Below are positions 1 through 64,000 of a stretch of DNA of 64,000 nucleotides, piece after piece. A model generated the notes under the pieces. It was not told the origin of the DNA. It saw only the letters and a program-made list of their open reading frames with translations, and made no database searches. Origin of the DNA: an uncultured bacterium (GTDB lineage Bacteria; Planctomycetota; Phycisphaerae; Phycisphaerales; SM1A02); contig CAIXJC010000027.1 of NCBI GenBank assembly GCA_903919715.1, positions 62,001 through 126,000 on the forward strand, read 5' to 3'. A program made the position numbers and the translations under genes. Each line of letters starts with the position of its first letter. Positions within the stretch are counted from its first letter, which is position 1.

Positions 1-417
1 GCCACCCGGATAGTTGCCGTCATAGAACACGAAGTCCCCAATGGGATAATCCTGATGAGTCAGTTTGTTGTACGCCTGCATTTCAAGGTGAAAAGTGCCG
101 CCATCGATCTGCGCAAACTTTTTGGAATCAATCTCGAACGCCATGTCCAAAAACGCTTGGCCCCAGAATCCAGTTCGAATGCCGCCTGTTGCATTCTGCG
201 AGAAATCGAGAGTCAGGTTTCCATTGAATGTGACGCCTTGTTCGCCAAGGGAATCGCGAATTCCAAAAAAATCGCCAAGGACGTCATAGTGCGATTCTGC
301 AGAGATGGGTTCACGGCTCGGAGCTGACAGAGTCGCAACAGCTTGCGGAGCGTTTGTTGTCTGGCTGGGTGGAACTGCCGACGAAATCAAAGCGAGCGCA
401 ATGAGTGGCAGAAACAT
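1..417 (-). CDS. OprB-like carbohydrate porin, N-terminal part (runs off left edge)
   Basis: The reading frame is open for 139 codons from an ATG at 417 to the window edge, so only the N-terminus is visible. It opens with a short hydrophobic signal-like stretch (MFLPLIALALISSAVPP). After a Pro/Ser-rich linker comes the segment DFFGIRDSLGEQGVTFNG, then alternating beta-strand-like residues with 'GGTFHLEMQ'. The same layout (GD-FG-R-L-GV---G---LDF, later GG--F-) occurs in the complete OprB-like porin at 10476-11879, which supports the assignment. The expected role is passive diffusion of sugars across the outer membrane. A TACTCT hexamer at 425-430 lies 7 bases before the ATG, matching the leaderless promoter pattern of this window. 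The exact substrate cannot be inferred. Confidence 0.75.
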   Translation of the reverse strand, partial: MFLPLIALALISSAVPPSQTTNAPQAVATLSAPSREPISAESHYDVLGDFFGIRDSLGEQGVTFNGNLTLDFSQNATGGIRTGFWGQAFLDMAFEIDSKKFAQIDGGTFHLEMQAYNKLTHQDYPIGDFVFYDGNYPGG

Positions 418-424
418 TGCACGA

Positions 425-430
425 AGAGTA
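425..430 (-). promoter_or_regulatory. Putative -10 hexamer TACTCT, leaderless porin mRNA
   Basis: TACTCT on the minus strand sits 7 bases upstream of the ATG at 417. The same hexamer precedes the porin at 2465. No Shine-Dalgarno sequence is visible. Inferred from position only. Confidence 0.4.
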
Positions 431-513
431 TCGCACGAGGCGATGCCTTGGCATTTCGGTCGTATGCTTTTGTGGCTTGTGATTTCAACTCTTTGACTCC
501 ATAAAGACTCTCC

Positions 514-1209
514 ATGAAACTTCAAAGTCCAACTGCAATTCTCTTTGACCTTGACGGAACACTCGTTGATTCGGTTGGCGATATCGCATATGCGGCGAAC
601 GAGATGCTTTCGCAACTTGGAATGCCACATTGTCCCGACGCTGATATTCGCCACTATGTTGGCAATGGTGTGCGCTTACTCGTCGATCGTGCACTTGTGC
701 GAGACATTGCTGGCGGCGCCTCCGACAAACAAATCGATGCTGCGATCGAGATCTTCAGGGGGATCTATTCACGCAGTTGTGTCGCTCGAACGACGCTGAT
801 GCCACATGCTCGCAAAACTCTCGAGTCTCTTGCCGCCGAAGGCGTGATCTTGTCTGTTGTCACCAACAAGCCCGAGGGTCCAACGCGACAGATTCTCGAT
901 CACTTTCAGCTTTCGCCGATCATCGCGTCGATCGTTGGCGGCGACACGCTGGCTGTGCGCAAGCCTGACCCCGCAGTCGTGCGCGAAAGTTTGCTTCGGG
1001 CTGGGCTTGATCACACTGCAGGCGCATGGTTTGTCGGCGATTCGCATACGGATGTGTTGACGGCGAAGAGCGCAGGAATGCCATCGATCATTGTGCGTGG
1101 GGGATACAACCACGGCGCGCCACTGGAAGAAATGGATCCGCCTCCCGGCGTAATCATCGACCATCTCGCAGAAGTGTTCGCGATGTATCGCGCCGCACGG
1201 TCTATTTGA
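514..1209 (+). CDS. gph: Phosphoglycolate phosphatase, HAD superfamily
   Basis: A 231-residue HAD hydrolase, the usual length for Gph. Motif I is FDLDGTLVDS (nucleophile Asp12, acid Asp14). Motif II is VVTNKP near residues 115-120. The lysine motif is RKPDP near 149-153, and motif III is VGDSHTD near 174-180. An alpha-helical cap lies between residues 20 and 90. The GGD...KPDP arrangement is typical of phosphoglycolate phosphatases, which clear 2-phosphoglycolate formed by DNA repair or oxygenase chemistry in the cytosol. A related HAD sugar-phosphate phosphatase cannot be excluded. The 3' end overlaps the convergent gene at 1202 by 8 bases. TAAAGA lies 6 bases before the ATG, an imperfect match to the local -10 pattern. 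Confidence 0.85.
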   Translation: MKLQSPTAILFDLDGTLVDSVGDIAYAANEMLSQLGMPHCPDADIRHYVGNGVRLLVDRALVRDIAGGASDKQIDAAIEIFRGIYSRSCVARTTLMPHARKTLESLAAEGVILSVVTNKPEGPTRQILDHFQLSPIIASIVGGDTLAVRKPDPAVVRESLLRAGLDHTAGAWFVGDSHTDVLTAKSAGMPSIIVRGGYNHGAPLEEMDPPPGVIIDHLAEVFAMYRAARSI

Positions 1210-2395
1210 TTTCGGCGCGACTTTCGGTCGTTGCAGCAACGACTGCGCCAAGTGGTTTGCCTGCAGACGAGATCATCCAGACGTGACCTGCAAATGTATT
1301 TTGAAGATGCGTAACGCCGGGTCGTACGTTGCAATAAAACTTTGGCTTGCCATTTGAGTCGATCCAGTCAATCTCTACGACTTCGTTGCGCTGATTGACG
1401 AATTGAATTGTGGTTGGTGTGCTTGCGGCGGGTGGTGTTGCGTGCGGCATTGATTCTGCTGGAATCCACGCAAGCAGAGTTTCGAGTGACGCATCAGCAT
1501 TCGGTTTCATCGGCCAGATGAATGGCGCGCGGATTGAAGGATCGAATCCAGATAAATGCGCGAGGCCATTCGCATTGCCGTCATTCTCTGATTCCACTCG
1601 TCGGTCTGGTCGGACATATCGCCACGCTCCATCGCCAAAGATTTCGGTCAACAGCGCAGCGAGTTTCGGGTCATACGACTTCAGTTTCTCTCGCATATCA
1701 ATCGGACCGTGCTCGTTGTCATTCGCTCGGTTGGTATCGAACCACGACTGCGCACCCTCAGCCCAGTATTCCATGCGATTTTCCATCGCATAGGTTCCCT
1801 TCCATAAGCCTTCAGCTTTCGCAGTGTCGTACGCCGTTTGCAATCGCGCATCAAATGTTGGGTCAACTGTATTGAGTCCCATTTCGTGAATCGCGTGGGC
1901 AAATTCATGCACGAGAATGTTCTCTGTGGAATAGGGATCGCCACGCAAGCAGAGAAGATTTTCTTCGCCGCAACTGACAGCGGGTCGCTGTGTCGTAGCG
2001 CCAAGCCCGCGCGCTCGACGATTCCAGAAGTTGTGCGGCGTGAGATCGCTGTGTTCTGGGATATCGGTGGTCATCTCGGTTGGCGCCATCACGGCAAAGC
2101 GCACCCCATTTTTCGCCATCGCGTGCAGAATTTCGGCGTGATGTCCGATCTCTTTTCGAATGAGATACGCCGCTTCAAGTAAGCCATAATCCGAAACCTT
2201 CGCAGAGCCAACGACCGCAAGGCCTTCCACCATCACGCATTTCGTATAAAACGGCGAGAGCGAAAGTCGCGCAACAAGTTCGGGCGGGGGAGTGATGACC
2301 GCGTCGTCAGGAGTGGGTTGAACTGCGGCGGTTTGAGCCGCAATGGTTTGACAGCACAGAATCAATGTGATGACAACGTTTTTCAAATGCGCCAT
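1202..2395 (-). CDS. Secreted HExxH metalloprotease-like protein with C-terminal VHL beta domain
   Basis: A 397-residue protein from the ATG at 2395. It has a signal peptide (hydrophobic core VVITLILCC, cleavage around residue 20). The zinc-binding helix is HEFAHAIHEMG at residues 163-173, followed by EYWAEGAQSWF near 209-219, whose glutamate could be a third metal ligand. Residues about 327-388 resemble the von Hippel-Lindau beta domain: 'QFVNQRNEVVEIDWIDSNG', then P-FY--V-PG, then 'TFAGHVWMI' and G-PLG. These match, in order, the FCNRS...V-W--F-G-P, PPG and GHLW landmarks of human pVHL. A longer frame from 2569 exists, but it would overlap the divergent porin and lacks a signal at its start. 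TACAAT at 2404-2409 lies 8 bases before the chosen ATG. The substrate is unknown; the protease call rests on the HExxH motif. Confidence 0.75.
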   Translation of the reverse strand: MAHLKNVVITLILCCQTIAAQTAAVQPTPDDAVITPPPELVARLSLSPFYTKCVMVEGLAVVGSAKVSDYGLLEAAYLIRKEIGHHAEILHAMAKNGVRFAVMAPTEMTTDIPEHSDLTPHNFWNRRARGLGATTQRPAVSCGEENLLCLRGDPYSTENILVHEFAHAIHEMGLNTVDPTFDARLQTAYDTAKAEGLWKGTYAMENRMEYWAEGAQSWFDTNRANDNEHGPIDMREKLKSYDPKLAALLTEIFGDGAWRYVRPDRRVESENDGNANGLAHLSGFDPSIRAPFIWPMKPNADASLETLLAWIPAESMPHATPPAASTPTTIQFVNQRNEVVEIDWIDSNGKPKFYCNVRPGVTHLQNTFAGHVWMISSAGKPLGAVVAATTESRAEIK

Positions 2396-2403
2396 AGAGA
2401 GCG

Positions 2404-2409
2404 ATTGTA
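2404..2409 (-). promoter_or_regulatory. Putative -10 hexamer TACAAT for the VHL-domain gene
   Basis: TACAAT on the minus strand is 8 bases from the ATG at 2395, so a start site 6-7 bases downstream leaves almost no 5' leader. It supports 2395 over the upstream in-frame starts. Confidence 0.45.
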
Positions 2410-2452
2410 TGGCGCTGTATCTCCAACTCTCCAACCTCATGCATCGCATATG

Positions 2453-2458
2453 TACTCT
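2453..2458 (+). promoter_or_regulatory. Putative -10 hexamer TACTCT for porin
   Basis: TACTCT is followed by exactly 6 bases and then the ATG at 2465. It decides between the ATG at 2450 and the one at 2465, in favour of the latter, which also starts a cleaner signal peptide. Confidence 0.45.
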
Positions 2459-2464
2459 CCCTGT

Positions 2465-3934
2465 ATGCCAGGAACAGCCCGCATCTATTTGATTTGTTTC
2501 GCAACTGCTTCCACGGCACTTACCGCCACGGACGCATTCGCACAGACGCAGGTTGGTCCAACGTTGCAACGATCAGCAGTGGTCCAGGATTACATGTTGT
2601 CCGACCATACTGGCTTGAAGCCGCCTGTATTTTTTGAGGCGTGGGACATCATGAATGGCATTCGGCGCGCGCAGTTTGGTGGCGATGTCTTAAGCCCAAT
2701 TTTCTTTTTGCCACTCGTGGATCCACGGCCCTTGGAAAGCCAGTTTGATATGAACCACGCAAATAGTCCGTTCGGTTTCACGCCGATCGATCCGCTGCTT
2801 CCAGATCCTCTGGAGGATCCCCTTCGGCCAATTCGCGCTGTGGAACATCTGCTCTATGAACAATGCAGCACGATCTCCAACATTTATTACACGCTGGTCG
2901 TGCAAAGTGTTTCCCGCACATTGCCAGATCAGGGCAACATTGCTGGTGTTGGTCGGCTTGATGCCAATTTCTTGACAGTGCTTGCGAAATCACCCGGACT
3001 TGGAACGAGCGCCGTTCAAGTGCTGTTTCGCCAACATAATGTCATTGGCCAGCCATCGACTTGGACGCCAGGAGGTGCCTCGGGTTCTTATTTTTTTATG
3101 GACTCACTGCAAAATGGCAACAACAGCACGTTGAATATTCTCAGTTTTCAACAGGGGTTCCTCGACGACAGGCTCACCGTGAGTGTTGGGAAAATGCATC
3201 CGAATCAATTTTTTCTATTGAACTTTTATGCCAATGATGAAGCGCGTCAATTTCTCAATGGATCATTCGATGGCAACAGCGTGTTTCAGCCCGCGCAAGG
3301 AACCTATTCGCCCGGCATTGTCACGCAAATGATTCCTTGCGATGACATCTACATCAATGCAGCCATTTTCGACATCGCAGATTATCCTGGCGATTCCTTC
3401 CAGAATTTCAATGAAGGTTTGTACTGGGCTGGAGTCGAAATTGGATGGACCCCCAATTGGCTCGGCAGTTTCTCTCGATACAACGTGACAATTGGAACGA
3501 CCAATGCCGGCAATCAGTCCTATTCGGGATACGGCGATGTGACTGGAATCAAACAGAACAACTCGATGATTGGTTTTCTTGGGCAGCAGCAAATGAGCGA
3601 TTGGTTCGGCGTGTTCGTTGAATACGGACTTGGTGAGAGCACTGGTGTGGTGGCGCAGCAGGAACTCAGCGCTGGCGTATCAATTGTGCGCCCGTTCGGC
3701 CGCCCCGACGATGACCTTGGGATTGCCTATGCATGGACCAAGCCGAACAATGTGTATGGCAACGAGCCCGTCGGCAGCGATCCGCAAAGTGCCAGCGTGC
3801 TTGAAACTTTTTACCGTCTGCAAGTGACCAATACCGTCCAATTTTCGCCTGATATGCAGGTGTCATTCAATCCAGCAAGTGGCGATGGCAGTCCTGTCGT
3901 TGCGTTGGCCTTGCGGTTGAAGATGCAATTCTGA
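2465..3934 (+). CDS. OprB-family outer-membrane porin
   Basis: A 489-residue protein with a signal peptide (MPGTARIYLICFATAS, cleavage probably after AFA). The rest is rich in alternating aromatic and polar residues and ends ALRLKMQF, with the C-terminal phenylalanine typical of outer-membrane beta-barrels. OprB-like landmarks are 'LTVSVGKMHPNQFF' (kin to the GK-D-N-DF strand), 'GLYWAGVEIGWTPNW', and near the end 'FYRLQVTNTVQFSPDMQ', which matches the E-YY--QIT-W----P-IQ block of the family. It is transcribed divergently from the VHL-domain gene; their 5' ends are 69 bases apart. A frame opening at 2318 is rejected because it would run through the neighbour's signal-peptide region. The role is uptake of sugars or related small solutes, and it sits just before a sugar symporter gene. 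Confidence 0.8.
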   Translation: MPGTARIYLICFATASTALTATDAFAQTQVGPTLQRSAVVQDYMLSDHTGLKPPVFFEAWDIMNGIRRAQFGGDVLSPIFFLPLVDPRPLESQFDMNHANSPFGFTPIDPLLPDPLEDPLRPIRAVEHLLYEQCSTISNIYYTLVVQSVSRTLPDQGNIAGVGRLDANFLTVLAKSPGLGTSAVQVLFRQHNVIGQPSTWTPGGASGSYFFMDSLQNGNNSTLNILSFQQGFLDDRLTVSVGKMHPNQFFLLNFYANDEARQFLNGSFDGNSVFQPAQGTYSPGIVTQMIPCDDIYINAAIFDIADYPGDSFQNFNEGLYWAGVEIGWTPNWLGSFSRYNVTIGTTNAGNQSYSGYGDVTGIKQNNSMIGFLGQQQMSDWFGVFVEYGLGESTGVVAQQELSAGVSIVRPFGRPDDDLGIAYAWTKPNNVYGNEPVGSDPQSASVLETFYRLQVTNTVQFSPDMQVSFNPASGDGSPVVALALRLKMQF

Positions 3935-3987
3935 AAGCATGGCAACTCCACGGGCATGATGCGAGTGGTTCGGCTGCGAGTTCCGCC

Positions 3988-4007
3988 GTGTGAAACCATG
4001 TTCACAC
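3988..4007 (+). promoter_or_regulatory. Perfect 20-bp inverted repeat, probable operator of the sugar symporter
   Basis: GTGTGAA, six bases, TTCACAC: 7-bp arms with no mismatch. It ends one base before the putative -10 box TAGTAT at 4008, so a bound protein would block RNA polymerase. That suggests a repressor. The gap between the TGTGA and TCACA half-sites is 8 bases, not the 6 of an E. coli CRP site. Confidence 0.55.
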
Positions 4008-4013
4008 TAGTAT
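4008..4013 (+). promoter_or_regulatory. Putative -10 hexamer TAGTAT, leaderless sugar-symporter mRNA
   Basis: TAGTAT is followed by 6 bases and the ATG at 4020. It abuts the inverted repeat at 3988-4007. Confidence 0.5.
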
Positions 4014-4019
4014 CAACTG

Positions 4020-5504
4020 ATGAGCAAAAATACGTATGTCATGCTGATCGCAATCATGACCGCATGCGGCGGGTTGCTGTTTGGTTATGACGTTGGCGTG
4101 ATTAGCGGGGCGCTCTTGTTCTTGGGGAAAAAGTTTTCGCTCACCGATCAAGGTCAAGAAGTTGTAACCAGTGCAGTGTTGGTCGGAAGTTTTCTTGGTG
4201 CGCTCGGTGCGGGTTGGTACACACGCCGCTTTGGCGGACGCTCGGCCAACATGCTGGCGGGCGCAATCTTTGTCGTGGGGGCATTTGCGAGCGCAGCATC
4301 TGGCAGCGCAGAAACGCTCACAATGTCACGCCTTCTTGTCGGGTTCGGCATCGGTATCACCGCTGTGGCAGCGCCACTGTATGTCGCAGAAATTGCACCG
4401 CCGGATCGCCGCGGAATGATGATCACGCTGTATCAACTTTTCATCACGATTGGAATCATGATCAGCTATATGGTTGATCTCGCGGCGGCACCACACTGGC
4501 GTGTGATGTTCGGTCTTGGCGCGGTGCCTGGCGTCGTGTTGGCGGTTGGAATGAGTTTCATGCCTTCAAGTCCGCGTTGGCTCGCCTCGCGTGGACGTAT
4601 GGCCGAAGCCAAGAAAGTTCTCGATCGCACATTGGAGCCAGCAATGGCTGAGAGTGCTCTGCGCGATATCCAGGCCGATATTGATTCCCAGCGAAGTCAG
4701 TCCCATTGGTGGCTCGCGTTTCGCAGTCGCGCCGCACGACGAGCCTTGATCATCACCACAACACTTGCCGTTTTGCAGCAATTTATTGGGATCAACGCGA
4801 TCATTTATTACGCGCCACGCATTTTTCAGAAGGCTGGCTTTGCCGATGCAAAGGCCGCACTGTGGGCGACGTTGGTGGTCGGACTTGTGAATGTCATCGC
4901 AACATTCATCACGATTGGCATGGTGGATAAATCCGGACGGCGCACATTGCTCATCTGGGGCTTGACGGGCATGGTCACATCACTCGGTATTTTGGGAATC
5001 GCCTTCAAGCAATTTGATCATGCGGAAAAGCAGAAAATATCGCTGAACACATCGGCTGCACCAACAGTTGCAGCGAGTCCATCTGCGAACGCCTCGGCGG
5101 ATGTGGCATCACCGCAGGATCTACCAAGCACTCCCGAAGGATCAGAAACTTTGGCATGGCTCACACTTGTATGTGTGGTTGTGTATATCGCATGCTTCGC
5201 ATTCAGCATGGGCCCGTTGGTCTGGGTATTGATCGGCGAAATGTTTCCGCTCCAGGCTCGCTGTACCGGCAACGCAATTGCGTGCGGAGGAAATTACTTC
5301 GCAAACTTCATTGTGGGCGCTACTTTTCTTTCCATGCTGAGCGCATTTGGTGCCAGCAATACGTTTCTTCTCTTTGCAAGCGTTGCCATGATCACACTGC
5401 TTTTCGTGTTGTTTTTCCTTCCCGAAACAGCAGGGCGAACCTTGGAAGAAATCGAGCGCGATTTGGGCGAAGTCACGCCATCTGGACAGCACCCAGTTCG
5501 GTAA
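4020..5504 (+). CDS. Sugar:H+ symporter, MFS sugar-porter family
   Basis: A 494-residue, 12-helix major facilitator of the XylE/GalP/AraE type. Signatures in order are GLLFGYDVGVISGALLF in helix 1, APPDRRGMM after helix 4, 'SPRWLASRGR' at the domain junction, QQFIGINAIIYYAP in helix 7, DKSGRRTLL between helices 8 and 9, GPLVWVLIGEMFP in helix 10, and PETAGRTLEEIE after helix 12. The QQ--G-N--IYY motif lines the sugar site in this family. Between helices 9 and 10 there is an unusual Ala/Ser/Pro-rich loop of about 45 residues (5028-5145), probably periplasmic and without a known role. It is expected to import a monosaccharide with a proton; the exact sugar is not readable. The neighbouring porin would supply the periplasm. 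Regulation is probably by a repressor at 3988-4007. Confidence 0.9.
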   Translation: MSKNTYVMLIAIMTACGGLLFGYDVGVISGALLFLGKKFSLTDQGQEVVTSAVLVGSFLGALGAGWYTRRFGGRSANMLAGAIFVVGAFASAASGSAETLTMSRLLVGFGIGITAVAAPLYVAEIAPPDRRGMMITLYQLFITIGIMISYMVDLAAAPHWRVMFGLGAVPGVVLAVGMSFMPSSPRWLASRGRMAEAKKVLDRTLEPAMAESALRDIQADIDSQRSQSHWWLAFRSRAARRALIITTTLAVLQQFIGINAIIYYAPRIFQKAGFADAKAALWATLVVGLVNVIATFITIGMVDKSGRRTLLIWGLTGMVTSLGILGIAFKQFDHAEKQKISLNTSAAPTVAASPSANASADVASPQDLPSTPEGSETLAWLTLVCVVVYIACFAFSMGPLVWVLIGEMFPLQARCTGNAIACGGNYFANFIVGATFLSMLSAFGASNTFLLFASVAMITLLFVLFFLPETAGRTLEEIERDLGEVTPSGQHPVR

Positions 5505-5590
5505 TCAAAGTCGGTTGCGGCAGCGGTAGAGTCGCGACTGTTTGAACACCCAAATGCAAAGCGCGATTCAATTTTCTTGAAGGATTCTGA

Positions 5591-5596
5591 TAGCCT
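5591..5596 (+). promoter_or_regulatory. Putative -10 hexamer TAGCCT for the STAS-kinase gene
   Basis: TAGCCT lies 8 bases upstream of the ATG at 5605, with no Shine-Dalgarno sequence between. A weaker match than the TAGACT copies elsewhere in the window. Confidence 0.3.
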
Positions 5597-5604
5597 CGAA
5601 ACTA

Positions 5605-6756
5605 ATGAATATTACAACTCAAAAGGCTGGCGACACGCTTTCGGTTGGTGTGATGGGGAAACTCGATGGGATGACGTCAGCTGCGTTCGATAAGGAAATG
5701 CAGTTGGATGGGATCAGTCGACTCGTTCTCGATTTTAATGAGTGTCACTACATTTCCAGTCTCGGCCTGAGATCTATTTTGATCGCGCAGAAGCAGATGA
5801 GTGCCGGCAAAGGAACGATGACGTTGATCAACGTCTCGCCAGAGGTGTATGGCATCTTTGATGTGACTGGGCTTTCCAAAATTGTTTCCATCAAGCGAAA
5901 GATGCGCGAGATCTCGATTGAGGGATTGAAGTTCATGTCAGCGGGTGTTTGTGGAGAGTGCTATCGACTCGATCAAGACACGGTCGTTAAGCTCTATCTC
6001 GAAGGGGTGGACGCTTCGATCGCAGAGCAAGAAAAGCAGTTTGCCCAAGCGGCGTTTTTGATGGGCATCCCCACGGCGATTTCTTACGATGTCGTTTCGT
6101 GTGGAAAGAGAACGGGGATCGTTTTTGAAATGCTCGATGCCGAACTCTTCAGCACGGTCATCAAGAACGATTTAGGCAATATTGAGCAGCACGCGAAGAT
6201 GTTGTCAGATGTTGCAAAGACACTTCATTCCGCCAAGGGAGATCCCGCAATTCTGCCGAATATGAAAGCGCAGTTTCGCGGCTACATCAATCAGATGGAG
6301 GGATTGTTGACTCGCGAAGACATTGCGCTTCTGATGAAGAATCTGGAATTCATGCCAGACTCGGAGACCTGTGTTCATTTCGATCTGCACTCGAGCAACA
6401 TCATGATTCAGAATGGCGAGCCGATCATTATTGACATGGGCGATTTTTCTATCGGCAGTTATTTGTTTGATGTCGGGCTCATGTACACCCTGTATGGCTC
6501 AGAAGAACTCGGACTGACCTTTAAGGCAACGAAAATTCCAAATGACGTAGGGCTGGAGATTTGGAAAATTTTTGAGAAGCATTATTTCGCAGACAAATCT
6601 GCCGAAGAGCGTGCATATTTTCACGACAACAGATATTTCTTTGCGTCTCTGCGGATTATTTTCGTGATCACATTCCTTCCGCATTTGCGAGAAGATTGCC
6701 TGAAGATGATGCAAGATATTTTGCTGCCTCGCATTCGATCTGCTCAAGCCGTTTGA
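5605..6756 (+). CDS. STAS domain fused to APH-like phosphotransferase domain (TIGR02172-like)
   Basis: A 383-residue two-domain protein. Residues 1-105 form a STAS (anti-sigma-factor antagonist) domain with 'CHYISSLGLRSILI', where Ser51/Ser52 take the place of the phosphorylatable serine of SpoIIAA-like proteins. Residues about 108-375 form a small-molecule-kinase fold of the aminoglycoside/choline phosphotransferase type: VVKLY with Lys129, hinge GIVFEMLDAE, catalytic loop HFDLHSSNIMI (His258, Asp260, Asn265) and metal-binding IIIDMGD (Asp277). Part two resembles the Fibrobacter paralogous family TIGR02172 (from memory). A STAS module beside a kinase module suggests signalling by phosphorylation, but neither the substrate nor autophosphorylation can be read from sequence. 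The gene stands alone between the sugar symporter and a Tat-exported oxidoreductase. Confidence 0.75.
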   Translation: MNITTQKAGDTLSVGVMGKLDGMTSAAFDKEMQLDGISRLVLDFNECHYISSLGLRSILIAQKQMSAGKGTMTLINVSPEVYGIFDVTGLSKIVSIKRKMREISIEGLKFMSAGVCGECYRLDQDTVVKLYLEGVDASIAEQEKQFAQAAFLMGIPTAISYDVVSCGKRTGIVFEMLDAELFSTVIKNDLGNIEQHAKMLSDVAKTLHSAKGDPAILPNMKAQFRGYINQMEGLLTREDIALLMKNLEFMPDSETCVHFDLHSSNIMIQNGEPIIIDMGDFSIGSYLFDVGLMYTLYGSEELGLTFKATKIPNDVGLEIWKIFEKHYFADKSAEERAYFHDNRYFFASLRIIFVITFLPHLREDCLKMMQDILLPRIRSAQAV

Positions 6757-6914
6757 GTTGGAGTGCTCTGGGATCCCGTGCTGCGCATCGGTTTCGCGCT
6801 GCACCGCACCTTTTCGATCGCATGGGGCATTCGGCGGGTAGAACTTGATCCGCTGCTATCAAATTTTTGCACATTTTCATCCGCCTGAGCGAGTTTTATT
6901 GTTCAATATGCTCC

Positions 6915-8318
6915 ATGCATATTTCACGCCGATCGTTCGTGGCCGCCTCGCTCGCTGCGCCATTTGCCCTCAGCTCGGTCTTGAACCTTCGTAAGAACCA
7001 ACCATGGAAGAGTGGCAAACTCCGGATTGCCAAAGTGGGATGCGGTGGCATGGGATCAGCTGATCTCGCGGAAGTTGCAAAGCACAAGTCGGTGGAGATT
7101 GTTGCACTCTGCGATGTCGACCGTCGGCACCTCGACATGCTTCGGCTCGGTGGGAAGGGCGAGGATGGCAAAGCCATCGCACCACTCTTTGCTTCAGCCG
7201 TGGCATTCGCTGATTGGCGCGAGATGTATGCAACGATGTCCGACAAGTTTGATGCAGTTGTAGTCAGCACGCCAGACCATATGCATGCGGCCATTGCGAT
7301 GGAAGCGCTCAACCGAGGCAAGCACGTTTATTGCCAGAAGCCGCTCGCGCAGGGCGCGTATGAAAATCGGCGATTGGCGGAAGTCGCCGCATCGAAGCCT
7401 TCGCTGGTAACTCAGATGGGCACGCAGCGGATCGCTACAAAGTGGCGTCGTTACGGCGCGAAATTGTTGCGCGATGGAGCCATCGGGCCAGTGAAGGAAA
7501 TCTACGCGTGGACCAATCGACCTGCGGGATGGTGGCCGCAAGGTAATCCTCGTCCACAAGGGAGCGATCCGATTCCAGAGTGGCTCTCATGGGATTTGTT
7601 CTTGGGAGTCTCTCCTAGTCGCCCATACAAAGATGGATACACGCCGTTCAATTGGCGCGGGACGATTGATTGGGGAACTGGCGGATTCGGCGACATGGGT
7701 TGCCACATGTTGGATGTTCCCTTTTATGAGTTGCAACTTGGGCGGCCACTCACTGCATACTGCACACCAGTGAAGCCATCGACCGATCAGTTTCCTGAGA
7801 GTGAATCGGTGGTCATCACGTATGCGCCAACGCCCAAGACTGCAAAGTCTGGTCTCACGCTGAAATGGTTTGATGGCGGACAGTTTCCAGACTTCAAGGC
7901 GATCGGCTTACTCACAGGATGGGAAGGCGGCAAGGAAGCAGAAGATGTTGTGAAGGGTGATGGCGGTGTGATCTTGGTCGGCGAGAAGGGAGTTATGTGG
8001 TTCCCAATTGAGCACGCATGGGCGCGGATCTTTGTGGATGGCAAGGTTGTCGAAATGAAACCAGAGGATTTGAAGAGTTCGAATCACTGGCACGATTGGA
8101 TTGATGCATGCCTTGCCGGCAAGAAGGACGCGTGTATTTCCCGATTCGAGAAAGCGGCACTCATGTGCGAAAGTCTTTCGATCGGCGCAATGAGCTCATT
8201 GGACCCAGGCAAGACACTGCTGTACGACGAGGCGACTTGTAGTTTCAGCAATAGCCCTGTTGCGAGTGCAATGCTGAAGCGGCCATATCGTGCTGGTTGG
8301 AAAGTCGAAAACCTATAA
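6915..8318 (+). CDS. Tat-exported Gfo/Idh/MocA-family oxidoreductase
   Basis: A 467-residue protein from the ATG at 6915, starting MHISRRSFVAASLAAPFA, a twin-arginine signal (SRRSF). The frame extends upstream to 6867, but that would bury the Tat motif, so 6915 is preferred. The Rossmann dinucleotide motif is KVGCGGMGSAD near residues 35-46, followed by ALCDVD. The usual EKP motif is seen as YCQKPLA (near 138-144), with Gln in place of Glu. 'DWGTGGFGDMGCHMLD' matches the catalytic G--D-G-H--D block of secreted family members. Planctomycetes encode many of these exported enzymes, thought to act on sugars or polyols using a bound nucleotide cofactor. The substrate cannot be assigned. It stands alone, with the next gene convergent. 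Confidence 0.85.
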   Translation: MHISRRSFVAASLAAPFALSSVLNLRKNQPWKSGKLRIAKVGCGGMGSADLAEVAKHKSVEIVALCDVDRRHLDMLRLGGKGEDGKAIAPLFASAVAFADWREMYATMSDKFDAVVVSTPDHMHAAIAMEALNRGKHVYCQKPLAQGAYENRRLAEVAASKPSLVTQMGTQRIATKWRRYGAKLLRDGAIGPVKEIYAWTNRPAGWWPQGNPRPQGSDPIPEWLSWDLFLGVSPSRPYKDGYTPFNWRGTIDWGTGGFGDMGCHMLDVPFYELQLGRPLTAYCTPVKPSTDQFPESESVVITYAPTPKTAKSGLTLKWFDGGQFPDFKAIGLLTGWEGGKEAEDVVKGDGGVILVGEKGVMWFPIEHAWARIFVDGKVVEMKPEDLKSSNHWHDWIDACLAGKKDACISRFEKAALMCESLSIGAMSSLDPGKTLLYDEATCSFSNSPVASAMLKRPYRAGWKVENL

Positions 8319-8377
8319 CGCAACAGCGGTTCGATTCAATCCGCGGTTGGGTTTAGCTTTCTGCGATCACCCTGCGA

Positions 8378-8812
8378 TCACTCGTCGATCGTGATATCAA
8401 TAATCTTGTCGCCAGCGACGATCTTGTCGACCACTTCGACGCCCTTGGTCACTTTGCCAAAGCACGTGTGAACGCGGTCGAGATGTGCTGTGTTATCGCG
8501 GCTATGACAGACGAAGAATTGTGATCCGCCAGTGTCCTTGCCCGCGTGCGCCATTGAAAGTACGCCGCGATCGTGGCGTTGATTTCCGCCGCTTGTTTCG
8601 CACTTGATCTTCCAACCAGGGCCGCCGGATCCGCTGCCAGTCGGGCAACCACCTTGAATAACAAAGTTTGGAATCACTCGGTGAAAGTTGAGCCCTTTAT
8701 AGAAGCCTTGCTTTGCGAGCTTGCGAAAGTTGGCGACGGTATTTGGCGCATCGGTGTCGAAGAACTCGACGACCATGTCGCCCTTGGCGGTCTTGATGGT
8801 TGCTGTTGACAT
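8378..8812 (-). CDS. ppiB: Peptidyl-prolyl cis-trans isomerase, cyclophilin type
   Basis: A 144-residue single-domain cyclophilin with no signal peptide, so cytosolic. Family landmarks are [17 protein letters not shown], with the catalytic Arg of the FHR motif, then '[17 protein letters not shown]' (the MA-----SGSQFF block) and [15 protein letters not shown], the strand after the active site. The protein is slightly shorter than E. coli PpiB, normal for compact bacterial cyclophilins. It catalyses isomerisation of X-Pro bonds during folding. It is a single-gene unit facing the oxidoreductase at 8318. TATACT at 8819-8824 is exactly 6 bases from the ATG, one of the clearest leaderless promoters here. 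Confidence 0.93.
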
Positions 8813-8818
8813 GAAGCG

Positions 8819-8824
8819 AGTATA
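8819..8824 (-). promoter_or_regulatory. Putative -10 hexamer TATACT for ppiB
   Basis: TATACT on the minus strand, 6 bases before the ATG at 8812. TTCGAC lies 17 bases further upstream as a possible -35 box. This is the best matched promoter of its type in the window. Confidence 0.55.
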
Positions 8825-8931
8825 TGCAAATGCAGCGATGCGTCGAATGCGATCGGGGTCGTCAGCACGCCTAGACTTGGCAGTGCTTCGTCGACTTCTT
8901 TTGGAAATTGAGGCGATGCGCCGAGCTATCT

Positions 8932-10437
8932 ATGACCACAAACGAAAACAAAATCAAGACATCGCCACTCATTCTTCTCACTGGCGCAAGCGGCTATGTC
9001 GGAGGTCGCCTTCTGCACTTGCTCGAAGCCGACGGTTGTCGCGTGCGATGCTTGGCTCGACGCCCAGAAGTGCTTCAGTCGAAGGTTGCTCGTTCGACAG
9101 AAGTTGTTGCTGGCGATGTATTGAATCGCGCCAGCCTCGACGCTGCACTGCAAGGTGTTCGTATTGCGTACTACTTGGTTCATTCCATGGGTGCAGACGA
9201 ATCCTTTGAAGAAGCGGATCGCATTGCCGCGCAGAACTTTGGTCAGGCCGCGAAAGCCGCAGGAGTCGAGCGGATTATCTATCTCGGCGGACTGGCGAGC
9301 GATACCGAAGCGCTGTCGCCGCATCTGCGCAGTCGGCGCGAGGTGGGGCAGATTCTGCGGGAATCGACTGTGCCAGTACTGGAATTTCGTGCGTCGATCA
9401 TTATTGGATCTGGCAGTTTGTCGTTCGAGATGATTCGATCACTCGTTGATCGTTTGCCAATCATGATCACTCCAAAGTGGGTCAAGATGCCAGCGCAACC
9501 GATCGCCATCGACGATGTGCTTGCATATCTGATGGCCGCACTGACATTGCCCGTGGAGCAATGCCGTGTCTACGAAATCGGTGGCGCAGATCAAATGTCG
9601 TACGCAGACATCATGCGTGTGTATGCACGCCAACGCGGCATGCGATGCCGAATGATTCCTGTGCCAGTGCTGACGCCATTCTTGTCGAGTTTGTGGCTTG
9701 GTTTTATCACGCCGCTTTATGCACGAATCGGGCGCAAGTTGGTTGCGAGCATTGTGCACACGACTGTCGTGCGAGACAATTCTGCGCTGACAACCTTTGC
9801 AATTCGTCCAATCGGCGTCGAAGCAGCGGTCCACCGTGCGCTGAAGAGCGATGAGGAGCGGTTTGCAACGACGCGGTGGTCGGATGCGTTCTCATCTTCG
9901 GGATCCCAATCCCCAGCATTATCCGAGTCGGGGAACACGCCTAACCAGGCATGGGGCGGTGTGAAGTTCGGTACGCGCTTGGTCGATTCACGGACCATAC
10001 GAGTCGAGATCGCGCCGGCACTTGCATTTCGTGCGATCGAAAAAATCGGCGGCGACAATGGGTGGTATGCATGGAATTGGCTCTGGAAAGTGCGTGGCGC
10101 ACTCGACTTGCTTGTGGGTGGTGTTGGAGTTCGCCGAGGCCGAACATCTCCAACAACTTTGCATGTCGGCGACGCGCTGGATTTCTGGCGCGTCGAAGTG
10201 ATCGAACCAAACCATCGGCTTCGTTTGCTTGCGGAGATGAAGCTGCCAGGGCGTGCATGGCTGGAATTTGAAGTTACTGCTGACGGCGCATCATCAATCA
10301 TTCGTCAGACGGCGATCTTTGATCCTGTTGGTCTGGGTGGACTTGCATATTGGTATGCCATTTATCCGCTGCATCAAATTATTTTTCGAGACATGCTCCG
10401 CGGCATCGCACGAGCCGCGGTACGCGACAGTGGCTGA
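8932..10437 (+). CDS. SDR-family NAD(P)-binding protein with C-terminal DUF2867 domain
   Basis: A 501-residue protein. The N-terminal half is an atypical short-chain dehydrogenase: nucleotide motif LLTGASGYVGGRLL (residues about 15-28), RCLARRP after strand 2, YLVHSMG, and IYLGGLASD in place of the catalytic Ser region, followed by a YExGG-type strand (VYEIGGADQMSY). The C-terminal part from about residue 340, including 'NGWYAWNWLWKVRGALDLL' and a hydrophobic end, matches the DUF2867 domain often fused to such SDRs. Substrate and reaction are unknown. A TTG in the same frame at 8908 is possible, but the ATG at 8932 starts closer to the Rossmann fold. TAGACT at 8872-8877 could be its promoter, giving a leader of about 48 bases. 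It is followed after 38 bases by a porin gene that seems to have its own promoter. Confidence 0.8.
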   Translation: MTTNENKIKTSPLILLTGASGYVGGRLLHLLEADGCRVRCLARRPEVLQSKVARSTEVVAGDVLNRASLDAALQGVRIAYYLVHSMGADESFEEADRIAAQNFGQAAKAAGVERIIYLGGLASDTEALSPHLRSRREVGQILRESTVPVLEFRASIIIGSGSLSFEMIRSLVDRLPIMITPKWVKMPAQPIAIDDVLAYLMAALTLPVEQCRVYEIGGADQMSYADIMRVYARQRGMRCRMIPVPVLTPFLSSLWLGFITPLYARIGRKLVASIVHTTVVRDNSALTTFAIRPIGVEAAVHRALKSDEERFATTRWSDAFSSSGSQSPALSESGNTPNQAWGGVKFGTRLVDSRTIRVEIAPALAFRAIEKIGGDNGWYAWNWLWKVRGALDLLVGGVGVRRGRTSPTTLHVGDALDFWRVEVIEPNHRLRLLAEMKLPGRAWLEFEVTADGASSIIRQTAIFDPVGLGGLAYWYAIYPLHQIIFRDMLRGIARAAVRDSG

Positions 10438-10470
10438 GTTAAACATTAACTCTTGATTTGAGTTATAACT
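10438..10470 (+). promoter_or_regulatory. Three overlapping AT-rich palindromes before oprB
   Basis: GTTAA-ACA-TTAAC (10438-10450), AACTC-TTGATTT-GAGTT (10448-10464) and AGTTATAACT (10461-10470) overlap in a short AT-rich island. TATAAC at 10464-10469 stands 6 bases before the ATG at 10476, and so could be the -10 box of a leaderless mRNA. Operator function is inferred from the symmetry only. Confidence 0.4.
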
Positions 10471-10475
10471 AGGCT

Positions 10476-11879
10476 ATGAAAGCCAACGGAATTTTTCTCT
10501 GTGCGATGATCGCGATGCATCAATTATCTGCATCGGTTGTCGCTCAAACTGGATCGATGCCGAAGCCATTCGATCCAGTTGTCACGCCACCTGCGACGAC
10601 GAATCCGCCTCAGAATCCGATAGATCTGCAGCACGAGAAAGCCGTCGGACCTCAAAGCGAGACCGCCGCAACTTCAGTAGCGGGTGGAAGTTGGCCGTGG
10701 GAATCCAATGCGATGACTGGCGATGCCTTTGGCGTTCGCTCTTCGCTGCAAAACGCAGGGCTCACAGTGCAAGGAACGGCAACCCTTGACTTTGTCAATG
10801 TGATCAATGGCGGTCAAGTCAACGGGTTCACGATGCTTTCGCTGATTGATCTCAACTTGACAGTAGACACGGAAAAATTGTTCAGCCTCAAGGGCGGAAC
10901 GGTCTTTGTAGATTTCCAGACTGCGAGTCAAACGCGATCACTAGGAGAACTTGTTCCGGACTATTGGGGATACGACGTCATCAATTCTTTAGGGTCATTT
11001 ACGGCGCTCGCACAGTATTGGTATCAGCAGGACATCCTTGGGGATCGCTTGCAAGTGAAGTTTGGAAAGATCGACGCCAACGTTGATTTCGCAGTTCCAT
11101 GCACAGGACTGAATTTCGTGAACAGTGCAGCCTATTACCCAGCCACAATGGTGCAGGACATGCCGACATATCCACGCCAAGCTGGCGGCGTCGAAATTCT
11201 TGCGACGCCCTTCGAGAACTTTGATGTTCGATTCGGTTTCTTCGATGGAACGAGTAACTATGAAAACCCATCGACGGGAACGATGGGAACGAATACGGGC
11301 TCGCATGGAATGAGCACTTTTCTTTGGGATAATCCGGGCAGTTATTTTCTCATCGCAGAAGCTGGGCCGAATTGGAAGTTTGGTGATCACAAAGGCAAGT
11401 TCCGCGCGGGTTGGTTTGAGCAAACTGGCGATACGGACATCTCTGGAATGAATGGTCCCGGAGTTGGAACCGGACCGGTTGGCGCATACGCATATGCCAA
11501 TCAACACTTGTTTGAGCCGATTGTCGATGGGCAGTCCATGGGTCTTGAAATTTTTGGACAGTTCAGTTGGAGCGATCCCACGACAAATGCTTCGCAGTGG
11601 AGTTTGATGCTCGGCTCTCAGTGGGAAGGCGTGCTCGATTCGCGTCCAAATGACACGGTAGGCTTTCTTTGGGCCTACACACAGTTCAGCAGCAATGACA
11701 CGCTGTCGACATCGCCAGGTTCATCGGAAGCGATTGCCGAAGGCTTCTACAGCGTGCAGATCACACCTTGGTTTTCGATTCAGCCAGATGTTCAATACAT
11801 CAGTCAGCCAAGCTCAATATCAACTGCCAATATTTCTGGAGCGTGGGTGACGACGGTGCGGCTCGCATTTGTTTTCTAA
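10476..11879 (+). CDS. oprB: Carbohydrate-selective porin, OprB family
   Basis: A 467-residue outer-membrane protein. The signal peptide is MKANGIFLCAMIAMHQLSASVVA. A Pro/Thr-rich linker is followed by the OprB start 'GDAFGVRSSLQNAGLTVQG'. Family blocks are LKGGTVFVDFQ, 'LQVKFGKIDANVDFAVP' (the GK-D-N--F strand), 'YYPATMVQDMPTYPRQAGG', 'KGKFRAGWFEQTGD', and near the C-terminus EAIAEGFYSVQITPWFSIQP and VTTVRLAFVF with a terminal Phe. This is the best-preserved of the three porins here. OprB forms monomeric 16-stranded barrels for glucose and related sugars in Pseudomonas; the substrate here is inferred only at the level of carbohydrates. The convergent neighbour is a phosphate transporter. Confidence 0.9.
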   Translation: MKANGIFLCAMIAMHQLSASVVAQTGSMPKPFDPVVTPPATTNPPQNPIDLQHEKAVGPQSETAATSVAGGSWPWESNAMTGDAFGVRSSLQNAGLTVQGTATLDFVNVINGGQVNGFTMLSLIDLNLTVDTEKLFSLKGGTVFVDFQTASQTRSLGELVPDYWGYDVINSLGSFTALAQYWYQQDILGDRLQVKFGKIDANVDFAVPCTGLNFVNSAAYYPATMVQDMPTYPRQAGGVEILATPFENFDVRFGFFDGTSNYENPSTGTMGTNTGSHGMSTFLWDNPGSYFLIAEAGPNWKFGDHKGKFRAGWFEQTGDTDISGMNGPGVGTGPVGAYAYANQHLFEPIVDGQSMGLEIFGQFSWSDPTTNASQWSLMLGSQWEGVLDSRPNDTVGFLWAYTQFSSNDTLSTSPGSSEAIAEGFYSVQITPWFSIQPDVQYISQPSSISTANISGAWVTTVRLAFVF

Positions 11880-11916
11880 TTTTTTCGTGCGAAGCGCCTT
11901 CGGAATGGCGGCTCTC

Positions 11917-13404
11917 TCACAAGAGCGCTGCCAGATTCAAGCCGAATGCAAAGAGAAGCGCGCCCATAAAAATGCAAACAGGCAGGGTGAGAATCCATGC
12001 CAAGAGGATGTTTCGCAGCGTCGCCATTTGAAGCCCAGATTTGTTGGCGGCCATGGTTCCCGCAACGCCAGATGAGAGAACATGTGTTGTGCTGACGGGA
12101 AGCCCGAAGTGATCGGCGACCAGAATGGTTGACATCGCCACAAATTCGGCCGAAGCACCTTGCGCATAGGTCATGTGAGTGCGGCCAATTCGCTCTCCAA
12201 CAGTGACGACAATTCGCTTGTAACCAACCATCGTCCCCAAACCGAGCGCAAGAGCCACCGCATACTTCACCCAATCTGGGATGTAGTTCGTCAACTGCTC
12301 GCCGCTCTGTTTGAATTCCGTCGCCAATGCCGCAGTCGATGGATCCATCAAGACTCCATCTTTGTTCAATTTGCGGATCGAAGTTGCGATGACGAACAGG
12401 TCAGTGCGGACAGCGCCTCGTTCATCGTCTGGAAGTTCTTGAAGTGTGTCGAGTTTTTCCAGCCGCTGAAAGAGATCGTTGCACATGTGCGTGAGCGCCG
12501 CATAGACCTCAGGGTTGACGGCTTGATGGCGCTTGATGAAATGAGTCAGCACAGTATTGGAGTCTTCATCGTTGAGAACAATTCCGCCGCTGGACTTCGC
12601 AAAATTCACCCCAAGTTCATTGGCAGAGGTCGCTACCTGGGATACGGTCGTATGGTCAGCTGACATTTTCAGCGCGTACGTTCCTGGAAGTATTCCCACA
12701 AGTATCAACACGATCAGGCCCATGCCTTTTTGTCCATCGTTCGAGCCGTGAGCAAAGCTGACTCCAGTGCATGTTGTCAGGAGAATTCCACGGATCCAGA
12801 GCGGCGGTTTCTTCTTGTTCTTTGGGGCTTCATATAGCGCAGGGTTCTTGATCAGCGCTTTGCAGAGGAGCAGAAGCGCTGCAGCGGAACAGAATCCGAA
12901 GAGCGGAGAAATGAGCAACCCCAGTACAACTTTCTGTGCCTCTGCCCAGTTGACACCCGATGTGATTGTGGTGTCTGATTCTAAGAATGCATTGGCAAGT
13001 CCGACTCCGATGATGGATCCGATGAGTGTGTGCGAACTGGATGCGGGGAGAGCGAAATACCACGTGCTCAGATTCCAAAGGATCGCGGAAATCAATAATG
13101 AAAAAACCATCGCGAATCCAGCGCCGGATCCGATATTGACCACCAGCTCAACTGGGAGCAGGGCCACGATTGCAAATGCGACCAATCCCGACGAGCTTAA
13201 GACGCCAATGAGATTGCAGATTCCTGACCACACAACCGCAGGCGTGGGTTTCAATGTGTTGGTGTAGATGACGGTCGCGACGGCATTCGCTGTGTCGTGA
13301 AAACCGTTTACGAATTCAAAGGCGAGCGCCAAGCCGATCGCGAGCACCAGACCGACATAGGTGATGATCGTTGGATTGGAATACGTAGACGCAAGAATGA
13401 ACAT
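11917..13404 (-). CDS. pit: Inorganic phosphate transporter, PiT family
   Basis: A 495-residue multi-helix membrane protein. The N-terminal repeat carries 'FEFVNGFHDTANAVATVIYT', and the C-terminal repeat carries PVSTTHVLSSGVAGTMAA, matching the paired signature sequences of PiT (SLC20) carriers. 'FAHGSNDGQKGMGL' matches the conserved FSHG-ND-QK-MG motif. A hydrophilic region of about 130 residues between the two halves is cytosolic and longer than in minimal family members. The carrier takes up metal-phosphate or phosphate with H+ or Na+ at low affinity. No PhoU-like partner gene is adjacent. TATGAC lies exactly 6 bases before the ATG. The dockerin-like gene upstream has the same orientation, but 85 bases and this promoter separate them. 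Confidence 0.92.
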   Translation of the reverse strand: MFILASTYSNPTIITYVGLVLAIGLALAFEFVNGFHDTANAVATVIYTNTLKPTPAVVWSGICNLIGVLSSSGLVAFAIVALLPVELVVNIGSGAGFAMVFSLLISAILWNLSTWYFALPASSSHTLIGSIIGVGLANAFLESDTTITSGVNWAEAQKVVLGLLISPLFGFCSAAALLLLCKALIKNPALYEAPKNKKKPPLWIRGILLTTCTGVSFAHGSNDGQKGMGLIVLILVGILPGTYALKMSADHTTVSQVATSANELGVNFAKSSGGIVLNDEDSNTVLTHFIKRHQAVNPEVYAALTHMCNDLFQRLEKLDTLQELPDDERGAVRTDLFVIATSIRKLNKDGVLMDPSTAALATEFKQSGEQLTNYIPDWVKYAVALALGLGTMVGYKRIVVTVGERIGRTHMTYAQGASAEFVAMSTILVADHFGLPVSTTHVLSSGVAGTMAANKSGLQMATLRNILLAWILTLPVCIFMGALLFAFGLNLAALL

Positions 13405-13410
13405 CCGCTA

Positions 13411-13416
13411 GTCATA
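13411..13416 (-). promoter_or_regulatory. Putative -10 hexamer TATGAC for pit
   Basis: TATGAC on the minus strand, 6 bases from the ATG at 13404. The last base deviates from TANNNT, so this is a weaker call. Confidence 0.35.
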
Positions 13417-13489
13417 GCAGATGTCTGCGTTTCGATTTGTTTGCAAATCGTTCAGAGCGCTGTTTTTGAGCGGCGCAATCGCCAATCAA

Positions 13490-14650
13490 TCAGCAAGGTC
13501 CCCAACCGAGCAATAACAGGCTGAGATCTTCGCCGCCGACCGAGCCGTTTCCACTTATATCTGACTCGCAGCCCACGCAGGCACCCCAGTGGAGCAACAG
13601 GAGGCTGAGATCTTCGCCGCCAACCGAACCATTGTGGCTGAGATCTGCTGGGCACTGCGGCGACGGATTTAACCAGAGACAACCATTGATCGCAGCTTCG
13701 GCGTGGTCGCCGTTGACGGCGCCGCTCCAACCGTTGTACAGCGTGTCCGCTGAATCGCCGGTGCCGTCATCAAATGGTGACGAATCGCCGCATGCAACAA
13801 TTTTTCCTGAGCCGTATGTTGCGTACGCCATCATGACATCATTGCTCGCGTGGGACGTGGTTCGGAAGATCGCACCATGTGAGTTCGCGCCAGTAATGGA
13901 GAGCGTCGTCCCGCTGCTGTATTGCATTTGTGCGACTGTCCCTGCTGCGCCGTGGATCACTGGATCGGTTGCTGACGCATCGACGAAACTGCTCGTCAAT
14001 GAAACGCTGACCGAATTGAAAGTGATTCCGAAAACATTCGATGCAATGCTGTTGTTGTTCACCAAATCATTCAGTATGACCAATGAGTCAAATCCGTCGT
14101 TGTTGCGATCTGATCCCGAGTGGTCGGCGATCATGAAGAAGCCACCGCCAGCCGCGACAAATTGGATGATCGCAGTTTTCTCTGGAGAGGTGAATTTGAT
14201 ATTTGGCTCGACGGTGATAAAGATTCCGTAGTTGGCGAGGTCCTGAGGATTGGTGCTATCGCCGAATGTGATATGTCCGCCGATGGGAAGAGACTCGACA
14301 ACGAAACCTCGTTTGACAAGAGCAACCCCCCACGAAGACATTGCGCCGGTCCAGTACGTCTCAGCTGTCGAGGAAGTCACACCAGAGGTTGCCGGTGTCG
14401 CCGCTCGCTGCGGATTGGAATCTGTTCCAGAACCTGCGACCATCGCACCACTTGAACTTGTTCCAATATTGTGCACGTCGGCATCCAAGACCCAATCTGC
14501 ATTACCCGCCATTTGTGCCTTGGTCGCGTCAAAGAGAACTTTGCCTGGAACGATCGCCATCGCAGTTGTAGGAAGCGACAACGCAATCACCAACGGAAAA
14601 AGCTTTCCAGTGTGAATGAGCAACGTGGGGGTGATGCGAATCGTGTTCAA
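13490..14650 (-). CDS. Secreted protein with two C-terminal dockerin-like repeats
   Basis: 386 residues from a TTG at 14650. The signal peptide is 'MNTIRITPTLLIHTGKLF...', ending TTAMA. The main domain (KVLFDATKAQMAGNADWVLD; later IGGHITFGDS, FMIADHSGSDRNNDGFD, IVACGDSSPFDDGTG) looks like a class I glutamine-amidotransferase-like or DUF4350-like fold; that is a tentative reading and no enzyme is assigned. The C-terminus holds two repeats, DLSHNGSVGGEDLSLLLLHWGAC and a near copy ending GWGPC. They fit the D-N-DG-V---DL--LL--WG dockerin-like pattern common in Phycisphaerales exported proteins. The frame also opens at a TTG at 14686, but that lies inside the likely -35 box. The two repeats are also near-identical at DNA level (about 13500-13640), suggesting recent duplication. 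Confidence 0.7.
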   Translation of the reverse strand: MNTIRITPTLLIHTGKLFPLVIALSLPTTAMAIVPGKVLFDATKAQMAGNADWVLDADVHNIGTSSSGAMVAGSGTDSNPQRAATPATSGVTSSTAETYWTGAMSSWGVALVKRGFVVESLPIGGHITFGDSTNPQDLANYGIFITVEPNIKFTSPEKTAIIQFVAAGGGFFMIADHSGSDRNNDGFDSLVILNDLVNNNSIASNVFGITFNSVSVSLTSSFVDASATDPVIHGAAGTVAQMQYSSGTTLSITGANSHGAIFRTTSHASNDVMMAYATYGSGKIVACGDSSPFDDGTGDSADTLYNGWSGAVNGDHAEAAINGCLWLNPSPQCPADLSHNGSVGGEDLSLLLLHWGACVGCESDISGNGSVGGEDLSLLLLGWGPC

Positions 14651-14658
14651 CGCAATCA

Positions 14659-14686
14659 AATCTAGCCCGATCCACTTGAGAGTCAA
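14659..14686 (-). promoter_or_regulatory. Promoter TTGACT-16 bp-TAGATT for dockerin-like gene
   Basis: On the minus strand TTGACT (14686-14681) is separated by 16 bases from TAGATT (14664-14659), which is 8 bases from the TTG at 14650. A -35/-10 pair this good argues that translation starts at 14650 and not at 14686. Confidence 0.5.
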
Positions 14687-14769
14687 GAGATTTCTTTGTT
14701 ATTGCAGATTTCGTCTGTCGCTCAGGGGCAGAATTGGGAAAATCAGCGAGGAATGGAGGCGTTGTGCGA

Positions 14770-15789
14770 TTACAGCAATTTCATTCGGCGCATGAACAGC
14801 AGCAGTGTTATTGCCAGCGAGACTGCCACAACCCAGAATCCGTAATAACCCCACTCGTTTTTCAGCTCAGGCATGACGTCAAAGTTCATGCCATAGACGC
14901 CGCAGAGGAACGTCAGCGGAAGGAAGATGACGCTGACAACTGTCAGCTTGCCCATGACCTTGTTGGTTCGGTGCGCCACCATTGACATGTAGTTGTTCAG
15001 TGAGTCCGACAAGATGTCGCGATCCACAAGCACATCTTGCAGCACGCGTTCGACAGTGCCAACCATGTTGGCTAGGAATGGTTGAGTCGCTTCGCTGACG
15101 AAAGGCGACTTTCGACTGGAGAGTTCTGTGAGCACGGCGCGCGCTGGAAGGACAACTTTGCGGAGGTGCAGCAGGTCGGATCCAAGTTCTGACGCTTCAT
15201 GGAAGATGCCTTCGTCGACATCGCCAGTCAACGCACGCTGAACTTGCTCGAGCCGCTCGTCGAATGCTTTGTGTACTTCAAGATAATTGTCGATAAGGTA
15301 ATCCCACATTTCGAAGAGAAGAAAGCTGGGGCTCGTCGCAAACCGAATGAAGTCGGCGTGATAGTTGCGCTGCATCGCCTTGAGGAAGTTTGGTCGGCCA
15401 CGGCTCATCGTCAGGAGAAAGCCAGCGCCAAAGCATGCGTCAACACGTTCGAGTTCGAAGGAGGATCCGTTGAGCCGACAACCTGAGAGCACGAGGTGGA
15501 TGTAATCGTCGTAGCGTGCGAGCTGCGTGGCTGGATCGCGCATCAGCGCATCTTCAACGATCTCGGGAGTACAGAGCGCAAGTTCTGCGAGTAGTGCGCG
15601 AGCTTCTTCGGGGCGCGCCATATCGATATCGATCCAAACGAACTTGCCTTGCGCCATCGCCTGCTTTGCGTGGGTAATCGAGATGGTCGGCGCTTGTTTC
15701 GTCGGAAAGTCGAATGCGACCACGATCGAGAGCGGTTCTTCTTTTACAGAAGCCAAAGGTTCATTCGCTTTCACAGCAGTATTTTCCAT
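14770..15789 (-). CDS. corA: Magnesium/cobalt transport protein CorA
   Basis: 339 residues starting MENTAVKANEP. A long cytosolic N-terminal domain is followed by two C-terminal helices. The first ends in the selectivity motif YGMNFDVMPEL (GMN), and the second is YGFWVVAVSLAITLLLFM, followed by the basic tail RRMKLL. Upstream, 'NNYMSMVAHRTNKVMGKLTVVSVIFLPLTFLCGVYGMNF' reads like CorA's long pore helix (only the order of motifs is used here). The pentameric channel admits Mg2+ and is gated by Mg2+ bound to the cytosolic domain. A frame extending to 15879 is rejected, because TACGCT at 15796-15801 lies 6 bases upstream of the chosen ATG. It is divergent from the unknown membrane operon. Confidence 0.93.
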   Translation of the reverse strand: MENTAVKANEPLASVKEEPLSIVVAFDFPTKQAPTISITHAKQAMAQGKFVWIDIDMARPEEARALLAELALCTPEIVEDALMRDPATQLARYDDYIHLVLSGCRLNGSSFELERVDACFGAGFLLTMSRGRPNFLKAMQRNYHADFIRFATSPSFLLFEMWDYLIDNYLEVHKAFDERLEQVQRALTGDVDEGIFHEASELGSDLLHLRKVVLPARAVLTELSSRKSPFVSEATQPFLANMVGTVERVLQDVLVDRDILSDSLNNYMSMVAHRTNKVMGKLTVVSVIFLPLTFLCGVYGMNFDVMPELKNEWGYYGFWVVAVSLAITLLLFMRRMKLL

Positions 15790-15795
15790 GTGGCA

Positions 15796-15801
15796 AGCGT
15801 A
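15796..15801 (-). promoter_or_regulatory. Putative -10 hexamer TACGCT for corA
   Basis: TACGCT on the minus strand, 6 bases before the ATG at 15789. It supports this start over the longer frame from 15879. Confidence 0.45.
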
Positions 15802-15843
15802 ACCGATCAAATTTGAGCCGACCTCAATACAGGCGTTGCCACT

Positions 15844-15865
15844 CATGCGACACCCATGCGACACC
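15844..15865 (+). repeat. Two tandem copies of an 11-bp unit
   Basis: CATGCGACACC is repeated without mismatch, followed by a third CAT. It lies in the region between corA and the divergent membrane operon and creates an ATG in each copy. It is either a small replication-slippage duplication or a protein-binding site. Confidence 0.6.
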
Positions 15866-15869
15866 CATA

Positions 15870-15883
15870 TGTCATCCATGACA
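15870..15883. promoter_or_regulatory. Perfect 14-bp palindrome between corA and the DUF6754 operon
   Basis: TGTCAT-CC-ATGACA, 6-bp arms without mismatch, lies 80 bases upstream of corA and 105 bases upstream of the ATG at 15988. It may be an operator for one or both divergent units. If the membrane operon starts at 15856, the palindrome would be coding. Confidence 0.35.
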
Positions 15884-15987
15884 CTCTTTGTCTTGACCCT
15901 TCAGATCCCGATTGGCGATTCGCAGGAATTGTGGAAAAGGGCTACCGTGCACTCGTGGCGCGGAACGCAATTGCAAATCGCTGGCGA

Positions 15988-17250
15988 ATGATTTCAAGCG
16001 CACTGATTCTTTGCGTGATCGCATTGGATTCATCGGGCGCAATTGATAGCGCGCCGGCCAATACGCCCAGCATCATCACTGGAAACAAGGTCAATCTCTC
16101 AAGCAAGATTCCATTCAACGAGCTTGGCCAAGAAGTCACTGTGCCGCCAGCTGCAATTTCGGTTCAAGCAAGAGATGTTCCATGGGATGCGGGAGGTGTG
16201 ATTGAAGTTTCGTGGAAGCCCGCGCCAGATACTGGCACTGCCACAAAATGGGTCATCGAGCGGAGCGAAGCCCTTCAAACTGGATTGACTCCCTGGGCCT
16301 TCGTCGCAGAAGTCCCCATCGACGAAACGGTTGTCTTGGCACCAAAGCTCTCTGCTTCCGCATCGTATTTCTTCAGCGTGACGGCCGTTGGCCCCGAGGG
16401 TTCGAGCGCAGTCGCAACGACGAAGAATGCAGTCACTCCCGAGTGGAACTTTTTTATTGGCGCAAAATTGCCTTTGTTTTGCGCCATTCTTGTTGTGAGC
16501 GCATGCGTGATTTATTACATCCTTGCCGCGCGACGTGGTCGACCAATGAAGGTTCGTCGCATCGCAGCACTTGAAGCGATCACCGACGCTGTTGGACGCG
16601 CGACAGAAATGGGACGCTCCATTCTCTTTGTGCCTGGTATCCAGGACATGGACAACATTCAGACGGTTGCGGGAATCACGGTGCTGGGTCATGTTTCCAA
16701 AACAGCTGCCGAATACGACGCTGCGATTGAAGTGCCGACGAGTCGATCGCTCGTTATGGAAGCGGCGCGCGAAGCGGTGCAGGCCTCCTATCTCGCTGCG
16801 GGTCGCGCCGATGCATACAACGCCGATGGCATTCGATACATCACCGATGAACAGTTCGGATTCGTCGCATATGTCTCGGGGCGAATGGTGCGCGAGAAGC
16901 CAGCGGCTTGCTTCTATATGGGATGCTTCTTTGCAGAGAGTTTGATCCTTGCCGAGACCGGGAACTCCATTGGCGCAATCCAAATCGCAGGGACGGCCGA
17001 GAGCAGCCAGCTTCCGTTCTTCGTCGCTGCTTGTGATTACACCTTGATTGGTGAAGAGTTTATGGCTGCGAGTGCCTATCTCTCGGGCGAACCAGATCAA
17101 ATGGGATCGCTGAAAGGTCAAGATGTCGCGAAGGCGATTGCTGCGACATTAATCATTGTTGGAGTTGTGCTGGCAACTGGCGCCGCACTTGCTCCTCAGG
17201 GCACGATGGCTTCTGCGCTTGAATGGCTGAAGGGAGTGCTCGGATCATGA
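15988..17250 (+). CDS. Membrane-anchored protein with Fn3-like and DUF6754-like domains, unknown function
   Basis: 420 residues from the ATG at 15988. The signal/anchor is MISSALILCVIALDSSGA. Residues about 45-145 look like a fibronectin-III-type beta-sandwich: VPWDAGGVIEVSWKPAPD, ASYFFSVTAVGPEGSS. A transmembrane helix at about 155-177 (LPLFCAILVVSACVIYYIL) leads to a basic stop-transfer segment and a 200-residue cytosolic domain (IAALEAITDAVGRATEMG, LFVPGIQDMDNIQT, CFYMGCFFAESLILAETG), then a second helix near the C-terminus (AATLIIVGVVLATGAALA). I recall this cytosolic domain as DUF6754, unverified. The frame opens at 15856, but only 15988 gives a signal peptide at the N-terminus. It is the first of four coupled genes; its stop overlaps the next start (ATGA). 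No function is assigned. Confidence 0.75.
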   Translation: MISSALILCVIALDSSGAIDSAPANTPSIITGNKVNLSSKIPFNELGQEVTVPPAAISVQARDVPWDAGGVIEVSWKPAPDTGTATKWVIERSEALQTGLTPWAFVAEVPIDETVVLAPKLSASASYFFSVTAVGPEGSSAVATTKNAVTPEWNFFIGAKLPLFCAILVVSACVIYYILAARRGRPMKVRRIAALEAITDAVGRATEMGRSILFVPGIQDMDNIQTVAGITVLGHVSKTAAEYDAAIEVPTSRSLVMEAAREAVQASYLAAGRADAYNADGIRYITDEQFGFVAYVSGRMVREKPAACFYMGCFFAESLILAETGNSIGAIQIAGTAESSQLPFFVAACDYTLIGEEFMAASAYLSGEPDQMGSLKGQDVAKAIAATLIIVGVVLATGAALAPQGTMASALEWLKGVLGS

Positions 17251-17942
17251 AGCGCCTTGTTCCGATGTGGATTGCGATCGTCGCTGGATTTGTCATGCTG
17301 CTTTCAGCATTCTTTCCGATTACGGAAAGTCTCGGCGAAACGATGGGCGATGTTTTTAATGTCGTCGCAGCGATCGCATTCATCCTGGGTGCTGGAAGTT
17401 TGGCGAAAGTAAACCTCGCAAAGATTTCGCAGCGCGATCAGGGGTGGGGATACGCAGCGATTACTTTGATCTGTTTCGCAATCACGCTTGCAGTCGGCCT
17501 TGGAAAGTTCGGCGTTCCCCCGAGCGCACAGTTTCCAGCGCTTGGGTGGTCTGGCGAAAAGGATGCGGAAGGTTCAATCTTTGGTTGGATCTATGAATAC
17601 GCACTCGTTCCGATTACCAGCACGATGTTCGCATTGCTTGCGTTCTATGTCGCAAGTGCCGCATTCCGCGCCTTTCGCGCCAAGAATCTTGAGGCGATCT
17701 TGCTGCTTTCAACGGCGTTTATCGTGCTCCTCGGTCGTACATTCGCAGGAGTCGTGCTGACAGGATGGCTACCCGACTGGGCGAGTGGATTGCGACTGGA
17801 AAATCTTTCGGTCTACATCATGCAGGTTTTTAACACCGCAGGAAATCGTGCGATCATCATCGGCATCGCACTCGGCGTGACCGCAACGAGCTTGCGGATT
17901 CTTCTTGGAGTTGATCGATCTTGGATGGGATCGGGAGACTGA
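17247..17942 (+). CDS. Polytopic membrane protein of the DUF6754 operon, unknown function
   Basis: 231 residues with about six hydrophobic segments: PMWIAIVAGFVMLLSAFFP, VVAAIAFILGAGSLA, AAITLICFAITLAVGL, LVPITSTMFALLAFYVASA, AILLLSTAFIVLLG, and AIIIGIALGVTATSLRILLG. The loop at about residues 90-115 (GVPPSAQFPALGWSGEKD) is the only sizeable polar stretch. The ATG overlaps the stop of the previous gene (ATGA), so translation is coupled, and the gene ends 3 bases before the next. No enzymatic motif is visible. The helical content would suit an integral scaffold or channel subunit; this is inference only. Confidence 0.75.
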   Translation: MKRLVPMWIAIVAGFVMLLSAFFPITESLGETMGDVFNVVAAIAFILGAGSLAKVNLAKISQRDQGWGYAAITLICFAITLAVGLGKFGVPPSAQFPALGWSGEKDAEGSIFGWIYEYALVPITSTMFALLAFYVASAAFRAFRAKNLEAILLLSTAFIVLLGRTFAGVVLTGWLPDWASGLRLENLSVYIMQVFNTAGNRAIIIGIALGVTATSLRILLGVDRSWMGSGD

Positions 17943-17945
17943 CGC

Positions 17946-18848
17946 ATGAGCAAGTTCATCACCATCCTCGAAGGACTTGATCGACGCTGGATTTTCCTTG
18001 CGATGGCGATCTCGGTTGCTGGTCCGATTCTGATCATCGGCATCACGGGCAAGACGCTTCCTGAAACTCCAACTCCTGCAGCACGTGCGGTGTACAGCGA
18101 GATCGAGAAATTGCCAGTCGGAACTCCTGTCTTGATCGCATTCGACTTCGATCCGGCGAGCGGTGGCGAGTTGACTCCAATGGCGACAAGTTTGGTTCAT
18201 CAATGCGCAGCGCGCGGCTTGCGAATGGTTTTTATCGCGCTCTGGCCACTTGGGCCGCAGTTGATCGACGAGACGATCAGGCGTGTGATTCTTGCGGATT
18301 ATCCAAATCTCAAGGAAGGCATTGATTATGTCAATGTTGGATTCCAATCGGGCAACGAAGCGGTGATGAAAGTGATGTTGACTGATTTCGCGAAAGCGTT
18401 TCCGATCACGAAGAACGGAACGGCAGTCGGCGATGTCGTTGCACTCAAAGGAATTCAGCGCGCATCAGATTTCCCATTGCTGGTTGAAGTGTGCGCTGGC
18501 TATCCAGGGGCGAAGGAATGGATTCAATATGTCATCTCTTCCAGCGGCGGCAAGATCAAGATGGTCACGGGATGCACGGGCGTACAGACTCCGCAACTCT
18601 ATCCCTATTACCCAGTGCAATTGAACGGCATGCTGGGTGCGATCAAGGGCGCCGCAGAATATGAATCGCTCGTGAATTCCAGCCTTGCGCCCAAAGACAG
18701 TTCCGCTGCAATTCCAGCGAAATATCTCGAAGCGCAGCGCCGAATGGGACCACAGCTCGGCGCACATTTGTTGATGGTTGGGCTGATCATTCTGGGCAAC
18801 ATCGCATTTTTCGCGCAGCGCAAGTCGAAGGTGAGGGCCACATCATGA
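17946..18848 (+). CDS. Membrane protein with large soluble domain, DUF6754 operon, unknown function
   Basis: 300 residues. One N-terminal helix (IFLAMAISVAGPILIIGIT, about 15-33), an alpha/beta soluble domain of about 230 residues, and a C-terminal helix (GAHLLMVGLIILGNIAFFA) followed by RKSKVR. The soluble part alternates hydrophobic strands and glycine turns: PVLIAFDFDPASGGEL, LRMVFIALWPLGPQL, IDYVNVGFQSGNEAVM, DFPLLVEVCAGYPGAKEW, KMVTGCTGVQTPQLYP. This looks Rossmann-like, but without a recognisable nucleotide or catalytic motif. With only two membrane anchors, the domain probably faces outward or lies on the membrane. The next gene starts inside its stop codon (ATGA). I do not recognise the family by name. 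Confidence 0.75.
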   Translation: MSKFITILEGLDRRWIFLAMAISVAGPILIIGITGKTLPETPTPAARAVYSEIEKLPVGTPVLIAFDFDPASGGELTPMATSLVHQCAARGLRMVFIALWPLGPQLIDETIRRVILADYPNLKEGIDYVNVGFQSGNEAVMKVMLTDFAKAFPITKNGTAVGDVVALKGIQRASDFPLLVEVCAGYPGAKEWIQYVISSSGGKIKMVTGCTGVQTPQLYPYYPVQLNGMLGAIKGAAEYESLVNSSLAPKDSSAAIPAKYLEAQRRMGPQLGAHLLMVGLIILGNIAFFAQRKSKVRATS

Positions 18849-19852
18849 AGCCATCGAAGACGTGGGTCATCATCGTCGCTGTCATTGTTGTTCTTGTCGG
18901 TATTCGCATGTCCATCGGGCAAGGAATGGCGCGTGCGTATGTCGAGCGAGTTGATCAATCTGTTGACGTGAAAGCGAACGCCACTCATGTTGCGACGACC
19001 TTCAAGTGGACGGAGTGGCACCCAGTTCAGCCCAAGATGTACGAGGCGGCGCAGAAAGCGGATGCGAATCAGACCCGTTTCGCATTCAGTTGGGCGAACA
19101 CCATCGGGCTCTGGCTCTCCGCATTCTTCACGCTCGCGATCTTTTCTTTCTTGTACCGCGATAATCCCGGATATCGCCTCGCCGAGGCAGTCATCATCGG
19201 AGTTTCCGCGGCATACTGGGGCGTCGTTGGATTCTGGGACACGCTTGTTCCAAAGCTGTTTGGGGCACTAACCCCCATGCTTGTTCATGAGAAGGTGTTA
19301 CCGAGTTTGCCCGATCCCACGATGGGTCAAGTCGTCGCGATGTACTTCGCGCTGGCGCTGGGCATCATGCTTCTGATGCGCCTCGCTCCCAAGGGCGGTT
19401 GGATCAGTTTGTGGCCGATCGCATTCATCATTGGAGTGACCGCAGGTCTCAAGATCGTCAGCCATGTCGAGAGCGATCTCGTCGCACAGACCGTCGCAAC
19501 ATTCCAGCCGCTTGTCAATCTCAAGTCAGCCGATCACGTGACTCAGTTGTGGCCGACAATCTGGGCGAGTCTGGCAAACATCCTGCTCGTCGTTGGCGTG
19601 CTCTGTTGCTTGACGTATTTCTTTTTCTCAGTCGATCACAAGGGGGCGGTCGGCCGCGTCGCGCGGGTTGGAATCATGTATCTCATGATCACTTTCGGCG
19701 CGGCATTTGGATTTACGGTCATGGGCCGAGTCGCACTGCTCGCAGCTCGTGTCGAATTTCTCTTCGATGATTGGCTCTGGCTGATCGATCCCGCTGGAAA
19801 GCGAATTGTCGAAATGGCTACTGCTGTGGGCTCGATGCTCTGTTGGTGGTAG
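18845..19852 (+). CDS. Polytopic membrane protein of the DUF6754 operon, unknown function
   Basis: 335 residues. The N-terminal helix VIIVAVIVVLVGIRMSIG is followed by about 65 extracytoplasmic residues and then roughly seven helices: WANTIGLWLSAFFTLAIFSF, AVIIGVSAAYWGVVGFW, MYFALALGIMLLMRLA, ISLWPIAFIIGVTAGL, ASLANILLVVGVLCCLTYFF, and VGIMYLMITFGAAFGFTVMG. Charged residues are concentrated in short loops. It is coupled by an ATGA overlap to the gene before it and ends 11 bases before zwf, so the four-gene unit may run on into the pentose phosphate genes. No family is recognised. The number of helices would suit a transporter-like subunit, but nothing specific can be claimed. Confidence 0.75.
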   Translation: MKPSKTWVIIVAVIVVLVGIRMSIGQGMARAYVERVDQSVDVKANATHVATTFKWTEWHPVQPKMYEAAQKADANQTRFAFSWANTIGLWLSAFFTLAIFSFLYRDNPGYRLAEAVIIGVSAAYWGVVGFWDTLVPKLFGALTPMLVHEKVLPSLPDPTMGQVVAMYFALALGIMLLMRLAPKGGWISLWPIAFIIGVTAGLKIVSHVESDLVAQTVATFQPLVNLKSADHVTQLWPTIWASLANILLVVGVLCCLTYFFFSVDHKGAVGRVARVGIMYLMITFGAAFGFTVMGRVALLAARVEFLFDDWLWLIDPAGKRIVEMATAVGSMLCWW

Positions 19853-19863
19853 AACTGCGCGCC

Positions 19864-21375
19864 ATGCGCAAGCCAGATCCATGTGTCCTCGTCATTTTCG
19901 GTGCCTCGGGCGATCTCACCGCTCGGAAGTTGATTCCAGCTTTGTACGAAATGCGCGTCATTGGCGCGCTTCCAGCTGAATTTAAAGTGCTTGGTGTCTC
20001 ACGCCGCGAGAAGAGTGATGAAGAGTGGCGCACAGAACTCGCCGCATCGGTTCAGCAACACGCCAAGCGCTGGGATGCTGTGCGCTGGGCTGAATTTGCA
20101 AAGTGTATTCACTATTTCGCAGGCGACGCTGCGCAGATTGGGATGTATGCCGGACTCGATGAGCGCCTGCGCAAGTTCGATACCGAAAGTGGGACGCGCG
20201 GAAATCGTCTCTTCTATCTGTCGGTCGGCCCCGAGCTTTACGAATCAATCGTTCACCGTATCGAGGACGCAGCACTTGTCACCGAGGGCAAGCGTTGGTG
20301 TTCAATCAATTCGCAGGAACGTTCATGGCAGCGAATCATTATCGAAAAACCATTTGGGCACGATGAGAAGAGCGCGGTCAGTCTCAATCACACGCTCGGT
20401 CGAGTGTTCGAGGAAGAAGATATTTATCGAATCGATCACTATCTGGGCAAAGAAGTGGTTCAGGCAATGTTGGTGTTGCGATTTGCCAACACCATCTTTG
20501 AGCCTGTGTGGAATCATCGCTATATCGACCATGTGCAAATCACGGCGACGGAGACTGTCGGCGTCGGTAATCGAACCGCATTCTTCGATGCAACGGGTGC
20601 GATCCGCGACATGATTCAGTCGCATCTTTTGCAGATTTTCGCTTTCGTTGCGATGGAGCCACCGACGACTGTCACGGCGGAAGACATTCGTGCGGAAAAG
20701 ATCAAGGCTGTGCGGGCGATTCGACCGACATTGCCCGAAGCGGTTGCGTCCCATGGCGTCTTGGGGCAATATGGGAAAAGTGCAGATGAAGCTGGGTATG
20801 TCGATTTGCCGGGTGTTACTTCGGGCTCAACGACGGAAACATACGCCGCAATCAAACTGCATGTGGACAATTGGCGGTGGGCTGGAACGCCATTTTATTT
20901 CCGTACTGGCAAACATATGGCGAAGAAGCGAACAGAGATCGTTGTGCAGTTCAAGCCGCCAGCGGCGAACCTCTTTCAATCCGTACCGCATGGGTCGGGG
21001 CAAGTCGCAGGGAATCGCCTCGTCATCGAAATCGCGCCATTTCAACAAACGCGTTTGCGTTTCGAAAGCAAGGTTCCTGGAACGCCACTGAGTATCGCGA
21101 GCGTCGAAATGCAAGCGGATTTTGACAAGCAATTCGGCGTCGAGGCGCTGGAGGCTTATGGTCCGTTGCTCGTTGATGCGATGCGCGGCGATCAATCGTT
21201 GTACAAGCACCGCATCGAAGTCGAGAGTGGATGGGCTGCGGTGATGCCCTTTCTGAATGCTGCTTCAGCAGGGATACGCAAATCGATCGCGAACAACTAC
21301 GCCCCGGGTTCATGGGGACCTGCGGCCGCCGACGAAATGATGAAGCGCGACGGGCGTGCGTGGCATAACGACTGA
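19864..21375 (+). CDS. zwf: Glucose-6-phosphate 1-dehydrogenase
   Basis: 503 residues. The NADP-binding motif FGASGDLTARKL is at the N-terminus. IIEKPFGHDEKSA and the active-site signature RIDHYLGKE, whose His binds the substrate phosphate, lie near residues 160-205. 'FRTGKHMAKKRTEIVVQFK' and the C-terminal 'PGSWGPAAADEMM' complete the family pattern. It oxidises glucose 6-phosphate to 6-phosphogluconolactone, the entry to the oxidative pentose phosphate pathway. The longer frame from 19771 overlaps the previous membrane protein and is not used. The lactonase gene pgl follows after 33 bases, so both steps are encoded side by side. No gnd is in view. Confidence 0.97.
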   Translation: MRKPDPCVLVIFGASGDLTARKLIPALYEMRVIGALPAEFKVLGVSRREKSDEEWRTELAASVQQHAKRWDAVRWAEFAKCIHYFAGDAAQIGMYAGLDERLRKFDTESGTRGNRLFYLSVGPELYESIVHRIEDAALVTEGKRWCSINSQERSWQRIIIEKPFGHDEKSAVSLNHTLGRVFEEEDIYRIDHYLGKEVVQAMLVLRFANTIFEPVWNHRYIDHVQITATETVGVGNRTAFFDATGAIRDMIQSHLLQIFAFVAMEPPTTVTAEDIRAEKIKAVRAIRPTLPEAVASHGVLGQYGKSADEAGYVDLPGVTSGSTTETYAAIKLHVDNWRWAGTPFYFRTGKHMAKKRTEIVVQFKPPAANLFQSVPHGSGQVAGNRLVIEIAPFQQTRLRFESKVPGTPLSIASVEMQADFDKQFGVEALEAYGPLLVDAMRGDQSLYKHRIEVESGWAAVMPFLNAASAGIRKSIANNYAPGSWGPAAADEMMKRDGRAWHND

Positions 21376-21396
21376 CGGAATCTCGGGCGTCGGCGA

Positions 21397-21402
21397 TAGA
21401 CT
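21397..21402 (+). promoter_or_regulatory. Putative -10 hexamer TAGACT for pgl
   Basis: TAGACT, 6 bases, then the ATG at 21409. The same hexamer precedes nuoH and radA. If real, pgl has its own leaderless transcript despite following zwf. Confidence 0.45.
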
Positions 21403-21408
21403 CGGATC

Positions 21409-22200
21409 ATGACACCAACTCCAGAACCGATTCCACTCGCACCGCTCGAAGAATCACTGCCAGGTCCAACACTTCCAGGTCGTGTGGTGGTGGGAGCCGA
21501 TCGGCATGGGGTCTATGAATTGTTGGGATCGCATTTGCTTTCGTCCGCGCTTGACTGCGTTTCGAAATTCGGCGACTTTCATTTCGCCGTTTCGGGTGGA
21601 TCGACTCCGTTTCCTTTTTATCAATCGCTGATGACCGATCCGCGATATCGCTCGTTTCCATGGGCACGCACTCATTTATGGATCGTCGACGAGAGGCGAG
21701 TGGCGTTCGACAACGCGATGAGCAATTGGCGTCAGATTTCAGAAATTTTCTGCGATCACTCGGGCATGCCGACGAGTCAGATTCATCCGATGATGGCGAC
21801 TGCGAGCGACGTGGCCGAGCAATACGAAAAATTGCTGCGGTCTTGCTTGAGTTCGAGGCCTCGTGGCGAGGATCGTCTTGATTTCGTCGTGCTTGGAATG
21901 GGCGACAACGGTCACACGGCGAGTCTCTTTCCAGAGACGGCGGTTCTGAATGAAAAAATTCTCTGGGTGAGTTATTGCGATGGTCCAACGGTCACGCCGC
22001 CACCGCGCGTCACGATGACCTATCCGCTCCTGAATAATGCGCGTGTGATCGTGCCGCTCGTGATGGGTGCAAATAAAGCTGAGATGCTGGCGCGCGTTGC
22101 AACTGGGCACGATGATTTTCACGCTCTGCCAATCAAGGGGATCAAGCCGACTGCTGGCGAGTTGGTGTGGTATCTCGACCGCGACGCATGCGGGCGATAA
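21409..22200 (+). CDS. pgl: 6-phosphogluconolactonase
   Basis: A 263-residue DevB/SOL-type lactonase. The motif HFAVSGGSTPFPFY near residues 60-73 is the sugar-phosphate-binding loop shared with glucosamine-6-phosphate deaminases. 'HLWIVDERRVAFDNAMSNW' matches the DER-V-----SN block, and VLGMGDNGHTASLFP is the catalytic GMG-DGH-ASLFP motif, with Asn in place of the usual Asp/Gly variation. It hydrolyses the lactone made by Zwf. The gene is convergent with ruvX, and both stop codons lie in one palindrome at 22198-22213. Confidence 0.93.
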   Translation: MTPTPEPIPLAPLEESLPGPTLPGRVVVGADRHGVYELLGSHLLSSALDCVSKFGDFHFAVSGGSTPFPFYQSLMTDPRYRSFPWARTHLWIVDERRVAFDNAMSNWRQISEIFCDHSGMPTSQIHPMMATASDVAEQYEKLLRSCLSSRPRGEDRLDFVVLGMGDNGHTASLFPETAVLNEKILWVSYCDGPTVTPPPRVTMTYPLLNNARVIVPLVMGANKAEMLARVATGHDDFHALPIKGIKPTAGELVWYLDRDACGR

Positions 22201-22213
22201 AGCGCGCGCTTTA
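22198..22213. terminator. 16-bp palindrome joining the stop codons of pgl and ruvX
   Basis: TAAAGCGCGCGCTTTA is a perfect palindrome. Its left TAA is the pgl stop, and its right TTA is the ruvX stop read on the minus strand. It could act as a weak bidirectional hairpin, but no T-run follows on either side, so the terminator role is tentative. Confidence 0.3.
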
Positions 22214-22630
22214 CGTTTCGCTTGCACAGCGCTGGAAATAATCCTTCAGCACTTCGCAGGCGGCTAATGCGTCTCGCAGTTTTTTCTTCTGTCCATGAGT
22301 GCGACCACTTTGATTGAGCGAAAATTCCGCTGCGAAGCTGGTGAGGCGCTCGTCTTGCATGATCGTCTTGATCGAAAATCGCTTCGCGCATTCATCTGCG
22401 AATTCCCGGGCCATCTTTGCGCGCGGTCCTTCTGTGCCGTCCATATTTACGGGCAGGCCGATGACGAGCGCATCGGGTCCATACTCACGCACGAGCTTTT
22501 CAAGACGCGCAAGCAGCATCTCTCGGATTGAGGCGTCGATTACTTCAATCGGCGCTGGCAATCGCAAGATGTCATCGCCGCAGGCGACGCCAGTTCTTCG
22601 GTCGCCAAGATCAATTGCGAGATATCTCAT
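22211..22630 (-). CDS. ruvX: Putative pre-16S rRNA nuclease / Holliday junction resolvase RuvX (YqgF)
   Basis: 139 residues, typical for the family. The RNase H-like start MRYLAIDLGDRRTGVACGDD holds the first catalytic Asp. VIGLPVNMDGTEGPRA is the conserved GLP-N-DG--G motif, and 'DERLTSFAAEF' holds the DERLT(S) acidic pair; the last Asp comes in HGQKKKLRDALAAC. YqgF-family proteins process the 5' end of 16S rRNA and were also proposed as Holliday junction resolvases. It is last in a minus-strand group plsC-ruvA-manC-ruvX, 6 bases after manC. Confidence 0.92.
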   Translation of the reverse strand: MRYLAIDLGDRRTGVACGDDILRLPAPIEVIDASIREMLLARLEKLVREYGPDALVIGLPVNMDGTEGPRAKMAREFADECAKRFSIKTIMQDERLTSFAAEFSLNQSGRTHGQKKKLRDALAACEVLKDYFQRCASET

Positions 22631-22636
22631 TGTTGT

Positions 22637-23764
22637 TTAGCGCAGTTCTGGCGGTACACGCCCAGCAAGATCCTTGACCTGCTCCGCCATGTCTGCTCGA
22701 CAAATCAAAGTCGCGTCACGCGTGTGGACAACAATCAATCCTTCGACGCCGATTGTTGCGATCAAGTGTTCGGGATCATCGCTCACGGCCACCATCTTTT
22801 TCGAGCCGATGTGTAACGCCCGTCCACTCGTGCGATTCCCGTCGGCATCCTCCGCGAGCATTTCGCCATAGGAGGGCCAACTTCCAATATCGCGCCAAGA
22901 AACAGGCATTGGAATAGCGCAAATCTTGATGCGTTCGTCGCGCGCGGCAGGCTCCATCAAACCGTAATCCACGCTGATCTTGGTGAGCAGTGGATAGACA
23001 TCCTCCACGACTTTTTCTGCATCGTGTGTTCCCCACGCAGCGCCGATTTTCGCAAGTCCAATCGCAGTCGCAGGCTGAAACCAACTGATCGCATCGAGCA
23101 CAGTGCGTGCGTGGAAAATGAACATGCCGCTATTCCAGCCGAATGTTCTGCTCTTGAAATATTCCGTGGCATGCGCAAGATCTGGCTTTTCAATGAATCG
23201 CTTGGCGCGAAATGCACCATCAAAGTTTCCGCTCGGATCCGAGATCGCCTCACCCTGTTCGACATATCCATACGCCGTCGCTGGGAAAGTCGGCGTGACA
23301 GAAAACGTCACGATGCGGCTCGGTTCAGCCTCAACGAGCCGAAATCCAAGATCGACTTTCTGTGCAAAGACCGACTGTGGTTCGATGATGTGATCGCTTG
23401 TCAGCACGGCGAAGATCGCATCAGGGTCGCGCGCTGCAAGCACTGCCGCAGCAAATCCAACCGCGTTGAGCGTGTCGCGTCCAACGGGTTCGCCAAGAAA
23501 ATTATTGCGAGAGAGCCCGTCGATTGCGGCGAGCACATCTTTCGCATAACTGCGGGATGCGCAGACCAATCTGTGATCCTTCGCAACCAACCCTTCGAGT
23601 CGTTCGCCGCTGATTTGCAGGAGTGACTTGCTCTTCGCCTCGCTTGGAAGTTCACTCTGGATAAACGGAATGAATTGCTTCGGACGGCCCGTTCGACTCA
23701 TCGGCCACAGTCGTGTGCCAGACCCTCCAGCCATAATCATTGCGTATCGATGGGGCTGGGTCAC
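22637..23764 (-). CDS. manC: Mannose-1-phosphate guanylyltransferase
   Basis: 375 residues. The nucleotidyltransferase signature MIMAGGSGTRLWPMSR is at the N-terminus, followed by KQFIPF. 'FIEKPDLAHATEYFKSRTFGWNSGMFIF' holds the EKP and W-N-G motifs that place the sugar (motifs named, 20 or fewer residues used as evidence: TFGWNSGMFIF). ISVDYGLMEPA follows. It has only the GTP-binding transferase domain and lacks the C-terminal isomerase domain of bifunctional ManC/AlgA. It makes GDP-mannose for polysaccharide synthesis, which may feed the exopolysaccharide locus 10 kb away. The start is a GTG that overlaps the ruvA stop (GTGA); an ATG eight codons later is the alternative. Confidence 0.92.
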   Translation of the reverse strand: MTQPHRYAMIMAGGSGTRLWPMSRTGRPKQFIPFIQSELPSEAKSKSLLQISGERLEGLVAKDHRLVCASRSYAKDVLAAIDGLSRNNFLGEPVGRDTLNAVGFAAAVLAARDPDAIFAVLTSDHIIEPQSVFAQKVDLGFRLVEAEPSRIVTFSVTPTFPATAYGYVEQGEAISDPSGNFDGAFRAKRFIEKPDLAHATEYFKSRTFGWNSGMFIFHARTVLDAISWFQPATAIGLAKIGAAWGTHDAEKVVEDVYPLLTKISVDYGLMEPAARDERIKICAIPMPVSWRDIGSWPSYGEMLAEDADGNRTSGRALHIGSKKMVAVSDDPEHLIATIGVEGLIVVHTRDATLICRADMAEQVKDLAGRVPPELR

Positions 23765-24447
23765 CTCGTCATTCCCTTCGAAGCAAGAGCTGCTGCGACG
23801 AGCGTGTTGGCCGTGGTCAATTCTGGTTCGCGTTCGAGCGCGAGGTCAATCAATGCGCGAGCATCGACTCTGCTCTCGCCGAGTTGCACAAGCACATTCA
23901 TTGCGTCCATCATTGCAGAAGCGGTCAGCGTCCCCGTCGCTGTTGTCGGGCTCGTCGCACTCGACTTTGGTTCGCCTTTGCGCGTTGGAGATTTGGCAGG
24001 AGAGTTCGTCGGTGCGGCCTTTGCGTACGAATCCATCTTGTCACGAAGTTCAAGCACCATTGTTTCTGCTGTCTTGCGCCCAATTTCTGGGAGACTCATA
24101 AGCAGAGCGAGGTCTTTCATGACGATCGCTTCAGCGACTCGCGCAAATGGAATCGTCAGTGCTCGCAGGGCACGACGAACGCCAATGCCTTTGACTGTTG
24201 TCACGAGTTCGAAGAATGCGCGATCTTGAGATGATTGAAACCCGATGAGTTTTGGCCAGAAGCTTGATCCTTGCCCTTGCGACTCCAAGTAGTGCAGCGT
24301 GTGGAAAGTCGTCCGACTTCCAATGCGCGAATACAACTCAGGAATATCCGCAGCAGGCACCGCAATTTCATATGCGATATCCCCAACGACGACGAGAGCC
24401 GCAGTTGTTTCCACCGATTCGAGTAATCCTTCGATGCGGTTGATCAT
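23761..24447 (-). CDS. ruvA: Holliday junction DNA helicase subunit RuvA
   Basis: 228 residues from MINRIEGLLESV, the usual RuvA start. A 39-base longer frame from 24486 would overlap plsC. Domain I is an OB fold with VVVGDIAYEIAVP. Domain II has two helix-hairpin-helix motifs: LVTTVKGIGVRRALRAL and LMSLPEIGRKTAETMVLEL. A linker of about 50 residues rich in Ala/Thr/Pro leads to the C-terminal domain III that contacts RuvB (DAMNVLVQLGESRVDARALI). RuvA binds four-way junctions and loads RuvB for branch migration. Neither ruvB nor ruvC is adjacent. It follows plsC by 13 bases. Confidence 0.93.
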   Translation of the reverse strand: MINRIEGLLESVETTAALVVVGDIAYEIAVPAADIPELYSRIGSRTTFHTLHYLESQGQGSSFWPKLIGFQSSQDRAFFELVTTVKGIGVRRALRALTIPFARVAEAIVMKDLALLMSLPEIGRKTAETMVLELRDKMDSYAKAAPTNSPAKSPTRKGEPKSSATSPTTATGTLTASAMMDAMNVLVQLGESRVDARALIDLALEREPELTTANTLVAAALASKGMTR

Positions 24448-24460
24448 CGCAGCGGCGAGG

Positions 24461-25138
24461 TTATCCGCTGGCGATCTCGTCGGCATCTCCGTCGAGTGTC
24501 ACGCCGAGAGCATCAGCCATTTGCCGGCGCACCCGCAGAGTCCACGCCGATTCTTCGCCAAGCGATGGCGGCGGAACCACTGCCATCAACCTCGCTCGCG
24601 CTCGACTTCGCCGAAAGAGACTCCAGAATGGATTTCCACAGGGAGGAATCCCGTCGAGTAGGAAGATTGCGACGGGAACTTTCGTTCGGCTCGCGATTTG
24701 GGCGAGCCCTGGATGGAAAAGCTGAATCCGTCCAGGCGGACGAGCGATTTGTCCCTCAGGAAAGATCCCTAACGCTCCACCATCGGCGAGGTGGCGAAAG
24801 GCTTCTCGCACAGCGGCTGTTCCGCCCGAATGGTCAACCGGGATGATTTTCAGCCACCGCCAGAATGGCCCTAAGACCGGAATCATCATCTCTCGCTCCA
24901 TCATCCAGCGAATTGGACGGGGGGAATACACCTGCAGGAGAAGGGGATCCAAGCCAGAAACATGGTTCGAGGCAACGATCAGCCCGCCTGGTGGCAGCAC
25001 ATTTGTCTCGTTTTTACCAGTCAATGGCACGCCAATCCAGCGCGCTCGGTGAAACGTTTGGAGATAGAAACGAACGAAGGCAACGGCGACTTGAAGTGCT
25101 CCCGAAACTCGCTCCGATTGGATGGTGGCATCGCGCAT
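24461..25138 (-). CDS. plsC: 1-acyl-sn-glycerol-3-phosphate acyltransferase
   Basis: 225 residues. Acyltransferase block I is ASNHVSGLDPLLL (NHxxxxD catalytic pair), block II is the GPFWRWLKIIPVD region, block III is LGIFPEGQIARPPG (FPEG) with the glycerophosphate-binding residues, and block IV is VPVAIFLLDGIPP. It is a membrane-associated enzyme that converts lysophosphatidate to phosphatidate in phospholipid synthesis. It is the first gene of the minus-strand group that continues with ruvA. Its promoter region overlaps that of carB: the -10-like TATAAC (25162-25157) shares bases with carB's TATAGT. Confidence 0.9.
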   Translation of the reverse strand: MRDATIQSERVSGALQVAVAFVRFYLQTFHRARWIGVPLTGKNETNVLPPGGLIVASNHVSGLDPLLLQVYSPRPIRWMMEREMMIPVLGPFWRWLKIIPVDHSGGTAAVREAFRHLADGGALGIFPEGQIARPPGRIQLFHPGLAQIASRTKVPVAIFLLDGIPPCGNPFWSLFRRSRARARLMAVVPPPSLGEESAWTLRVRRQMADALGVTLDGDADEIASG

Positions 25139-25164
25139 GACAGATTGGGGTTCGCCGTTATAGT
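25137..25164 (+). promoter_or_regulatory. carB promoter ATGACA-16 bp-TATAGT, overlapping a plsC -10 box
   Basis: ATGACA (25137-25142) and TATAGT (25159-25164) each match the sigma-70 consensus at 5 of 6 positions, with a 16-bp spacer. TATAAC on the opposite strand (25162-25157) may serve plsC, so the two divergent promoters would compete for the same bases. The expected carB leader is about 40 bases. Confidence 0.5.
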
Positions 25165-25210
25165 GGGGGAGATTTGGGCTGAAGAAAGATGATCAACGGA
25201 TAGGACACGA

Positions 25211-28200
25211 ATGCCTCGACGCGACGACATACAAACGATACTCATCATTGGCTCTGGTCCGATTGTCATCGGACAAGGGTGCGAATTCGATTACTCGGGA
25301 ACGCAGGCATGCAAAGCCTTGCGAGAGGAAGGGTATCGCGTTGTGCTGGTCAATTCGAATCCAGCAACGATCATGACCGACCCCGCGCTGAGCGATCGCA
25401 CATATATCGAGCCGATCACGCCGGAATCAGTCGAAAGAATCTTTGCGAAGGAAAAGGCACTTGGCTACCCCATCGACGCAGTGCTTCCCACAATCGGTGG
25501 TCAGACTGCACTGAACTGCGCATGCGCACTGCACGACACTGGCGTCTTTGCTCGTTATGGAGTTGAAATGATCGGCGCATCGCGAGAGGCGATCCGGCGC
25601 GCAGAAGATCGCGAAGCATTTCGAGAGATCGTTCGGCGACTTGGATTGCATCAGCCGCATTCGAAAACGGTCACAAACATCGAAGATGCTCGAACTTTTC
25701 TAGAAGAGATTGGTCTGCCCGCGATCATTCGCCCAGCGTTCACCCTCGGCGGTAGCGGCGGCGGGATCGCATACAACGTCGAGGAATTCGAGGACATCAT
25801 TCGTCGCGGACTTTCCGCCAGCATGATTGGTCAAGTGCTCATCGATCAGAGTGCGCTTGGATGGAAAGAGTATGAACTCGAAGTCGTTCGAGACCACAAG
25901 GACAATTGCATCGTGGTTTGTTCCATCGAGAACATCGACGCAATGGGAGTACACACTGGCGACTCGATCACTGTGGCGCCGATCCAGACACTGACCGACC
26001 GCGAGTACCAACGGATGCGGGATGCCTCCTTCGCGATCATGCGATCAGTGGGCGTCGATACCGGCGGATCCAACGTGCAATTCGCAATCAATCCAGCCAA
26101 CGGACAGATGGTTGTTGTCGAGATGAACCCTCGTGTTTCGAGATCGTCCGCACTCGCATCCAAGGCGACTGGATTCCCGATCGCACGAATCGCCGCGAAG
26201 TTGGCTGTGGGATATTCGCTGGACGAATTGCGCAACGACATCACAGGATCAACCAGCGCGTGTTTCGAGCCATCGATTGATTATGTTGTGGTGAAGATGC
26301 CGCGGTGGACTTTTGAAAAGTTCCCAGAAGCTGACGAAACACTGACCACGCAAATGAAGAGCGTTGGCGAGGCGATGTCGATTGGTCGAACATTCAAGGA
26401 AGCTCTACAAAAAGCGATTCGCTCGATGGAAGTCAAGCGATTCGGATTCGGGCTCGATGCAAACGACAAATGGCTCGCAGGTCGACGCGCTGCAAAAAAG
26501 GAGTTGGCTGATGGATCACTTCCAGTCTGGCCAATTCCAGAGGAACTGCTGCGCAGAAAGTTGACCGTTCCAAGTCAGGGGCGGCTCTATTACGTGCGCT
26601 ATGCGTTGAAGATGGGATGGACGATTGAACAGGTTGCGCAGTCCACGGGATACGACCGATGGTTTGTCGATCAGATAATGCAGCTCGTCGAATTCGAAGA
26701 TGTTCTCTGCGCCGTCGATCGCTTGGAAGATCTTGCGCCAGATGTTCTTCGCCGCGCAAAGCAGTTTGGATATTCCGACGCGCAGTTGGCGTTCCTCTAT
26801 CTCGGCCAGATTTCAACCAACAACATTCTCGCAGTGCGAGCGCATCGCAAGCGAATGAAGGTTGAGCCAGTCTTCAAATTGGTTGATACGTGCGCTGCGG
26901 AATTCGAAGCGATTACGCCTTACTTCTATTCCACCTATGAAACGCCAGTGACGAACGGTGGAATCGCCGTCGTCGACGACGAAATCCGTATCTCGCCTCG
27001 GCCAAAGATTGTCATCCTTGGTGGCGGCCCCAATCGAATTGGCCAAGGAATCGAATTCGATTATTGCTGCTGCCAAGCCGCATTCGCTTGCGCCGATATG
27101 GGCTTTGAGAGTGTGATGATCAACTCGAATCCCGAAACGGTTTCGACTGATTACGACACGAGTGACCTCTTGTTCTTTGAACCGCTCACGCTTGAGGATG
27201 TGCTCAATGTGATTGAACGATTGAATGGCGGCGGAGTGGATGTCCAAAATCGCACGGGTGGCGTCGCAGGCGTGATCGTTCAGTTTGGTGGGCAGACTCC
27301 ACTCAATCTGGCGCACGGACTTCATGCCGCCGGCGTTCCGCTGATCGGAACGGGAATTGACTCGATTGACTTGGCTGAAGACCGCGACCGATTCAAGGCG
27401 ATGCTTGACGAACTTGGGCTGAATCAACCGCCAAGTGGCATCGCACGCAGTCTCGACGATGCGCTGAAAATCGCTGTTCGCATTGGATATCCCGTGCTCG
27501 TTCGACCCTCCTATGTTCTCGGTGGACGTGGCATGGAGACATGCTTCGACGAAACAAGCCTGCGGCGATACATGACAGAAGCGGTTGATGTCAGTGAACT
27601 CGCCGACCGTCCGATTCTCATCGATCGTTTCCTTTCTGATGCAATTGAAATCGATGTCGATGTCGTTTCTGATTTCGCTCCCAATGTCGAGAGCCAGTCT
27701 TCTTCAATCGTGCTTCATTCCAGCGAATCCAGAGCTGTGGTCTGTGGGATCATGGAACATATCGAAGAAGCAGGCATTCATTCCGGTGACTCGACTTGCA
27801 CAATTCCGCCTTATTCCCTGCCGAAATCGATGGTTGATCGAGTCGCCACGCAAGCACGAGCGCTCGCGAAGCGGCTGAAAGTTCGTGGGTTGATGAATGT
27901 GCAGATGGCCTGCAAAGACGATGTCCTCTACATCTTGGAAGTAAATCCACGCGCGTCGCGCACGTCTCCATTCGTCAGCAAAGCGAAGGGTGTTTCATGG
28001 GCGCGGGTTGCAGCGAAGGTGATGATGGGAGCCTCGCTTGATCAATTGGATATTCATGAGACTGCGGACGCCAACTTCTTTTCGGTGAAGGAATCTGTCT
28101 TCCCATTCGCAAAGTTCCCAGGCGTTGATGTCATCCTCGGTCCTGAAATGCGATCGACTGGCGAGGTGATGGGCGCAGATCGCTCGTTGCCAGTTGCCTT

Positions 28201-28699
28201 CGCGAAGGCACAGATGGCGGCGGGGGTCATGCTTCCAACCAGTGGCAAAGTTTTCCTTTCGGTACGCGAAAGCGACAAGCGTGCCGCGATCGACATTGCG
28301 CGCAGTCTGATCAGCGCCGGCTTCACGCTCATTTGCACTCGTGGCACCCACGAGCACCTTGCCCTCAATGGCATCAAAGCGGATCTTGTTCCTAAGATCG
28401 CGGAAGGTCAACGCCCGAATGTGCTTGATCTCATTCGCTCAGGCGAGATCGTGTTGATCATCAATACTCCCACTCGCAAAGGGGCAAACACCGACGAAGG
28501 CCGCATCCGGGCGGGCTCGGTCCGCTCTGGAACGCCGATTATGACGACTGTTGCAGGCGCTCGGGCGGCAGTGCAGGCGATTTCGGCATTGCAAGTTGGC
28601 GCATGGGATGTCTGCGCAATTCAGGATTATTTCCCACACCTTGCGCGGCCCGCTTTCTCCACAATCGCCCAACCGCCGACCCCAACAGTGACCGTCTGA
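25211..28699 (+). CDS. carB: Carbamoyl-phosphate synthase, large subunit
   Basis: 1162 residues, about 90 longer than E. coli CarB. Two homologous halves each start with a [20 protein letters not shown]-type motif: [19 protein letters not shown] near residue 12 and [19 protein letters not shown] near 605. Each half has an ATP-grasp glycine loop ([13 protein letters not shown] and [12 protein letters not shown]) and a metal site ([20 protein letters not shown] and [20 protein letters not shown]). The C-terminal MGS-like allosteric domain begins around residue 1010. The second half carries small inserts, for example [12 protein letters not shown], which account for part of the extra length. It makes carbamoyl phosphate for pyrimidines and arginine. 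Its small-subunit gene carA is 30 kb away. Confidence 0.97.
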
Positions 28700-28721
28700 T
28701 CGACAGTTTTCGAAGCAACGC

Positions 28722-28727
28722 TAGACT
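28722..28727 (+). promoter_or_regulatory. Putative -10 hexamer TAGACT for nuoH
   Basis: CTAGACTTTGG lies 9 bases before the ATG at 28737, close to the CTAGACTTGG seen at 8871-8880. It supports independent transcription of this lone nuoH. Confidence 0.4.
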
Positions 28728-28736
28728 TTGGCACTC

Positions 28737-30074
28737 ATGAGCAGCATCATTCCATTGACTGGCGGCATCCCCCAACTGATTGCCAATGTGATCATCATCG
28801 TTGTGATGCTCCACGTCCTCCTCGGCGGTTGCGCATACGGTGTCATGTTGGAGCGAAAACTCAGCGCATGGATGCAAGACCGCGTTGGTCCAAATCGAGT
28901 TGGACCCAAGGGACTCCTTCAGCCGATCGCTGACGGACTCAAGTTCATCATGAAGGAAGAACACACGCCGCATGGTGCGGATGCGGTGCTCTTTACTCTC
29001 GGTCCAGGCTTGAGCATCATTCCAGCGATGGCCGCATTCGTGATTATCCCTTGGGGCGGAATTCTCGATCTTGGAACACTGCCCGCTCCGATCGCATCAT
29101 TCCTCGGTATCGGCGCATCGCTTGTGAAGGTCGTTGGAGCCAACCTGAATGTTGGCGTCATCTATTTGATCGCTGTCACAAGTTTGGCTGTCTACGGAGT
29201 CGCACTCGGCGGTTGGGCGAGTAACAGCAAGTTCTCGTTCCTCGGTGGACTTCGAGCAAGTGCGCAGATGATCTCCTACGAAATTCCGATGGGACTCTGC
29301 CTGCTCTGCGTCATTCTGATCGCTGGCTCGCTTGATCCATACGTCATCATCACTCATCAGCAGCACTCGAGTTGGAATCTCGTGCAGCAACCTCTCGCAG
29401 CAATCCTTTTTTATACCTGCATGTTGGCCGAATCCAATCGCGCTCCCTTCGATCTTGCGGAGGCTGAGAGTGAGTTGGTGGGTGGATTCCATACCGAATA
29501 TTCATCGATGCGATTCGCAATGTTTTTCCTTGCGGAATATTTCCATGTCATTACTGGATCCGCCTTCTTCGCGATGCTGTTTCTCGGCGGATGGAGCATC
29601 AATCCGATCGGTGGTCTCATTCCGGCCTCATGGAATTGGGATCTGCCGTTAATCGGTGGTCTGGGCTTGATTCTTCTGCAGATGGCGATCATGCTTGGAA
29701 AGACGGCTTTTATGGTCGCATTTACGATGGCGATTCGCTGGACGTTGCCGCGATTCCGCTTCGATCAACTCATGAAACTTGCATGGCAGGGAATGATTCC
29801 AGTCGCGATCCTTCTGCTCGCATCGGCGGCAGTCATGACCTATTTCGGAATCACGCAGTACATGTGGCTCGCATCGGGCGCATGTTTAGCGATCATCTGG
29901 ATCGCGCAACCATTGATGCCGCGTGAGGACAATCCAAACCGCCGTATTCCGATCATCGGGAGTCGCTTTTCGCCTCTCGCTGACGAAAGGGTCGTGACGG
30001 CATCAACTCATCCCATTGCGCTCAGCGATGCGGCTATTCCAGACCCTCGTCAGGGCACGATGTCTATTCACTGA
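28737..30074 (+). CDS. nuoH: NADH-quinone oxidoreductase subunit H (NuoH)
   Basis: 445 residues with about eight or nine membrane helices. The hallmark segments are 'ERKLSAWMQDRVGPNRVGP' (first signature, quinone site), LLQPIADGLKF, and AESNRAPFDLAEAESELVG followed by the H-EYSSM-FAMFFLAEY block that contacts the quinone channel. It couples the peripheral arm of complex I to the proton-pumping membrane arm. A TTG at 28728 is an alternative start three codons earlier. No other nuo gene is in the window; the neighbours are carB and radA, so this subunit gene is detached from the rest of complex I. The C-terminus is somewhat long, ending in a polar tail of about 45 residues. Confidence 0.95.
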   Translation: MSSIIPLTGGIPQLIANVIIIVVMLHVLLGGCAYGVMLERKLSAWMQDRVGPNRVGPKGLLQPIADGLKFIMKEEHTPHGADAVLFTLGPGLSIIPAMAAFVIIPWGGILDLGTLPAPIASFLGIGASLVKVVGANLNVGVIYLIAVTSLAVYGVALGGWASNSKFSFLGGLRASAQMISYEIPMGLCLLCVILIAGSLDPYVIITHQQHSSWNLVQQPLAAILFYTCMLAESNRAPFDLAEAESELVGGFHTEYSSMRFAMFFLAEYFHVITGSAFFAMLFLGGWSINPIGGLIPASWNWDLPLIGGLGLILLQMAIMLGKTAFMVAFTMAIRWTLPRFRFDQLMKLAWQGMIPVAILLLASAAVMTYFGITQYMWLASGACLAIIWIAQPLMPREDNPNRRIPIIGSRFSPLADERVVTASTHPIALSDAAIPDPRQGTMSIH

Positions 30075-30373
30075 TCCGTGCGACTTTCTTTCCTCGACAT
30101 TCTTCGATCGATCTTCGCTCTCGCAGGCTTGGCTTTCTCGTCAAAGTTTCGCATGCGCAGTAGATATTGGAAGTGGCGTAACGAAACGGCGTTCGGTTTG
30201 AAGTCGTCTTCGATCTCAATGGGAGCACGTTTGCATGCAACGTTGGAGTATGGCGCATGGGTCGCGCGCATGCGACGTTTGATGCATTGACTTGCGTTTT
30301 CCTATCGTCATCGGTTACAGTTCGCTCGTGGCGCATTGAAGCGTCACATGACGGAACAACTTTGTGTTTCTTT

Positions 30374-30420
30374 GCAGGCGCCGACCGAACTCCGACTCGA
30401 CCGGCGCCTGCGTCTTTTTT
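30374..30420 (+). terminator. Rho-independent terminator
   Basis: GCAGGCGCCG (30374-30383) pairs perfectly with CGGCGCCTGC (30402-30411) across an 18-base loop, followed by GTC and six T residues. It lies 300 bases after nuoH and 58 bases before radA. Confidence 0.8.
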
Positions 30421-30464
30421 GCCTGCGCTTTTTCGTTGATCGACGAATAAGGCTCGATCGGGCA

Positions 30465-30470
30465 TAGACT
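30465..30470 (+). promoter_or_regulatory. Putative -10 hexamer TAGACT for radA
   Basis: TAGACT, 7 bases, then the GTG at 30478, immediately downstream of a terminator, so radA needs its own promoter. It fits the leaderless pattern. Confidence 0.5.
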
Positions 30471-30477
30471 GCCAGAC

Positions 30478-31875
30478 GTGTCGAAAGTGAAGACCAGTTT
30501 CGTCTGCCGCGAATGCGGCGCGATCTCCCCGAGGTGGTCGGGACGTTGCCTTGAATGTGGCGCGTGGGATTCTGTCGAACCATTTCAGTCCAGCGATGTG
30601 GAGAGTGATGACACTTCGCGGTCAGCGATCGACGGCGCTTCTCCTTCGGCAGCCCCGATGGCGGATATTTCGCCGCTCGAAGTACCTCGTTTGCCGACGG
30701 GAATCAGCGAATTCGATCGAACGCTCGGCGGGGGGTTGGTTCCTGGCAGCGCCGTGCTCGTCGGCGGAGATCCTGGAATCGGTAAAAGCACTCTGCTTTT
30801 GCAGGCTTTTTCAGCGCTGGCTGCTCGCGGAGAACGCGTGCTGTATGCCAGCAGCGAAGAGAGTGCTCAACAAGTCAAATTGCGCGCAGAGCGGATTCTC
30901 GGCGAGATGACATCGAAGGAGCGCGATGCAAATTTATTCCTCCTCGCAGAAAGTTCGGTCGCACGAATCACGAACGAATCGCGCCGAGTGCGTGCGTCGG
31001 TGCTCGCGATCGACAGTATTCAGCTGGTGCATCGCCACGACGCAGATGCGCTTCCAGGATCGATGACACAGCTTCGCAGATGCTGCATGGAACTTGTCCA
31101 ATTCGCGAAGACCACTGGCACGGTCGTGATGATCGTCGGTCATGTGACAAAGGAAGGCGATCTCGCAGGGCCCAAGTTGCTCGAGCATCTCGTCGATGTC
31201 GTCCTGTCATTCGAAGGCGATCGCCATCACGCATACCGCCTCGTCCGTGCGAGCAAGAATCGATTTGGGTCGACCCACGAAATCGGCCTCTTCGAAATGA
31301 CTGGCGAAGGATTGGCTGAAGTCGATGAGTGCGCACTCGCCGCGGCGAATGCGACTGATCCGAGACCCGGCACCGCAGTCGTCCCAGTCATGGCTGGCAG
31401 TCGAGTCTTGCTTGCAGAAATTCAGGCGCTCGCTGTCGCAGGATTTCTTGGCAGTGCTAAACGTAAAGCGAGCGGGATGGACGCTGGTCGCCTCTCGATG
31501 ATGATTGCAGTTCTCGAAAAGCATGGTGGACTTCGGCTCGCCGATCAGGACATTTATGCGAGCGTCGCAGGTGGGTTGCGAATTGTTGAACCCGCCGCCG
31601 ATCTGGGTGTGTGCTTGTCGATCGCTGGGGCGCACCTAGCCCGCGCACTTCCCCCTGCGACCGCAGTTCTTGGAGAAGTAGGTTTGTCTGGAGAAATTCG
31701 CCCAGTTCGAGCGCTCGATCAGCGCGTCGCAGAAGCGATTCGACGAGGTTGCTCGACTGTCCTCGTCCCAGCAGGCCAAGCTGATTCGATCAAGCGTCAC
31801 GGAGGTGCGATCGTTGCGATTCGCACCATCTCTCAGGCACTCGAATTATTATCGCCAGTGGCTCGGATCGGCTGA
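30478..31875 (+). CDS. radA: DNA repair protein RadA
   Basis: 465 residues from a GTG. An N-terminal zinc finger (FVCRECGAISPRWSGRCLEC, CxxC...CxxC) is followed by a RecA-like ATPase: Walker A GGDPGIGKSTLLLQ, Walker B region VLAIDSIQL, and the RadA-specific KNRFGSTHEIGLFEM. The C-terminal Lon-like domain carries LSIAGAHLARALPP and VGLSGEIRPV. RadA is a DnaB-like helicase that extends recombination intermediates during homologous recombination. No alternative start keeps the zinc finger intact. pyrB follows after 21 bases with its own -10-like box. Confidence 0.96.
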   Translation: MSKVKTSFVCRECGAISPRWSGRCLECGAWDSVEPFQSSDVESDDTSRSAIDGASPSAAPMADISPLEVPRLPTGISEFDRTLGGGLVPGSAVLVGGDPGIGKSTLLLQAFSALAARGERVLYASSEESAQQVKLRAERILGEMTSKERDANLFLLAESSVARITNESRRVRASVLAIDSIQLVHRHDADALPGSMTQLRRCCMELVQFAKTTGTVVMIVGHVTKEGDLAGPKLLEHLVDVVLSFEGDRHHAYRLVRASKNRFGSTHEIGLFEMTGEGLAEVDECALAAANATDPRPGTAVVPVMAGSRVLLAEIQALAVAGFLGSAKRKASGMDAGRLSMMIAVLEKHGGLRLADQDIYASVAGGLRIVEPAADLGVCLSIAGAHLARALPPATAVLGEVGLSGEIRPVRALDQRVAEAIRRGCSTVLVPAGQADSIKRHGGAIVAIRTISQALELLSPVARIG

Positions 31876-31884
31876 ATCACTCCA

Positions 31885-31890
31885 TACACT
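31885..31890 (+). promoter_or_regulatory. Putative -10 hexamer TACACT for pyrB
   Basis: TACACT followed by 6 bases and the ATG at 31897. It favours 31897 over the ATG three codons later. Confidence 0.45.
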
Positions 31891-31896
31891 CAATTC

Positions 31897-32901
31897 ATGC
31901 AATTCATGGCAGACTTCCTCACGATCGCGGGTATGCCCCGCCAAGACTTGATTCGACTGCTTGCCGCCACGAAACGGAATGTTCCGATCGCCGAAGGCCG
32001 ATCGCCCCATCGCACGACGCTGAATGGGAAGGTCATTGCCAATCTATTCTTTGAGGATTCGACTCGAACACGTTGCAGTTTCGAGACCGCCGTGCATCGA
32101 CTCGGTGGGCAGGTCTTTAACCTCACGCCCAGCGGTTCAAGTATGAGCAAGGGCGAATCGTTGGTCGACACTGCGCGAAATATTGAGTGCATGGGAGTTG
32201 CTGCGATTGTCGTGCGCTGCGCCGTCTCTGGCGGAGCAAAAATGGTCGCAGATGGTGTGAAGTGTCCAGTGATTAACGCGGGTGATGGCCGACATGAGCA
32301 TCCCACGCAGGCGATACTGGACGTCTCAACCTTGATCGAGGAATTCGGTTCAGTCGAAGGGCGGACAGTCGCGATTGTCGGCGATATCACCAATAGCCGA
32401 GTTGCTCGGTCAGTCACGCACGCGCTTTCAACCTTAGGGGCGAATGTGCGGTTGGTCGGACCGCCGACGTTGGTCTCCAAAGCCTTCGAGCGAATCACCC
32501 AGGGACCTGGGACGGTTTCGGTGATGAGCAATTTAGATTCCGCCCTTGCTGGGATCGATGCCGTCATTATGCTCCGAGTGCAATTTGAGCGTGCTGCTGG
32601 GGGAGCGGTCTCGAGTGACTATCGGCAGTTGTTCGGTTTAACCGCGCAGCGGGTCGCCAGACTTGCGCCACATGTCATTGTTCTGCATCCAGGGCCGATG
32701 AACCGCGGTATTGAGATCGATGACCATGTCGCCGATGATCCGCAGCGGAGCCGAATTCTCCGCCAGGTCACTCATGGGGTGGCGGCACGAATGGCTGTTT
32801 TAGAGATGGTCTTGGGGGCAGCTTGGGATTCTGGGACGAATTCTGGATTGGGCGCAGGTTTGGGCGCAGGTTTGGACGATAGGGTTGAAGTTCAAGCTTG
32901 A
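31897..32901 (+). CDS. pyrB: Aspartate carbamoyltransferase, catalytic chain
   Basis: 334 residues. The carbamoyl-phosphate site is FFEDSTRTRCSFETA (STRTR). GSSMSKGESLVDTARN covers the 80s loop with its catalytic Ser and Lys, contributed across the trimer. INAGDGRHEHPTQAILD is the H-P-Q motif, VAIVGDITNSRVARS starts the aspartate domain, and VLHPGPMNRGIEID is the 240s loop. It carries out the first committed step of pyrimidine synthesis. The C-terminus has a glycine-rich tail (SGLGAGLGAGLDDR) encoded by a 12-bp tandem duplication at about 32848-32872 that looks non-essential. carB lies 6.6 kb upstream on the same strand, but no pyrI or pyrC is adjacent. Confidence 0.95.
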   Translation: MQFMADFLTIAGMPRQDLIRLLAATKRNVPIAEGRSPHRTTLNGKVIANLFFEDSTRTRCSFETAVHRLGGQVFNLTPSGSSMSKGESLVDTARNIECMGVAAIVVRCAVSGGAKMVADGVKCPVINAGDGRHEHPTQAILDVSTLIEEFGSVEGRTVAIVGDITNSRVARSVTHALSTLGANVRLVGPPTLVSKAFERITQGPGTVSVMSNLDSALAGIDAVIMLRVQFERAAGGAVSSDYRQLFGLTAQRVARLAPHVIVLHPGPMNRGIEIDDHVADDPQRSRILRQVTHGVAARMAVLEMVLGAAWDSGTNSGLGAGLGAGLDDRVEVQA

Positions 32902-33052
32902 TTTGGTCGATCTTGTGGGTCGACAATGGAAGTCCTGCGTCCTAATCAGATCCAATTCGCTATTCTCTTATTCGTTTCCATTCACGAACGGAATTGATCT
33001 GATGTTATTGCCGCCACTTTCAATCACCAATAGTCGACGACATTGCTGGGCA

Positions 33053-34795
33053 ATGACAAAGTCGATATTCGCTGTGACGGCTCTCGTCGTTTTCGTCGGT
33101 TGCGAAACGGATTCGTACATGAATCCAAGCGTGACGGGTTACTTTGAACACACGCCGACGACCCTCCCAGTACTTGATCGTATTGATGTCATCGAACCGC
33201 CAGATGAACCGCTTGGAGTCACTGGCCCGCCTGAGTTGCAGGACCTGATGGCGAACAGTCTTCAGTATCGACTTGCTCCTGGAGACGAAGTCGGCGTCGA
33301 AATCTACGAACTTATCTCCTTGGGTAAGACCGAAGCTGCGCTACGTGTTATTGACCAAGGTGGATACATCCGCCTCCCGACTATTAATGAAGTCAAAGCT
33401 GGCGGCTTGACGCTGGAAGAGTTACGCGAGGCGATCCGAGTCAAGCTGGAACCATTCGTTAAGAATCCCACGGTGACCGTCGACATTCAAAAGGGTCGGA
33501 GTTTTGAATATTCCATTCAAGGTGCGATTCAGAACGCCGGAATCTTTGCGCTCAACAAACCAAATTTTCGGTTGACGCAGGCGATCGCTCTCGCTGGTGG
33601 CGCTGATGTCGTTGCTGAACGCGTTCTCGTTGTTCGGTCGATGTCAGTCGAGAAAGACTCGTTGGAGGCGTTGGCTCCGGAAGCCACACCGACTCCTGCC
33701 GTTGATAGCCAGCAGAATGGGGCTGGCATTGGGGCTGGGACTTCTGTAAAAAACCCCTTGAATTCTGCACAATCTGGGAAAACTGCAGGTTCAGCGTCGA
33801 ATTCAGGGACGACTGCGACGCCAGTTGATATCGAATCATTGATTAATAAATTGGGCGAGGGTGAACCAGCACCTGCGCCCGCGCCGACTCCCGATCCTGC
33901 GCCAACACCTGCGCCCGCGCCGACTCCCGATCCTGCGCCAGCACCCACTCCGCCACCTGCACCAAGTCCTGGCGCCGTGAGTGGCGCGCAGAATCCGCCG
34001 CTCGTCGATATCGATACGCTCGAACCAGTTTCGGTTATTGATGCGCCCAATGTCAATTCGCAAAATGCGACACAGAAGGCGCCTGCGACCCAGCTTGCCA
34101 ATGAGGGTGATTCATTCATATTCGATGTGAATAGTCAGCAATGGGTTCGAGTGCGCGGAATGAATGCTTCCAAGCTGCAACCTGCGATCGTTTCGGATCC
34201 AACTCAGCTCACGCCAATCGGCTCCGCGATGACTGGGGACGCCGCGAAGGTGAGTAGTGCCTCGAAGGCACAGATCAAAGACCCGCGCGCAATCTTTAAC
34301 ACTCGAATTATCGAAGTTGACTATGACCGACTTGTTCGTGGAGATCAATCCCAGAATGTCGTGATTCGTCCAGGTGATGATATTTATCTTCAATTTCCAC
34401 CAATTGGGGTGGTTTATATCGATGGCGAAATCAGTCGGCCTGGTGTTTTTCAATTGCCGTCGTACGGACGATTAACACTCAGTCGATTGGTTGCTGCGGC
34501 TGGTGGCTTGACGGAAATCGCAATTCCAGAGCGAGTCGATTTGATCCGGCGTTTGCCGGGCGGTCGTGAGGCCGCAATCAGAATCAATCTCGCTGCGATT
34601 CGCAATATGGCCGAGCCAGATATTGTCCTCAAGAAGGATGATCACGTGATTATCGGAACCAACTTCTGGGCGACGCCGCTCGCTGTATTTCGAAATGGAC
34701 TTCGGATGACATACGGATTTGGCTTCTTGTTGGACAGAAATTGGGGTAACGATGTCTTTGGACCACCGCCAGACAGCCTCAGCGTTACTCGATGA
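33053..34795 (+). CDS. Wza-like polysaccharide export lipoprotein (Poly_export/SLBB)
   Basis: 580 residues from MTKSIFAVTALVVFVGCETD, a lipoprotein signal with the cysteine at residue 17. An in-frame ATG at 33002 is the alternative. The Poly_export domain starts around residue 60 with 'YRLAPGDEVGVEIYELISLG' and continues through GGYIRLPTINEVKAGGLTLEELREAI. An SLBB domain follows ('YSIQGAIQNAGIFALNKPNF'). Between about residues 200 and 410 lies a long low-complexity Ala/Pro/Thr insert, partly encoded by the 36-bp repeat at 33871-33942. A second SLBB (VVYIDGEISRPGVFQLPSYG) ends the protein. It should form or gate the outer-membrane exit for an exopolysaccharide. It is the first gene of the exopolysaccharide/exosortase locus; the insert is unusual for the family. 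Confidence 0.85.
   Translation: MTKSIFAVTALVVFVGCETDSYMNPSVTGYFEHTPTTLPVLDRIDVIEPPDEPLGVTGPPELQDLMANSLQYRLAPGDEVGVEIYELISLGKTEAALRVIDQGGYIRLPTINEVKAGGLTLEELREAIRVKLEPFVKNPTVTVDIQKGRSFEYSIQGAIQNAGIFALNKPNFRLTQAIALAGGADVVAERVLVVRSMSVEKDSLEALAPEATPTPAVDSQQNGAGIGAGTSVKNPLNSAQSGKTAGSASNSGTTATPVDIESLINKLGEGEPAPAPAPTPDPAPTPAPAPTPDPAPAPTPPPAPSPGAVSGAQNPPLVDIDTLEPVSVIDAPNVNSQNATQKAPATQLANEGDSFIFDVNSQQWVRVRGMNASKLQPAIVSDPTQLTPIGSAMTGDAAKVSSASKAQIKDPRAIFNTRIIEVDYDRLVRGDQSQNVVIRPGDDIYLQFPPIGVVYIDGEISRPGVFQLPSYGRLTLSRLVAAAGGLTEIAIPERVDLIRRLPGGREAAIRINLAAIRNMAEPDIVLKKDDHVIIGTNFWATPLAVFRNGLRMTYGFGFLLDRNWGNDVFGPPPDSLSVTR
33871..33942 (+). repeat. 36-bp unit in two tandem copies, Pro/Ala-rich coding
   Basis: Two copies of a 36-bp unit that starts ACCTGCGCCCGCGCCGACTC encode PAPAPTPDPAPT-type residues within the export lipoprotein. 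The unit length keeps the frame. Such repeats tend to vary between strains. Confidence 0.75.
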
Positions 34796-34809
34796 TTTCT
34801 GTCAGAAAT
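34795..34809. promoter_or_regulatory. 15-bp palindrome after the export gene
   Basis: ATTTCTG-T-CAGAAAT overlaps the last base of the stop codon at 34795. It lies 110 bases before the exosortase start and may be a binding site or a short stem. There is no T-run. Confidence 0.25.
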
Positions 34810-34918
34810 TTCGTATGAGGGCGCAAGCGGAACTTGGGAACTGCCGAACTATCTCATAAGTCCTCTTGTATGGCACATTTGTCGATTCTGTCCCGTCTTT
34901 CACATTAACCCACACACT

Positions 34919-35860
34919 TTGTCCACCGCCACAAGCCAACCACACGCAGCAACATCGACTGAGGGTCGATCGATCGTTGCATCCAACGCGCTACTTATTG
35001 TGGCGGGAATCATTCTGCTCGCACTCTTTGGCGTGGTCTTTTTCGATTTCTTTCAGCGGCAGTTTCGGTTCGCGTGGTCACAACCGAGCGATTGGGGACA
35101 CACGCTACTGATGCCAGCAGTCTCTGGATATTTCATTTGGATGCGCCGCGCAGAACTCGCTCGCCTCCAACCATTCGCGCAGTGTTGGTGGGGCTTAGTT
35201 CCGATTGCACTTGGAGTCGGCTGGTACATGGTGTGCGTCTTTGGACCCAAGCCTCTGTATCACCACAACATCATGTCGATTGGATTTGCTTGCACATTGT
35301 TCGGAACGGCTTGGCTGCTGTTCGGAACCGCGGCGATGCGTTGGCTCTGGTTTCCTCTCGCCTTTACTTGCATCTTTGGGCAGACGCTATCAGAGGTGCT
35401 TCTCAATAAAGTCACTTTTCAAATGCAAGATATAGCGGCATATGGAGCCCAATTCATGCTCATCATGATTGGTACCGACGTGGATCGAAGCGGGAATACA
35501 TTGACCGTTTGGTCGAACGGCGTGGCGCATCCTCTGAATGTCGCCGAGGCCTGTTCTGGAATGCGAATGCTGGTGGCATTCCTAGCGCTGGGAGTGTTTC
35601 TGGCGTACACGAATCTCAAAGTGCCTTGGCAACGTGTTCTTCTGGTGGTACTTGGAGTGCCTATCGCAATCGTCGTCAACATGATTCGTGTTGCATCGAT
35701 GGGAGTGTTGACACAAATCGATCAGAACTTCGTTGACGGTGAATTTCACGAGCTGATTGGATTTGTCTGGCTCTTGCCCGCACTCTTCCTCTATATGGGA
35801 ACACTGTGGGCGATTCGAAATCTCACGGTGGAGACTGTGGAGGTCCCCGATGCTGTTTAA
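34919..35860 (+). CDS. Exosortase (XrtU-like)
   Basis: 313 residues with about eight membrane helices. The exosortase catalytic triad is visible: Cys in NVAEACSGMRML (near residue 211), Arg in VNMIRVASMGVL (near 256) and His in GEFHELIGFVWLLPALF (near 277). Exosortases are membrane transpeptidase-like enzymes that process C-terminal PEP-CTERM-type sorting signals on exported proteins. The start is a TTG; no ATG is available in frame upstream. The EpsI gene overlaps its end by 11 bases. Its place inside an exopolysaccharide cluster is normal for the family. The subtype (XrtU, reported from planctomycetes) is from memory, and no target protein was found in this window. Confidence 0.88.
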   Translation: MSTATSQPHAATSTEGRSIVASNALLIVAGIILLALFGVVFFDFFQRQFRFAWSQPSDWGHTLLMPAVSGYFIWMRRAELARLQPFAQCWWGLVPIALGVGWYMVCVFGPKPLYHHNIMSIGFACTLFGTAWLLFGTAAMRWLWFPLAFTCIFGQTLSEVLLNKVTFQMQDIAAYGAQFMLIMIGTDVDRSGNTLTVWSNGVAHPLNVAEACSGMRMLVAFLALGVFLAYTNLKVPWQRVLLVVLGVPIAIVVNMIRVASMGVLTQIDQNFVDGEFHELIGFVWLLPALFLYMGTLWAIRNLTVETVEVPDAV

Positions 35861-36692
35861 GCCAACCATCCGACTCGCATTCGCTTCCGTCGTGATCGTT
35901 CTGGTCGCATCGGCGATCGGTTTTCGCGCAAGTGTGGCGGCATTGAATCTGTATCTACGCAAAGAAGCGGTCCCACTGCGCGAATCGCTCGACACGATTC
36001 CGACAAAGTTGGGTCGATGGAAGCGTGTCGGCATTGATTCGCGTCTCGGTGATGCGATGGTCGAAAGCCTCGGAACCCATTTTTATCTGGATCGCCAGTA
36101 TGCGCTTGATGGCGAGCCATCCAAAGGTGTGCTCACATTACACATCGCCTATTACACAGGGATGGTCGACGCTGTTCCGCATGTGCCGGAGCGATGCTGG
36201 GGCGCCGCAGGATTGGTCATGGTCGAGCAACCCGCAATGCGATTGGTCCCCGTTGACCGATCGAAGTGGGAGATGGTTTCTGGTCCAAAGAACCGTGTGA
36301 CTGGCGAGCGATATCCGATGGCGAAGGTGATGGATCCCGTGACTCGCAGCGAAGAGCAAGTGGTCCTTCCTATCGGAGAGACGGAAATGTCGGTCACCGT
36401 CTTTCAAGATGAAAAGAATCCACAGTTTCGACTTGTCGGCGGATATTTGTTTATCGCCAATGGTCGTATGACCCCTTCTCCGTATGTGGTTCGATCGTAT
36501 GCGTTCGACTTATCAAATCGTTATGCGTATTACTGTAAAGTTCAGTGTTCCGTGGTTCTTCATGACGGAGACAAGGCGGTGGAACAATGGACCGCATTGA
36601 CGGCTGATTTGCTGACTGAACTGTTCCCGACACTCATGCGCCGACTGCCCGACTGGTCGGCAATCGAAGCTTCTCAATCGAAGGACTCTTAA
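35850..36692 (+). CDS. epsI: Exosortase-associated EpsI-family protein
   Basis: 280 residues from the ATG at 35850, which overlaps the exosortase stop by 11 bases. One N-terminal helix (AFASVVIVLVASAIGFRA) anchors an extracytoplasmic domain. EpsI landmarks are 'PLRESLDTIPTKLGRWKRVG' and the stretch LHIAYYTGM... with VPHVPERCWGAAGLVM, where the H-PE-C motif is the family's conserved core. Later come 'GGYLFIANGRMTPSPYVVRSYAF' segments matching the substrate-like Y-F--NG block (first ten residues quoted as evidence: GGYLFIANGR). EpsI proteins accompany exosortases, as a separate gene here and as a fused domain in XrtA systems. The biochemical role is unresolved. The longer frame from 35757 lies inside the exosortase gene and is not used. 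Confidence 0.85.
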   Translation: MLFKPTIRLAFASVVIVLVASAIGFRASVAALNLYLRKEAVPLRESLDTIPTKLGRWKRVGIDSRLGDAMVESLGTHFYLDRQYALDGEPSKGVLTLHIAYYTGMVDAVPHVPERCWGAAGLVMVEQPAMRLVPVDRSKWEMVSGPKNRVTGERYPMAKVMDPVTRSEEQVVLPIGETEMSVTVFQDEKNPQFRLVGGYLFIANGRMTPSPYVVRSYAFDLSNRYAYYCKVQCSVVLHDGDKAVEQWTALTADLLTELFPTLMRRLPDWSAIEASQSKDS

Positions 36693-36696
36693 AATT

Positions 36697-39600
36697 ATGG
36701 CAACTCCCAAATCCAAGATAAATAAAAAATTCATCATCCTCGTCGCTGGGTTTCTCCTCTTCGCAGTCGCTGTTCTGGGCGGCCTCTTTTACTGGTCGTA
36801 TGCCGGCGCACCAGAGCGCAATGTTGCGATGGGCGACGCACTCATCGTTGTCGCGAAGACAGCCGAAACTGCGGGAAATTCGGACGAGGCATATAAAAAA
36901 TTCCAAGAAGCCATTAGCCGCTACGGTCGAGCCGTTGCGAAGAAGCCGAACAACTTGCTGTACAGCCAGAAAATGCTCGATGCGATCGCGCTTATCACGC
37001 CGAAGACATCGAGCGATGCGCAGGAACTGAATCAAACTCGCGAAGGTTTGCTTCAAAAGCGAACGCGTTCGGCACCATTGGACGGAGCGCAGTGGATGAT
37101 GCTTCTTGATTCAATGACAGAACAGGCGCAGATGTTTGGTGTAGCAGAAATGTGGCAGAGAATCGTTGGAGTGTGTGATGATGCTCTCGATCATCTGCAA
37201 CCGACCGATACGAATGTGGCTGCGATTCGAAGTTTGCGGATATGCGCACGGCTGAATCAAGATGAAGTCTTGACCGCCGAGGAGCGCGCAACTGCAGAAG
37301 CGGCGGTATATGCATACTTGAAGGATTTTCCACAGTCAGAAGAGGCGTGGACAAGCTTGCTTCGTTCGATCGCATCGGACAGTCATCGTCTCGCCGCAGC
37401 GAATCGATTGACGGAGGCAAAGTCCCGCGACAGCGAATTCGAAACGGCTTCGGCGCAAGCGAAAGCGATCTTTCCAAACAGTTCAAAGATCAGCATCGCG
37501 CAGTTGCAGAACCTGCTCTTGCAGCGGCAGCTTCGCAACCCTCTCGCCACTCCAGGGTCGATCAATGCCATTCTCGATCCAATCCTCTGGGAAAACGGAA
37601 ACCGGCAGGCGGAAAAGTTTGGAACAAGTTCAACGCTCACTGGGAAAGAGTTGCTGACCGTTTCGAATATTGCTGCTGCGACACAGGATCCAATCGTTCT
37701 TCGTCGCGCCATCGCCGTATTACAGAATTATTGCGAACGATTTCCAGGCGCGATATTTGAATGGAGTGCCCTTGGAAGACTTCAAAAATCAGATGATCAA
37801 TTCGAGGCTGCTGGCAAGACGTTTGAGCAAATTTTAGTGATGCCAGCACCCAAGGTCTCCTTGACGGCGGCGTATGCCGACGAAATCAAAGGGAATGTCC
37901 TCGAAGAGATCTTTGATATTCAATTCGGAAAATGGGAAAACGCAAAGACGGCGGCAGAAAAGACAGCGGCTCTTGCTCAAGCCGAGGCGATTCGCGCGCG
38001 GCTTTCAAAACTCGCTGTAGGTCCGAGTGCAGAACTCGCAGTGCTTCGTGCGGATGCAAAGTTGGCTTATGCGAAAGGCGACTCGTTGACGACCGTCACA
38101 AAGCTGGAGGAAGTGTTTGCAAGGCAGAAGAAAGTTCCAGCAGAGCTTTACCTCCTCTCTGTGATCAGTCTCAATGAACGTGGGGAACAAGGCGCAGCGC
38201 TCGTCAAGCTCAATAGAGCGATCGACGAATATCCAGGAATTGCCCAGTTCTATATGGTGCGTGCTGGTATCGAGGCGAAGCTTGGTCGGTTGATGGACGC
38301 GAAGCGGTCAATCGCCAATGTGATCGCGCTGGATCCATCCAATTCCGAAGCGCAACGATTGATGGTTGAACTGAAGAAGATTCCCAACGACGGCGCAATC
38401 AATACAACGGATCCAATGTTGAAGTTGTTAGGGGATGCAGAACTCCTCGCCAATGAAGGTCAGGTCGATGAGGCGATCGCTCAAATCCGAGATGGATTGG
38501 TCAATTTCCCCAAGGATTCACGTTTGCAGCGAACGCTGTGTCAGTGGCTCATTTTTGTAGGGAAGACGAAGGAAGCGCAAGAGCTGTTAGCGAAGTATTC
38601 GGCGGAGAATCCCAATGACGTGGGCTTTAAGCAACTTCAAATTGTTTCGACGATTACATCATCTATTGATCGCGTGAAGGCGTTTGTCAATGAAACTTTG
38701 CCAGATGGAACTACTCGGACCGATGCCCAGAAGGCAGTCAACCTCGCGCTTGGTCTCTGCAGTTTGCGTGATAGTTTTCAGAAGCGAATTGACGCAGCTG
38801 GCAGTCAGGACAAGTCAGCGATCGCGACCGAACTTGCTCAGATTGCGACCGCAGCCAAGGACGCTCTTGCCAAGGCAATCGAATTGGCGCCTGGCGACTC
38901 AGTTTTGTTAGACCGGCTCTATAGCGAAGCGATCGCTGATAAGAAGCCCGAACAAGTTGAGCAACTGATCGTGCTCGCAGAAAAAAACTGCAAGGACCCG
39001 ACGATCGCGCTTCTATTGCGGGGACGAGCGGCACTCGATCGCAACGATTCGAAGAAGGCGATCGATGCATTCGAACAGGCAACAGCGCTTCCCGGAGCGT
39101 CTGCGGCAGCGTTTCGATTGTTGGGATTTTCACGCGAGCGAAATGGGGATGTCGACGGGGCTCGCGAGGCGTACGCAACATCGTACGAGCGGAGGCCGAA
39201 CGATATTGTCACAGTCCAGTTGTACTCATCGCTTCTTGCTCGCGGCGGAGACATCAAGAAGGCGCGGGAAGTCATGCGAAGCGCAATGCTTTCTATGCCC
39301 GAATCTCCAGCGGTTCGAAATTCCTATTTTGACCTCGAAGCAATCTATGGAAGTGTTGCCGATAGCGTTATGGAACGGCGGAAGATGTACGCCATTCGAC
39401 CGTCTGATGTGGAAAATGCTCGGCAACTTATGCGTCTTCTTATCGAATCACCGGTGACGCGGGAATTCATGATTAATGCCGACGGGAGCCAAAAATATCC
39501 TCCGAAAGAGTGGGAGGCAATGGGCAAGGAGCGTCAAGATCAGGAAATCCAAGCAGTGACTCGCGTGCATATGGGAGAAGCGGCAGTGGTGTATGACAGG

Positions 39601-41535
39601 TTGCTGAAGATGAATCCGACTGATCGGATTTCAATTCGAACATATGCGGCGGCGATGCAACGTGGAGGACGTGGGTCAGAAGGCGAAGCATTCCTCTTGT
39701 CGACGGCGCAAAAATCCGAAGGGCCAAATGCATGGGGAGCGTGGATTGATCTGGGCGAACTCCAGTTGGCGGGAACGCGAGTCTTGGAGGCGGAGCGAAG
39801 TTTCAACCGAGCAATTGAGTTGGATACTTCCAAGTCATCCGATGCGGCCAGCGTTGTTTCGTCGATGTGGTCTGTCCGTCATCAGCCGGCGCGTGCACTG
39901 GAAGTCGCTGACGCCGCATTTCGTAAAACCCCAACGCTCGAATTGGCGCGGACAATCACAGCACTTCGCTTAGAGACGCATGATTTGGCGGGCGCTCGAG
40001 CCATGAATGCAGAAGTGACGAAATTGGCTGAGGGCAAGGTGACATTTAGTGACCGCTTGCTGGCGGCGGATATCGCCAATGCCGAATTGGAGACATTGAT
40101 GGGCAAGTCTTCTGAAGCCGATTACAAACGAGTTCTTGCAGATTTCACGAAGGCGATTGAGGATGCAATCCGTATCGACCCAGCGAGCGAACTTCCGTTT
40201 GTGGTTCGAGCATCGTCCTACCAGCGCCGATTTCAGCGCACAGGCGATCCTGAGACGGCACGGTTGGCCAAACTCGACGTCGCACGTGCTATTGAGCTTC
40301 GTGGAAATTACTGGCCGTCAACGCGCTTGCTTGCATCGATTCTTATGGACGAAGGCGATGTCGCTGGCGCGACGCAGGCGGTTCGTAAGTTTGTCGAACA
40401 AAGTCCACGATCATCTGAGGCGAGACTCGCCCTCATCGGTTATCAACGTACCGCGGGTGAGTATTCGGGCGCGATCAAAACCGCTGAGGATATTCTCAAA
40501 TTGGAACCGAAGAATCCAATTTGGCTGCAGGCGCTTTCGGAAGCGTATATGTCAGCTGGCCAAAAATTGGATGCGGCGACTGCGTTTGAACGCATCTTTG
40601 CAATCACCAAAAATATTGATGCACTTGTGCAGGCCGTTCTGCTTCGAGCAACCAATACGCCGCCAGATTTCTCGGGAATTCTGGCCAGCATGAAGGGAAT
40701 TTCACCAGACCTCGTTCAGGCGACTCCATTGCTTCAGATGATTGGTGCGGCAGCACTCTCATCGACGGCTGTGAGCGACGTGCAAAAGAACCAAGGCTTG
40801 TTCCAGTTGCGCGAGCTGTACAAATTGGTCGAGCAGTCCAAAGGCGGATTGACCGATCCATGGATTGTTGCAGTCGGCAGTTTGTTTCCCGCAGACAAGT
40901 CCACCGAAATGGAATCGTTCGTGTTGGAGGCTTGCGCGAAGAAACCAGACAGCTCTCTATGTCGTTCGCTTGCGCAACGATTCATCCAGGTCGGCACGGC
41001 GGGATATCCCAAAGCGTTGGAGTATGCGAATCGTGCACTTCAGAATGCGACAACAGACGACGAAAAATTCAATGCGCTGAGCGTCTTGGGTGGTGCTGAA
41101 TATAAATCTGGACATTTCAATGAGGCTGCTTTGGCCTTTGAAAAATCGTTGGAGATTCGCAAGGAGGATCTTGGAGCGCTGAATAATCTTGCCTATCTCG
41201 AGGCGAAGTATCTGAACAAAGTTCCACAAGCGGTCGAACGATCGCGCCGTGCATTCGTCGTAAACCAGACCAATCCGGACGTGATGGATACGCTTGGATA
41301 TGCACTGATGAAATCGGGAGAATTGCCGGAGGCGATCAACTTGTTGCGGAGATCGGCACGCTCACAACCGACGGCGATGGCATATGGGCATTTGGCAGAG
41401 GCACAGGCGATCGGTGGTCGCAAAAGCGAAGCCACGGTATCGCTCGAACGTGCGAAGGCGCTCCGCCCAGACAGTGATGCGCAAGAACAGATCGACATTG
41501 TTTCTAAATTGTTAGACGGGGCTCCCCGCAGCTGA
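36697..41535 (+). CDS. Giant membrane-anchored TPR protein of the exosortase locus
   Basis: 1612 residues. The N-terminal anchor FIILVAGFLLFAVAVLGGLFY (about 11-31) is followed by an almost wholly alpha-helical chain of TPR-type repeats. Clear units include 'AIDEYPGIAQFYMVRAGIEA' (near 507), 'AIDAFEQATALPGASAAAFR' (near 789), and at the C-terminus 'EAALAFEKSLEIRKEDLGAL' with the following NNLAYLEAKY, DVMDTLGYALMKSG and AYGHLAEAQA. It resembles the PrsT-type TPR proteins found with exosortase and exopolysaccharide genes, but it is much longer. It probably faces the periplasm and scaffolds export or biosynthesis proteins. It starts 4 bases after epsI, and the Wzc-like gene follows after 18 bases. 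Confidence 0.85.
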   Translation: MATPKSKINKKFIILVAGFLLFAVAVLGGLFYWSYAGAPERNVAMGDALIVVAKTAETAGNSDEAYKKFQEAISRYGRAVAKKPNNLLYSQKMLDAIALITPKTSSDAQELNQTREGLLQKRTRSAPLDGAQWMMLLDSMTEQAQMFGVAEMWQRIVGVCDDALDHLQPTDTNVAAIRSLRICARLNQDEVLTAEERATAEAAVYAYLKDFPQSEEAWTSLLRSIASDSHRLAAANRLTEAKSRDSEFETASAQAKAIFPNSSKISIAQLQNLLLQRQLRNPLATPGSINAILDPILWENGNRQAEKFGTSSTLTGKELLTVSNIAAATQDPIVLRRAIAVLQNYCERFPGAIFEWSALGRLQKSDDQFEAAGKTFEQILVMPAPKVSLTAAYADEIKGNVLEEIFDIQFGKWENAKTAAEKTAALAQAEAIRARLSKLAVGPSAELAVLRADAKLAYAKGDSLTTVTKLEEVFARQKKVPAELYLLSVISLNERGEQGAALVKLNRAIDEYPGIAQFYMVRAGIEAKLGRLMDAKRSIANVIALDPSNSEAQRLMVELKKIPNDGAINTTDPMLKLLGDAELLANEGQVDEAIAQIRDGLVNFPKDSRLQRTLCQWLIFVGKTKEAQELLAKYSAENPNDVGFKQLQIVSTITSSIDRVKAFVNETLPDGTTRTDAQKAVNLALGLCSLRDSFQKRIDAAGSQDKSAIATELAQIATAAKDALAKAIELAPGDSVLLDRLYSEAIADKKPEQVEQLIVLAEKNCKDPTIALLLRGRAALDRNDSKKAIDAFEQATALPGASAAAFRLLGFSRERNGDVDGAREAYATSYERRPNDIVTVQLYSSLLARGGDIKKAREVMRSAMLSMPESPAVRNSYFDLEAIYGSVADSVMERRKMYAIRPSDVENARQLMRLLIESPVTREFMINADGSQKYPPKEWEAMGKERQDQEIQAVTRVHMGEAAVVYDRLLKMNPTDRISIRTYAAAMQRGGRGSEGEAFLLSTAQKSEGPNAWGAWIDLGELQLAGTRVLEAERSFNRAIELDTSKSSDAASVVSSMWSVRHQPARALEVADAAFRKTPTLELARTITALRLETHDLAGARAMNAEVTKLAEGKVTFSDRLLAADIANAELETLMGKSSEADYKRVLADFTKAIEDAIRIDPASELPFVVRASSYQRRFQRTGDPETARLAKLDVARAIELRGNYWPSTRLLASILMDEGDVAGATQAVRKFVEQSPRSSEARLALIGYQRTAGEYSGAIKTAEDILKLEPKNPIWLQALSEAYMSAGQKLDAATAFERIFAITKNIDALVQAVLLRATNTPPDFSGILASMKGISPDLVQATPLLQMIGAAALSSTAVSDVQKNQGLFQLRELYKLVEQSKGGLTDPWIVAVGSLFPADKSTEMESFVLEACAKKPDSSLCRSLAQRFIQVGTAGYPKALEYANRALQNATTDDEKFNALSVLGGAEYKSGHFNEAALAFEKSLEIRKEDLGALNNLAYLEAKYLNKVPQAVERSRRAFVVNQTNPDVMDTLGYALMKSGELPEAINLLRRSARSQPTAMAYGHLAEAQAIGGRKSEATVSLERAKALRPDSDAQEQIDIVSKLLDGAPRS

Positions 41536-41553
41536 TCAGAAAACGAGACACAA

Positions 41554-43764
41554 ATGCCACCTACCCCACCACAGTCCCCGACTCCGCAGACGCGTCCTGC
41601 AACTCAACCAAATCGCCCATCGAGTCCGGTGGTGACGTTGGATCCGATTCGAATTCTTCGTCAAAAATGGAAGACCATAGCGATCTGGGCGATTGCGGGG
41701 ATCTTCGTTGCTGCTGCATTCCAAGTTGGCGCGCAATTTTTGTATCCCATTTACAGCGGCCAAGTTGTCTTGCGCTTGCGCCCTCAGTTGGCGGATGCGA
41801 AAGAGATCTTTGGCGCTGCAACGTCTCAAGAAGAGACAGTCGCCCGACTTGCTCAAACCGAAGCACAGCAGATGGTGATGCGCGATATTTTGGTTCGAGC
41901 CGTTTCGAATCGTGACATTCTCAAGACAAAGTGGCACGAATATTATCTCGATGAGAACGGACAATTCATGGTCGAGGACGCCGTGGATGACCTTGTCACT
42001 GAACTTGGATCGGGACATAAACGAGGGACGCAGTTTTTTGCTTTGTACTGGTCAGCGCACGTGGCTGGCGACGTGCCCATTCTTCTCAATACGATTTCGT
42101 CGACATACTTGGATGTATTGCAGTCCGAGAGTGACCGAAAATTTAACGGGATCAAATCGGTATTTGTGAAGAAGCAAGAGGAGCTCGACCGGCAAATTGA
42201 TTCCGCAAAGGCATCAGTCCGCCAGTTCATCACGGAAAAGAATATTCCTTCGTTTGAGGAAAATGCACAGCAATCGCAGCGTGGGCTCGAAGAGCTCCAG
42301 AAAATGATTGCAGAAACAACGATGGATCTCAGTTTGGTGCGGTCTCAGCGAATGCAGATTGATGCGAAGTTGGCGGGTCGACTTGAGCCGTCGCAAGACG
42401 ATGTCCGCAAGGCGGAAAATGATCCTTCGCTCTTGCAATTGGCGCGGGATATCAACGACCTCACGATCTCCATGCAGAGTAAGCGCGCTCGATTTGGTCC
42501 GATGCATCCCGAGGTCCGCTCGGGCGAGCAGATGCTCGCTTCGGCAACCGCCCAAAAGGAAAAGGTCGTCGCAGATATCGTAAAGCGAGATCTCAGTGGG
42601 CAGTACAAGACAGTCTCCGATCGTCAGGGCGGATTAGAAGATCTACTAAAAAAGCAAACCCTTGACTTTGATACCGAACGTAAGCGTGTCGAGGAATTGG
42701 CTTCTCGAATTGCCGAACTGGAGGCCATGAAGGATCGGCAGAAGCGCATGGAGGAAGATCGGGGATCGATGACCAAAACGATCGGTGATCTCGATCTCGC
42801 TCGCTCACGTGCTGATTCGATCCCAGTTGAAATTGCACAGAAGGCATTAACTCCGCGCGAACTCTCTTTTCCAAATTGGAAGGTTGTTCTTCCCGGTGTG
42901 TGGCTCGTTGTGCTTGCGTTCGGTATCGGCCTTATTTTCCTGCGAGAGTTCCTCGATCAGAGAGTGCGCTTCGCGAGCGATCTCGCGGGATTAACCAGCG
43001 GGAAAATATTGGGAGTCATCCCAGATCTGGTCGACGACGAATCGAAACCGACCAAGGTCGATTTTGTTGTGCGGGAATCTACGCAGTCGATCTTGGCTGA
43101 GAATTTTCGGCAGGTTTCTACGAACTTGCTGAAGGCGCTTGCGGATCACGAAGGCGGAGTCGTCGGCGTCTTTTCGGCGATGCCCGAGGCTGGTGTGACG
43201 AGCATCATCTCCAATTTGGCGTCGAGTGCGGCGGTCGTTGGAAAACGTGTGTTAGTGATCGACGCAAATTTCCGAAAGCCTGGCGCAGCGCGTATGTTCG
43301 GCGTGTCGGAGGATCTCCCCGGTCTGAGTGATGTGCTTGCGGGAGGCGCAGACTTCGCCAGTGTGGTTCAGAAGTCTGCATACGGAATTGATGTGATGGG
43401 CGCGGGGCAGGGGCGAATGATCGAATTGCTGAACACCGAAAAGATGACCGAAGTTTTGAATCTCGCGCGTGCGACCTATGACATGACATTCATCGATACG
43501 CCACCAGCCGGTATCGCCGCAGAGGCAATTGTTGTCGCCAACCGAGTTGACGCATCGATTCTTGTTGTCCGTGCGATGCGTGATCAGCGCGGTCTCGTCA
43601 CACGACTCGTCGGGCAGCTCTCTGCACAGAAGGGTCGATTTATTGGCGCAATCCTGAATCGTCCAGCGCAGACAGCTGGTGGCTATTACCGAAAGAATGC
43701 AAAGGTGATGGTTGGTTATGGATCCTCACCAGTCAAGGCCACTCCCGCTGGGGGAGCGGTCTGA
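41554..43764 (+). CDS. Wzc-like polysaccharide co-polymerase/BY-kinase with degenerate P-loop
   Basis: 736 residues. After a Pro-rich head, TM1 (KTIAIWAIAGIFVAAAFQVG, about 41-60) begins a Wzz domain with long periplasmic coiled coils (about 190-430). TM2 (VVLPGVWLVVLAFGIGLIFL, about 443-463) follows the ALTPRELSFPNW motif. The cytosolic part is a bacterial tyrosine-kinase fold: Walker A' is VLVIDANFRKPGAARMFG (near 567) and Walker B is MTFIDTPPAG (near 645). The Walker A loop, however, reads FSAMPEAGVTSIISNLA (near 539-555), with Val-Thr-Ser where active enzymes have Gly-Lys-(S/T). The C-terminal tyrosine cluster is short (GGYYRKN, VGYG). It therefore probably regulates chain length but may lack kinase activity. 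Confidence 0.85.
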   Translation: MPPTPPQSPTPQTRPATQPNRPSSPVVTLDPIRILRQKWKTIAIWAIAGIFVAAAFQVGAQFLYPIYSGQVVLRLRPQLADAKEIFGAATSQEETVARLAQTEAQQMVMRDILVRAVSNRDILKTKWHEYYLDENGQFMVEDAVDDLVTELGSGHKRGTQFFALYWSAHVAGDVPILLNTISSTYLDVLQSESDRKFNGIKSVFVKKQEELDRQIDSAKASVRQFITEKNIPSFEENAQQSQRGLEELQKMIAETTMDLSLVRSQRMQIDAKLAGRLEPSQDDVRKAENDPSLLQLARDINDLTISMQSKRARFGPMHPEVRSGEQMLASATAQKEKVVADIVKRDLSGQYKTVSDRQGGLEDLLKKQTLDFDTERKRVEELASRIAELEAMKDRQKRMEEDRGSMTKTIGDLDLARSRADSIPVEIAQKALTPRELSFPNWKVVLPGVWLVVLAFGIGLIFLREFLDQRVRFASDLAGLTSGKILGVIPDLVDDESKPTKVDFVVRESTQSILAENFRQVSTNLLKALADHEGGVVGVFSAMPEAGVTSIISNLASSAAVVGKRVLVIDANFRKPGAARMFGVSEDLPGLSDVLAGGADFASVVQKSAYGIDVMGAGQGRMIELLNTEKMTEVLNLARATYDMTFIDTPPAGIAAEAIVVANRVDASILVVRAMRDQRGLVTRLVGQLSAQKGRFIGAILNRPAQTAGGYYRKNAKVMVGYGSSPVKATPAGGAV

Positions 43765-43768
43765 CATC

Positions 43769-45100
43769 ATGCTGTTCCAAGACATCGTGCCGAAGTTGGA
43801 ATTGCTGTCGCCAGCTGCGCCGCCGGTGCAGAAGGTATTCGTCGATGCCGTGGACATGTTGAATGTTTTCTCGCCGGTCTTTATTGCTGGATTTCTTATC
43901 ACGCTGGCCGCAACGCCTGTGGTTCGTCGATTGGCGTTGATTGTTGGAGTCATCGATACTCCCGATGCGCATCGGAAGCATCACAAGGCACCAGTGGCGT
44001 ACCTCGGCGGCGTTGCAGTCTTCATTGGATTTATGGCAGCGATGCTGGTCAGTTCGATCGCGCTTGATGGCGAGGCGGCGGATCTTGCTCCTGTGCCGCT
44101 TTCGATTCTCGTGGGTGCGACTGCGATTGCACTCACAGGTCTCGCTGACGATATTTGGAAATGGGATGCGCGACTCAAGATTGCTGGGCAACTTGTTGCC
44201 GCCGCGGCATTGGCCTATTCGGACATAGGCATCGGCGCTGTCACGGGATTCCTTCAACCGATTTTTGGCGCGCCGCAGGATTCGCTGATTGACCTTGGAT
44301 CATTTGTGATTCTCAATGGGACTTTTTATTACTGGGTTGGAACGGCGTTTCTCGGCTTTGTGATCATCAGTGGGTGCAATGCAGCCAATTTGATCGATGG
44401 CCTCGACGGACTTCTGACTGGAACGACGACGATTATGGCGTCTGGCTTTCTCGCCATCAGCCTCCTCTTGGCGTCGACCGTGATGATCCACGATCCAACG
44501 ACCAGTTTGGTCGGAGTTCGAGTCGCATTATCGCTGGCACTCTTGGGAACGATGTTGGGATTCTTGCCGTGGAACTTCAACCCCGCTGTCATTTTTCTCG
44601 GGGATTGCGGGAGTTTGCTTATCGGCTATCTCTGTGTGACAACGATTCTTCTCTTCGGTGAACAGGGTCCTTCCAGTTTGGTGATCGCTGGTTTTATTAT
44701 TTTCGGCTTACCGATCACTGATACGACGCTCGCAATCATCCGTCGCAAGGTTGCTGGCGTTCCAATGAGTACTCCTGATGCGCAACATATTCATCATCAG
44801 GTGAAGCGCCTGTTCGGTTCGATCAAGAAGTCAGTGTTTGCGCTCTATGGCATCACCTGCGCCTTCACAGTGATCGGAGTCGGGATTGCCGCCGTCGTCC
44901 TCTTGACGGAGACGAGAGTTCTGGTGGTGTATTCGATTGGTATTGCCTTCTTTGGTTTCATCATCTCGGTGGCGATCAAAATCGCTTTGATTCAGCGGTC
45001 GCAAACGGAACTCGCTGAACAAGAGTTACGAGATGCAAAGTCCGCTGCGGCTATTGTGCCCCAATCCAAAATCACAACGACTTCGGACCAACCCGCGTGA
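43769..45100 (+). CDS. Undecaprenyl-phosphate sugar-1-phosphate transferase, WecA/MraY family
   Basis: 443 residues with about eleven helices. Family motifs are 'DTPDAHRKHHKAPVAYLGG' near residues 60-80 (DxPxxRK-H--P-P--GG), LTGLADDIWKWDARLK (DDxxx--R-K, Mg site), GCNAANLIDGLDGLLTG (NxxNLIDGLDGL), 'FLGDCGSLLIGYL' (FLGDxGS) and AQHIHHQVKRLFG (HxHH of the WecA branch). It initiates glycan synthesis by moving a sugar 1-phosphate from a UDP-sugar to undecaprenyl phosphate. The start at 43769 follows the Wzc-like stop by 4 bases; a frame from 43712 overlaps it and is not used. The C-terminal 70 residues add two more helices and a polar tail. It is the last gene of the exopolysaccharide locus and couples to rsmH by a GTGA overlap. 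Confidence 0.9.
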   Translation: MLFQDIVPKLELLSPAAPPVQKVFVDAVDMLNVFSPVFIAGFLITLAATPVVRRLALIVGVIDTPDAHRKHHKAPVAYLGGVAVFIGFMAAMLVSSIALDGEAADLAPVPLSILVGATAIALTGLADDIWKWDARLKIAGQLVAAAALAYSDIGIGAVTGFLQPIFGAPQDSLIDLGSFVILNGTFYYWVGTAFLGFVIISGCNAANLIDGLDGLLTGTTTIMASGFLAISLLLASTVMIHDPTTSLVGVRVALSLALLGTMLGFLPWNFNPAVIFLGDCGSLLIGYLCVTTILLFGEQGPSSLVIAGFIIFGLPITDTTLAIIRRKVAGVPMSTPDAQHIHHQVKRLFGSIKKSVFALYGITCAFTVIGVGIAAVVLLTETRVLVVYSIGIAFFGFIISVAIKIALIQRSQTELAEQELRDAKSAAAIVPQSKITTTSDQPA

Positions 45101-46026
45101 GCGAGAGTGGTTCGGGTCATATCCCCGTTCTTTTGGACGAAGTACTGCAGTCGATTGCTCCAGTACGTGGGGATTGTGTGATTGATGCGACGGCTGGTCG
45201 TGGAGGGCACGCCAGCGCAATCGCAGCGGCGATCAATCCAGGACGAATCCTTCTCGTCGACCGCGATCAAGACAATCTTGCATATGCCGCTGCGCGCGTT
45301 CGTGCCGCCGCGCCAGATTCGCAAGTCGAGGCGGTCCACGGCGACTTTCGAAATGTTGCAGAAATCGCGGTAAAGCATGGCATTCGCGCAAACATTCTGT
45401 TGGCAGATCTTGGCATTTCAAGCAATCAACTCGACCAACCAGAGCGCGGATTTGGATTTCAGAAGGACGGTCCGCTTGATATGCGGCTCGATCGCGCATC
45501 TCCATACTCGGCAGCGGACATCATTCGCGATCTTTCAGAGTCCGATATTGCTGACTTGATATTCAATCTTGGAGAGGATCCATTTGCGCGATTGATTGCT
45601 CGGAAAGTTGCACAAAGTCGATCGCAAGCGCCGATTGTTACGACGGCGCATTTGGCTCGACTTGTGCGCGAGGCATATGGCTCGCGCGCTCGTGATTCCA
45701 GATTGCACCCTGCTACTCGGACTTTCATGGCTCTCAGGATCGCGGTCAACGACGAACTGAAGGCTTTGGAAGATCTTCTGAAGTCAATCGCTTCGGCGAT
45801 TCGCTCCAAGAGTGGCGGGTGGCTTTCCCCGGAAGCACGTGTGGCGGTGATTTCCTTCCATTCGTTGGAGGACCGTCAAGTCAAGCGAACATTCGTCGGC
45901 CTTGCGGACGAAGGACTCGTCCACAGGGTGAATCGTAAGCCCTTGATTGCGGGTGATTCTGAAATCGCCAACAACTCGAGGGCAAGATCAGCAAAGCTTC
46001 GGACAGTCAGAGTCGCTACCCACTAA
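45097..46026 (+). CDS. rsmH: 16S rRNA (cytosine(1402)-N4)-methyltransferase
   Basis: 309 residues from a GTG that overlaps the stop of the previous gene (GTGA). HIPVLLDEVLQSI is the family's N-terminal motif. IDATAGRGGHASAI is the SAM-binding loop, ILLVDRDQDNLAYA follows it, and ILADLGISSNQLDQPERGF is the DLG-SS-QLD--RGFSF block. GPLDMRLDRA, then 'RTFMALRIAVNDELKALE' and VISFHSLEDRQVKR, complete the pattern. It methylates C1402 of 16S rRNA. It normally heads the division and cell-wall cluster (mraW-ftsL-ftsI), and that order is kept here apart from an inserted LysM gene; mraZ is missing and the upstream genes are for exopolysaccharide. Confidence 0.96.
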   Translation: MSESGSGHIPVLLDEVLQSIAPVRGDCVIDATAGRGGHASAIAAAINPGRILLVDRDQDNLAYAAARVRAAAPDSQVEAVHGDFRNVAEIAVKHGIRANILLADLGISSNQLDQPERGFGFQKDGPLDMRLDRASPYSAADIIRDLSESDIADLIFNLGEDPFARLIARKVAQSRSQAPIVTTAHLARLVREAYGSRARDSRLHPATRTFMALRIAVNDELKALEDLLKSIASAIRSKSGGWLSPEARVAVISFHSLEDRQVKRTFVGLADEGLVHRVNRKPLIAGDSEIANNSRARSAKLRTVRVATH

Positions 46027-46048
46027 GCCAACCCAGTCGCCAGCCCAT

Positions 46049-46096
46049 TAAGCCAACAAGTAAGCCAACAAGTAAGCCAACAAGTAAGCCAACAAG
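46049..46096 (+). repeat. Four perfect tandem copies of a 12-bp unit
   Basis: TAAGCCAACAAG is repeated four times without mismatch, starting 23 bases after the rsmH stop. The rsmH stop itself sits in a related TAAGCCAACC, so the array may have grown from the end of rsmH. It ends in AAGGAAG, the likely ribosome binding site of the LysM gene. Confidence 0.9.
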
Positions 46097-46100
46097 GAAG
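46094..46100 (+). promoter_or_regulatory. Shine-Dalgarno sequence AAGGAAG of the LysM gene
   Basis: AAGGAAG lies 9 bases before the ATG at 46110. It overlaps the last repeat unit and decides the start against the in-frame TTG at 46101. Strong ribosome binding sites are otherwise rare in this window. Confidence 0.6.
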
Positions 46101-46109
46101 TTGCACCAA

Positions 46110-46865
46110 ATGACACGTGAACACAAACTCGCCGTCGTACTCGGATTCGGACTCCTCCTCTTCGTGGGGATTCTGGTTTCGGATCATTTTTCTGCGACTC
46201 AACGTCGCAATTCCGCAGATCTCGCCGCAAACACGCAGATTCGCGAGGTAAGACCAGCGGCTCCGATTTCTATTCAAACGATTCAGGTCAGCAATCGACC
46301 AACCGTTGCTCAAATCCCAGGCGGGGAATCATTGACGAGCGGCGACGCAGTTGCTTTTCCAAGCGCAATGCTTCCAGCGCCAGCGCCTCAGGCTGCCGTG
46401 ACTGGAGTGCCAGCTGAACTTTACACCTTAAAGGAAGGCGAGACGCTCTACAAGATTTGCCAGTCGCGGTACGGCAACGGAAATCTGTGGAAGCAACTTG
46501 CGGACTTCAATAAGTCAGCGATTGCTAATCCAACCAAGCTTCGCAAGGGAACGGTCATTCGATTGCCGTCGGCGAGCGTCCTCCGCGGCGATCAGCCAGT
46601 TGTCGCAGTGGCTCCTGTTGAAACTGTGCCTCAAATCCCCGTTTTAAATGGGGGTCTTCCAAGTCCTCAGCAACAACTCCAGCCCGTAGTGGCATCGACA
46701 ACGACTGAATATGTCGTTCAGAAAGGTGACACGCTGGGCGTGATCGCAGCGCATGAACTCGGCTCTGCGAAAAAGTGGGAATTGATTTACGACGCAAATC
46801 GCGATCGTCTGAAGAGTCCAACCGATCTCAAGATCGGAAAGCCGCTCCGTATCCCGCACGATTAA
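46110..46865 (+). CDS. Membrane-anchored protein with two LysM domains
   Basis: 251 residues. The N-terminal anchor is LAVVLGFGLLLFVGILVSDHF (about 6-26). A Pro/Ala-rich linker follows, and then LysM 1 (YTLKEGETLYKICQSRYGNGNLWKQL, motif YTLKEGETLYKIC, near 109-155). A second linker leads to LysM 2 (YVVQKGDTLGVIAAHELG, near 203-250), which ends in KIGKPLRIP. LysM domains bind N-acetylglucosamine-containing glycans, so it may tether peptidoglycan or a polysaccharide at the division site. It lies between rsmH and the FtsL-like gene, a place that normally holds nothing. A septal or cell-wall role is inferred from that position only. Planctomycetes make a thin peptidoglycan, so peptidoglycan is a possible target. 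Confidence 0.8.
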   Translation: MTREHKLAVVLGFGLLLFVGILVSDHFSATQRRNSADLAANTQIREVRPAAPISIQTIQVSNRPTVAQIPGGESLTSGDAVAFPSAMLPAPAPQAAVTGVPAELYTLKEGETLYKICQSRYGNGNLWKQLADFNKSAIANPTKLRKGTVIRLPSASVLRGDQPVVAVAPVETVPQIPVLNGGLPSPQQQLQPVVASTTTEYVVQKGDTLGVIAAHELGSAKKWELIYDANRDRLKSPTDLKIGKPLRIPHD

Positions 46866-46878
46866 TTCGGGGGTCACG

Positions 46879-47190
46879 TTGTTCGCAAAAATCACGGCAA
46901 TCATCATCGGAATTGGGATACTCGCTTGTGGCGTATTAGTGCAGCGTCAACAGCGGTATGAACTTGCGCGTGACATCTCGCGCTCGCATTGGCGAATGCT
47001 CGAACAAGAAAGAACTCTGTGGTCGTTGCGTGCGGAAATCGCTCGTCGAACGCGTCCGGAGGAGATTCGAACGGCTGTGCATCGACTTGATCGGCGTTGG
47101 CGCGCGATACCGTATCGCATCGAAGAGTCGCCGACAGGATCACAGGAAGTCGTAGACGACCGCTCGACTCGCGTGGAGTTGGGAGGATGA
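46879..47190 (+). CDS. FtsL-like cell-division protein (by position and topology)
   Basis: 103 residues from a TTG. A single helix near the N-terminus (ITAIIIGIGILACGVLV) is followed by about 45 helical, charged residues with heptad-like spacing (ARDISRSHWRMLEQERTLWS, then LRAEIARRTRPEEIRTAVHR) and a short tail. FtsL is poorly conserved but has this bitopic coiled-coil form and lies between rsmH and ftsI in most bacteria, exactly as here. FtsL would join FtsB and FtsQ to activate septal peptidoglycan synthesis by FtsW and FtsI. Sequence identity alone would not prove it. The ftsI start overlaps its stop (ATGA). Confidence 0.6.
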   Translation: MFAKITAIIIGIGILACGVLVQRQQRYELARDISRSHWRMLEQERTLWSLRAEIARRTRPEEIRTAVHRLDRRWRAIPYRIEESPTGSQEVVDDRSTRVELGG

Positions 47191-49229
47191 ATCCATCCAC
47201 CCGTATCCGCGGTTGGTCCCGTGGCGTTGTTGTACTGACCATCGCGGCGCTTGTCGCAACCCTCGCACGAACGGCGCAACTGAAGACTGTGCCACCATCG
47301 AAATTGATTCCTGCAATGGGTTCGAGAACATCGACCTCCGCCGAACTTGCATCGCGTGGTCGAATTCTTGATCGCCGCGGACGCATCTTGGCAACCAGCA
47401 TTGTCGGCTATCGACTTTTCGCAGACCCCGCCACGATTTGGAAGCGCGGAAATGATCGAATACGAGAAGGACTTAAGGACGATCCGCAGGCGTCGATCTC
47501 AGGAGATCCATTCACCGACGTTGCGGCGGCACTTTCGACTGTTCTTGGGAAACCATCTGCAGATATCGAAGGCATTTTGCGCCTTCGTGCAGACGATCGA
47601 TACGTCATTCTGGACGGCGATCTCTCAGAAGTCGAATTGGACGGCGTGAAGAGTTTGGCGATTGAAGGACTTGGAGTCGAATCGAAGCTTGTTCGCGAAT
47701 ACCCCCAAGGTTCGGTCGCGGTTTCAGTCGTCGGGAAAGTGGGATTTGAACACAAAGGACTTTCGGGCGCAGAACTGAGTTTCGAGTCCGACCTCGCAGC
47801 AAAGAACGGGAAGCTGACTTTTCTGCGCGACGTGCAGCGCAATGTGCTTCATATCGAGGACGGCAATTTCATTCCTGCTGATGACGGCACCGATGTGCGA
47901 TTGACGATCGATGTCGTGCTGCAAGACATCGCCGAAAAGCGTCTTGCAGAAGCCGTGCGCCAATACAACGCTGGAGGTGGGCGTCTTGTAGCCCTCGACC
48001 CTGAGACGGGTGATGTACTTGCGATGGTCGACATTCTTCGCACGCGATCTGGCTGGAAGGAAATCACGGCCGATCCTGCTCGACGAATTGATCCAGCCCT
48101 CGCGCGAAACCGATGCTTGACCGATCCGTTTGAACCAGGCTCGACCTTCAAGCCTTTCGTGTGGGAAACAGCGACGGAAATTGGGATTTTCTCACTGAAT
48201 TCAATCGTGCCAACGCCGACTGTCGGGCCTTATCGAACATCCTTTGGACGAGCGATTCGAGATGTCAAGTATTACGGTCCCGTGCCATGGAGAACGGTGC
48301 TCGTGAAGAGTCTCAACAGTGGAATGGCGATCGCAGGAGAACGGATGTCATTCGAAGACATGCAACACAAGGTTGTTGAAAGATTTGGATTCGGGCAATT
48401 GACTCACCTTGGAGTTTCAGGTGAAACTGCGGGAATCGTTACAAGCCCAGCAGCATGGTCCAAGTTCACACAAACTTCAGTTTCGATGGGTCATGAGATC
48501 GGCGTGACTCCCGTGCAGATGGTTCGCGCATTCAGTTCTTTCTGCAACGGTGGTTGGATGCCTCAACCACGAATCGCACTTCCGATCGGTCCAGATGGTC
48601 GTGTCCTTCCAACGAAGCAGACGCCAGTGATCCCAGCAAACATTGCTCTCGAGACGAGATCCGCAATGGAAGGAGTCTTGACCGAAGGCACTGGACGCAA
48701 AGCTCAGAGTGCGCTGTATCGCATGTTCGGAAAATCGGGAACCGCGCAACTTCCCAAGCCAGCAGGACAAGGAAAGGGTTATTTCGAAGATCGATATGTC
48801 GCCAACTTCATCGCTGGCGCGCCGTACGAACACCCACGGATCGTTGTCTTGTGCGTGCTCGATGATCCGGACAAGAACAAGGGGCACTTTGGTGGTTCGG
48901 TCGCTGGTCCTGTTGTGCGTGATTTCATCGATGAAGCACTTCAATATCTAGGCGTGAAGCCTGATCAACTGCCCGAGCGACGCGCCGCGATTTTGGCATC
49001 GGGCCAAGATCTGCCGCCCGATGCGAAGGACCGAGTTGCATCAGCACTTATTTTTACGGATGCTGCGGGTGATGAAGATCTCGCCGCTGAAGCTTCCCCA
49101 GATGCTCCAGTGGCAGTCGCAGCGCTTCCAGCGCATCCAAAGGCTCGCACGACTTCCGTGACACGTTCGCCGACGACTTCCCCACGTGCAGGCGGAACAA
49201 AGGCGACCAGTCGAACGAAAGCTCACTGA
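47187..49229 (+). CDS. ftsI: Septal peptidoglycan transpeptidase, class B penicillin-binding protein
   Basis: 680 residues from the ATG at 47187. One N-terminal helix (GVVVLTIAALVATLARTAQL) precedes the pedestal domain, which includes RGRILDRRGRILATS (the RG-I-DRNG-LA motif) and a P-G--A-----G segment. The transpeptidase domain carries SxxK as GSTFKPF (Ser319, Lys322), SxN as KSLNSG (375-377) and KTG as GKSGTAQ (516-519). A C-terminal Ala/Thr/Pro-rich tail of about 80 residues is an unusual extension. It crosslinks septal peptidoglycan with FtsW. Its presence agrees with peptidoglycan in planctomycetes. The frame opens at 47097, but the ATGA overlap with the FtsL-like gene supports 47187. murE, mraY and ftsW do not follow. 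Confidence 0.93.
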   Translation: MNPSTRIRGWSRGVVVLTIAALVATLARTAQLKTVPPSKLIPAMGSRTSTSAELASRGRILDRRGRILATSIVGYRLFADPATIWKRGNDRIREGLKDDPQASISGDPFTDVAAALSTVLGKPSADIEGILRLRADDRYVILDGDLSEVELDGVKSLAIEGLGVESKLVREYPQGSVAVSVVGKVGFEHKGLSGAELSFESDLAAKNGKLTFLRDVQRNVLHIEDGNFIPADDGTDVRLTIDVVLQDIAEKRLAEAVRQYNAGGGRLVALDPETGDVLAMVDILRTRSGWKEITADPARRIDPALARNRCLTDPFEPGSTFKPFVWETATEIGIFSLNSIVPTPTVGPYRTSFGRAIRDVKYYGPVPWRTVLVKSLNSGMAIAGERMSFEDMQHKVVERFGFGQLTHLGVSGETAGIVTSPAAWSKFTQTSVSMGHEIGVTPVQMVRAFSSFCNGGWMPQPRIALPIGPDGRVLPTKQTPVIPANIALETRSAMEGVLTEGTGRKAQSALYRMFGKSGTAQLPKPAGQGKGYFEDRYVANFIAGAPYEHPRIVVLCVLDDPDKNKGHFGGSVAGPVVRDFIDEALQYLGVKPDQLPERRAAILASGQDLPPDAKDRVASALIFTDAAGDEDLAAEASPDAPVAVAALPAHPKARTTSVTRSPTTSPRAGGTKATSRTKAH

Positions 49230-49248
49230 AGACTGCGTCTGCGAAAAC

Positions 49249-49920
49249 TTACTTTGATGTTGGCTTTGCAGGCGGCGCAGGCTTTGCTGGCGTTGCAGTT
49301 TCTGCTGGTTTGGTAGGCGCACCCTTTGCAGCTGGCGTTTCCATTTCGCTCTTGGAATAGGGCATGAGTCCACGAATGCGAGTGATGATCAAGTCGTTGT
49401 CCGCAACATACTTCTTGATGTTGGCAGGGCATGTTCCTGTGACAGATCCAGCGGAACCAGACTGCTGCGCTTTCTTGAGAGCCTTCTCTGCTTGATAAAG
49501 CGCGATGATTCCCTTCTTTGCGTTTGACTCGAGCGCTTCGGTCGTTGCGCGCTGCCAGCGTGGATTCTTTTGCAGCAAGTCTGAAAGTTCCACCGCGATT
49601 TTCGCAACGCTCATTTGAGCATTGAAATACGCCGTGCTTTGCTGGGCATTCAGCGTCTTTCCGCTGGCCATCATGCTGACGCTGTCCGCTTTAGTTTGAA
49701 ATCCCGCACCGAAATCCGTTGCGTACTTCGCAAGGTCAACCGTGATCACGGGCGGCGCAAATGTGGTCTTTGGAGAAGTCGTGCCAGTCGAATCACCACT
49801 CGGCGGAGGAGATTGTGCTGCATCGTCGTCGCCTCCACATCCAGCGCAAAGTACGAGCGAAGAGAGTCCGAGCATCAGAGTTGTAAGAAGAGGTCGCATT
49901 GAATGAGAATAATTTTTCAT
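49249..49920 (-). CDS. Lipoprotein of unknown function
   Basis: 223 residues. The lipoprotein signal peptide (MKNYSHSMRPLLTTLMLGLSSLVLCAGC) has its lipobox at LCAGC; an internal Met at residue 8 could also start it. After a Gly/Asp/Ser/Pro-rich spacer comes a helical domain with 'KYATDFGAGFQTKADSVSMM', 'STAYFNAQMSVAKIAVELSD' and GIIALYQAEKALKKAQQSG. Two cysteines are present, the lipidated one and Cys in GTCPANIKKY. The end is a Pro/Ala/Lys-rich tail. No known domain is recognised. It starts 30 bases after sucB in the same direction, so it may be co-transcribed with sucA-sucB. Confidence 0.7.
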   Translation of the reverse strand: MKNYSHSMRPLLTTLMLGLSSLVLCAGCGGDDDAAQSPPPSGDSTGTTSPKTTFAPPVITVDLAKYATDFGAGFQTKADSVSMMASGKTLNAQQSTAYFNAQMSVAKIAVELSDLLQKNPRWQRATTEALESNAKKGIIALYQAEKALKKAQQSGSAGSVTGTCPANIKKYVADNDLIITRIRGLMPYSKSEMETPAAKGAPTKPAETATPAKPAPPAKPTSK

Positions 49921-49950
49921 CGAGTCGCTCCGTTCGAGTGGCCAATACCG

Positions 49951-51192
49951 TTACACCCCGAGCAAGAGTCGCCCAGGATTTTCAATGCAATCTTTGACAT
50001 GCACGAGGAATCCGACGGCTTCTGATCCGTCGATGATTCGGTGATCGTACGAAAGCGCGAGATACATCATTGGGCGGAGCGCAATCTGACCAGGATTGTG
50101 TGGATCTTCGACGGCGCGCTTCTTGATCGCATGCATTCCCAGAATTGCAGATTGTGGTGGATTCAAGATTGGTGTCGACATGAGTGATCCATAGACGCCA
50201 CCGTTGGAAATAGTGAACGTTCCACCAGTCATTTCATGGACACTCAATTTTCCTTCACGTGCTCGCAAAGCAAATGACTTGAGCGACTGCTCAATTTCTG
50301 GCAGTTCCATCGCTTCGGCGCTTCGAATGACGGGCACGACAAGCCCGCGTTCAGTGCCAACGGCGACGCCGACATCCACGTAGTCGTGGAATTCCATTTC
50401 GTCGCCGGTGAGATACGCATTTGCTCGTGGGTACTGCGCAAGGGCAGAGACGCAGGCTCGAATGAAAAAGCCCATGAAGCCCAGTCCGACGCCGTGCTTT
50501 TTCTCGAAGTCTGCTTTGTGCTCCGCACGAAGACGGATCACCTCACTCATGTCCACTTCGTTAAAGGTGGTCAACATCGCAGCGGTGTGTTGAGCGCTCA
50601 CGAGCCGCTCCGCAATTCGCTGTCGCAGCCGAGTCATCTTCTCGCGTCGTACGCCCCGAGTTCCGGGCGCCGCATTCGATGCGCTCGCTGAAATCGCAGT
50701 GGATGACTTTGCAGCGGGGGCGGTGGTACCAGCGCCTTCCACATCGACTTTCATAACACGGCCAGATGGTCCGCTTCCTTCAAGCGTCCCAGCATCGATT
50801 CCACGTTCGGCGGCCATCTTTTTCGCAACACCAGAAACGCGCGTCGGGGAGTCGGTTGCAATCTTGGGTGGGGAACTGACCGCAACTTTTGCTGCGGGCT
50901 GGGCTGCGACGGCTGGCGCCTTTGTGACGGTTGCAGCAACAACTCCCGCAGGGCGCGCGGCAGCTTCGTCGATCTTGGCAACGAGAGTTCCAACCTTTTG
51001 TTCCGTTCCAGACTTGGCGACTAATCGAATCGCACCTGATGCAGGCGAGAGCAATTCCAGAGTTGCCTTGTCCGAATCGATTTCATTCAGGAGTTCATCC
51101 TTTTCGACCCAGTCTCCATCACTCTTTCGCCACGTTCCAAGGGTGACCTCGGTAATAGATTCGCCTGGACTTGGGATAACGACTTCAACCAT
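49951..51192 (-). CDS. sucB: 2-oxoglutarate dehydrogenase E2, dihydrolipoyllysine succinyltransferase
   Basis: 413 residues. A lipoyl domain at the N-terminus ([18 protein letters not shown]) carries the lipoylated lysine in [14 protein letters not shown], near residue 43. Two Ala/Pro-rich linkers flank the E3-binding domain ([34 protein letters not shown]). The catalytic domain starts at [14 protein letters not shown] and ends with [19 protein letters not shown], where His and Asp of DHR--DG are catalytic. [20 protein letters not shown] is typical of succinyltransferases. It forms the core of the 2-oxoglutarate dehydrogenase complex in the citric acid cycle. It lies 27 bases after sucA. No E3 (lpd) gene is present here. 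Confidence 0.96.
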
Positions 51193-51219
51193 GTGTGTTT
51201 CCTCGCATTATCGCTTCGG

Positions 51220-54153
51220 TTAACGCTTGTTGGCTGTTGGCTTTCGGCCGCCAGCGTTCTTGGAAGAAATGTCCACCGTTGAAGATGGCTTTTCATCGCT
51301 TGATTCATTTGCCGACTTGTTCGTCGCATCTTCGCTCTTGTCTGCCTTGTCAACTTTTTCCGCAGACATCGACGGGAAGACCTGTACGAGAAGCGCGTGC
51401 GCCTGTTTCTCGTGTGCCTTCGTCGATCCGACTGCAGGCGTCGCAGAATCAGGTCGGCCAACATACTTTGGATTGACACCGAAGAGGTCCATCATCTGCG
51501 CTTGAATGAATCGATAGGCGCCCATATTGCGCGGCTCTTCCTGAACCCAATGCATCTCCGCGCCGCGATACTTCTTCAGGATCGCTTCGACTTCTTCGGC
51601 TGGAAACGGCGCAAGTTGTTCGATGCGAACGAATGCGCAGTTGTGGTCGCCGACCGCATCTCGCTGTGCTCGGAGTTCGTGAAAATATTTTCCAGTGCAG
51701 AAGTACACGCGCGAAATCAGCGGCGCTTTCTGTGCGTCTGGATCATCAATTACGCGCTGGAAATGGCCTTGAACAAAGTCCGAACCCACACTTTGCGCCG
51801 CTGGCAATCGCAGCATGCTCTTGGGAGTCATGACGACGAGCGGCTTTCGGAAATTGCGCTTCATTTGTCGCCGCAGAACGTGAAAGAGTTGTGCGGTAGT
51901 CGATGGATAGACAGCGTCGAAATTGTCTCCAGCCGCCATCTGCAAGAATCGCTCGAGTCGAGCGGATGAATGCTCGGGTCCTTGCCCTTCGTATCCGTGT
52001 GGCAGCAAGAGGACCAATCCCGCGGCGCGGTTCCACTTGACTTCGCCGCTCGTTAAGAATTGATCGAAAATTACTTGTGCGCCATTGGCGAAATCTCCAA
52101 ACTGAGCTTCCCAGATGACGAGCGCATTTGGATCGGTCTGGGAATATCCAAGTTCGAATCCGACGATCGCATTTTCTGTCAGTGGGCTATTGCAGATTTC
52201 GAATCGTCCCAGCGCCGCAAGAGGATTGTGCCGACCTCCGGTTTCTTGGCAGATCACGACTGCATGACGATGGCTGAACGTTCCGCGTTCCACATCTTGT
52301 CCGCTGATGCGAACGGTGGAGCCTTCCAAGAGAAGCGATCCGTACGCCAAGAGTTCCGCCGTCGCCCAATCGATCTTCGCATCGGGATCGATGTTCGCAC
52401 GTCCAGCGATCGTTCGAGCAATCGTGCGGTGCGGTGTGATGTGGTCTGGAGTATTGGACAGAACCGATCCGATCTTTACGAGTGTTGCGAGCGCAACGCC
52501 GGTCTCGACATTCTCGCCGTGGTACGGATGATCAAATTTCTTCCAAAGCCCTTGAAAGGCTGGAATTGCAGGGAAAACAGGCTTTGATTTGACGGCTGTT
52601 TGTGCAGCGTCCATCCGATCATAAACAGACTGAACGAGTGCTTCTGCGTCTTGCGCTGAAATCACTCCCTGCGCAATCAATCGGTCTCGATACGTGACGG
52701 CAACTGGCACGTGATCTCGAACTCGTCGATAAAGGAGTGGCTGAGTGAACGAAGGCTCATCTGTTTCGTTATGGCCATTCTTTCGGTAGCACCAAAGTTC
52801 CAAAAGTGCATCGCGCCCGAAGGCTTGTCGAAAGTCAGTCGCAGTTTGAGTTGCCCACACGCACGCTTCTGGATCGTCGCCGTTGACGTGAAAAATCGGA
52901 ACGTCATATGCCTTGGCTAAATCTGAGCAGTATTGTCCGCCGAAGGTGTTCGCAGGATTCGTCGTGAATCCAACTTGATTATTGATGATGACATGAAGTG
53001 CACCGCCGACGTCATACCCCTCCAACTTCATGAAGTTGAAACATTCTGATACGGAGCCTTGTCCTGGGAAAGACGAGTCGCCGTGAACCAAGACAGGAAC
53101 AACTTCTCGGTGTTCGCTGTCGGAGCGCAGGTCTTGCTTTGCGCGGGTGCGACCGAGCACGATTCCGTTCACGAATTCCAAGTGCGACGCATTCGATGAC
53201 GCAGTCACATGCACAGGCCCTGAAGAAGTCGTTCGTTCTGAGCTGTATCCCTGATGATATTTCACATCGCCGCCACCTTGCGCGAAACTCGCGGTCCATG
53301 TCTCTTCGAATTCAGTCAGGACCTGCTCGTATTTCTTGCCGATGACATTCGTCAGCAAGTTGACTCTTCCGCGGTGCGCGAAAGCGAAACAGAATTCACG
53401 CGCTCCTTGTTGCGCTGCCGATTCGATCAACTGATCGAGCATCGGAATGATTGTGTCAGCTCCTTCGAGGCCGAAGCGTTTCTTGCCGACGTAACGCATC
53501 GCCAAGAAGGCCTCAAATGCGTCTGAATCAACGAGACGACGCAGAATGTGGCGCTGTTGTTCTGAGCTAAAGTTTGGTTTGCCGCGAGATTGTTCGACTC
53601 GCCGCTCGATCCACTCCCGTTGTTCCAGATTCGTGATGTGCAGATACTCAATGCCGCAGTGGCCGCAGTATGTCTGTTCCAGCTGAGCGATGATGTCGCC
53701 AAGGGTGGAAGGTGATGCGATCGGCAGCGAGCCAGCGCTGAAAATCATTCCGAGGTGTTCATCGCCCAAGCCAGCACTTTCGAGCGTTAACACATCTGGG
53801 AATGGTCGCGTCGTTGCGAGTGGGTCAAGTTGCGCTGCAAGGTGGCCAAATTCGCGGTAACGGTGAATGAGTGTGTCGACTTTGCTTTGGGCTTGCCATC
53901 CGCTTGGGATGGGTGCATCAGAGTTCGATGCACCTCGTGGGGTCGGTTCGGCGTCAGAACTCTCTTGTGTTGGAGCGGGACGGGCAAGTCCAAGTTCGAA
54001 TCCTGCGAAAAACTGTTGCCACTCGGGATCGACGGATTCAGGATCGCAATTCCACTGCGCAAAGAGCGAGTCGACAAATGCCGCATCCCATCCATTGATG
54101 GATTGCCTTGCGGGCGGGGCGAATTCTGGTTTGTCGTGGCCTTCTTTGGTCAC
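51220..54153 (-). CDS. sucA: 2-oxoglutarate dehydrogenase E1 component
   Basis: 977 residues from a GTG. The N-terminus has the E1o-type segment NGWDAAFVDSLFAQWNCDP, which binds E2. The catalytic centre carries EFCFAFAHRGRVNLLTNVIG, then VHGDSSFPGQGSVSECFNF and VIINNQVGFTTNP, matching the thiamine diphosphate-binding GD---xGQG...NNQ-GFTT pattern. YGSLLLEGSTVRISGQDVERGTFSHRHAV is in the C-terminal domain (evidence: VRISGQDVERGTFSHRHAV). The enzyme decarboxylates 2-oxoglutarate and passes the succinyl group to SucB's lipoyl arm. The C-terminus ends in a Lys/Ser/Ala-rich tail of about 50 residues beyond the usual LLVQVFPS end. No strong promoter was found in the 128 bases upstream. Confidence 0.96.
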   Translation of the reverse strand: MTKEGHDKPEFAPPARQSINGWDAAFVDSLFAQWNCDPESVDPEWQQFFAGFELGLARPAPTQESSDAEPTPRGASNSDAPIPSGWQAQSKVDTLIHRYREFGHLAAQLDPLATTRPFPDVLTLESAGLGDEHLGMIFSAGSLPIASPSTLGDIIAQLEQTYCGHCGIEYLHITNLEQREWIERRVEQSRGKPNFSSEQQRHILRRLVDSDAFEAFLAMRYVGKKRFGLEGADTIIPMLDQLIESAAQQGAREFCFAFAHRGRVNLLTNVIGKKYEQVLTEFEETWTASFAQGGGDVKYHQGYSSERTTSSGPVHVTASSNASHLEFVNGIVLGRTRAKQDLRSDSEHREVVPVLVHGDSSFPGQGSVSECFNFMKLEGYDVGGALHVIINNQVGFTTNPANTFGGQYCSDLAKAYDVPIFHVNGDDPEACVWATQTATDFRQAFGRDALLELWCYRKNGHNETDEPSFTQPLLYRRVRDHVPVAVTYRDRLIAQGVISAQDAEALVQSVYDRMDAAQTAVKSKPVFPAIPAFQGLWKKFDHPYHGENVETGVALATLVKIGSVLSNTPDHITPHRTIARTIAGRANIDPDAKIDWATAELLAYGSLLLEGSTVRISGQDVERGTFSHRHAVVICQETGGRHNPLAALGRFEICNSPLTENAIVGFELGYSQTDPNALVIWEAQFGDFANGAQVIFDQFLTSGEVKWNRAAGLVLLLPHGYEGQGPEHSSARLERFLQMAAGDNFDAVYPSTTAQLFHVLRRQMKRNFRKPLVVMTPKSMLRLPAAQSVGSDFVQGHFQRVIDDPDAQKAPLISRVYFCTGKYFHELRAQRDAVGDHNCAFVRIEQLAPFPAEEVEAILKKYRGAEMHWVQEEPRNMGAYRFIQAQMMDLFGVNPKYVGRPDSATPAVGSTKAHEKQAHALLVQVFPSMSAEKVDKADKSEDATNKSANESSDEKPSSTVDISSKNAGGRKPTANKR

Positions 54154-54281
54154 GGGGGATGCTCCGTACGGGTTCGTGTGAATCGGCGAAGAGTCGTCTC
54201 ATCGCCGACTTTTGAGTGTAGCAGAGCATCGAAAAACCGCCTCTTCGTATCGTGTCGATTCGTGCAGGTTCGCCCGTGGAT

Positions 54282-56597
54282 TTACAGGAGAGCGACGGGG
54301 TCAACATCGACGGCGATGACTTCTCCAGGTGTCAAAATCGCAAGCGTCCGAGCGGCGGCGAGCAGTTGCTGCAATCGCGCTGGCGAATCGGCGAGAATCT
54401 CAATTTGGATTCGCCAGCGGTCGGCAATACGGGCGATCGGGCAGGGGGCGGGATCGCGAATAATGACAGATGCCGCAGCGGGAAGGATCGCCATCGCTCC
54501 TCGAATCTGCCCTGCAATCCGCTCCGCTTCGGATCGTTGTTCGTGCCGAACGATGACTCGCGCGAGGCGATGTGCGGGGGGCAAGCCATACCGTTCACGC
54601 ACCTCCAATTCACGCTGCGCAAAGCCGGAATAATCCTGTCGAGCGGCCGCGAGAATCGGCTCCGCATCGGGTTGAAAAGTCTGGATGATTGCTCGTCCTG
54701 ATTGTGCGCTCCGTCCACAACGCCCAGAAACTTGGGAGACCAACTGAAAGGTCCGCTCGCTGGCACGAAAGTCCGGGAGGTTGAGCGCCGTATCAGCGCT
54801 AATCACGCCAACGACTTGAACGTTCGGGAAATCAAGCCCTTTTGCGATCATTTGCGTTCCCAAGAGCAGCCGTATTTCACCTCGCCCGAACCGACCGAGT
54901 GTTTCGTGAAAGTCGCTCGCTTGTGTCATCGAATCGCTATCGACTCGAGCGATCCGTCCTTGCGCAGCGAGGTCTGGAAAGAGTCGCTCAAGTTCTTCTT
55001 CAACCCGTTGCGTGCCAAGTCCAAAAATAGTCACCCCTTTCGCACAGCGTGGGCAGCGCGAGGGGACTTTTTGTTCGGCATGACAATGGTGGCAGCGAGT
55101 GAATTTCAGCGTTGAGCCATCCGAAACATCATGATGCACGACCATGCCTGCCTCGCAGTGCGCGCACTGCATCATCCAAGCGCAATTCTGATCGGGACAC
55201 GCAATCCAATTCGCATATCCGCGCCGATTCAAGAGGATGATTGCCTGTCCACCCGCAGCAAATCCTTGACGTAGGGCGAACTCGAGAGTTGGTCCAATCA
55301 AATGCACTCGTCGATCGCGTCGAAGGACTGTTTCCTTGCGGAAATCAACGATTTCGACGCGCGGAGTGGTCAATCCAGGGGCGCGATTTGGCAACTGATG
55401 AAGCTGAGAAATCCCGCGCTTTTTTGCGTTCCACCAACTCTCCAAACTCGGCGTTGCGCTGCCCAAGATGATTGGACATGCGCAGAGTTGCGCTCGTCGA
55501 ATCGCAACGTCTCGTCCGTGATATCTGGGAGCCTGATCTTGCTTGTATGACTGATCGTGCTCTTCATCAACGATGATGAGTCCGAGTTCGCCGTCTGGAA
55601 TTGGCGCAAAGACAGCACTGCGCGCACCGATGATGATCTTGGGTCCCGGCTGAGATGCAACGACCCATTGTTCATGTCGCTGTGCCGCAGTCAATCCTGA
55701 ATGCAGGATCGCCATTCGATCATGTGGAAGTCGCGCGACGATGCGGCCACCAGTTTGCGGAGTCAGCGAAATTTCGGGAACCAAATAGAGCACGGATTGA
55801 CCAGCCGCGAGCACACGCGCTGCGAGGCGCAGATAGACCTCGGTCTTTCCAGATCCAGTGACGCCGAACAATAAGTGCTGCGAAAAGCCCTTGTTTAAAG
55901 CCTCGCCAACACTTTCGATCACCTTGTGTTGGTCAGCAGTTGGTTCGGGAGCGCGCGCCTCGGCGACAACGGATGCGCGCCATTTTGCCTGAACAGAAGT
56001 TCGCTGTGTGATCTTAAGGTGGCCGCTTTTTATGAGTGCCAAGATTGGCGCGCGGGTTCCGAGCGAACACTCTTCTCGTAGTTCATCAATGTCCACGGGA
56101 CGCTCAGCTTGAGGGCGACGGGCGAGCGCATCAAGAACGGCCTGTCGTTTGGGATGCAATCGGCCCGCTTCCGCGGGAGGAGTGGCGAGATCGACTGCGA
56201 TTTTCTGCACGCGACCAACGCCTTTTCGCACTGCACTCGGCGTGATTCCCGCGATTGTCACGCCGATTGGAGCGCAGTAATACGACGCGATCCACTGCGC
56301 AAGTCGCACAACAACGCTCGGCATCGGATCGTTCGTGCGATCAATTTCCAAAATGGACTTCACGCGACTCGGATCGATTCGTTTGTCGAGCAGTTCCTCT
56401 GCGCCAATACTCACCACAACACCTTGCACTGGCGAGTCACCGCGTCCCAGCGGAACGGTCACATAATCGCCGAGTTTGACGGTGTCGACGCCATCGAGTG
56501 ATGCGGGGATGCGATACAAAAGTCCCTCGGGATAGCGATCAATTCCGCGTTCGACCGCGATGCGTGCGTAACGCGCCGTGTCGGGCGACGTGGTCAT
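54282..56597 (-). CDS. priA: Primosomal protein N' (PriA), replication restart helicase
   Basis: 771 residues. The N-terminal DNA-binding domain (YVTVPLGRGDSPVQGVVVS) is followed by the helicase core: Walker A LLFGVTGSGKTEVYLRLA, DEEH box LIIVDEEHDQSYKQDQ and YHGRDVAIRRA. Eight cysteines in two zinc sites (ACPDQNCAWMMQCAHC and RCHHCHAEQKVPSRCPRC) are intact. The last motifs are 'LLLGTQMIAKGLDFPNVQ' and QVSGRCGRSAQSG. PriA recognises stalled forks and reloads DnaB. Its ATG overlaps the carA stop (ATGA), so it is translated with a pyrimidine gene, an unusual partner. Confidence 0.95.
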   Translation of the reverse strand: MTTSPDTARYARIAVERGIDRYPEGLLYRIPASLDGVDTVKLGDYVTVPLGRGDSPVQGVVVSIGAEELLDKRIDPSRVKSILEIDRTNDPMPSVVVRLAQWIASYYCAPIGVTIAGITPSAVRKGVGRVQKIAVDLATPPAEAGRLHPKRQAVLDALARRPQAERPVDIDELREECSLGTRAPILALIKSGHLKITQRTSVQAKWRASVVAEARAPEPTADQHKVIESVGEALNKGFSQHLLFGVTGSGKTEVYLRLAARVLAAGQSVLYLVPEISLTPQTGGRIVARLPHDRMAILHSGLTAAQRHEQWVVASQPGPKIIIGARSAVFAPIPDGELGLIIVDEEHDQSYKQDQAPRYHGRDVAIRRAQLCACPIILGSATPSLESWWNAKKRGISQLHQLPNRAPGLTTPRVEIVDFRKETVLRRDRRVHLIGPTLEFALRQGFAAGGQAIILLNRRGYANWIACPDQNCAWMMQCAHCEAGMVVHHDVSDGSTLKFTRCHHCHAEQKVPSRCPRCAKGVTIFGLGTQRVEEELERLFPDLAAQGRIARVDSDSMTQASDFHETLGRFGRGEIRLLLGTQMIAKGLDFPNVQVVGVISADTALNLPDFRASERTFQLVSQVSGRCGRSAQSGRAIIQTFQPDAEPILAAARQDYSGFAQRELEVRERYGLPPAHRLARVIVRHEQRSEAERIAGQIRGAMAILPAAASVIIRDPAPCPIARIADRWRIQIEILADSPARLQQLLAAARTLAILTPGEVIAVDVDPVALL

Positions 56598-57844
56598 CGC
56601 CCCGCAAGTTCGCCGCGGTCGAGCAGTGCGGATCGGGCTTGGGCTGTTCGCATCGACTCCTCCGAAAGGGGAAGGCGCGTTTCCATCAACTCAACAAAGC
56701 AGTCGAAGAGGTAGTCCGAATCGTGCGGGCCTGGTGAAGCTTCTGGGTGATACTGAACGCTGAAAATCGGCTTGGTTGTATGGCGAAAGCCTGCGACGGT
56801 TTGGTCATTGAGATGGATGTGCGTTGGTTCACCACCGACCGCACGCAGCGAATCTTCATCGACACAGAATCCATGATTCTGACTCGTGATTTCAATTCGA
56901 TCCGAGAGAAGATTTCGCACGGGCTGATTTGAACCACGGTGTCCAAACTTCAATTTGTATGTCTTTGCTCCCAGTGCGAGTGCGAGCAATTGGTGCCCAA
57001 GGCAAATGCCAAAAGTGGGTATTTCCCCTGCAATTTCGCGCAAAGTTCGCACGGTTGCTTCGACCGCTGCGGGATCTCCAGGTCCGTTGGAGATGAAGAG
57101 GCCGTCTGGTTTGAGAGCTCGAATTGCTTCGGGAGTCGCATCATGTGGGAGTGCATGTACGCGGCAGTTTCGCTGAATCAAGTTTCTATAAATATTTCTC
57201 TTCGCGCCACAGTCGATCGCAACGACGGTGAGTGGTTTGTTCGCCACGCGCATGCAGCTATCGGTTCGAGGAGCCCAGTCACCGAGCGATTCTTTCCACT
57301 GCATCGCTTCTCGAGGACTGACGGCGCTCGCGAGATCTTGCCCTGCCATCGACGCACTCGATTTGGCAAGGGCGATCAACTCGTTGTCGCTACGCGCAGG
57401 ATCTCCACATAGCACCCCGTTCATCGAACCAGAGTTGCGCAGTCTGCGGACGAGCGCGCGAGTGTCGACTTCGTGAATTCCAGGCACGCCAAATCTCGCC
57501 AACCAGCCTGACAAGTCCTCGACGGAGCGTTGGTTGGACCAAATCCGGCTCAGCTCGCGAACGACGAATCCACTGACCGTCGGGCGGGCGCTCTCGATGT
57601 CGTCTGTGGTGATCCCATAATTACCGATTTGGGTGGCGGTCAGGGTCAGAATTTGCCCCGTATAGCTCGGGTCGGTCAGGGCTTCTTGATAACCGCTCAT
57701 CGCTGTGTTGAAGACCACTTCGCCGAGATTCAGAACCGAGGTGCCCACCGCACCGAATCCGATCCCAGAAAAGACGCTGCCGTCTGCCAAGACGAGTCGG
57801 CACGGAGGCTGAACGGGCGCAGAATGGGTGGCGAGTTTGGACAT
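56594..57844 (-). CDS. carA: Carbamoyl-phosphate synthase, small subunit
   Basis: 416 residues from MSKLATHSAPVQPPCRLVLA; longer starts up to 58012 are rejected because they cross the promoter and the divergent secretin gene. The N-terminal domain has the conserved FNTAMSGYQEALTDPSYTGQ. The class I glutamine amidotransferase domain contains TFGICLGHQLLALALG, with the catalytic Cys, and VQYHPEASPGPHDS with His and Glu. It supplies ammonia to CarB. TATGAT at 57852-57857 lies 7 bases before the ATG. It is co-transcribed with priA and separated from carB by 29 kb. Confidence 0.95.
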   Translation of the reverse strand: MSKLATHSAPVQPPCRLVLADGSVFSGIGFGAVGTSVLNLGEVVFNTAMSGYQEALTDPSYTGQILTLTATQIGNYGITTDDIESARPTVSGFVVRELSRIWSNQRSVEDLSGWLARFGVPGIHEVDTRALVRRLRNSGSMNGVLCGDPARSDNELIALAKSSASMAGQDLASAVSPREAMQWKESLGDWAPRTDSCMRVANKPLTVVAIDCGAKRNIYRNLIQRNCRVHALPHDATPEAIRALKPDGLFISNGPGDPAAVEATVRTLREIAGEIPTFGICLGHQLLALALGAKTYKLKFGHRGSNQPVRNLLSDRIEITSQNHGFCVDEDSLRAVGGEPTHIHLNDQTVAGFRHTTKPIFSVQYHPEASPGPHDSDYLFDCFVELMETRLPLSEESMRTAQARSALLDRGELAGR

Positions 57845-57851
57845 AAGCCCG

Positions 57852-57857
57852 ATCATA
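57852..57857 (-). promoter_or_regulatory. Putative -10 hexamer TATGAT for carA-priA
   Basis: TATGAT on the minus strand matches the consensus at 5 of 6 positions and is 7 bases from the ATG at 57844. It supports that start over the upstream frame. Confidence 0.5.
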
Positions 57858-58023
57858 ACGACCGTCGGCTTGCGGATGCGAGCAATGCCGTTTACTCTTC
57901 CCCTTCGCCTTGAGGCGAGGCGATTCATACTCGCCAGAGGCACGGTCGCCACACCATGTACGACGGACAAGTCGTTGAATCGAGAGAGTTGATTTCCTCC
58001 GCGTGGAGCCAACGGAGTTTCGC

Positions 58024-61000
58024 ATGAAAATGTTCTCGCTGTTACCTACTGCAACGAATCGCATATCCATGAAAATTCGACCAACCGTCCTCGTCGTCGC
58101 CGCATTGTCGGTTTCGCTCAATTCTGGCGTCTTCGCAGTGATTGCAAAACCGCAATCAGAGCCACCGCAAACTCCGCCGCCAGCGCCAACCGAGGCTGCG
58201 CCAACTGCGCCTGCGGAATCAGCACCAGTCCCCGCAGCAGATTCAGCAGCGGCCGCCAATGTCCCAATGTTGCGCGCTCAAGCGCGTCAAGCCATGTCGC
58301 GCAGTCAATGGGCGTCGGCAGCAGATTTGTGGTCGGCAATCAGCGTTCAGGTTCCAGGCGATGCTGAGGCAGCCAAGGGATTGTCGGACGCCCAGGCTGC
58401 ACTGAACCAAGGTTCGGCCGTTGACAAAGTCGCTGGCGATGATGCTGTTCGGCGCGAGCAAGCGCAAGTGGAATTCGATAACGCGCTCATTCGAGCTGAT
58501 GACCAGTTCACGAAGGGCGACTATGCCGGCGCAGAGCGTTTGACAACGCAAGCGAAAATGGCGCTTCAGAAGAGCCAGGCGCTCTTGAGTCCAGCCGATT
58601 TCGATGCGCGAATGTCCAAGGCCGAAGCCGAACTCGTCAAGATCAATTCCGCAAAGACGGCGAATGCGGAAGCTGCAAAAGTGACTGGCGGACAGGAAAC
58701 AAAGCAAGCGATTACCGCCCAGAATCGTCAGGAACTTGAGCAACGACAACGGACGATCAACGAAGACATGGTCCGCGTCCGACAACTCCAGTCGGAGTTG
58801 AAGTATCAGGAAGCGCTCGAAGTTGTCGAAGAGATCCTCTTTATAGATCCAACCAATCCGTCGGCGCTTGCGATGCGTGACGTTCTTCAATCTGGAATCT
58901 TGTATCGCCGATACTCCGAACTTCAACGACGTCGCTCGTTCGCATTTTCAGAATTCGCGGTGGATTCTCAGGCATCGTTCATTCCACCAAAGGTCAATCT
59001 CAGCGGTCCTGGACCTCGCAGTCTTGATGCCGAAATGTCGTACCCAGAGGACTGGCCGGCGTTGTCTGTTCGCCGAGAAGGCGCATATGCAGCATCGGGC
59101 TTTCGTGACTCAGATGTTGATCGCAAGGCAATCGCACGTATGCAAGAGAAGACGCGTGTTGATTTCCCTGATTCGCCTTTCAGTTCTGTGATTGAATTTT
59201 TCCAGACTGAAACCAAGCTTCCTTTCTATGTTGATTACAAGTCGCTCAGGGCCGCTGAGCCACCATTAGAAAAAGATTCGACTGTGAACCTATCGATGCC
59301 AGCACCGATTTCTTGGGCTGCCGCTCTTGACATGGTTCTGAGATCGACCGAGGCTGAAGGTGCTTCGTCGGGCCGTGATGGCGCTGACAACCGTCCTGAT
59401 TGGATGGTTGAAAATGGGATGGTTGTAGTGGCATCCGCAACCGAACTTGCGTTGCGACGAGTCACGATCGTCTACGACATCCGTGATCTTCTCTATCAGG
59501 TTCCATACTTCGACAATGCACCGAATTTTAATGTTGATGCAGCTCTCAATCAGGGCGGTGGACAACAAGGTGGTGGCGGCGGCGGTGGTGGCGGCGGCGG
59601 ATCTGGCGGCGGTGGATTCGGTGGCGGAGGCGGTGGTGGTAGCGGTGGTGGTGGCGGAAGTGGTGGCGGCGGATCATTGTTTGGTTCTGGTGGCGACGCT
59701 GGAATTGCAGATGAACGCGCACAAACTCTGACACGCCTTAAGGAACTCATCAAGTATCTGGTGCCCGAAGCTCTCTGGGATGCAGGTTCACTATCAGAAA
59801 GCCGCCTCGATGATTTCAGCGGCAATCTCATTGTGACCGCGACTCCAAAGACTCATCGCGACATTATGAATTTGCTTGCGCAATTGCGCGCAGTTCGTGC
59901 GATTCAAATCAATATCGAGTCGCGCCTGATCGCAGTGGAAGTCCAGTGGTTTGAGCAGATCGGATTGGACTTTGATCTGTACTTCAATGCAAATCCAGGC
60001 TTGTATGACGCAGCACTCGATCAAGATCCTAATTTCCAATTGCGTGACTTCTTCTTTCAGAACACCAAGGGAAGAACGGGTCGCCTGAAGAACCCCGTGA
60101 CCTTCGGTGGTTTGGGGCAAACAGATGCGGCTGCAGTTGCCAATGGAATCAATACGACAGCAACAGGTTCCGCTCTCGGTACGCCTGGGCCTGGGGGTCA
60201 AAACATTATCTATCAGCAGCAGGGAATTTATGAGCCACTTGGAGTTCGCCGAAATGGAACGAATTATCCTGGTGGAAACGTTTCAAATGGAATGTCTCCA
60301 GTGAATGTCCAGCAAGAAGGTTTGCCGTTGATTCAGCTCCTTGGAGCTGGTTTGAAGGGAACTGTCGCGGCAGCGTCATTGGCCAATCCAGCGCTCTCTG
60401 TCGGATTCACATATCTCGACGACGTTCAAGTTGATCTTCTCGTTCAGGCCACTCAAGCGGATCAGCGCGCGATGACTCTGACGGCTCCACGATTGACGCT
60501 CTTTAACGGATCGCGGTCGTGGATCACGTTTGGTGGATCGCAAGCGTATGTGGCGAACGTTCAGGCGCAAACTGGCGATTCGTCGGGAGCATTCACTCCA
60601 ATCGTTCAGAATTTGAAGACTGGATTCGTTCTGGATATCGAAGCGGTCACAAGTGCGGATCGTCGCTATGTGTCGATGACAGTTCAGTTTGCACAGAACA
60701 TTCTGATCGGTTTCGACACTCAAGAAGTTCAGGGTGCAGCTGGAGGAGGCGACTTCGGTCGCTCGAGTCAGTTCAATGCGACGATTCAGTTGCCCAATGT
60801 TGCGGTCACTCAGATCAATACCGCAGTTTCTTGCCCAGACAAGGGAACGATTCTGCTTGGTGGACGACGCGATGTGAACGAAACCGAAATCGAAGTCGGC
60901 GTTCCAGTTCTTTCGAAGGTGCCATTCGTCAATCGCTTCTTCACGAATTCGGTGACGAGCAAGTTAGAAACGACCACACTCCTCCTGATCCGCCCAGAAA

Positions 61001-61086
61001 TCATTATTCAACAGGAAGCGGAAGACCTTCTCTATCCAGGTCTTTCAGATCAATTGAGCGGCTCAGCAAAGGGAGCTGGGTACTAA
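58024..61086 (+). CDS. Secretin-family protein (type II/III secretion or type IV pilus-like) with Gly-rich insert
   Basis: 1020 residues from the ATG at 58024, preceded by CGGAG at a 6-base distance; a GTG at 58003 and an ATG at 58069 are alternatives. A signal peptide (PTVLVVAALSVSLNSGVFA) is followed by a Pro/Ala-rich stretch and a TPR-like helical region (about 80-290). An N0/STN-like region (about 380-470) comes next. Around residues 505-555 there is a run of some 40 Gly with few Ser. The secretin core begins near 590 and includes 'QVDLLVQATQADQRAMTLTA', APRLTLFNGSRSWITFGG, ATIQLPNVAVTQINTAVSC, KGTILLGGRRD and VPVLSKVPFVNRFF. It probably forms an outer-membrane pore. No inner-membrane secretion genes are nearby. 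Confidence 0.9.
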   Translation: MKMFSLLPTATNRISMKIRPTVLVVAALSVSLNSGVFAVIAKPQSEPPQTPPPAPTEAAPTAPAESAPVPAADSAAAANVPMLRAQARQAMSRSQWASAADLWSAISVQVPGDAEAAKGLSDAQAALNQGSAVDKVAGDDAVRREQAQVEFDNALIRADDQFTKGDYAGAERLTTQAKMALQKSQALLSPADFDARMSKAEAELVKINSAKTANAEAAKVTGGQETKQAITAQNRQELEQRQRTINEDMVRVRQLQSELKYQEALEVVEEILFIDPTNPSALAMRDVLQSGILYRRYSELQRRRSFAFSEFAVDSQASFIPPKVNLSGPGPRSLDAEMSYPEDWPALSVRREGAYAASGFRDSDVDRKAIARMQEKTRVDFPDSPFSSVIEFFQTETKLPFYVDYKSLRAAEPPLEKDSTVNLSMPAPISWAAALDMVLRSTEAEGASSGRDGADNRPDWMVENGMVVVASATELALRRVTIVYDIRDLLYQVPYFDNAPNFNVDAALNQGGGQQGGGGGGGGGGGSGGGGFGGGGGGGSGGGGGSGGGGSLFGSGGDAGIADERAQTLTRLKELIKYLVPEALWDAGSLSESRLDDFSGNLIVTATPKTHRDIMNLLAQLRAVRAIQINIESRLIAVEVQWFEQIGLDFDLYFNANPGLYDAALDQDPNFQLRDFFFQNTKGRTGRLKNPVTFGGLGQTDAAAVANGINTTATGSALGTPGPGGQNIIYQQQGIYEPLGVRRNGTNYPGGNVSNGMSPVNVQQEGLPLIQLLGAGLKGTVAAASLANPALSVGFTYLDDVQVDLLVQATQADQRAMTLTAPRLTLFNGSRSWITFGGSQAYVANVQAQTGDSSGAFTPIVQNLKTGFVLDIEAVTSADRRYVSMTVQFAQNILIGFDTQEVQGAAGGGDFGRSSQFNATIQLPNVAVTQINTAVSCPDKGTILLGGRRDVNETEIEVGVPVLSKVPFVNRFFTNSVTSKLETTTLLLIRPEIIIQQEAEDLLYPGLSDQLSGSAKGAGY

Positions 61087-61090
61087 ACAA

Positions 61091-61456
61091 ATGAGCCCAG
61101 AAAATTCCCGCATTCGCGTTACGGACATCGGCGGAGTGATGCGCGTTGAATTTGTCGACCGAGACATTCTTGACGAGTCAGCCATTCGGCAGATCAGCAA
61201 AGAACTTTTGCAGCGGATCGAATCATCGCCAGTGCCACGAATGCTTATCTCGTTTCAAGGGGTAGAACATCTTTCTTCCGCTGCGCTTGGAACCCTCATC
61301 ACGATCAATAGTTTGTCGAAGAAGAGAGGTGGCCAATTGCGCCTTTCTGACATCAAGCCTTCGATCATGGAAGTTTTCACGATCACGAAACTCAACAAGC
61401 TCTTTCATATTTCCGAGACTGCGGAGAAGGCGCTTGACGGTTTTGGTGGCAAATGA
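61091..61456 (+). CDS. STAS-domain anti-sigma-factor antagonist
   Basis: 121 residues, the size of a stand-alone STAS protein (SpoIIAA/RsbV type). The segment LISFQGVEHLSSAALGTLITI holds the conserved phospho-acceptor position (usually DSSGL), with Ser-Ser retained; 'KRGGQLRLSDIKPSIMEVFT' and LNKLFHISETAEKAL follow the family. It starts 4 bases after the secretin stop and precedes a HATPase kinase by 18 bases. A STAS protein with a serine kinase is the classic partner-switching pair: the kinase phosphorylates the STAS protein, and unphosphorylated STAS sequesters the kinase. No sigma factor or phosphatase gene is in view, so the regulated target is unknown. Confidence 0.88.
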   Translation: MSPENSRIRVTDIGGVMRVEFVDRDILDESAIRQISKELLQRIESSPVPRMLISFQGVEHLSSAALGTLITINSLSKKRGGQLRLSDIKPSIMEVFTITKLNKLFHISETAEKALDGFGGK

Positions 61457-61474
61457 AGTCAAGGTAGTTCACCG

Positions 61475-61906
61475 ATGATGCCTCCATCTCATTCCGCCAG
61501 CGAAGGCTCTGTGAAGCTGTATGAGAAGAACAAGGAGATCGAGGGGGTTCAGGATCAAATCGCTGACGCCTTGCAGAAGTTTGCATATCCAGAGGCTGCG
61601 ATGTTCGCGATTCGCCTCTCCCTTGAAGAGGCGATGATGAATGGTTTTCGACATGGAAATCTCGAAGATCCGACGAAAACGGTGGAGGTTCGTTGGCACA
61701 TTGATTCCGAAGTTGCCAACTTTCACGTCATTGATCAGGGCGAAGGGTTCGATCCTGAAGCCGTTCCGGACCCGACGTTGGATGAAAATCTCGAAATCCC
61801 ATCGGGCCGTGGCCTGATGTTGATTCGCGCGTACATGTCCGATGCGCACTATCACCTTCCCGGAAACCATCTTGAGATGAGTTTCAAGCGGATGGCAAAG
61901 TCGTGA
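61475..61906 (+). CDS. Anti-sigma regulatory factor, RsbW-type serine/threonine kinase (HATPase)
   Basis: 143 residues. A GHKL ATPase fold with the N-box FAIRLSLEEAMMNGFRHGN, whose Glu and Asn bind Mg-ATP, the G1 box VIDQGEGFDPEAVPDP and the G2 loop SGRGLMLIRAYMSD. This is the single-domain form of RsbW/SpoIIAB. It probably phosphorylates the STAS protein encoded just upstream. The start at 61475 has a second Met right after it. Its stop overlaps the next gene's GTG (GTGA), so the regulator is tied to a Gfo/Idh/MocA dehydrogenase. Confidence 0.9.
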   Translation: MMPPSHSASEGSVKLYEKNKEIEGVQDQIADALQKFAYPEAAMFAIRLSLEEAMMNGFRHGNLEDPTKTVEVRWHIDSEVANFHVIDQGEGFDPEAVPDPTLDENLEIPSGRGLMLIRAYMSDAHYHLPGNHLEMSFKRMAKS

Positions 61907-62955
61907 TCGCTGGAACACCACAGTCGCCACCTGCGACGATTCGCTGCGGTGTTGTTGGTGTCGGCCGCATGGGGAAGAATCACGCACGACTCTGCGCACA
62001 AATCGATGGCGCTGATTTGATCGGCGTCGTTGACGAAAGTGAAGCGAGACGGGCTGACATGGTTGAACAGTATGGGTGCGGCGCTTTCGCATCCGTCGAT
62101 GAGTTGCTCAAGGCTGGAGTTGATGCTTGTGTTATCGCAACACCGACAGTCACGCATCGTGCGATCGTTGAACAGCTTCTCGCAGCTGGCGTTCATTGTC
62201 TTGTCGAAAAGCCTTTGGCTCCAGATGAAATTCAGGCGCGTGCGATGGCGGAAGCGGCGAAGCGTGGGAGCGCGATCCTGCAAGTCGGACATGTGGTGCG
62301 TTTTGATCCCGTGATGGTGGCGATTCGCAATATCCCAGATTTGCGTCCGCGATTTGTCGAGGTCGATCGAGTTTCTCCGATGACATTTCGCTCGGTCGAT
62401 GTTGGTGTTGTGCTGGACATGATGATTCATGACCTCGATGTTCTCATTATGTTGATGGGAAATGAGCCCGAGGAAATTCACGCCAACGCGGTGAGTGTCT
62501 TGGGCGAGGCAGAAGACGTGTGCAATGCTCGCCTCGTTTTTCCGGCTGGCCCAGATGGGATTCGCTGCACTGCAAATGTGACTGCGAGTCGCTTGGCACT
62601 CAAGACAGAACGGAAGATTCGGATCATCAGCGAGGACACCTATGTTTCTGCTGATTTCGGTGAGCGTCGCGGCACTGTCGTTCGAAAAGCTGTGAACGCT
62701 GAGCAGTTGGCGGATATTCGCAAGCGTTTTCAACGAGGCGACGACTTGTCTGGTTTGAACTATCTGGAATTGGTGAAGGTGGATGCGTTGGATGTCGGCC
62801 AAGGTGAACCACTGAAGCTTCAGTTGGAAAACTTTCTCGGCTCTGTTCGGAGTGGGGGACATCCATTCGTCGACGCCGAAGCTGGTTTCGCCGCTGTTCG
62901 GACTGCTCAGCGCATCGTCGAATCCGCTCGTCGCGCTGGCGCACGAATGGTCTGA
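61903..62955 (+). CDS. Gfo/Idh/MocA-family sugar-nucleotide or polyol dehydrogenase
   Basis: 350 residues from a GTG. The Rossmann motif CGVVGVGRMGKNHARL and then LIGVVDES bind NAD(P). CVIATPTVTHRAIVEQLLAAGVHCLVEKPLA contains the EKP catalytic lysine (LVEKPLA). 'DVGVVLDMMIHDLDVLIML' is the D--IHD-D segment with the catalytic Asp/His. Cytosolic, with no Tat signal, unlike the enzyme at 6915. The length and the DMMIHDLD form recall UDP-GlcNAc 3-dehydrogenases (GnnA) and WlbA-like enzymes, but this cannot be fixed from sequence. It is coupled to the anti-sigma kinase by GTGA and followed by endonuclease IV after 12 bases. Confidence 0.88.
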   Translation: MIAGTPQSPPATIRCGVVGVGRMGKNHARLCAQIDGADLIGVVDESEARRADMVEQYGCGAFASVDELLKAGVDACVIATPTVTHRAIVEQLLAAGVHCLVEKPLAPDEIQARAMAEAAKRGSAILQVGHVVRFDPVMVAIRNIPDLRPRFVEVDRVSPMTFRSVDVGVVLDMMIHDLDVLIMLMGNEPEEIHANAVSVLGEAEDVCNARLVFPAGPDGIRCTANVTASRLALKTERKIRIISEDTYVSADFGERRGTVVRKAVNAEQLADIRKRFQRGDDLSGLNYLELVKVDALDVGQGEPLKLQLENFLGSVRSGGHPFVDAEAGFAAVRTAQRIVESARRAGARMV

Positions 62956-62967
62956 TGGATATCTACC

Positions 62968-64000
62968 GTGGCTCGACCGCTTTACGGAAGTCATCTTTCA
63001 GTTGCCGGGGGAATGCATCTTGCGATAGCTGAAGCCATGCGATTGGGAATGGATGCGCTGCAGGTCTTCACAAAAAATCAACGTCAGTGGACTTCGCCGC
63101 CGCTTCAGAGCGAGCAGGTCGAATTATGGCGTGCTGCGGTTCGTGCCACTGGCTGGGTCGATCCACAGCGCAGAATCGTCAGTCATAATTCATATCTGGT
63201 CAATCTTGCTTCGCCTGATGATGCGCAGAGAGCTCGGTCGATCGCTCTTCAGCGTGAAGAAATCGAGCGGTGCGAGACGCTTGATATCGCATGGTGTGTC
63301 ATGCATCCCGGAGCACATCTTGGTGCGCCGCGCAAAGCGAGCGCGCCCAATGTGCTACGCGCTACGCCCAACGCCGACGAACTCGCGGGATTGAAACGTA
63401 TCGCAGCGTCACTGGACAGAATCCATGCCGAAGTCCCTGGCGGGAAGACCATCACGTGCTTGGAAACAACGACGGGGTCTGGAACGAATCTGGGTTATGA
63501 CTTTTCGCATTTGGCGATCATCCGCGACTTGGTTCATGATCCGCAGCGGGTTGGAATCTGCCTCGATACTTGCCATGTCGTTGCTGCGGGATATGACATG
63601 TCGACAGTGGAAAAGTCTCAGGCGGTCATCGACGAATTTGACTCGGTCTGCGGTCTTGAAAACCTCCGCGTTGTCCACATGAACGATTCGGTCGGTGCAC
63701 TCGGTTCGCGTCGTGATCGGCACGCGCACATTGGGAAAGGCTGCTGCGGAGAGGGATGCTTTGGCAGTATTCTCGCATGCTGTGAACTGCGAGCAATTCC
63801 GATGATTCTCGAGACTCCAAAGGACGATCCGCAGGATGGGCGAGATTGGGATCTTGTCAATATCGATGCGCTCGAAGTCATTCGGTTGCGTGGCGAAACG
63901 ATGAGTGCTGGTGCGTCGCATCGCGGAGCCACACTTCGTTCGATTCTGTCAATCGTTGTCGGAGGAGTTGTGACGTTGGCGGTGTTGTCCAATCTGGTGT
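62968..64000 (+). CDS. nfo: Endonuclease IV with in-frame C-terminal membrane segment (open at right edge)
   Basis: 344 codons from a GTG at 62968 with no stop before the window edge. The start MARPLYGSHLSVAGGMHLAI is the canonical Nfo opening. Zinc-binding motifs are VSHNSYLVNLASP, WCVMHPGAHLG, TCLETTTGSGTNLG, GICLDTCHVVAAGYD, VVHMNDS, RDRHAHIGKG and MILETPKDD, all with their His, Glu and Asp ligands. The endonuclease part ends near LEVIRLRGE (residue 310). The same frame then reads MSAGASHRGATLRSILSIVV and a helix GGVVTLAVLSNL, which looks like the N-terminus of a membrane protein. Either this is a fusion or a stop codon was lost. The core cleaves abasic sites in base-excision repair. Confidence 0.85.
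   Translation, partial: MARPLYGSHLSVAGGMHLAIAEAMRLGMDALQVFTKNQRQWTSPPLQSEQVELWRAAVRATGWVDPQRRIVSHNSYLVNLASPDDAQRARSIALQREEIERCETLDIAWCVMHPGAHLGAPRKASAPNVLRATPNADELAGLKRIAASLDRIHAEVPGGKTITCLETTTGSGTNLGYDFSHLAIIRDLVHDPQRVGICLDTCHVVAAGYDMSTVEKSQAVIDEFDSVCGLENLRVVHMNDSVGALGSRRDRHAHIGKGCCGEGCFGSILACCELRAIPMILETPKDDPQDGRDWDLVNIDALEVIRLRGETMSAGASHRGATLRSILSIVVGGVVTLAVLSNLV

Follow-up and report, generated by a model that had tools for sequence, protein, structure and literature searches.

The four adjacent genes g1–g4 of an uncultured planctomycete (lineage SM1A02) are well supported by sequence comparison as one co-inherited membrane-protein system, which appears to extend to seven genes through three partners: a small protein, an ASKHA ATPase of the MutL/GlmL family (MutL) and a barrel-sandwich-hybrid protein (BSH). 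The system is present in about 84–94 % of the genomes sampled from two phyla and in roughly one in four of those from a further phylum. Its wide presence, frequent amplification, slow evolution and ATPase make a fundamental envelope function in these little-studied bacteria likely, and the defined seven-gene set makes it directly testable.

The window, by which we mean the whole 64,000-nucleotide stretch analysed, contains g1–g4 beside corA and zwf (Table 1). A preliminary description had placed a four-gene membrane operon here, and ORFs, hydropathy and Pfam agree with it; the identities of corA, zwf and pgl were also confirmed with Pfam. Its account of the junctions was correct as to their type (ATGA, 3-nt gap, ATGA) and not as to their number, as g1–g4 have three internal junctions rather than four, the fourth being the 11-nt gap between g4 and zwf. 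The zwf gene may be co-transcribed with g1–g4, and is outside the system, adjoining g4 in some lineages only. When g1–g4 were compared with the relative at locus L033, differences amounted to about 0.46–0.51 at codon position 3 and 0.03–0.14 at positions 1 and 2; because differences from relatives concentrate at codon position 3, we consider g1–g4 to be real proteins under purifying selection. Each is present as one copy in the source genome.

Table 1. Features of the system in the source genome. Coordinates are those of the window unless a contig is named; transmembrane (TM) counts are from hydropathy.
Feature	Coordinates	Strand	Description	Basis
Small protein, upstream of mutL	about C74:18660-19073 (L082:4661-5074)
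mutL	G000:C74:20897-22684
bsh	G000:C74:22720-23847
g1	15988..17250	+	420 aa; signal peptide, Fn3, TM, cytosolic DUF6754 alpha/beta domain (predicted), TM	PF20539, AF2, Fn3 fold
Fn3 domain of g1	16159..16408	+	about residues 58-140; extracytoplasmic (predicted); optional in family
DUF6754 match in g1	16447..17181	+	residues 154-398; TM, alpha/beta domain, TM
g1/g2 ATGA stop/start overlap	17247..17250	+
g2	17247..17942	+	231 aa; 6-TM polytopic; without Pfam family above cut-off
g2/g3 gap, 3 nt	17943..17945	+
g3	17946..18848	+	300 aa; TM, extracytoplasmic alpha/beta domain (predicted), TM; without family
g3/g4 ATGA overlap	18845..18848	+
g4	18845..19852	+	7-TM polytopic; without family
zwf	19864..21375	+	ATG at 19864, 11 nt downstream of g4

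Among the four proteins, only g1 has a catalogued family in Pfam or NCBIfam. It belongs to DUF6754 (PF20539; E 1.2e-115, 385.6 bits against a gathering cut-off of 27), and the Fn3-like domain proposed for it at the outset is borne out by its fold: the match is weak by sequence (Pfam 16.2 bits, cut-off 25; E 0.012) and clear in a Foldseek search with the AF2 model (pLDDT 83.5), in which the outer domain is Fn3 with a probability of 1.00 and a TM-score to target of up to 0.84. Fn3 also dominates the matches listed when the whole g1 model is searched against PDB folds. Conservation within g1 is highest in DUF6754: in an alignment of 133 sequences from three phyla 52 of its 251 columns are at least 97 % identical, 22 of these being polar. 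By contrast, at least 17 of 49 loci of relatives encode a g1 homologue without Fn3, of 265–289 aa, and two homologues of 704–707 aa (L123:10815-12929 and L124:5763-7886) have a greatly lengthened N-terminal region, which together lead us to see the outer part of g1 as an exchangeable add-on. The distribution of charges (positive-inside rule) predicts that the DUF6754 domain is cytosolic and that the domain of g3 lies outside.

The remaining three membrane proteins have no family above cut-off in Pfam or NCBIfam, in agreement with the earlier claim that no homology to a known transporter or secretion system is apparent, and no solved homologue of g2–g4, MutL or BSH was found among PDB sequences. 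The AF2 model of g3 (pLDDT 91.4, pTM 0.87) has the form TM–alpha/beta–TM, with an N-in/C-in topology predicted from Arg-rich flanks; against PDB folds it gave nothing at E<=0.001, only scattered weak matches with TM-scores of about 0.2–0.3. Six strands follow an identical order in the DUF6754 and g3 models, and homology between the two, as paralogues of inverted topology, stays a suggestion because the sequence-profile tests are not significant (hhalign probability <2 %; column-shuffle Z about 1–1.7). Likewise, g2 and g4 have similar TM counts, but profile–profile comparison with hhalign gave a probability of <2 % for paralogy. The core of g4 is about 200 aa in Latescibacterota. Five genomes (G024, G137, G194, G087 and G105) have a large insertion in the TM3–TM4 loop of g2, giving ORFs of 608–661 aa, and in the same genomes g1 does not adjoin g2–g4.

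The survey covered three phyla, namely Planctomycetota, Latescibacterota (the phylum of locus L072) and the phylum of locus L071, referred to below as the third phylum. Among 294 Planctomycetota genomes searched family by family, DUF6754 was found in 76, g2 in 75, g3 in 77 and g4 in 73; g1, g2 and g3 occurred together in 75 and were all absent from 217, and g4 tracked them almost as tightly. The two exceptions are both fragmentary MAGs, one 61 % complete and without g2 only (G160), the other 72 % complete and with g3 and g4 (G067). In the third phylum 113 of 120 genomes have DUF6754, and among Latescibacterota 54 of 64 do. Searches of fetched relatives with tblastn found the order g1-g2-g3-g4 in nearly all sufficiently long loci, including a Latescibacterota locus, and the same order was seen in the third phylum. 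The four families thus co-occur across three phyla, the check proposed in the preliminary description, rather than occurring independently, and this co-occurrence, with the co-linear conservation, excludes a chance grouping.

In the third phylum the four-gene unit is repeated: as many as three units lie in tandem, and a genome may contain as many as seven copies of DUF6754. Between-copy distances were compared over 33 within-genome pairs of units and correlate for every pairing of the four genes (r = 0.92–0.96), from which we infer that a whole unit duplicates and then diverges as one block. Four loci (L109, L113, L116 and L121) have tandem arrays of two to three complete units beside a 547-aa protein to which Pfam assigns no family; L109 has a third DUF6754 gene besides its tandem units, and the array of L121 is also accompanied by a gene for a 23S rRNA intervening-sequence protein. 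Strict genetic coupling, on which the first reading of the operon relied, is not required: in the closed genome G024, g1, g2, g3, g4 and mutL are far apart, yet all are present, so that retention of the genes is independent of their linkage.

Clustering of neighbours identified conserved genes directly upstream of g1 in many relatives, and the four-gene extent first proposed holds for g1–g4 as one unit but falls short of the larger system. The small protein, of about 100–150 aa and with no family model, has a motif like FLESxKPLxFLGSQAMxFLxP; of 27 loci inspected, 17, spread over three phyla, have it upstream of mutL. MutL (600 aa) matches PF13941 (E 8e-128, 427 bits against a cut-off of 27) and keeps the phosphate and adenosine motifs DCGSTTTK, DIGGATTD and SGGVLSH, invariant in A5; it falls below every GlmL cut-off (231 against 475 bits for the NF040745 equivalog, 161 against 204 for glmL_fam). 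BSH (375 aa) has a Biotin_lipoyl match just above cut-off and weak matches to the N-domains of NqrA and RnfC (13–14 bits, cut-off 25). The full order small-mutL-bsh-g1-g2-g3-g4 is found in two Latescibacterota loci (L072 and L132) and one of Planctomycetota (L055), and the order from mutL to g4 in L033.

MutL and BSH follow the membrane genes across genomes. BSH is present in 72 of the 294 Planctomycetota genomes; 68 of these belong to the 76 that are DUF6754-positive. MutL was found in 27 of 30 DUF6754-positive and none of 20 negative Planctomycetota genomes tested, the three positive genomes without it being fragmented assemblies. In the third phylum a single MutL gene accompanies as many as seven copies of DUF6754 (for example, in G387, G395 and G407), and in several multi-copy genomes BSH does not adjoin mutL. 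Five MAGs have MutL without a DUF6754 match (G303, G315, G414, G418 and G460). One 99 % complete genome (G153, f48) has MutL and BSH with no match to g1–g4, and its close relatives carry all. DUF6754 and MutL both evolve very slowly. Gene order and co-occurrence argue that the system is one of seven genes, the small protein, MutL and BSH together with g1–g4; the three partners are unlinked from g1–g4 only in the source genome and some other lineages.

In the source genome the break can be placed by comparison with the L035 locus of a relative. Contig C74 and L035 are collinear through the whole of bsh, as far as about L035 7513 (88.6 % nucleotide identity), and the window is collinear with it from about L035 7540 (window 15908) onward (80.1 %). 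Because collinearity holds on either side, we infer that an ancestral operon was broken within approximately 30 bp between bsh and g1, at window 15908 and G000:C74:23847 (L082:9849), and it is through this split between contigs that the preliminary description covered only half of the system. Unrelated genes flank both new sides of the break; a double misassembly is a less likely explanation of the split.

The surroundings of the system differ between lineages. Extra units adjoin ExbB/ExbD/TonB genes, and extra units also lie near genes for SLBB polysaccharide export, TonB-dependent receptors and patatin-Omp85 proteins. The principal units of the third phylum adjoin a DUF4388 protein. In five loci (L110, L112, L114, L117 and L119), g1–g4 are followed by a DUF4388 protein and several unannotated proteins, and in L119, where this was tested, also by ExbB-ExbD-ExbD-TonB. 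These following genes may extend the system, with a link to the pmf, in a single phylum. Such envelope neighbours are lineage-specific, and the neighbours in other lineages are the housekeeping genes gcvPB, plsX, fabH and zwf. Two roles suggested by genes near mutL were rejected: a protein-peptidase role, because the TldD/PmbA (L072) or M16 (L122) pairs that precede mutL and suggested it are not conserved, and a role in lipid synthesis, from plsX-fabH or gcvPB beside mutL, which are housekeeping genes and are found there in one lineage only.

Comparison of sequences shows a single system whose genes keep their order and duplicate as a block, whose ATPase has intact motifs, and with which MutL and BSH co-occur. 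Our preferred model, to which we assign a probability of roughly 0.4, is that an obligate inner-membrane complex of g1–g4, served by MutL, BSH and the small protein, performs ATP-driven movement or assembly. In this model g2 and g4 would build the membrane core, g3 would form the outside face, joined by the Fn3 domain of g1 where this is present, and the cytosolic DUF6754 domain would present a conserved ligand-binding or catalytic face. MutL and BSH, with the small protein, would act on this face with ATP, the use of which would drive, or activate, the g2/g4 core, and one copy of MutL and BSH could be shared by several membrane units. Most probably the complex would move some component of the envelope across the inner membrane or assemble it there, as suggested by the lineage-specific ExbB-ExbD-ExbD-TonB, SLBB, TonB-dependent receptor and patatin-Omp85 neighbours. 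More tentatively, the set may represent a new class, in which a GlmL-family ASKHA ATPase and a BSH adaptor power a four-subunit envelope machine with several exchangeable membrane units per ATPase pair.

GlmL-family proteins are accessories of B12-dependent mutases, and ASKHA reactivases assemble, load or repair B12 enzymes. Because the relatives of MutL serve such mutases, the main rival to our model, which we consider less likely, is that DUF6754, with g2 and g4, is a membrane enzyme or electron carrier that the GlmL-like ATPase and BSH assemble, load or repair. The nearest proteins to MutL are GlmL and a GlmL relative of ornithine degradation, both B12 mutase accessories; the service of many units by one MutL, the 22 near-invariant, enzyme-like polar residues of DUF6754, and the weak biotin/lipoyl, NqrA and RnfC barrel-sandwich matches of BSH would all suit this explanation. 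However, no cofactor motif was recognised in g1–g4, MutL scores under all GlmL cut-offs, and no B12 enzyme was seen in the neighbourhoods scanned.

The remaining explanations account for less of the evidence. That the complex is a transmembrane receptor, with Fn3 sensing outside and DUF6754 signalling inside, is improbable: an Fn3 fold outside, a conserved domain inside and the DUF4388 protein adjoining the principal units of the third phylum would be in keeping with it, but a receptor would not explain why there are an ATPase and three more membrane subunits, and no known output domain is present. The absence of Fn3 from at least a third of the loci of relatives (17/49), and its replacement by a longer N-terminus elsewhere, weaken the earlier proposal of a link, by way of Fn3, between an external stimulus and a cytosolic response as the core function. 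A mobile or defence module is very improbable. The patchy distribution within the source organism's class and the tandem arrays might hint at one, but searches of 72,556 plasmids and 50,697 phage records gave no match, DUF6754 and MutL evolve very slowly, and near-universal vertical presence in two phyla (113/120 and 54/64 genomes) contradicts it. A chance operon of four unrelated membrane genes, which has nothing in its favour beyond absent annotation, merits almost no credence, being refuted by the way in which the four genes co-occur, keep their order and duplicate as a block.

None of the families tested accounts for the seven-gene set. Although g1 is a clear member of DUF6754, that family spans only one of the seven parts, and no mention of DUF6754 or PF20539 was found in the literature searched. 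Like the system described here, ABC and other named transporters and secretion systems combine a membrane core with a cytosolic ATPase, but the conserved genes encode no ATPase of the ABC, AAA or SecA type, and g2–g4 match no named transporter or secretion family in Pfam or NCBIfam. The likeness to Rnf and Nqr lies in a cytosolic BSH protein (RnfC or NqrA in those complexes) and two polytopic proteins with about six core TM; the BSH similarity is below cut-off, however, an ASKHA ATPase is present here, and no RnfD/NqrB-type, FMN or Fe-S subunit was matched by Pfam in g1–g4. With the GlmL/MutL family (PF13941; NF040745, NF040744 and TIGR01319), MutL shares the ASKHA family and the phosphate and adenosine motifs, but it lies below the GlmL cut-offs and is linked to membrane genes rather than to mutase subunits, no B12 mutase subunit being recognised beside mutL in the loci examined. 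A literature search on the context of GlmL/MutL gave nothing on the seven-gene system. To our knowledge, the GlmL/MutL family has been described solely in a loosely defined accessory role to B12 mutases, and not as a transport motor; under our model, it would gain a membrane role.
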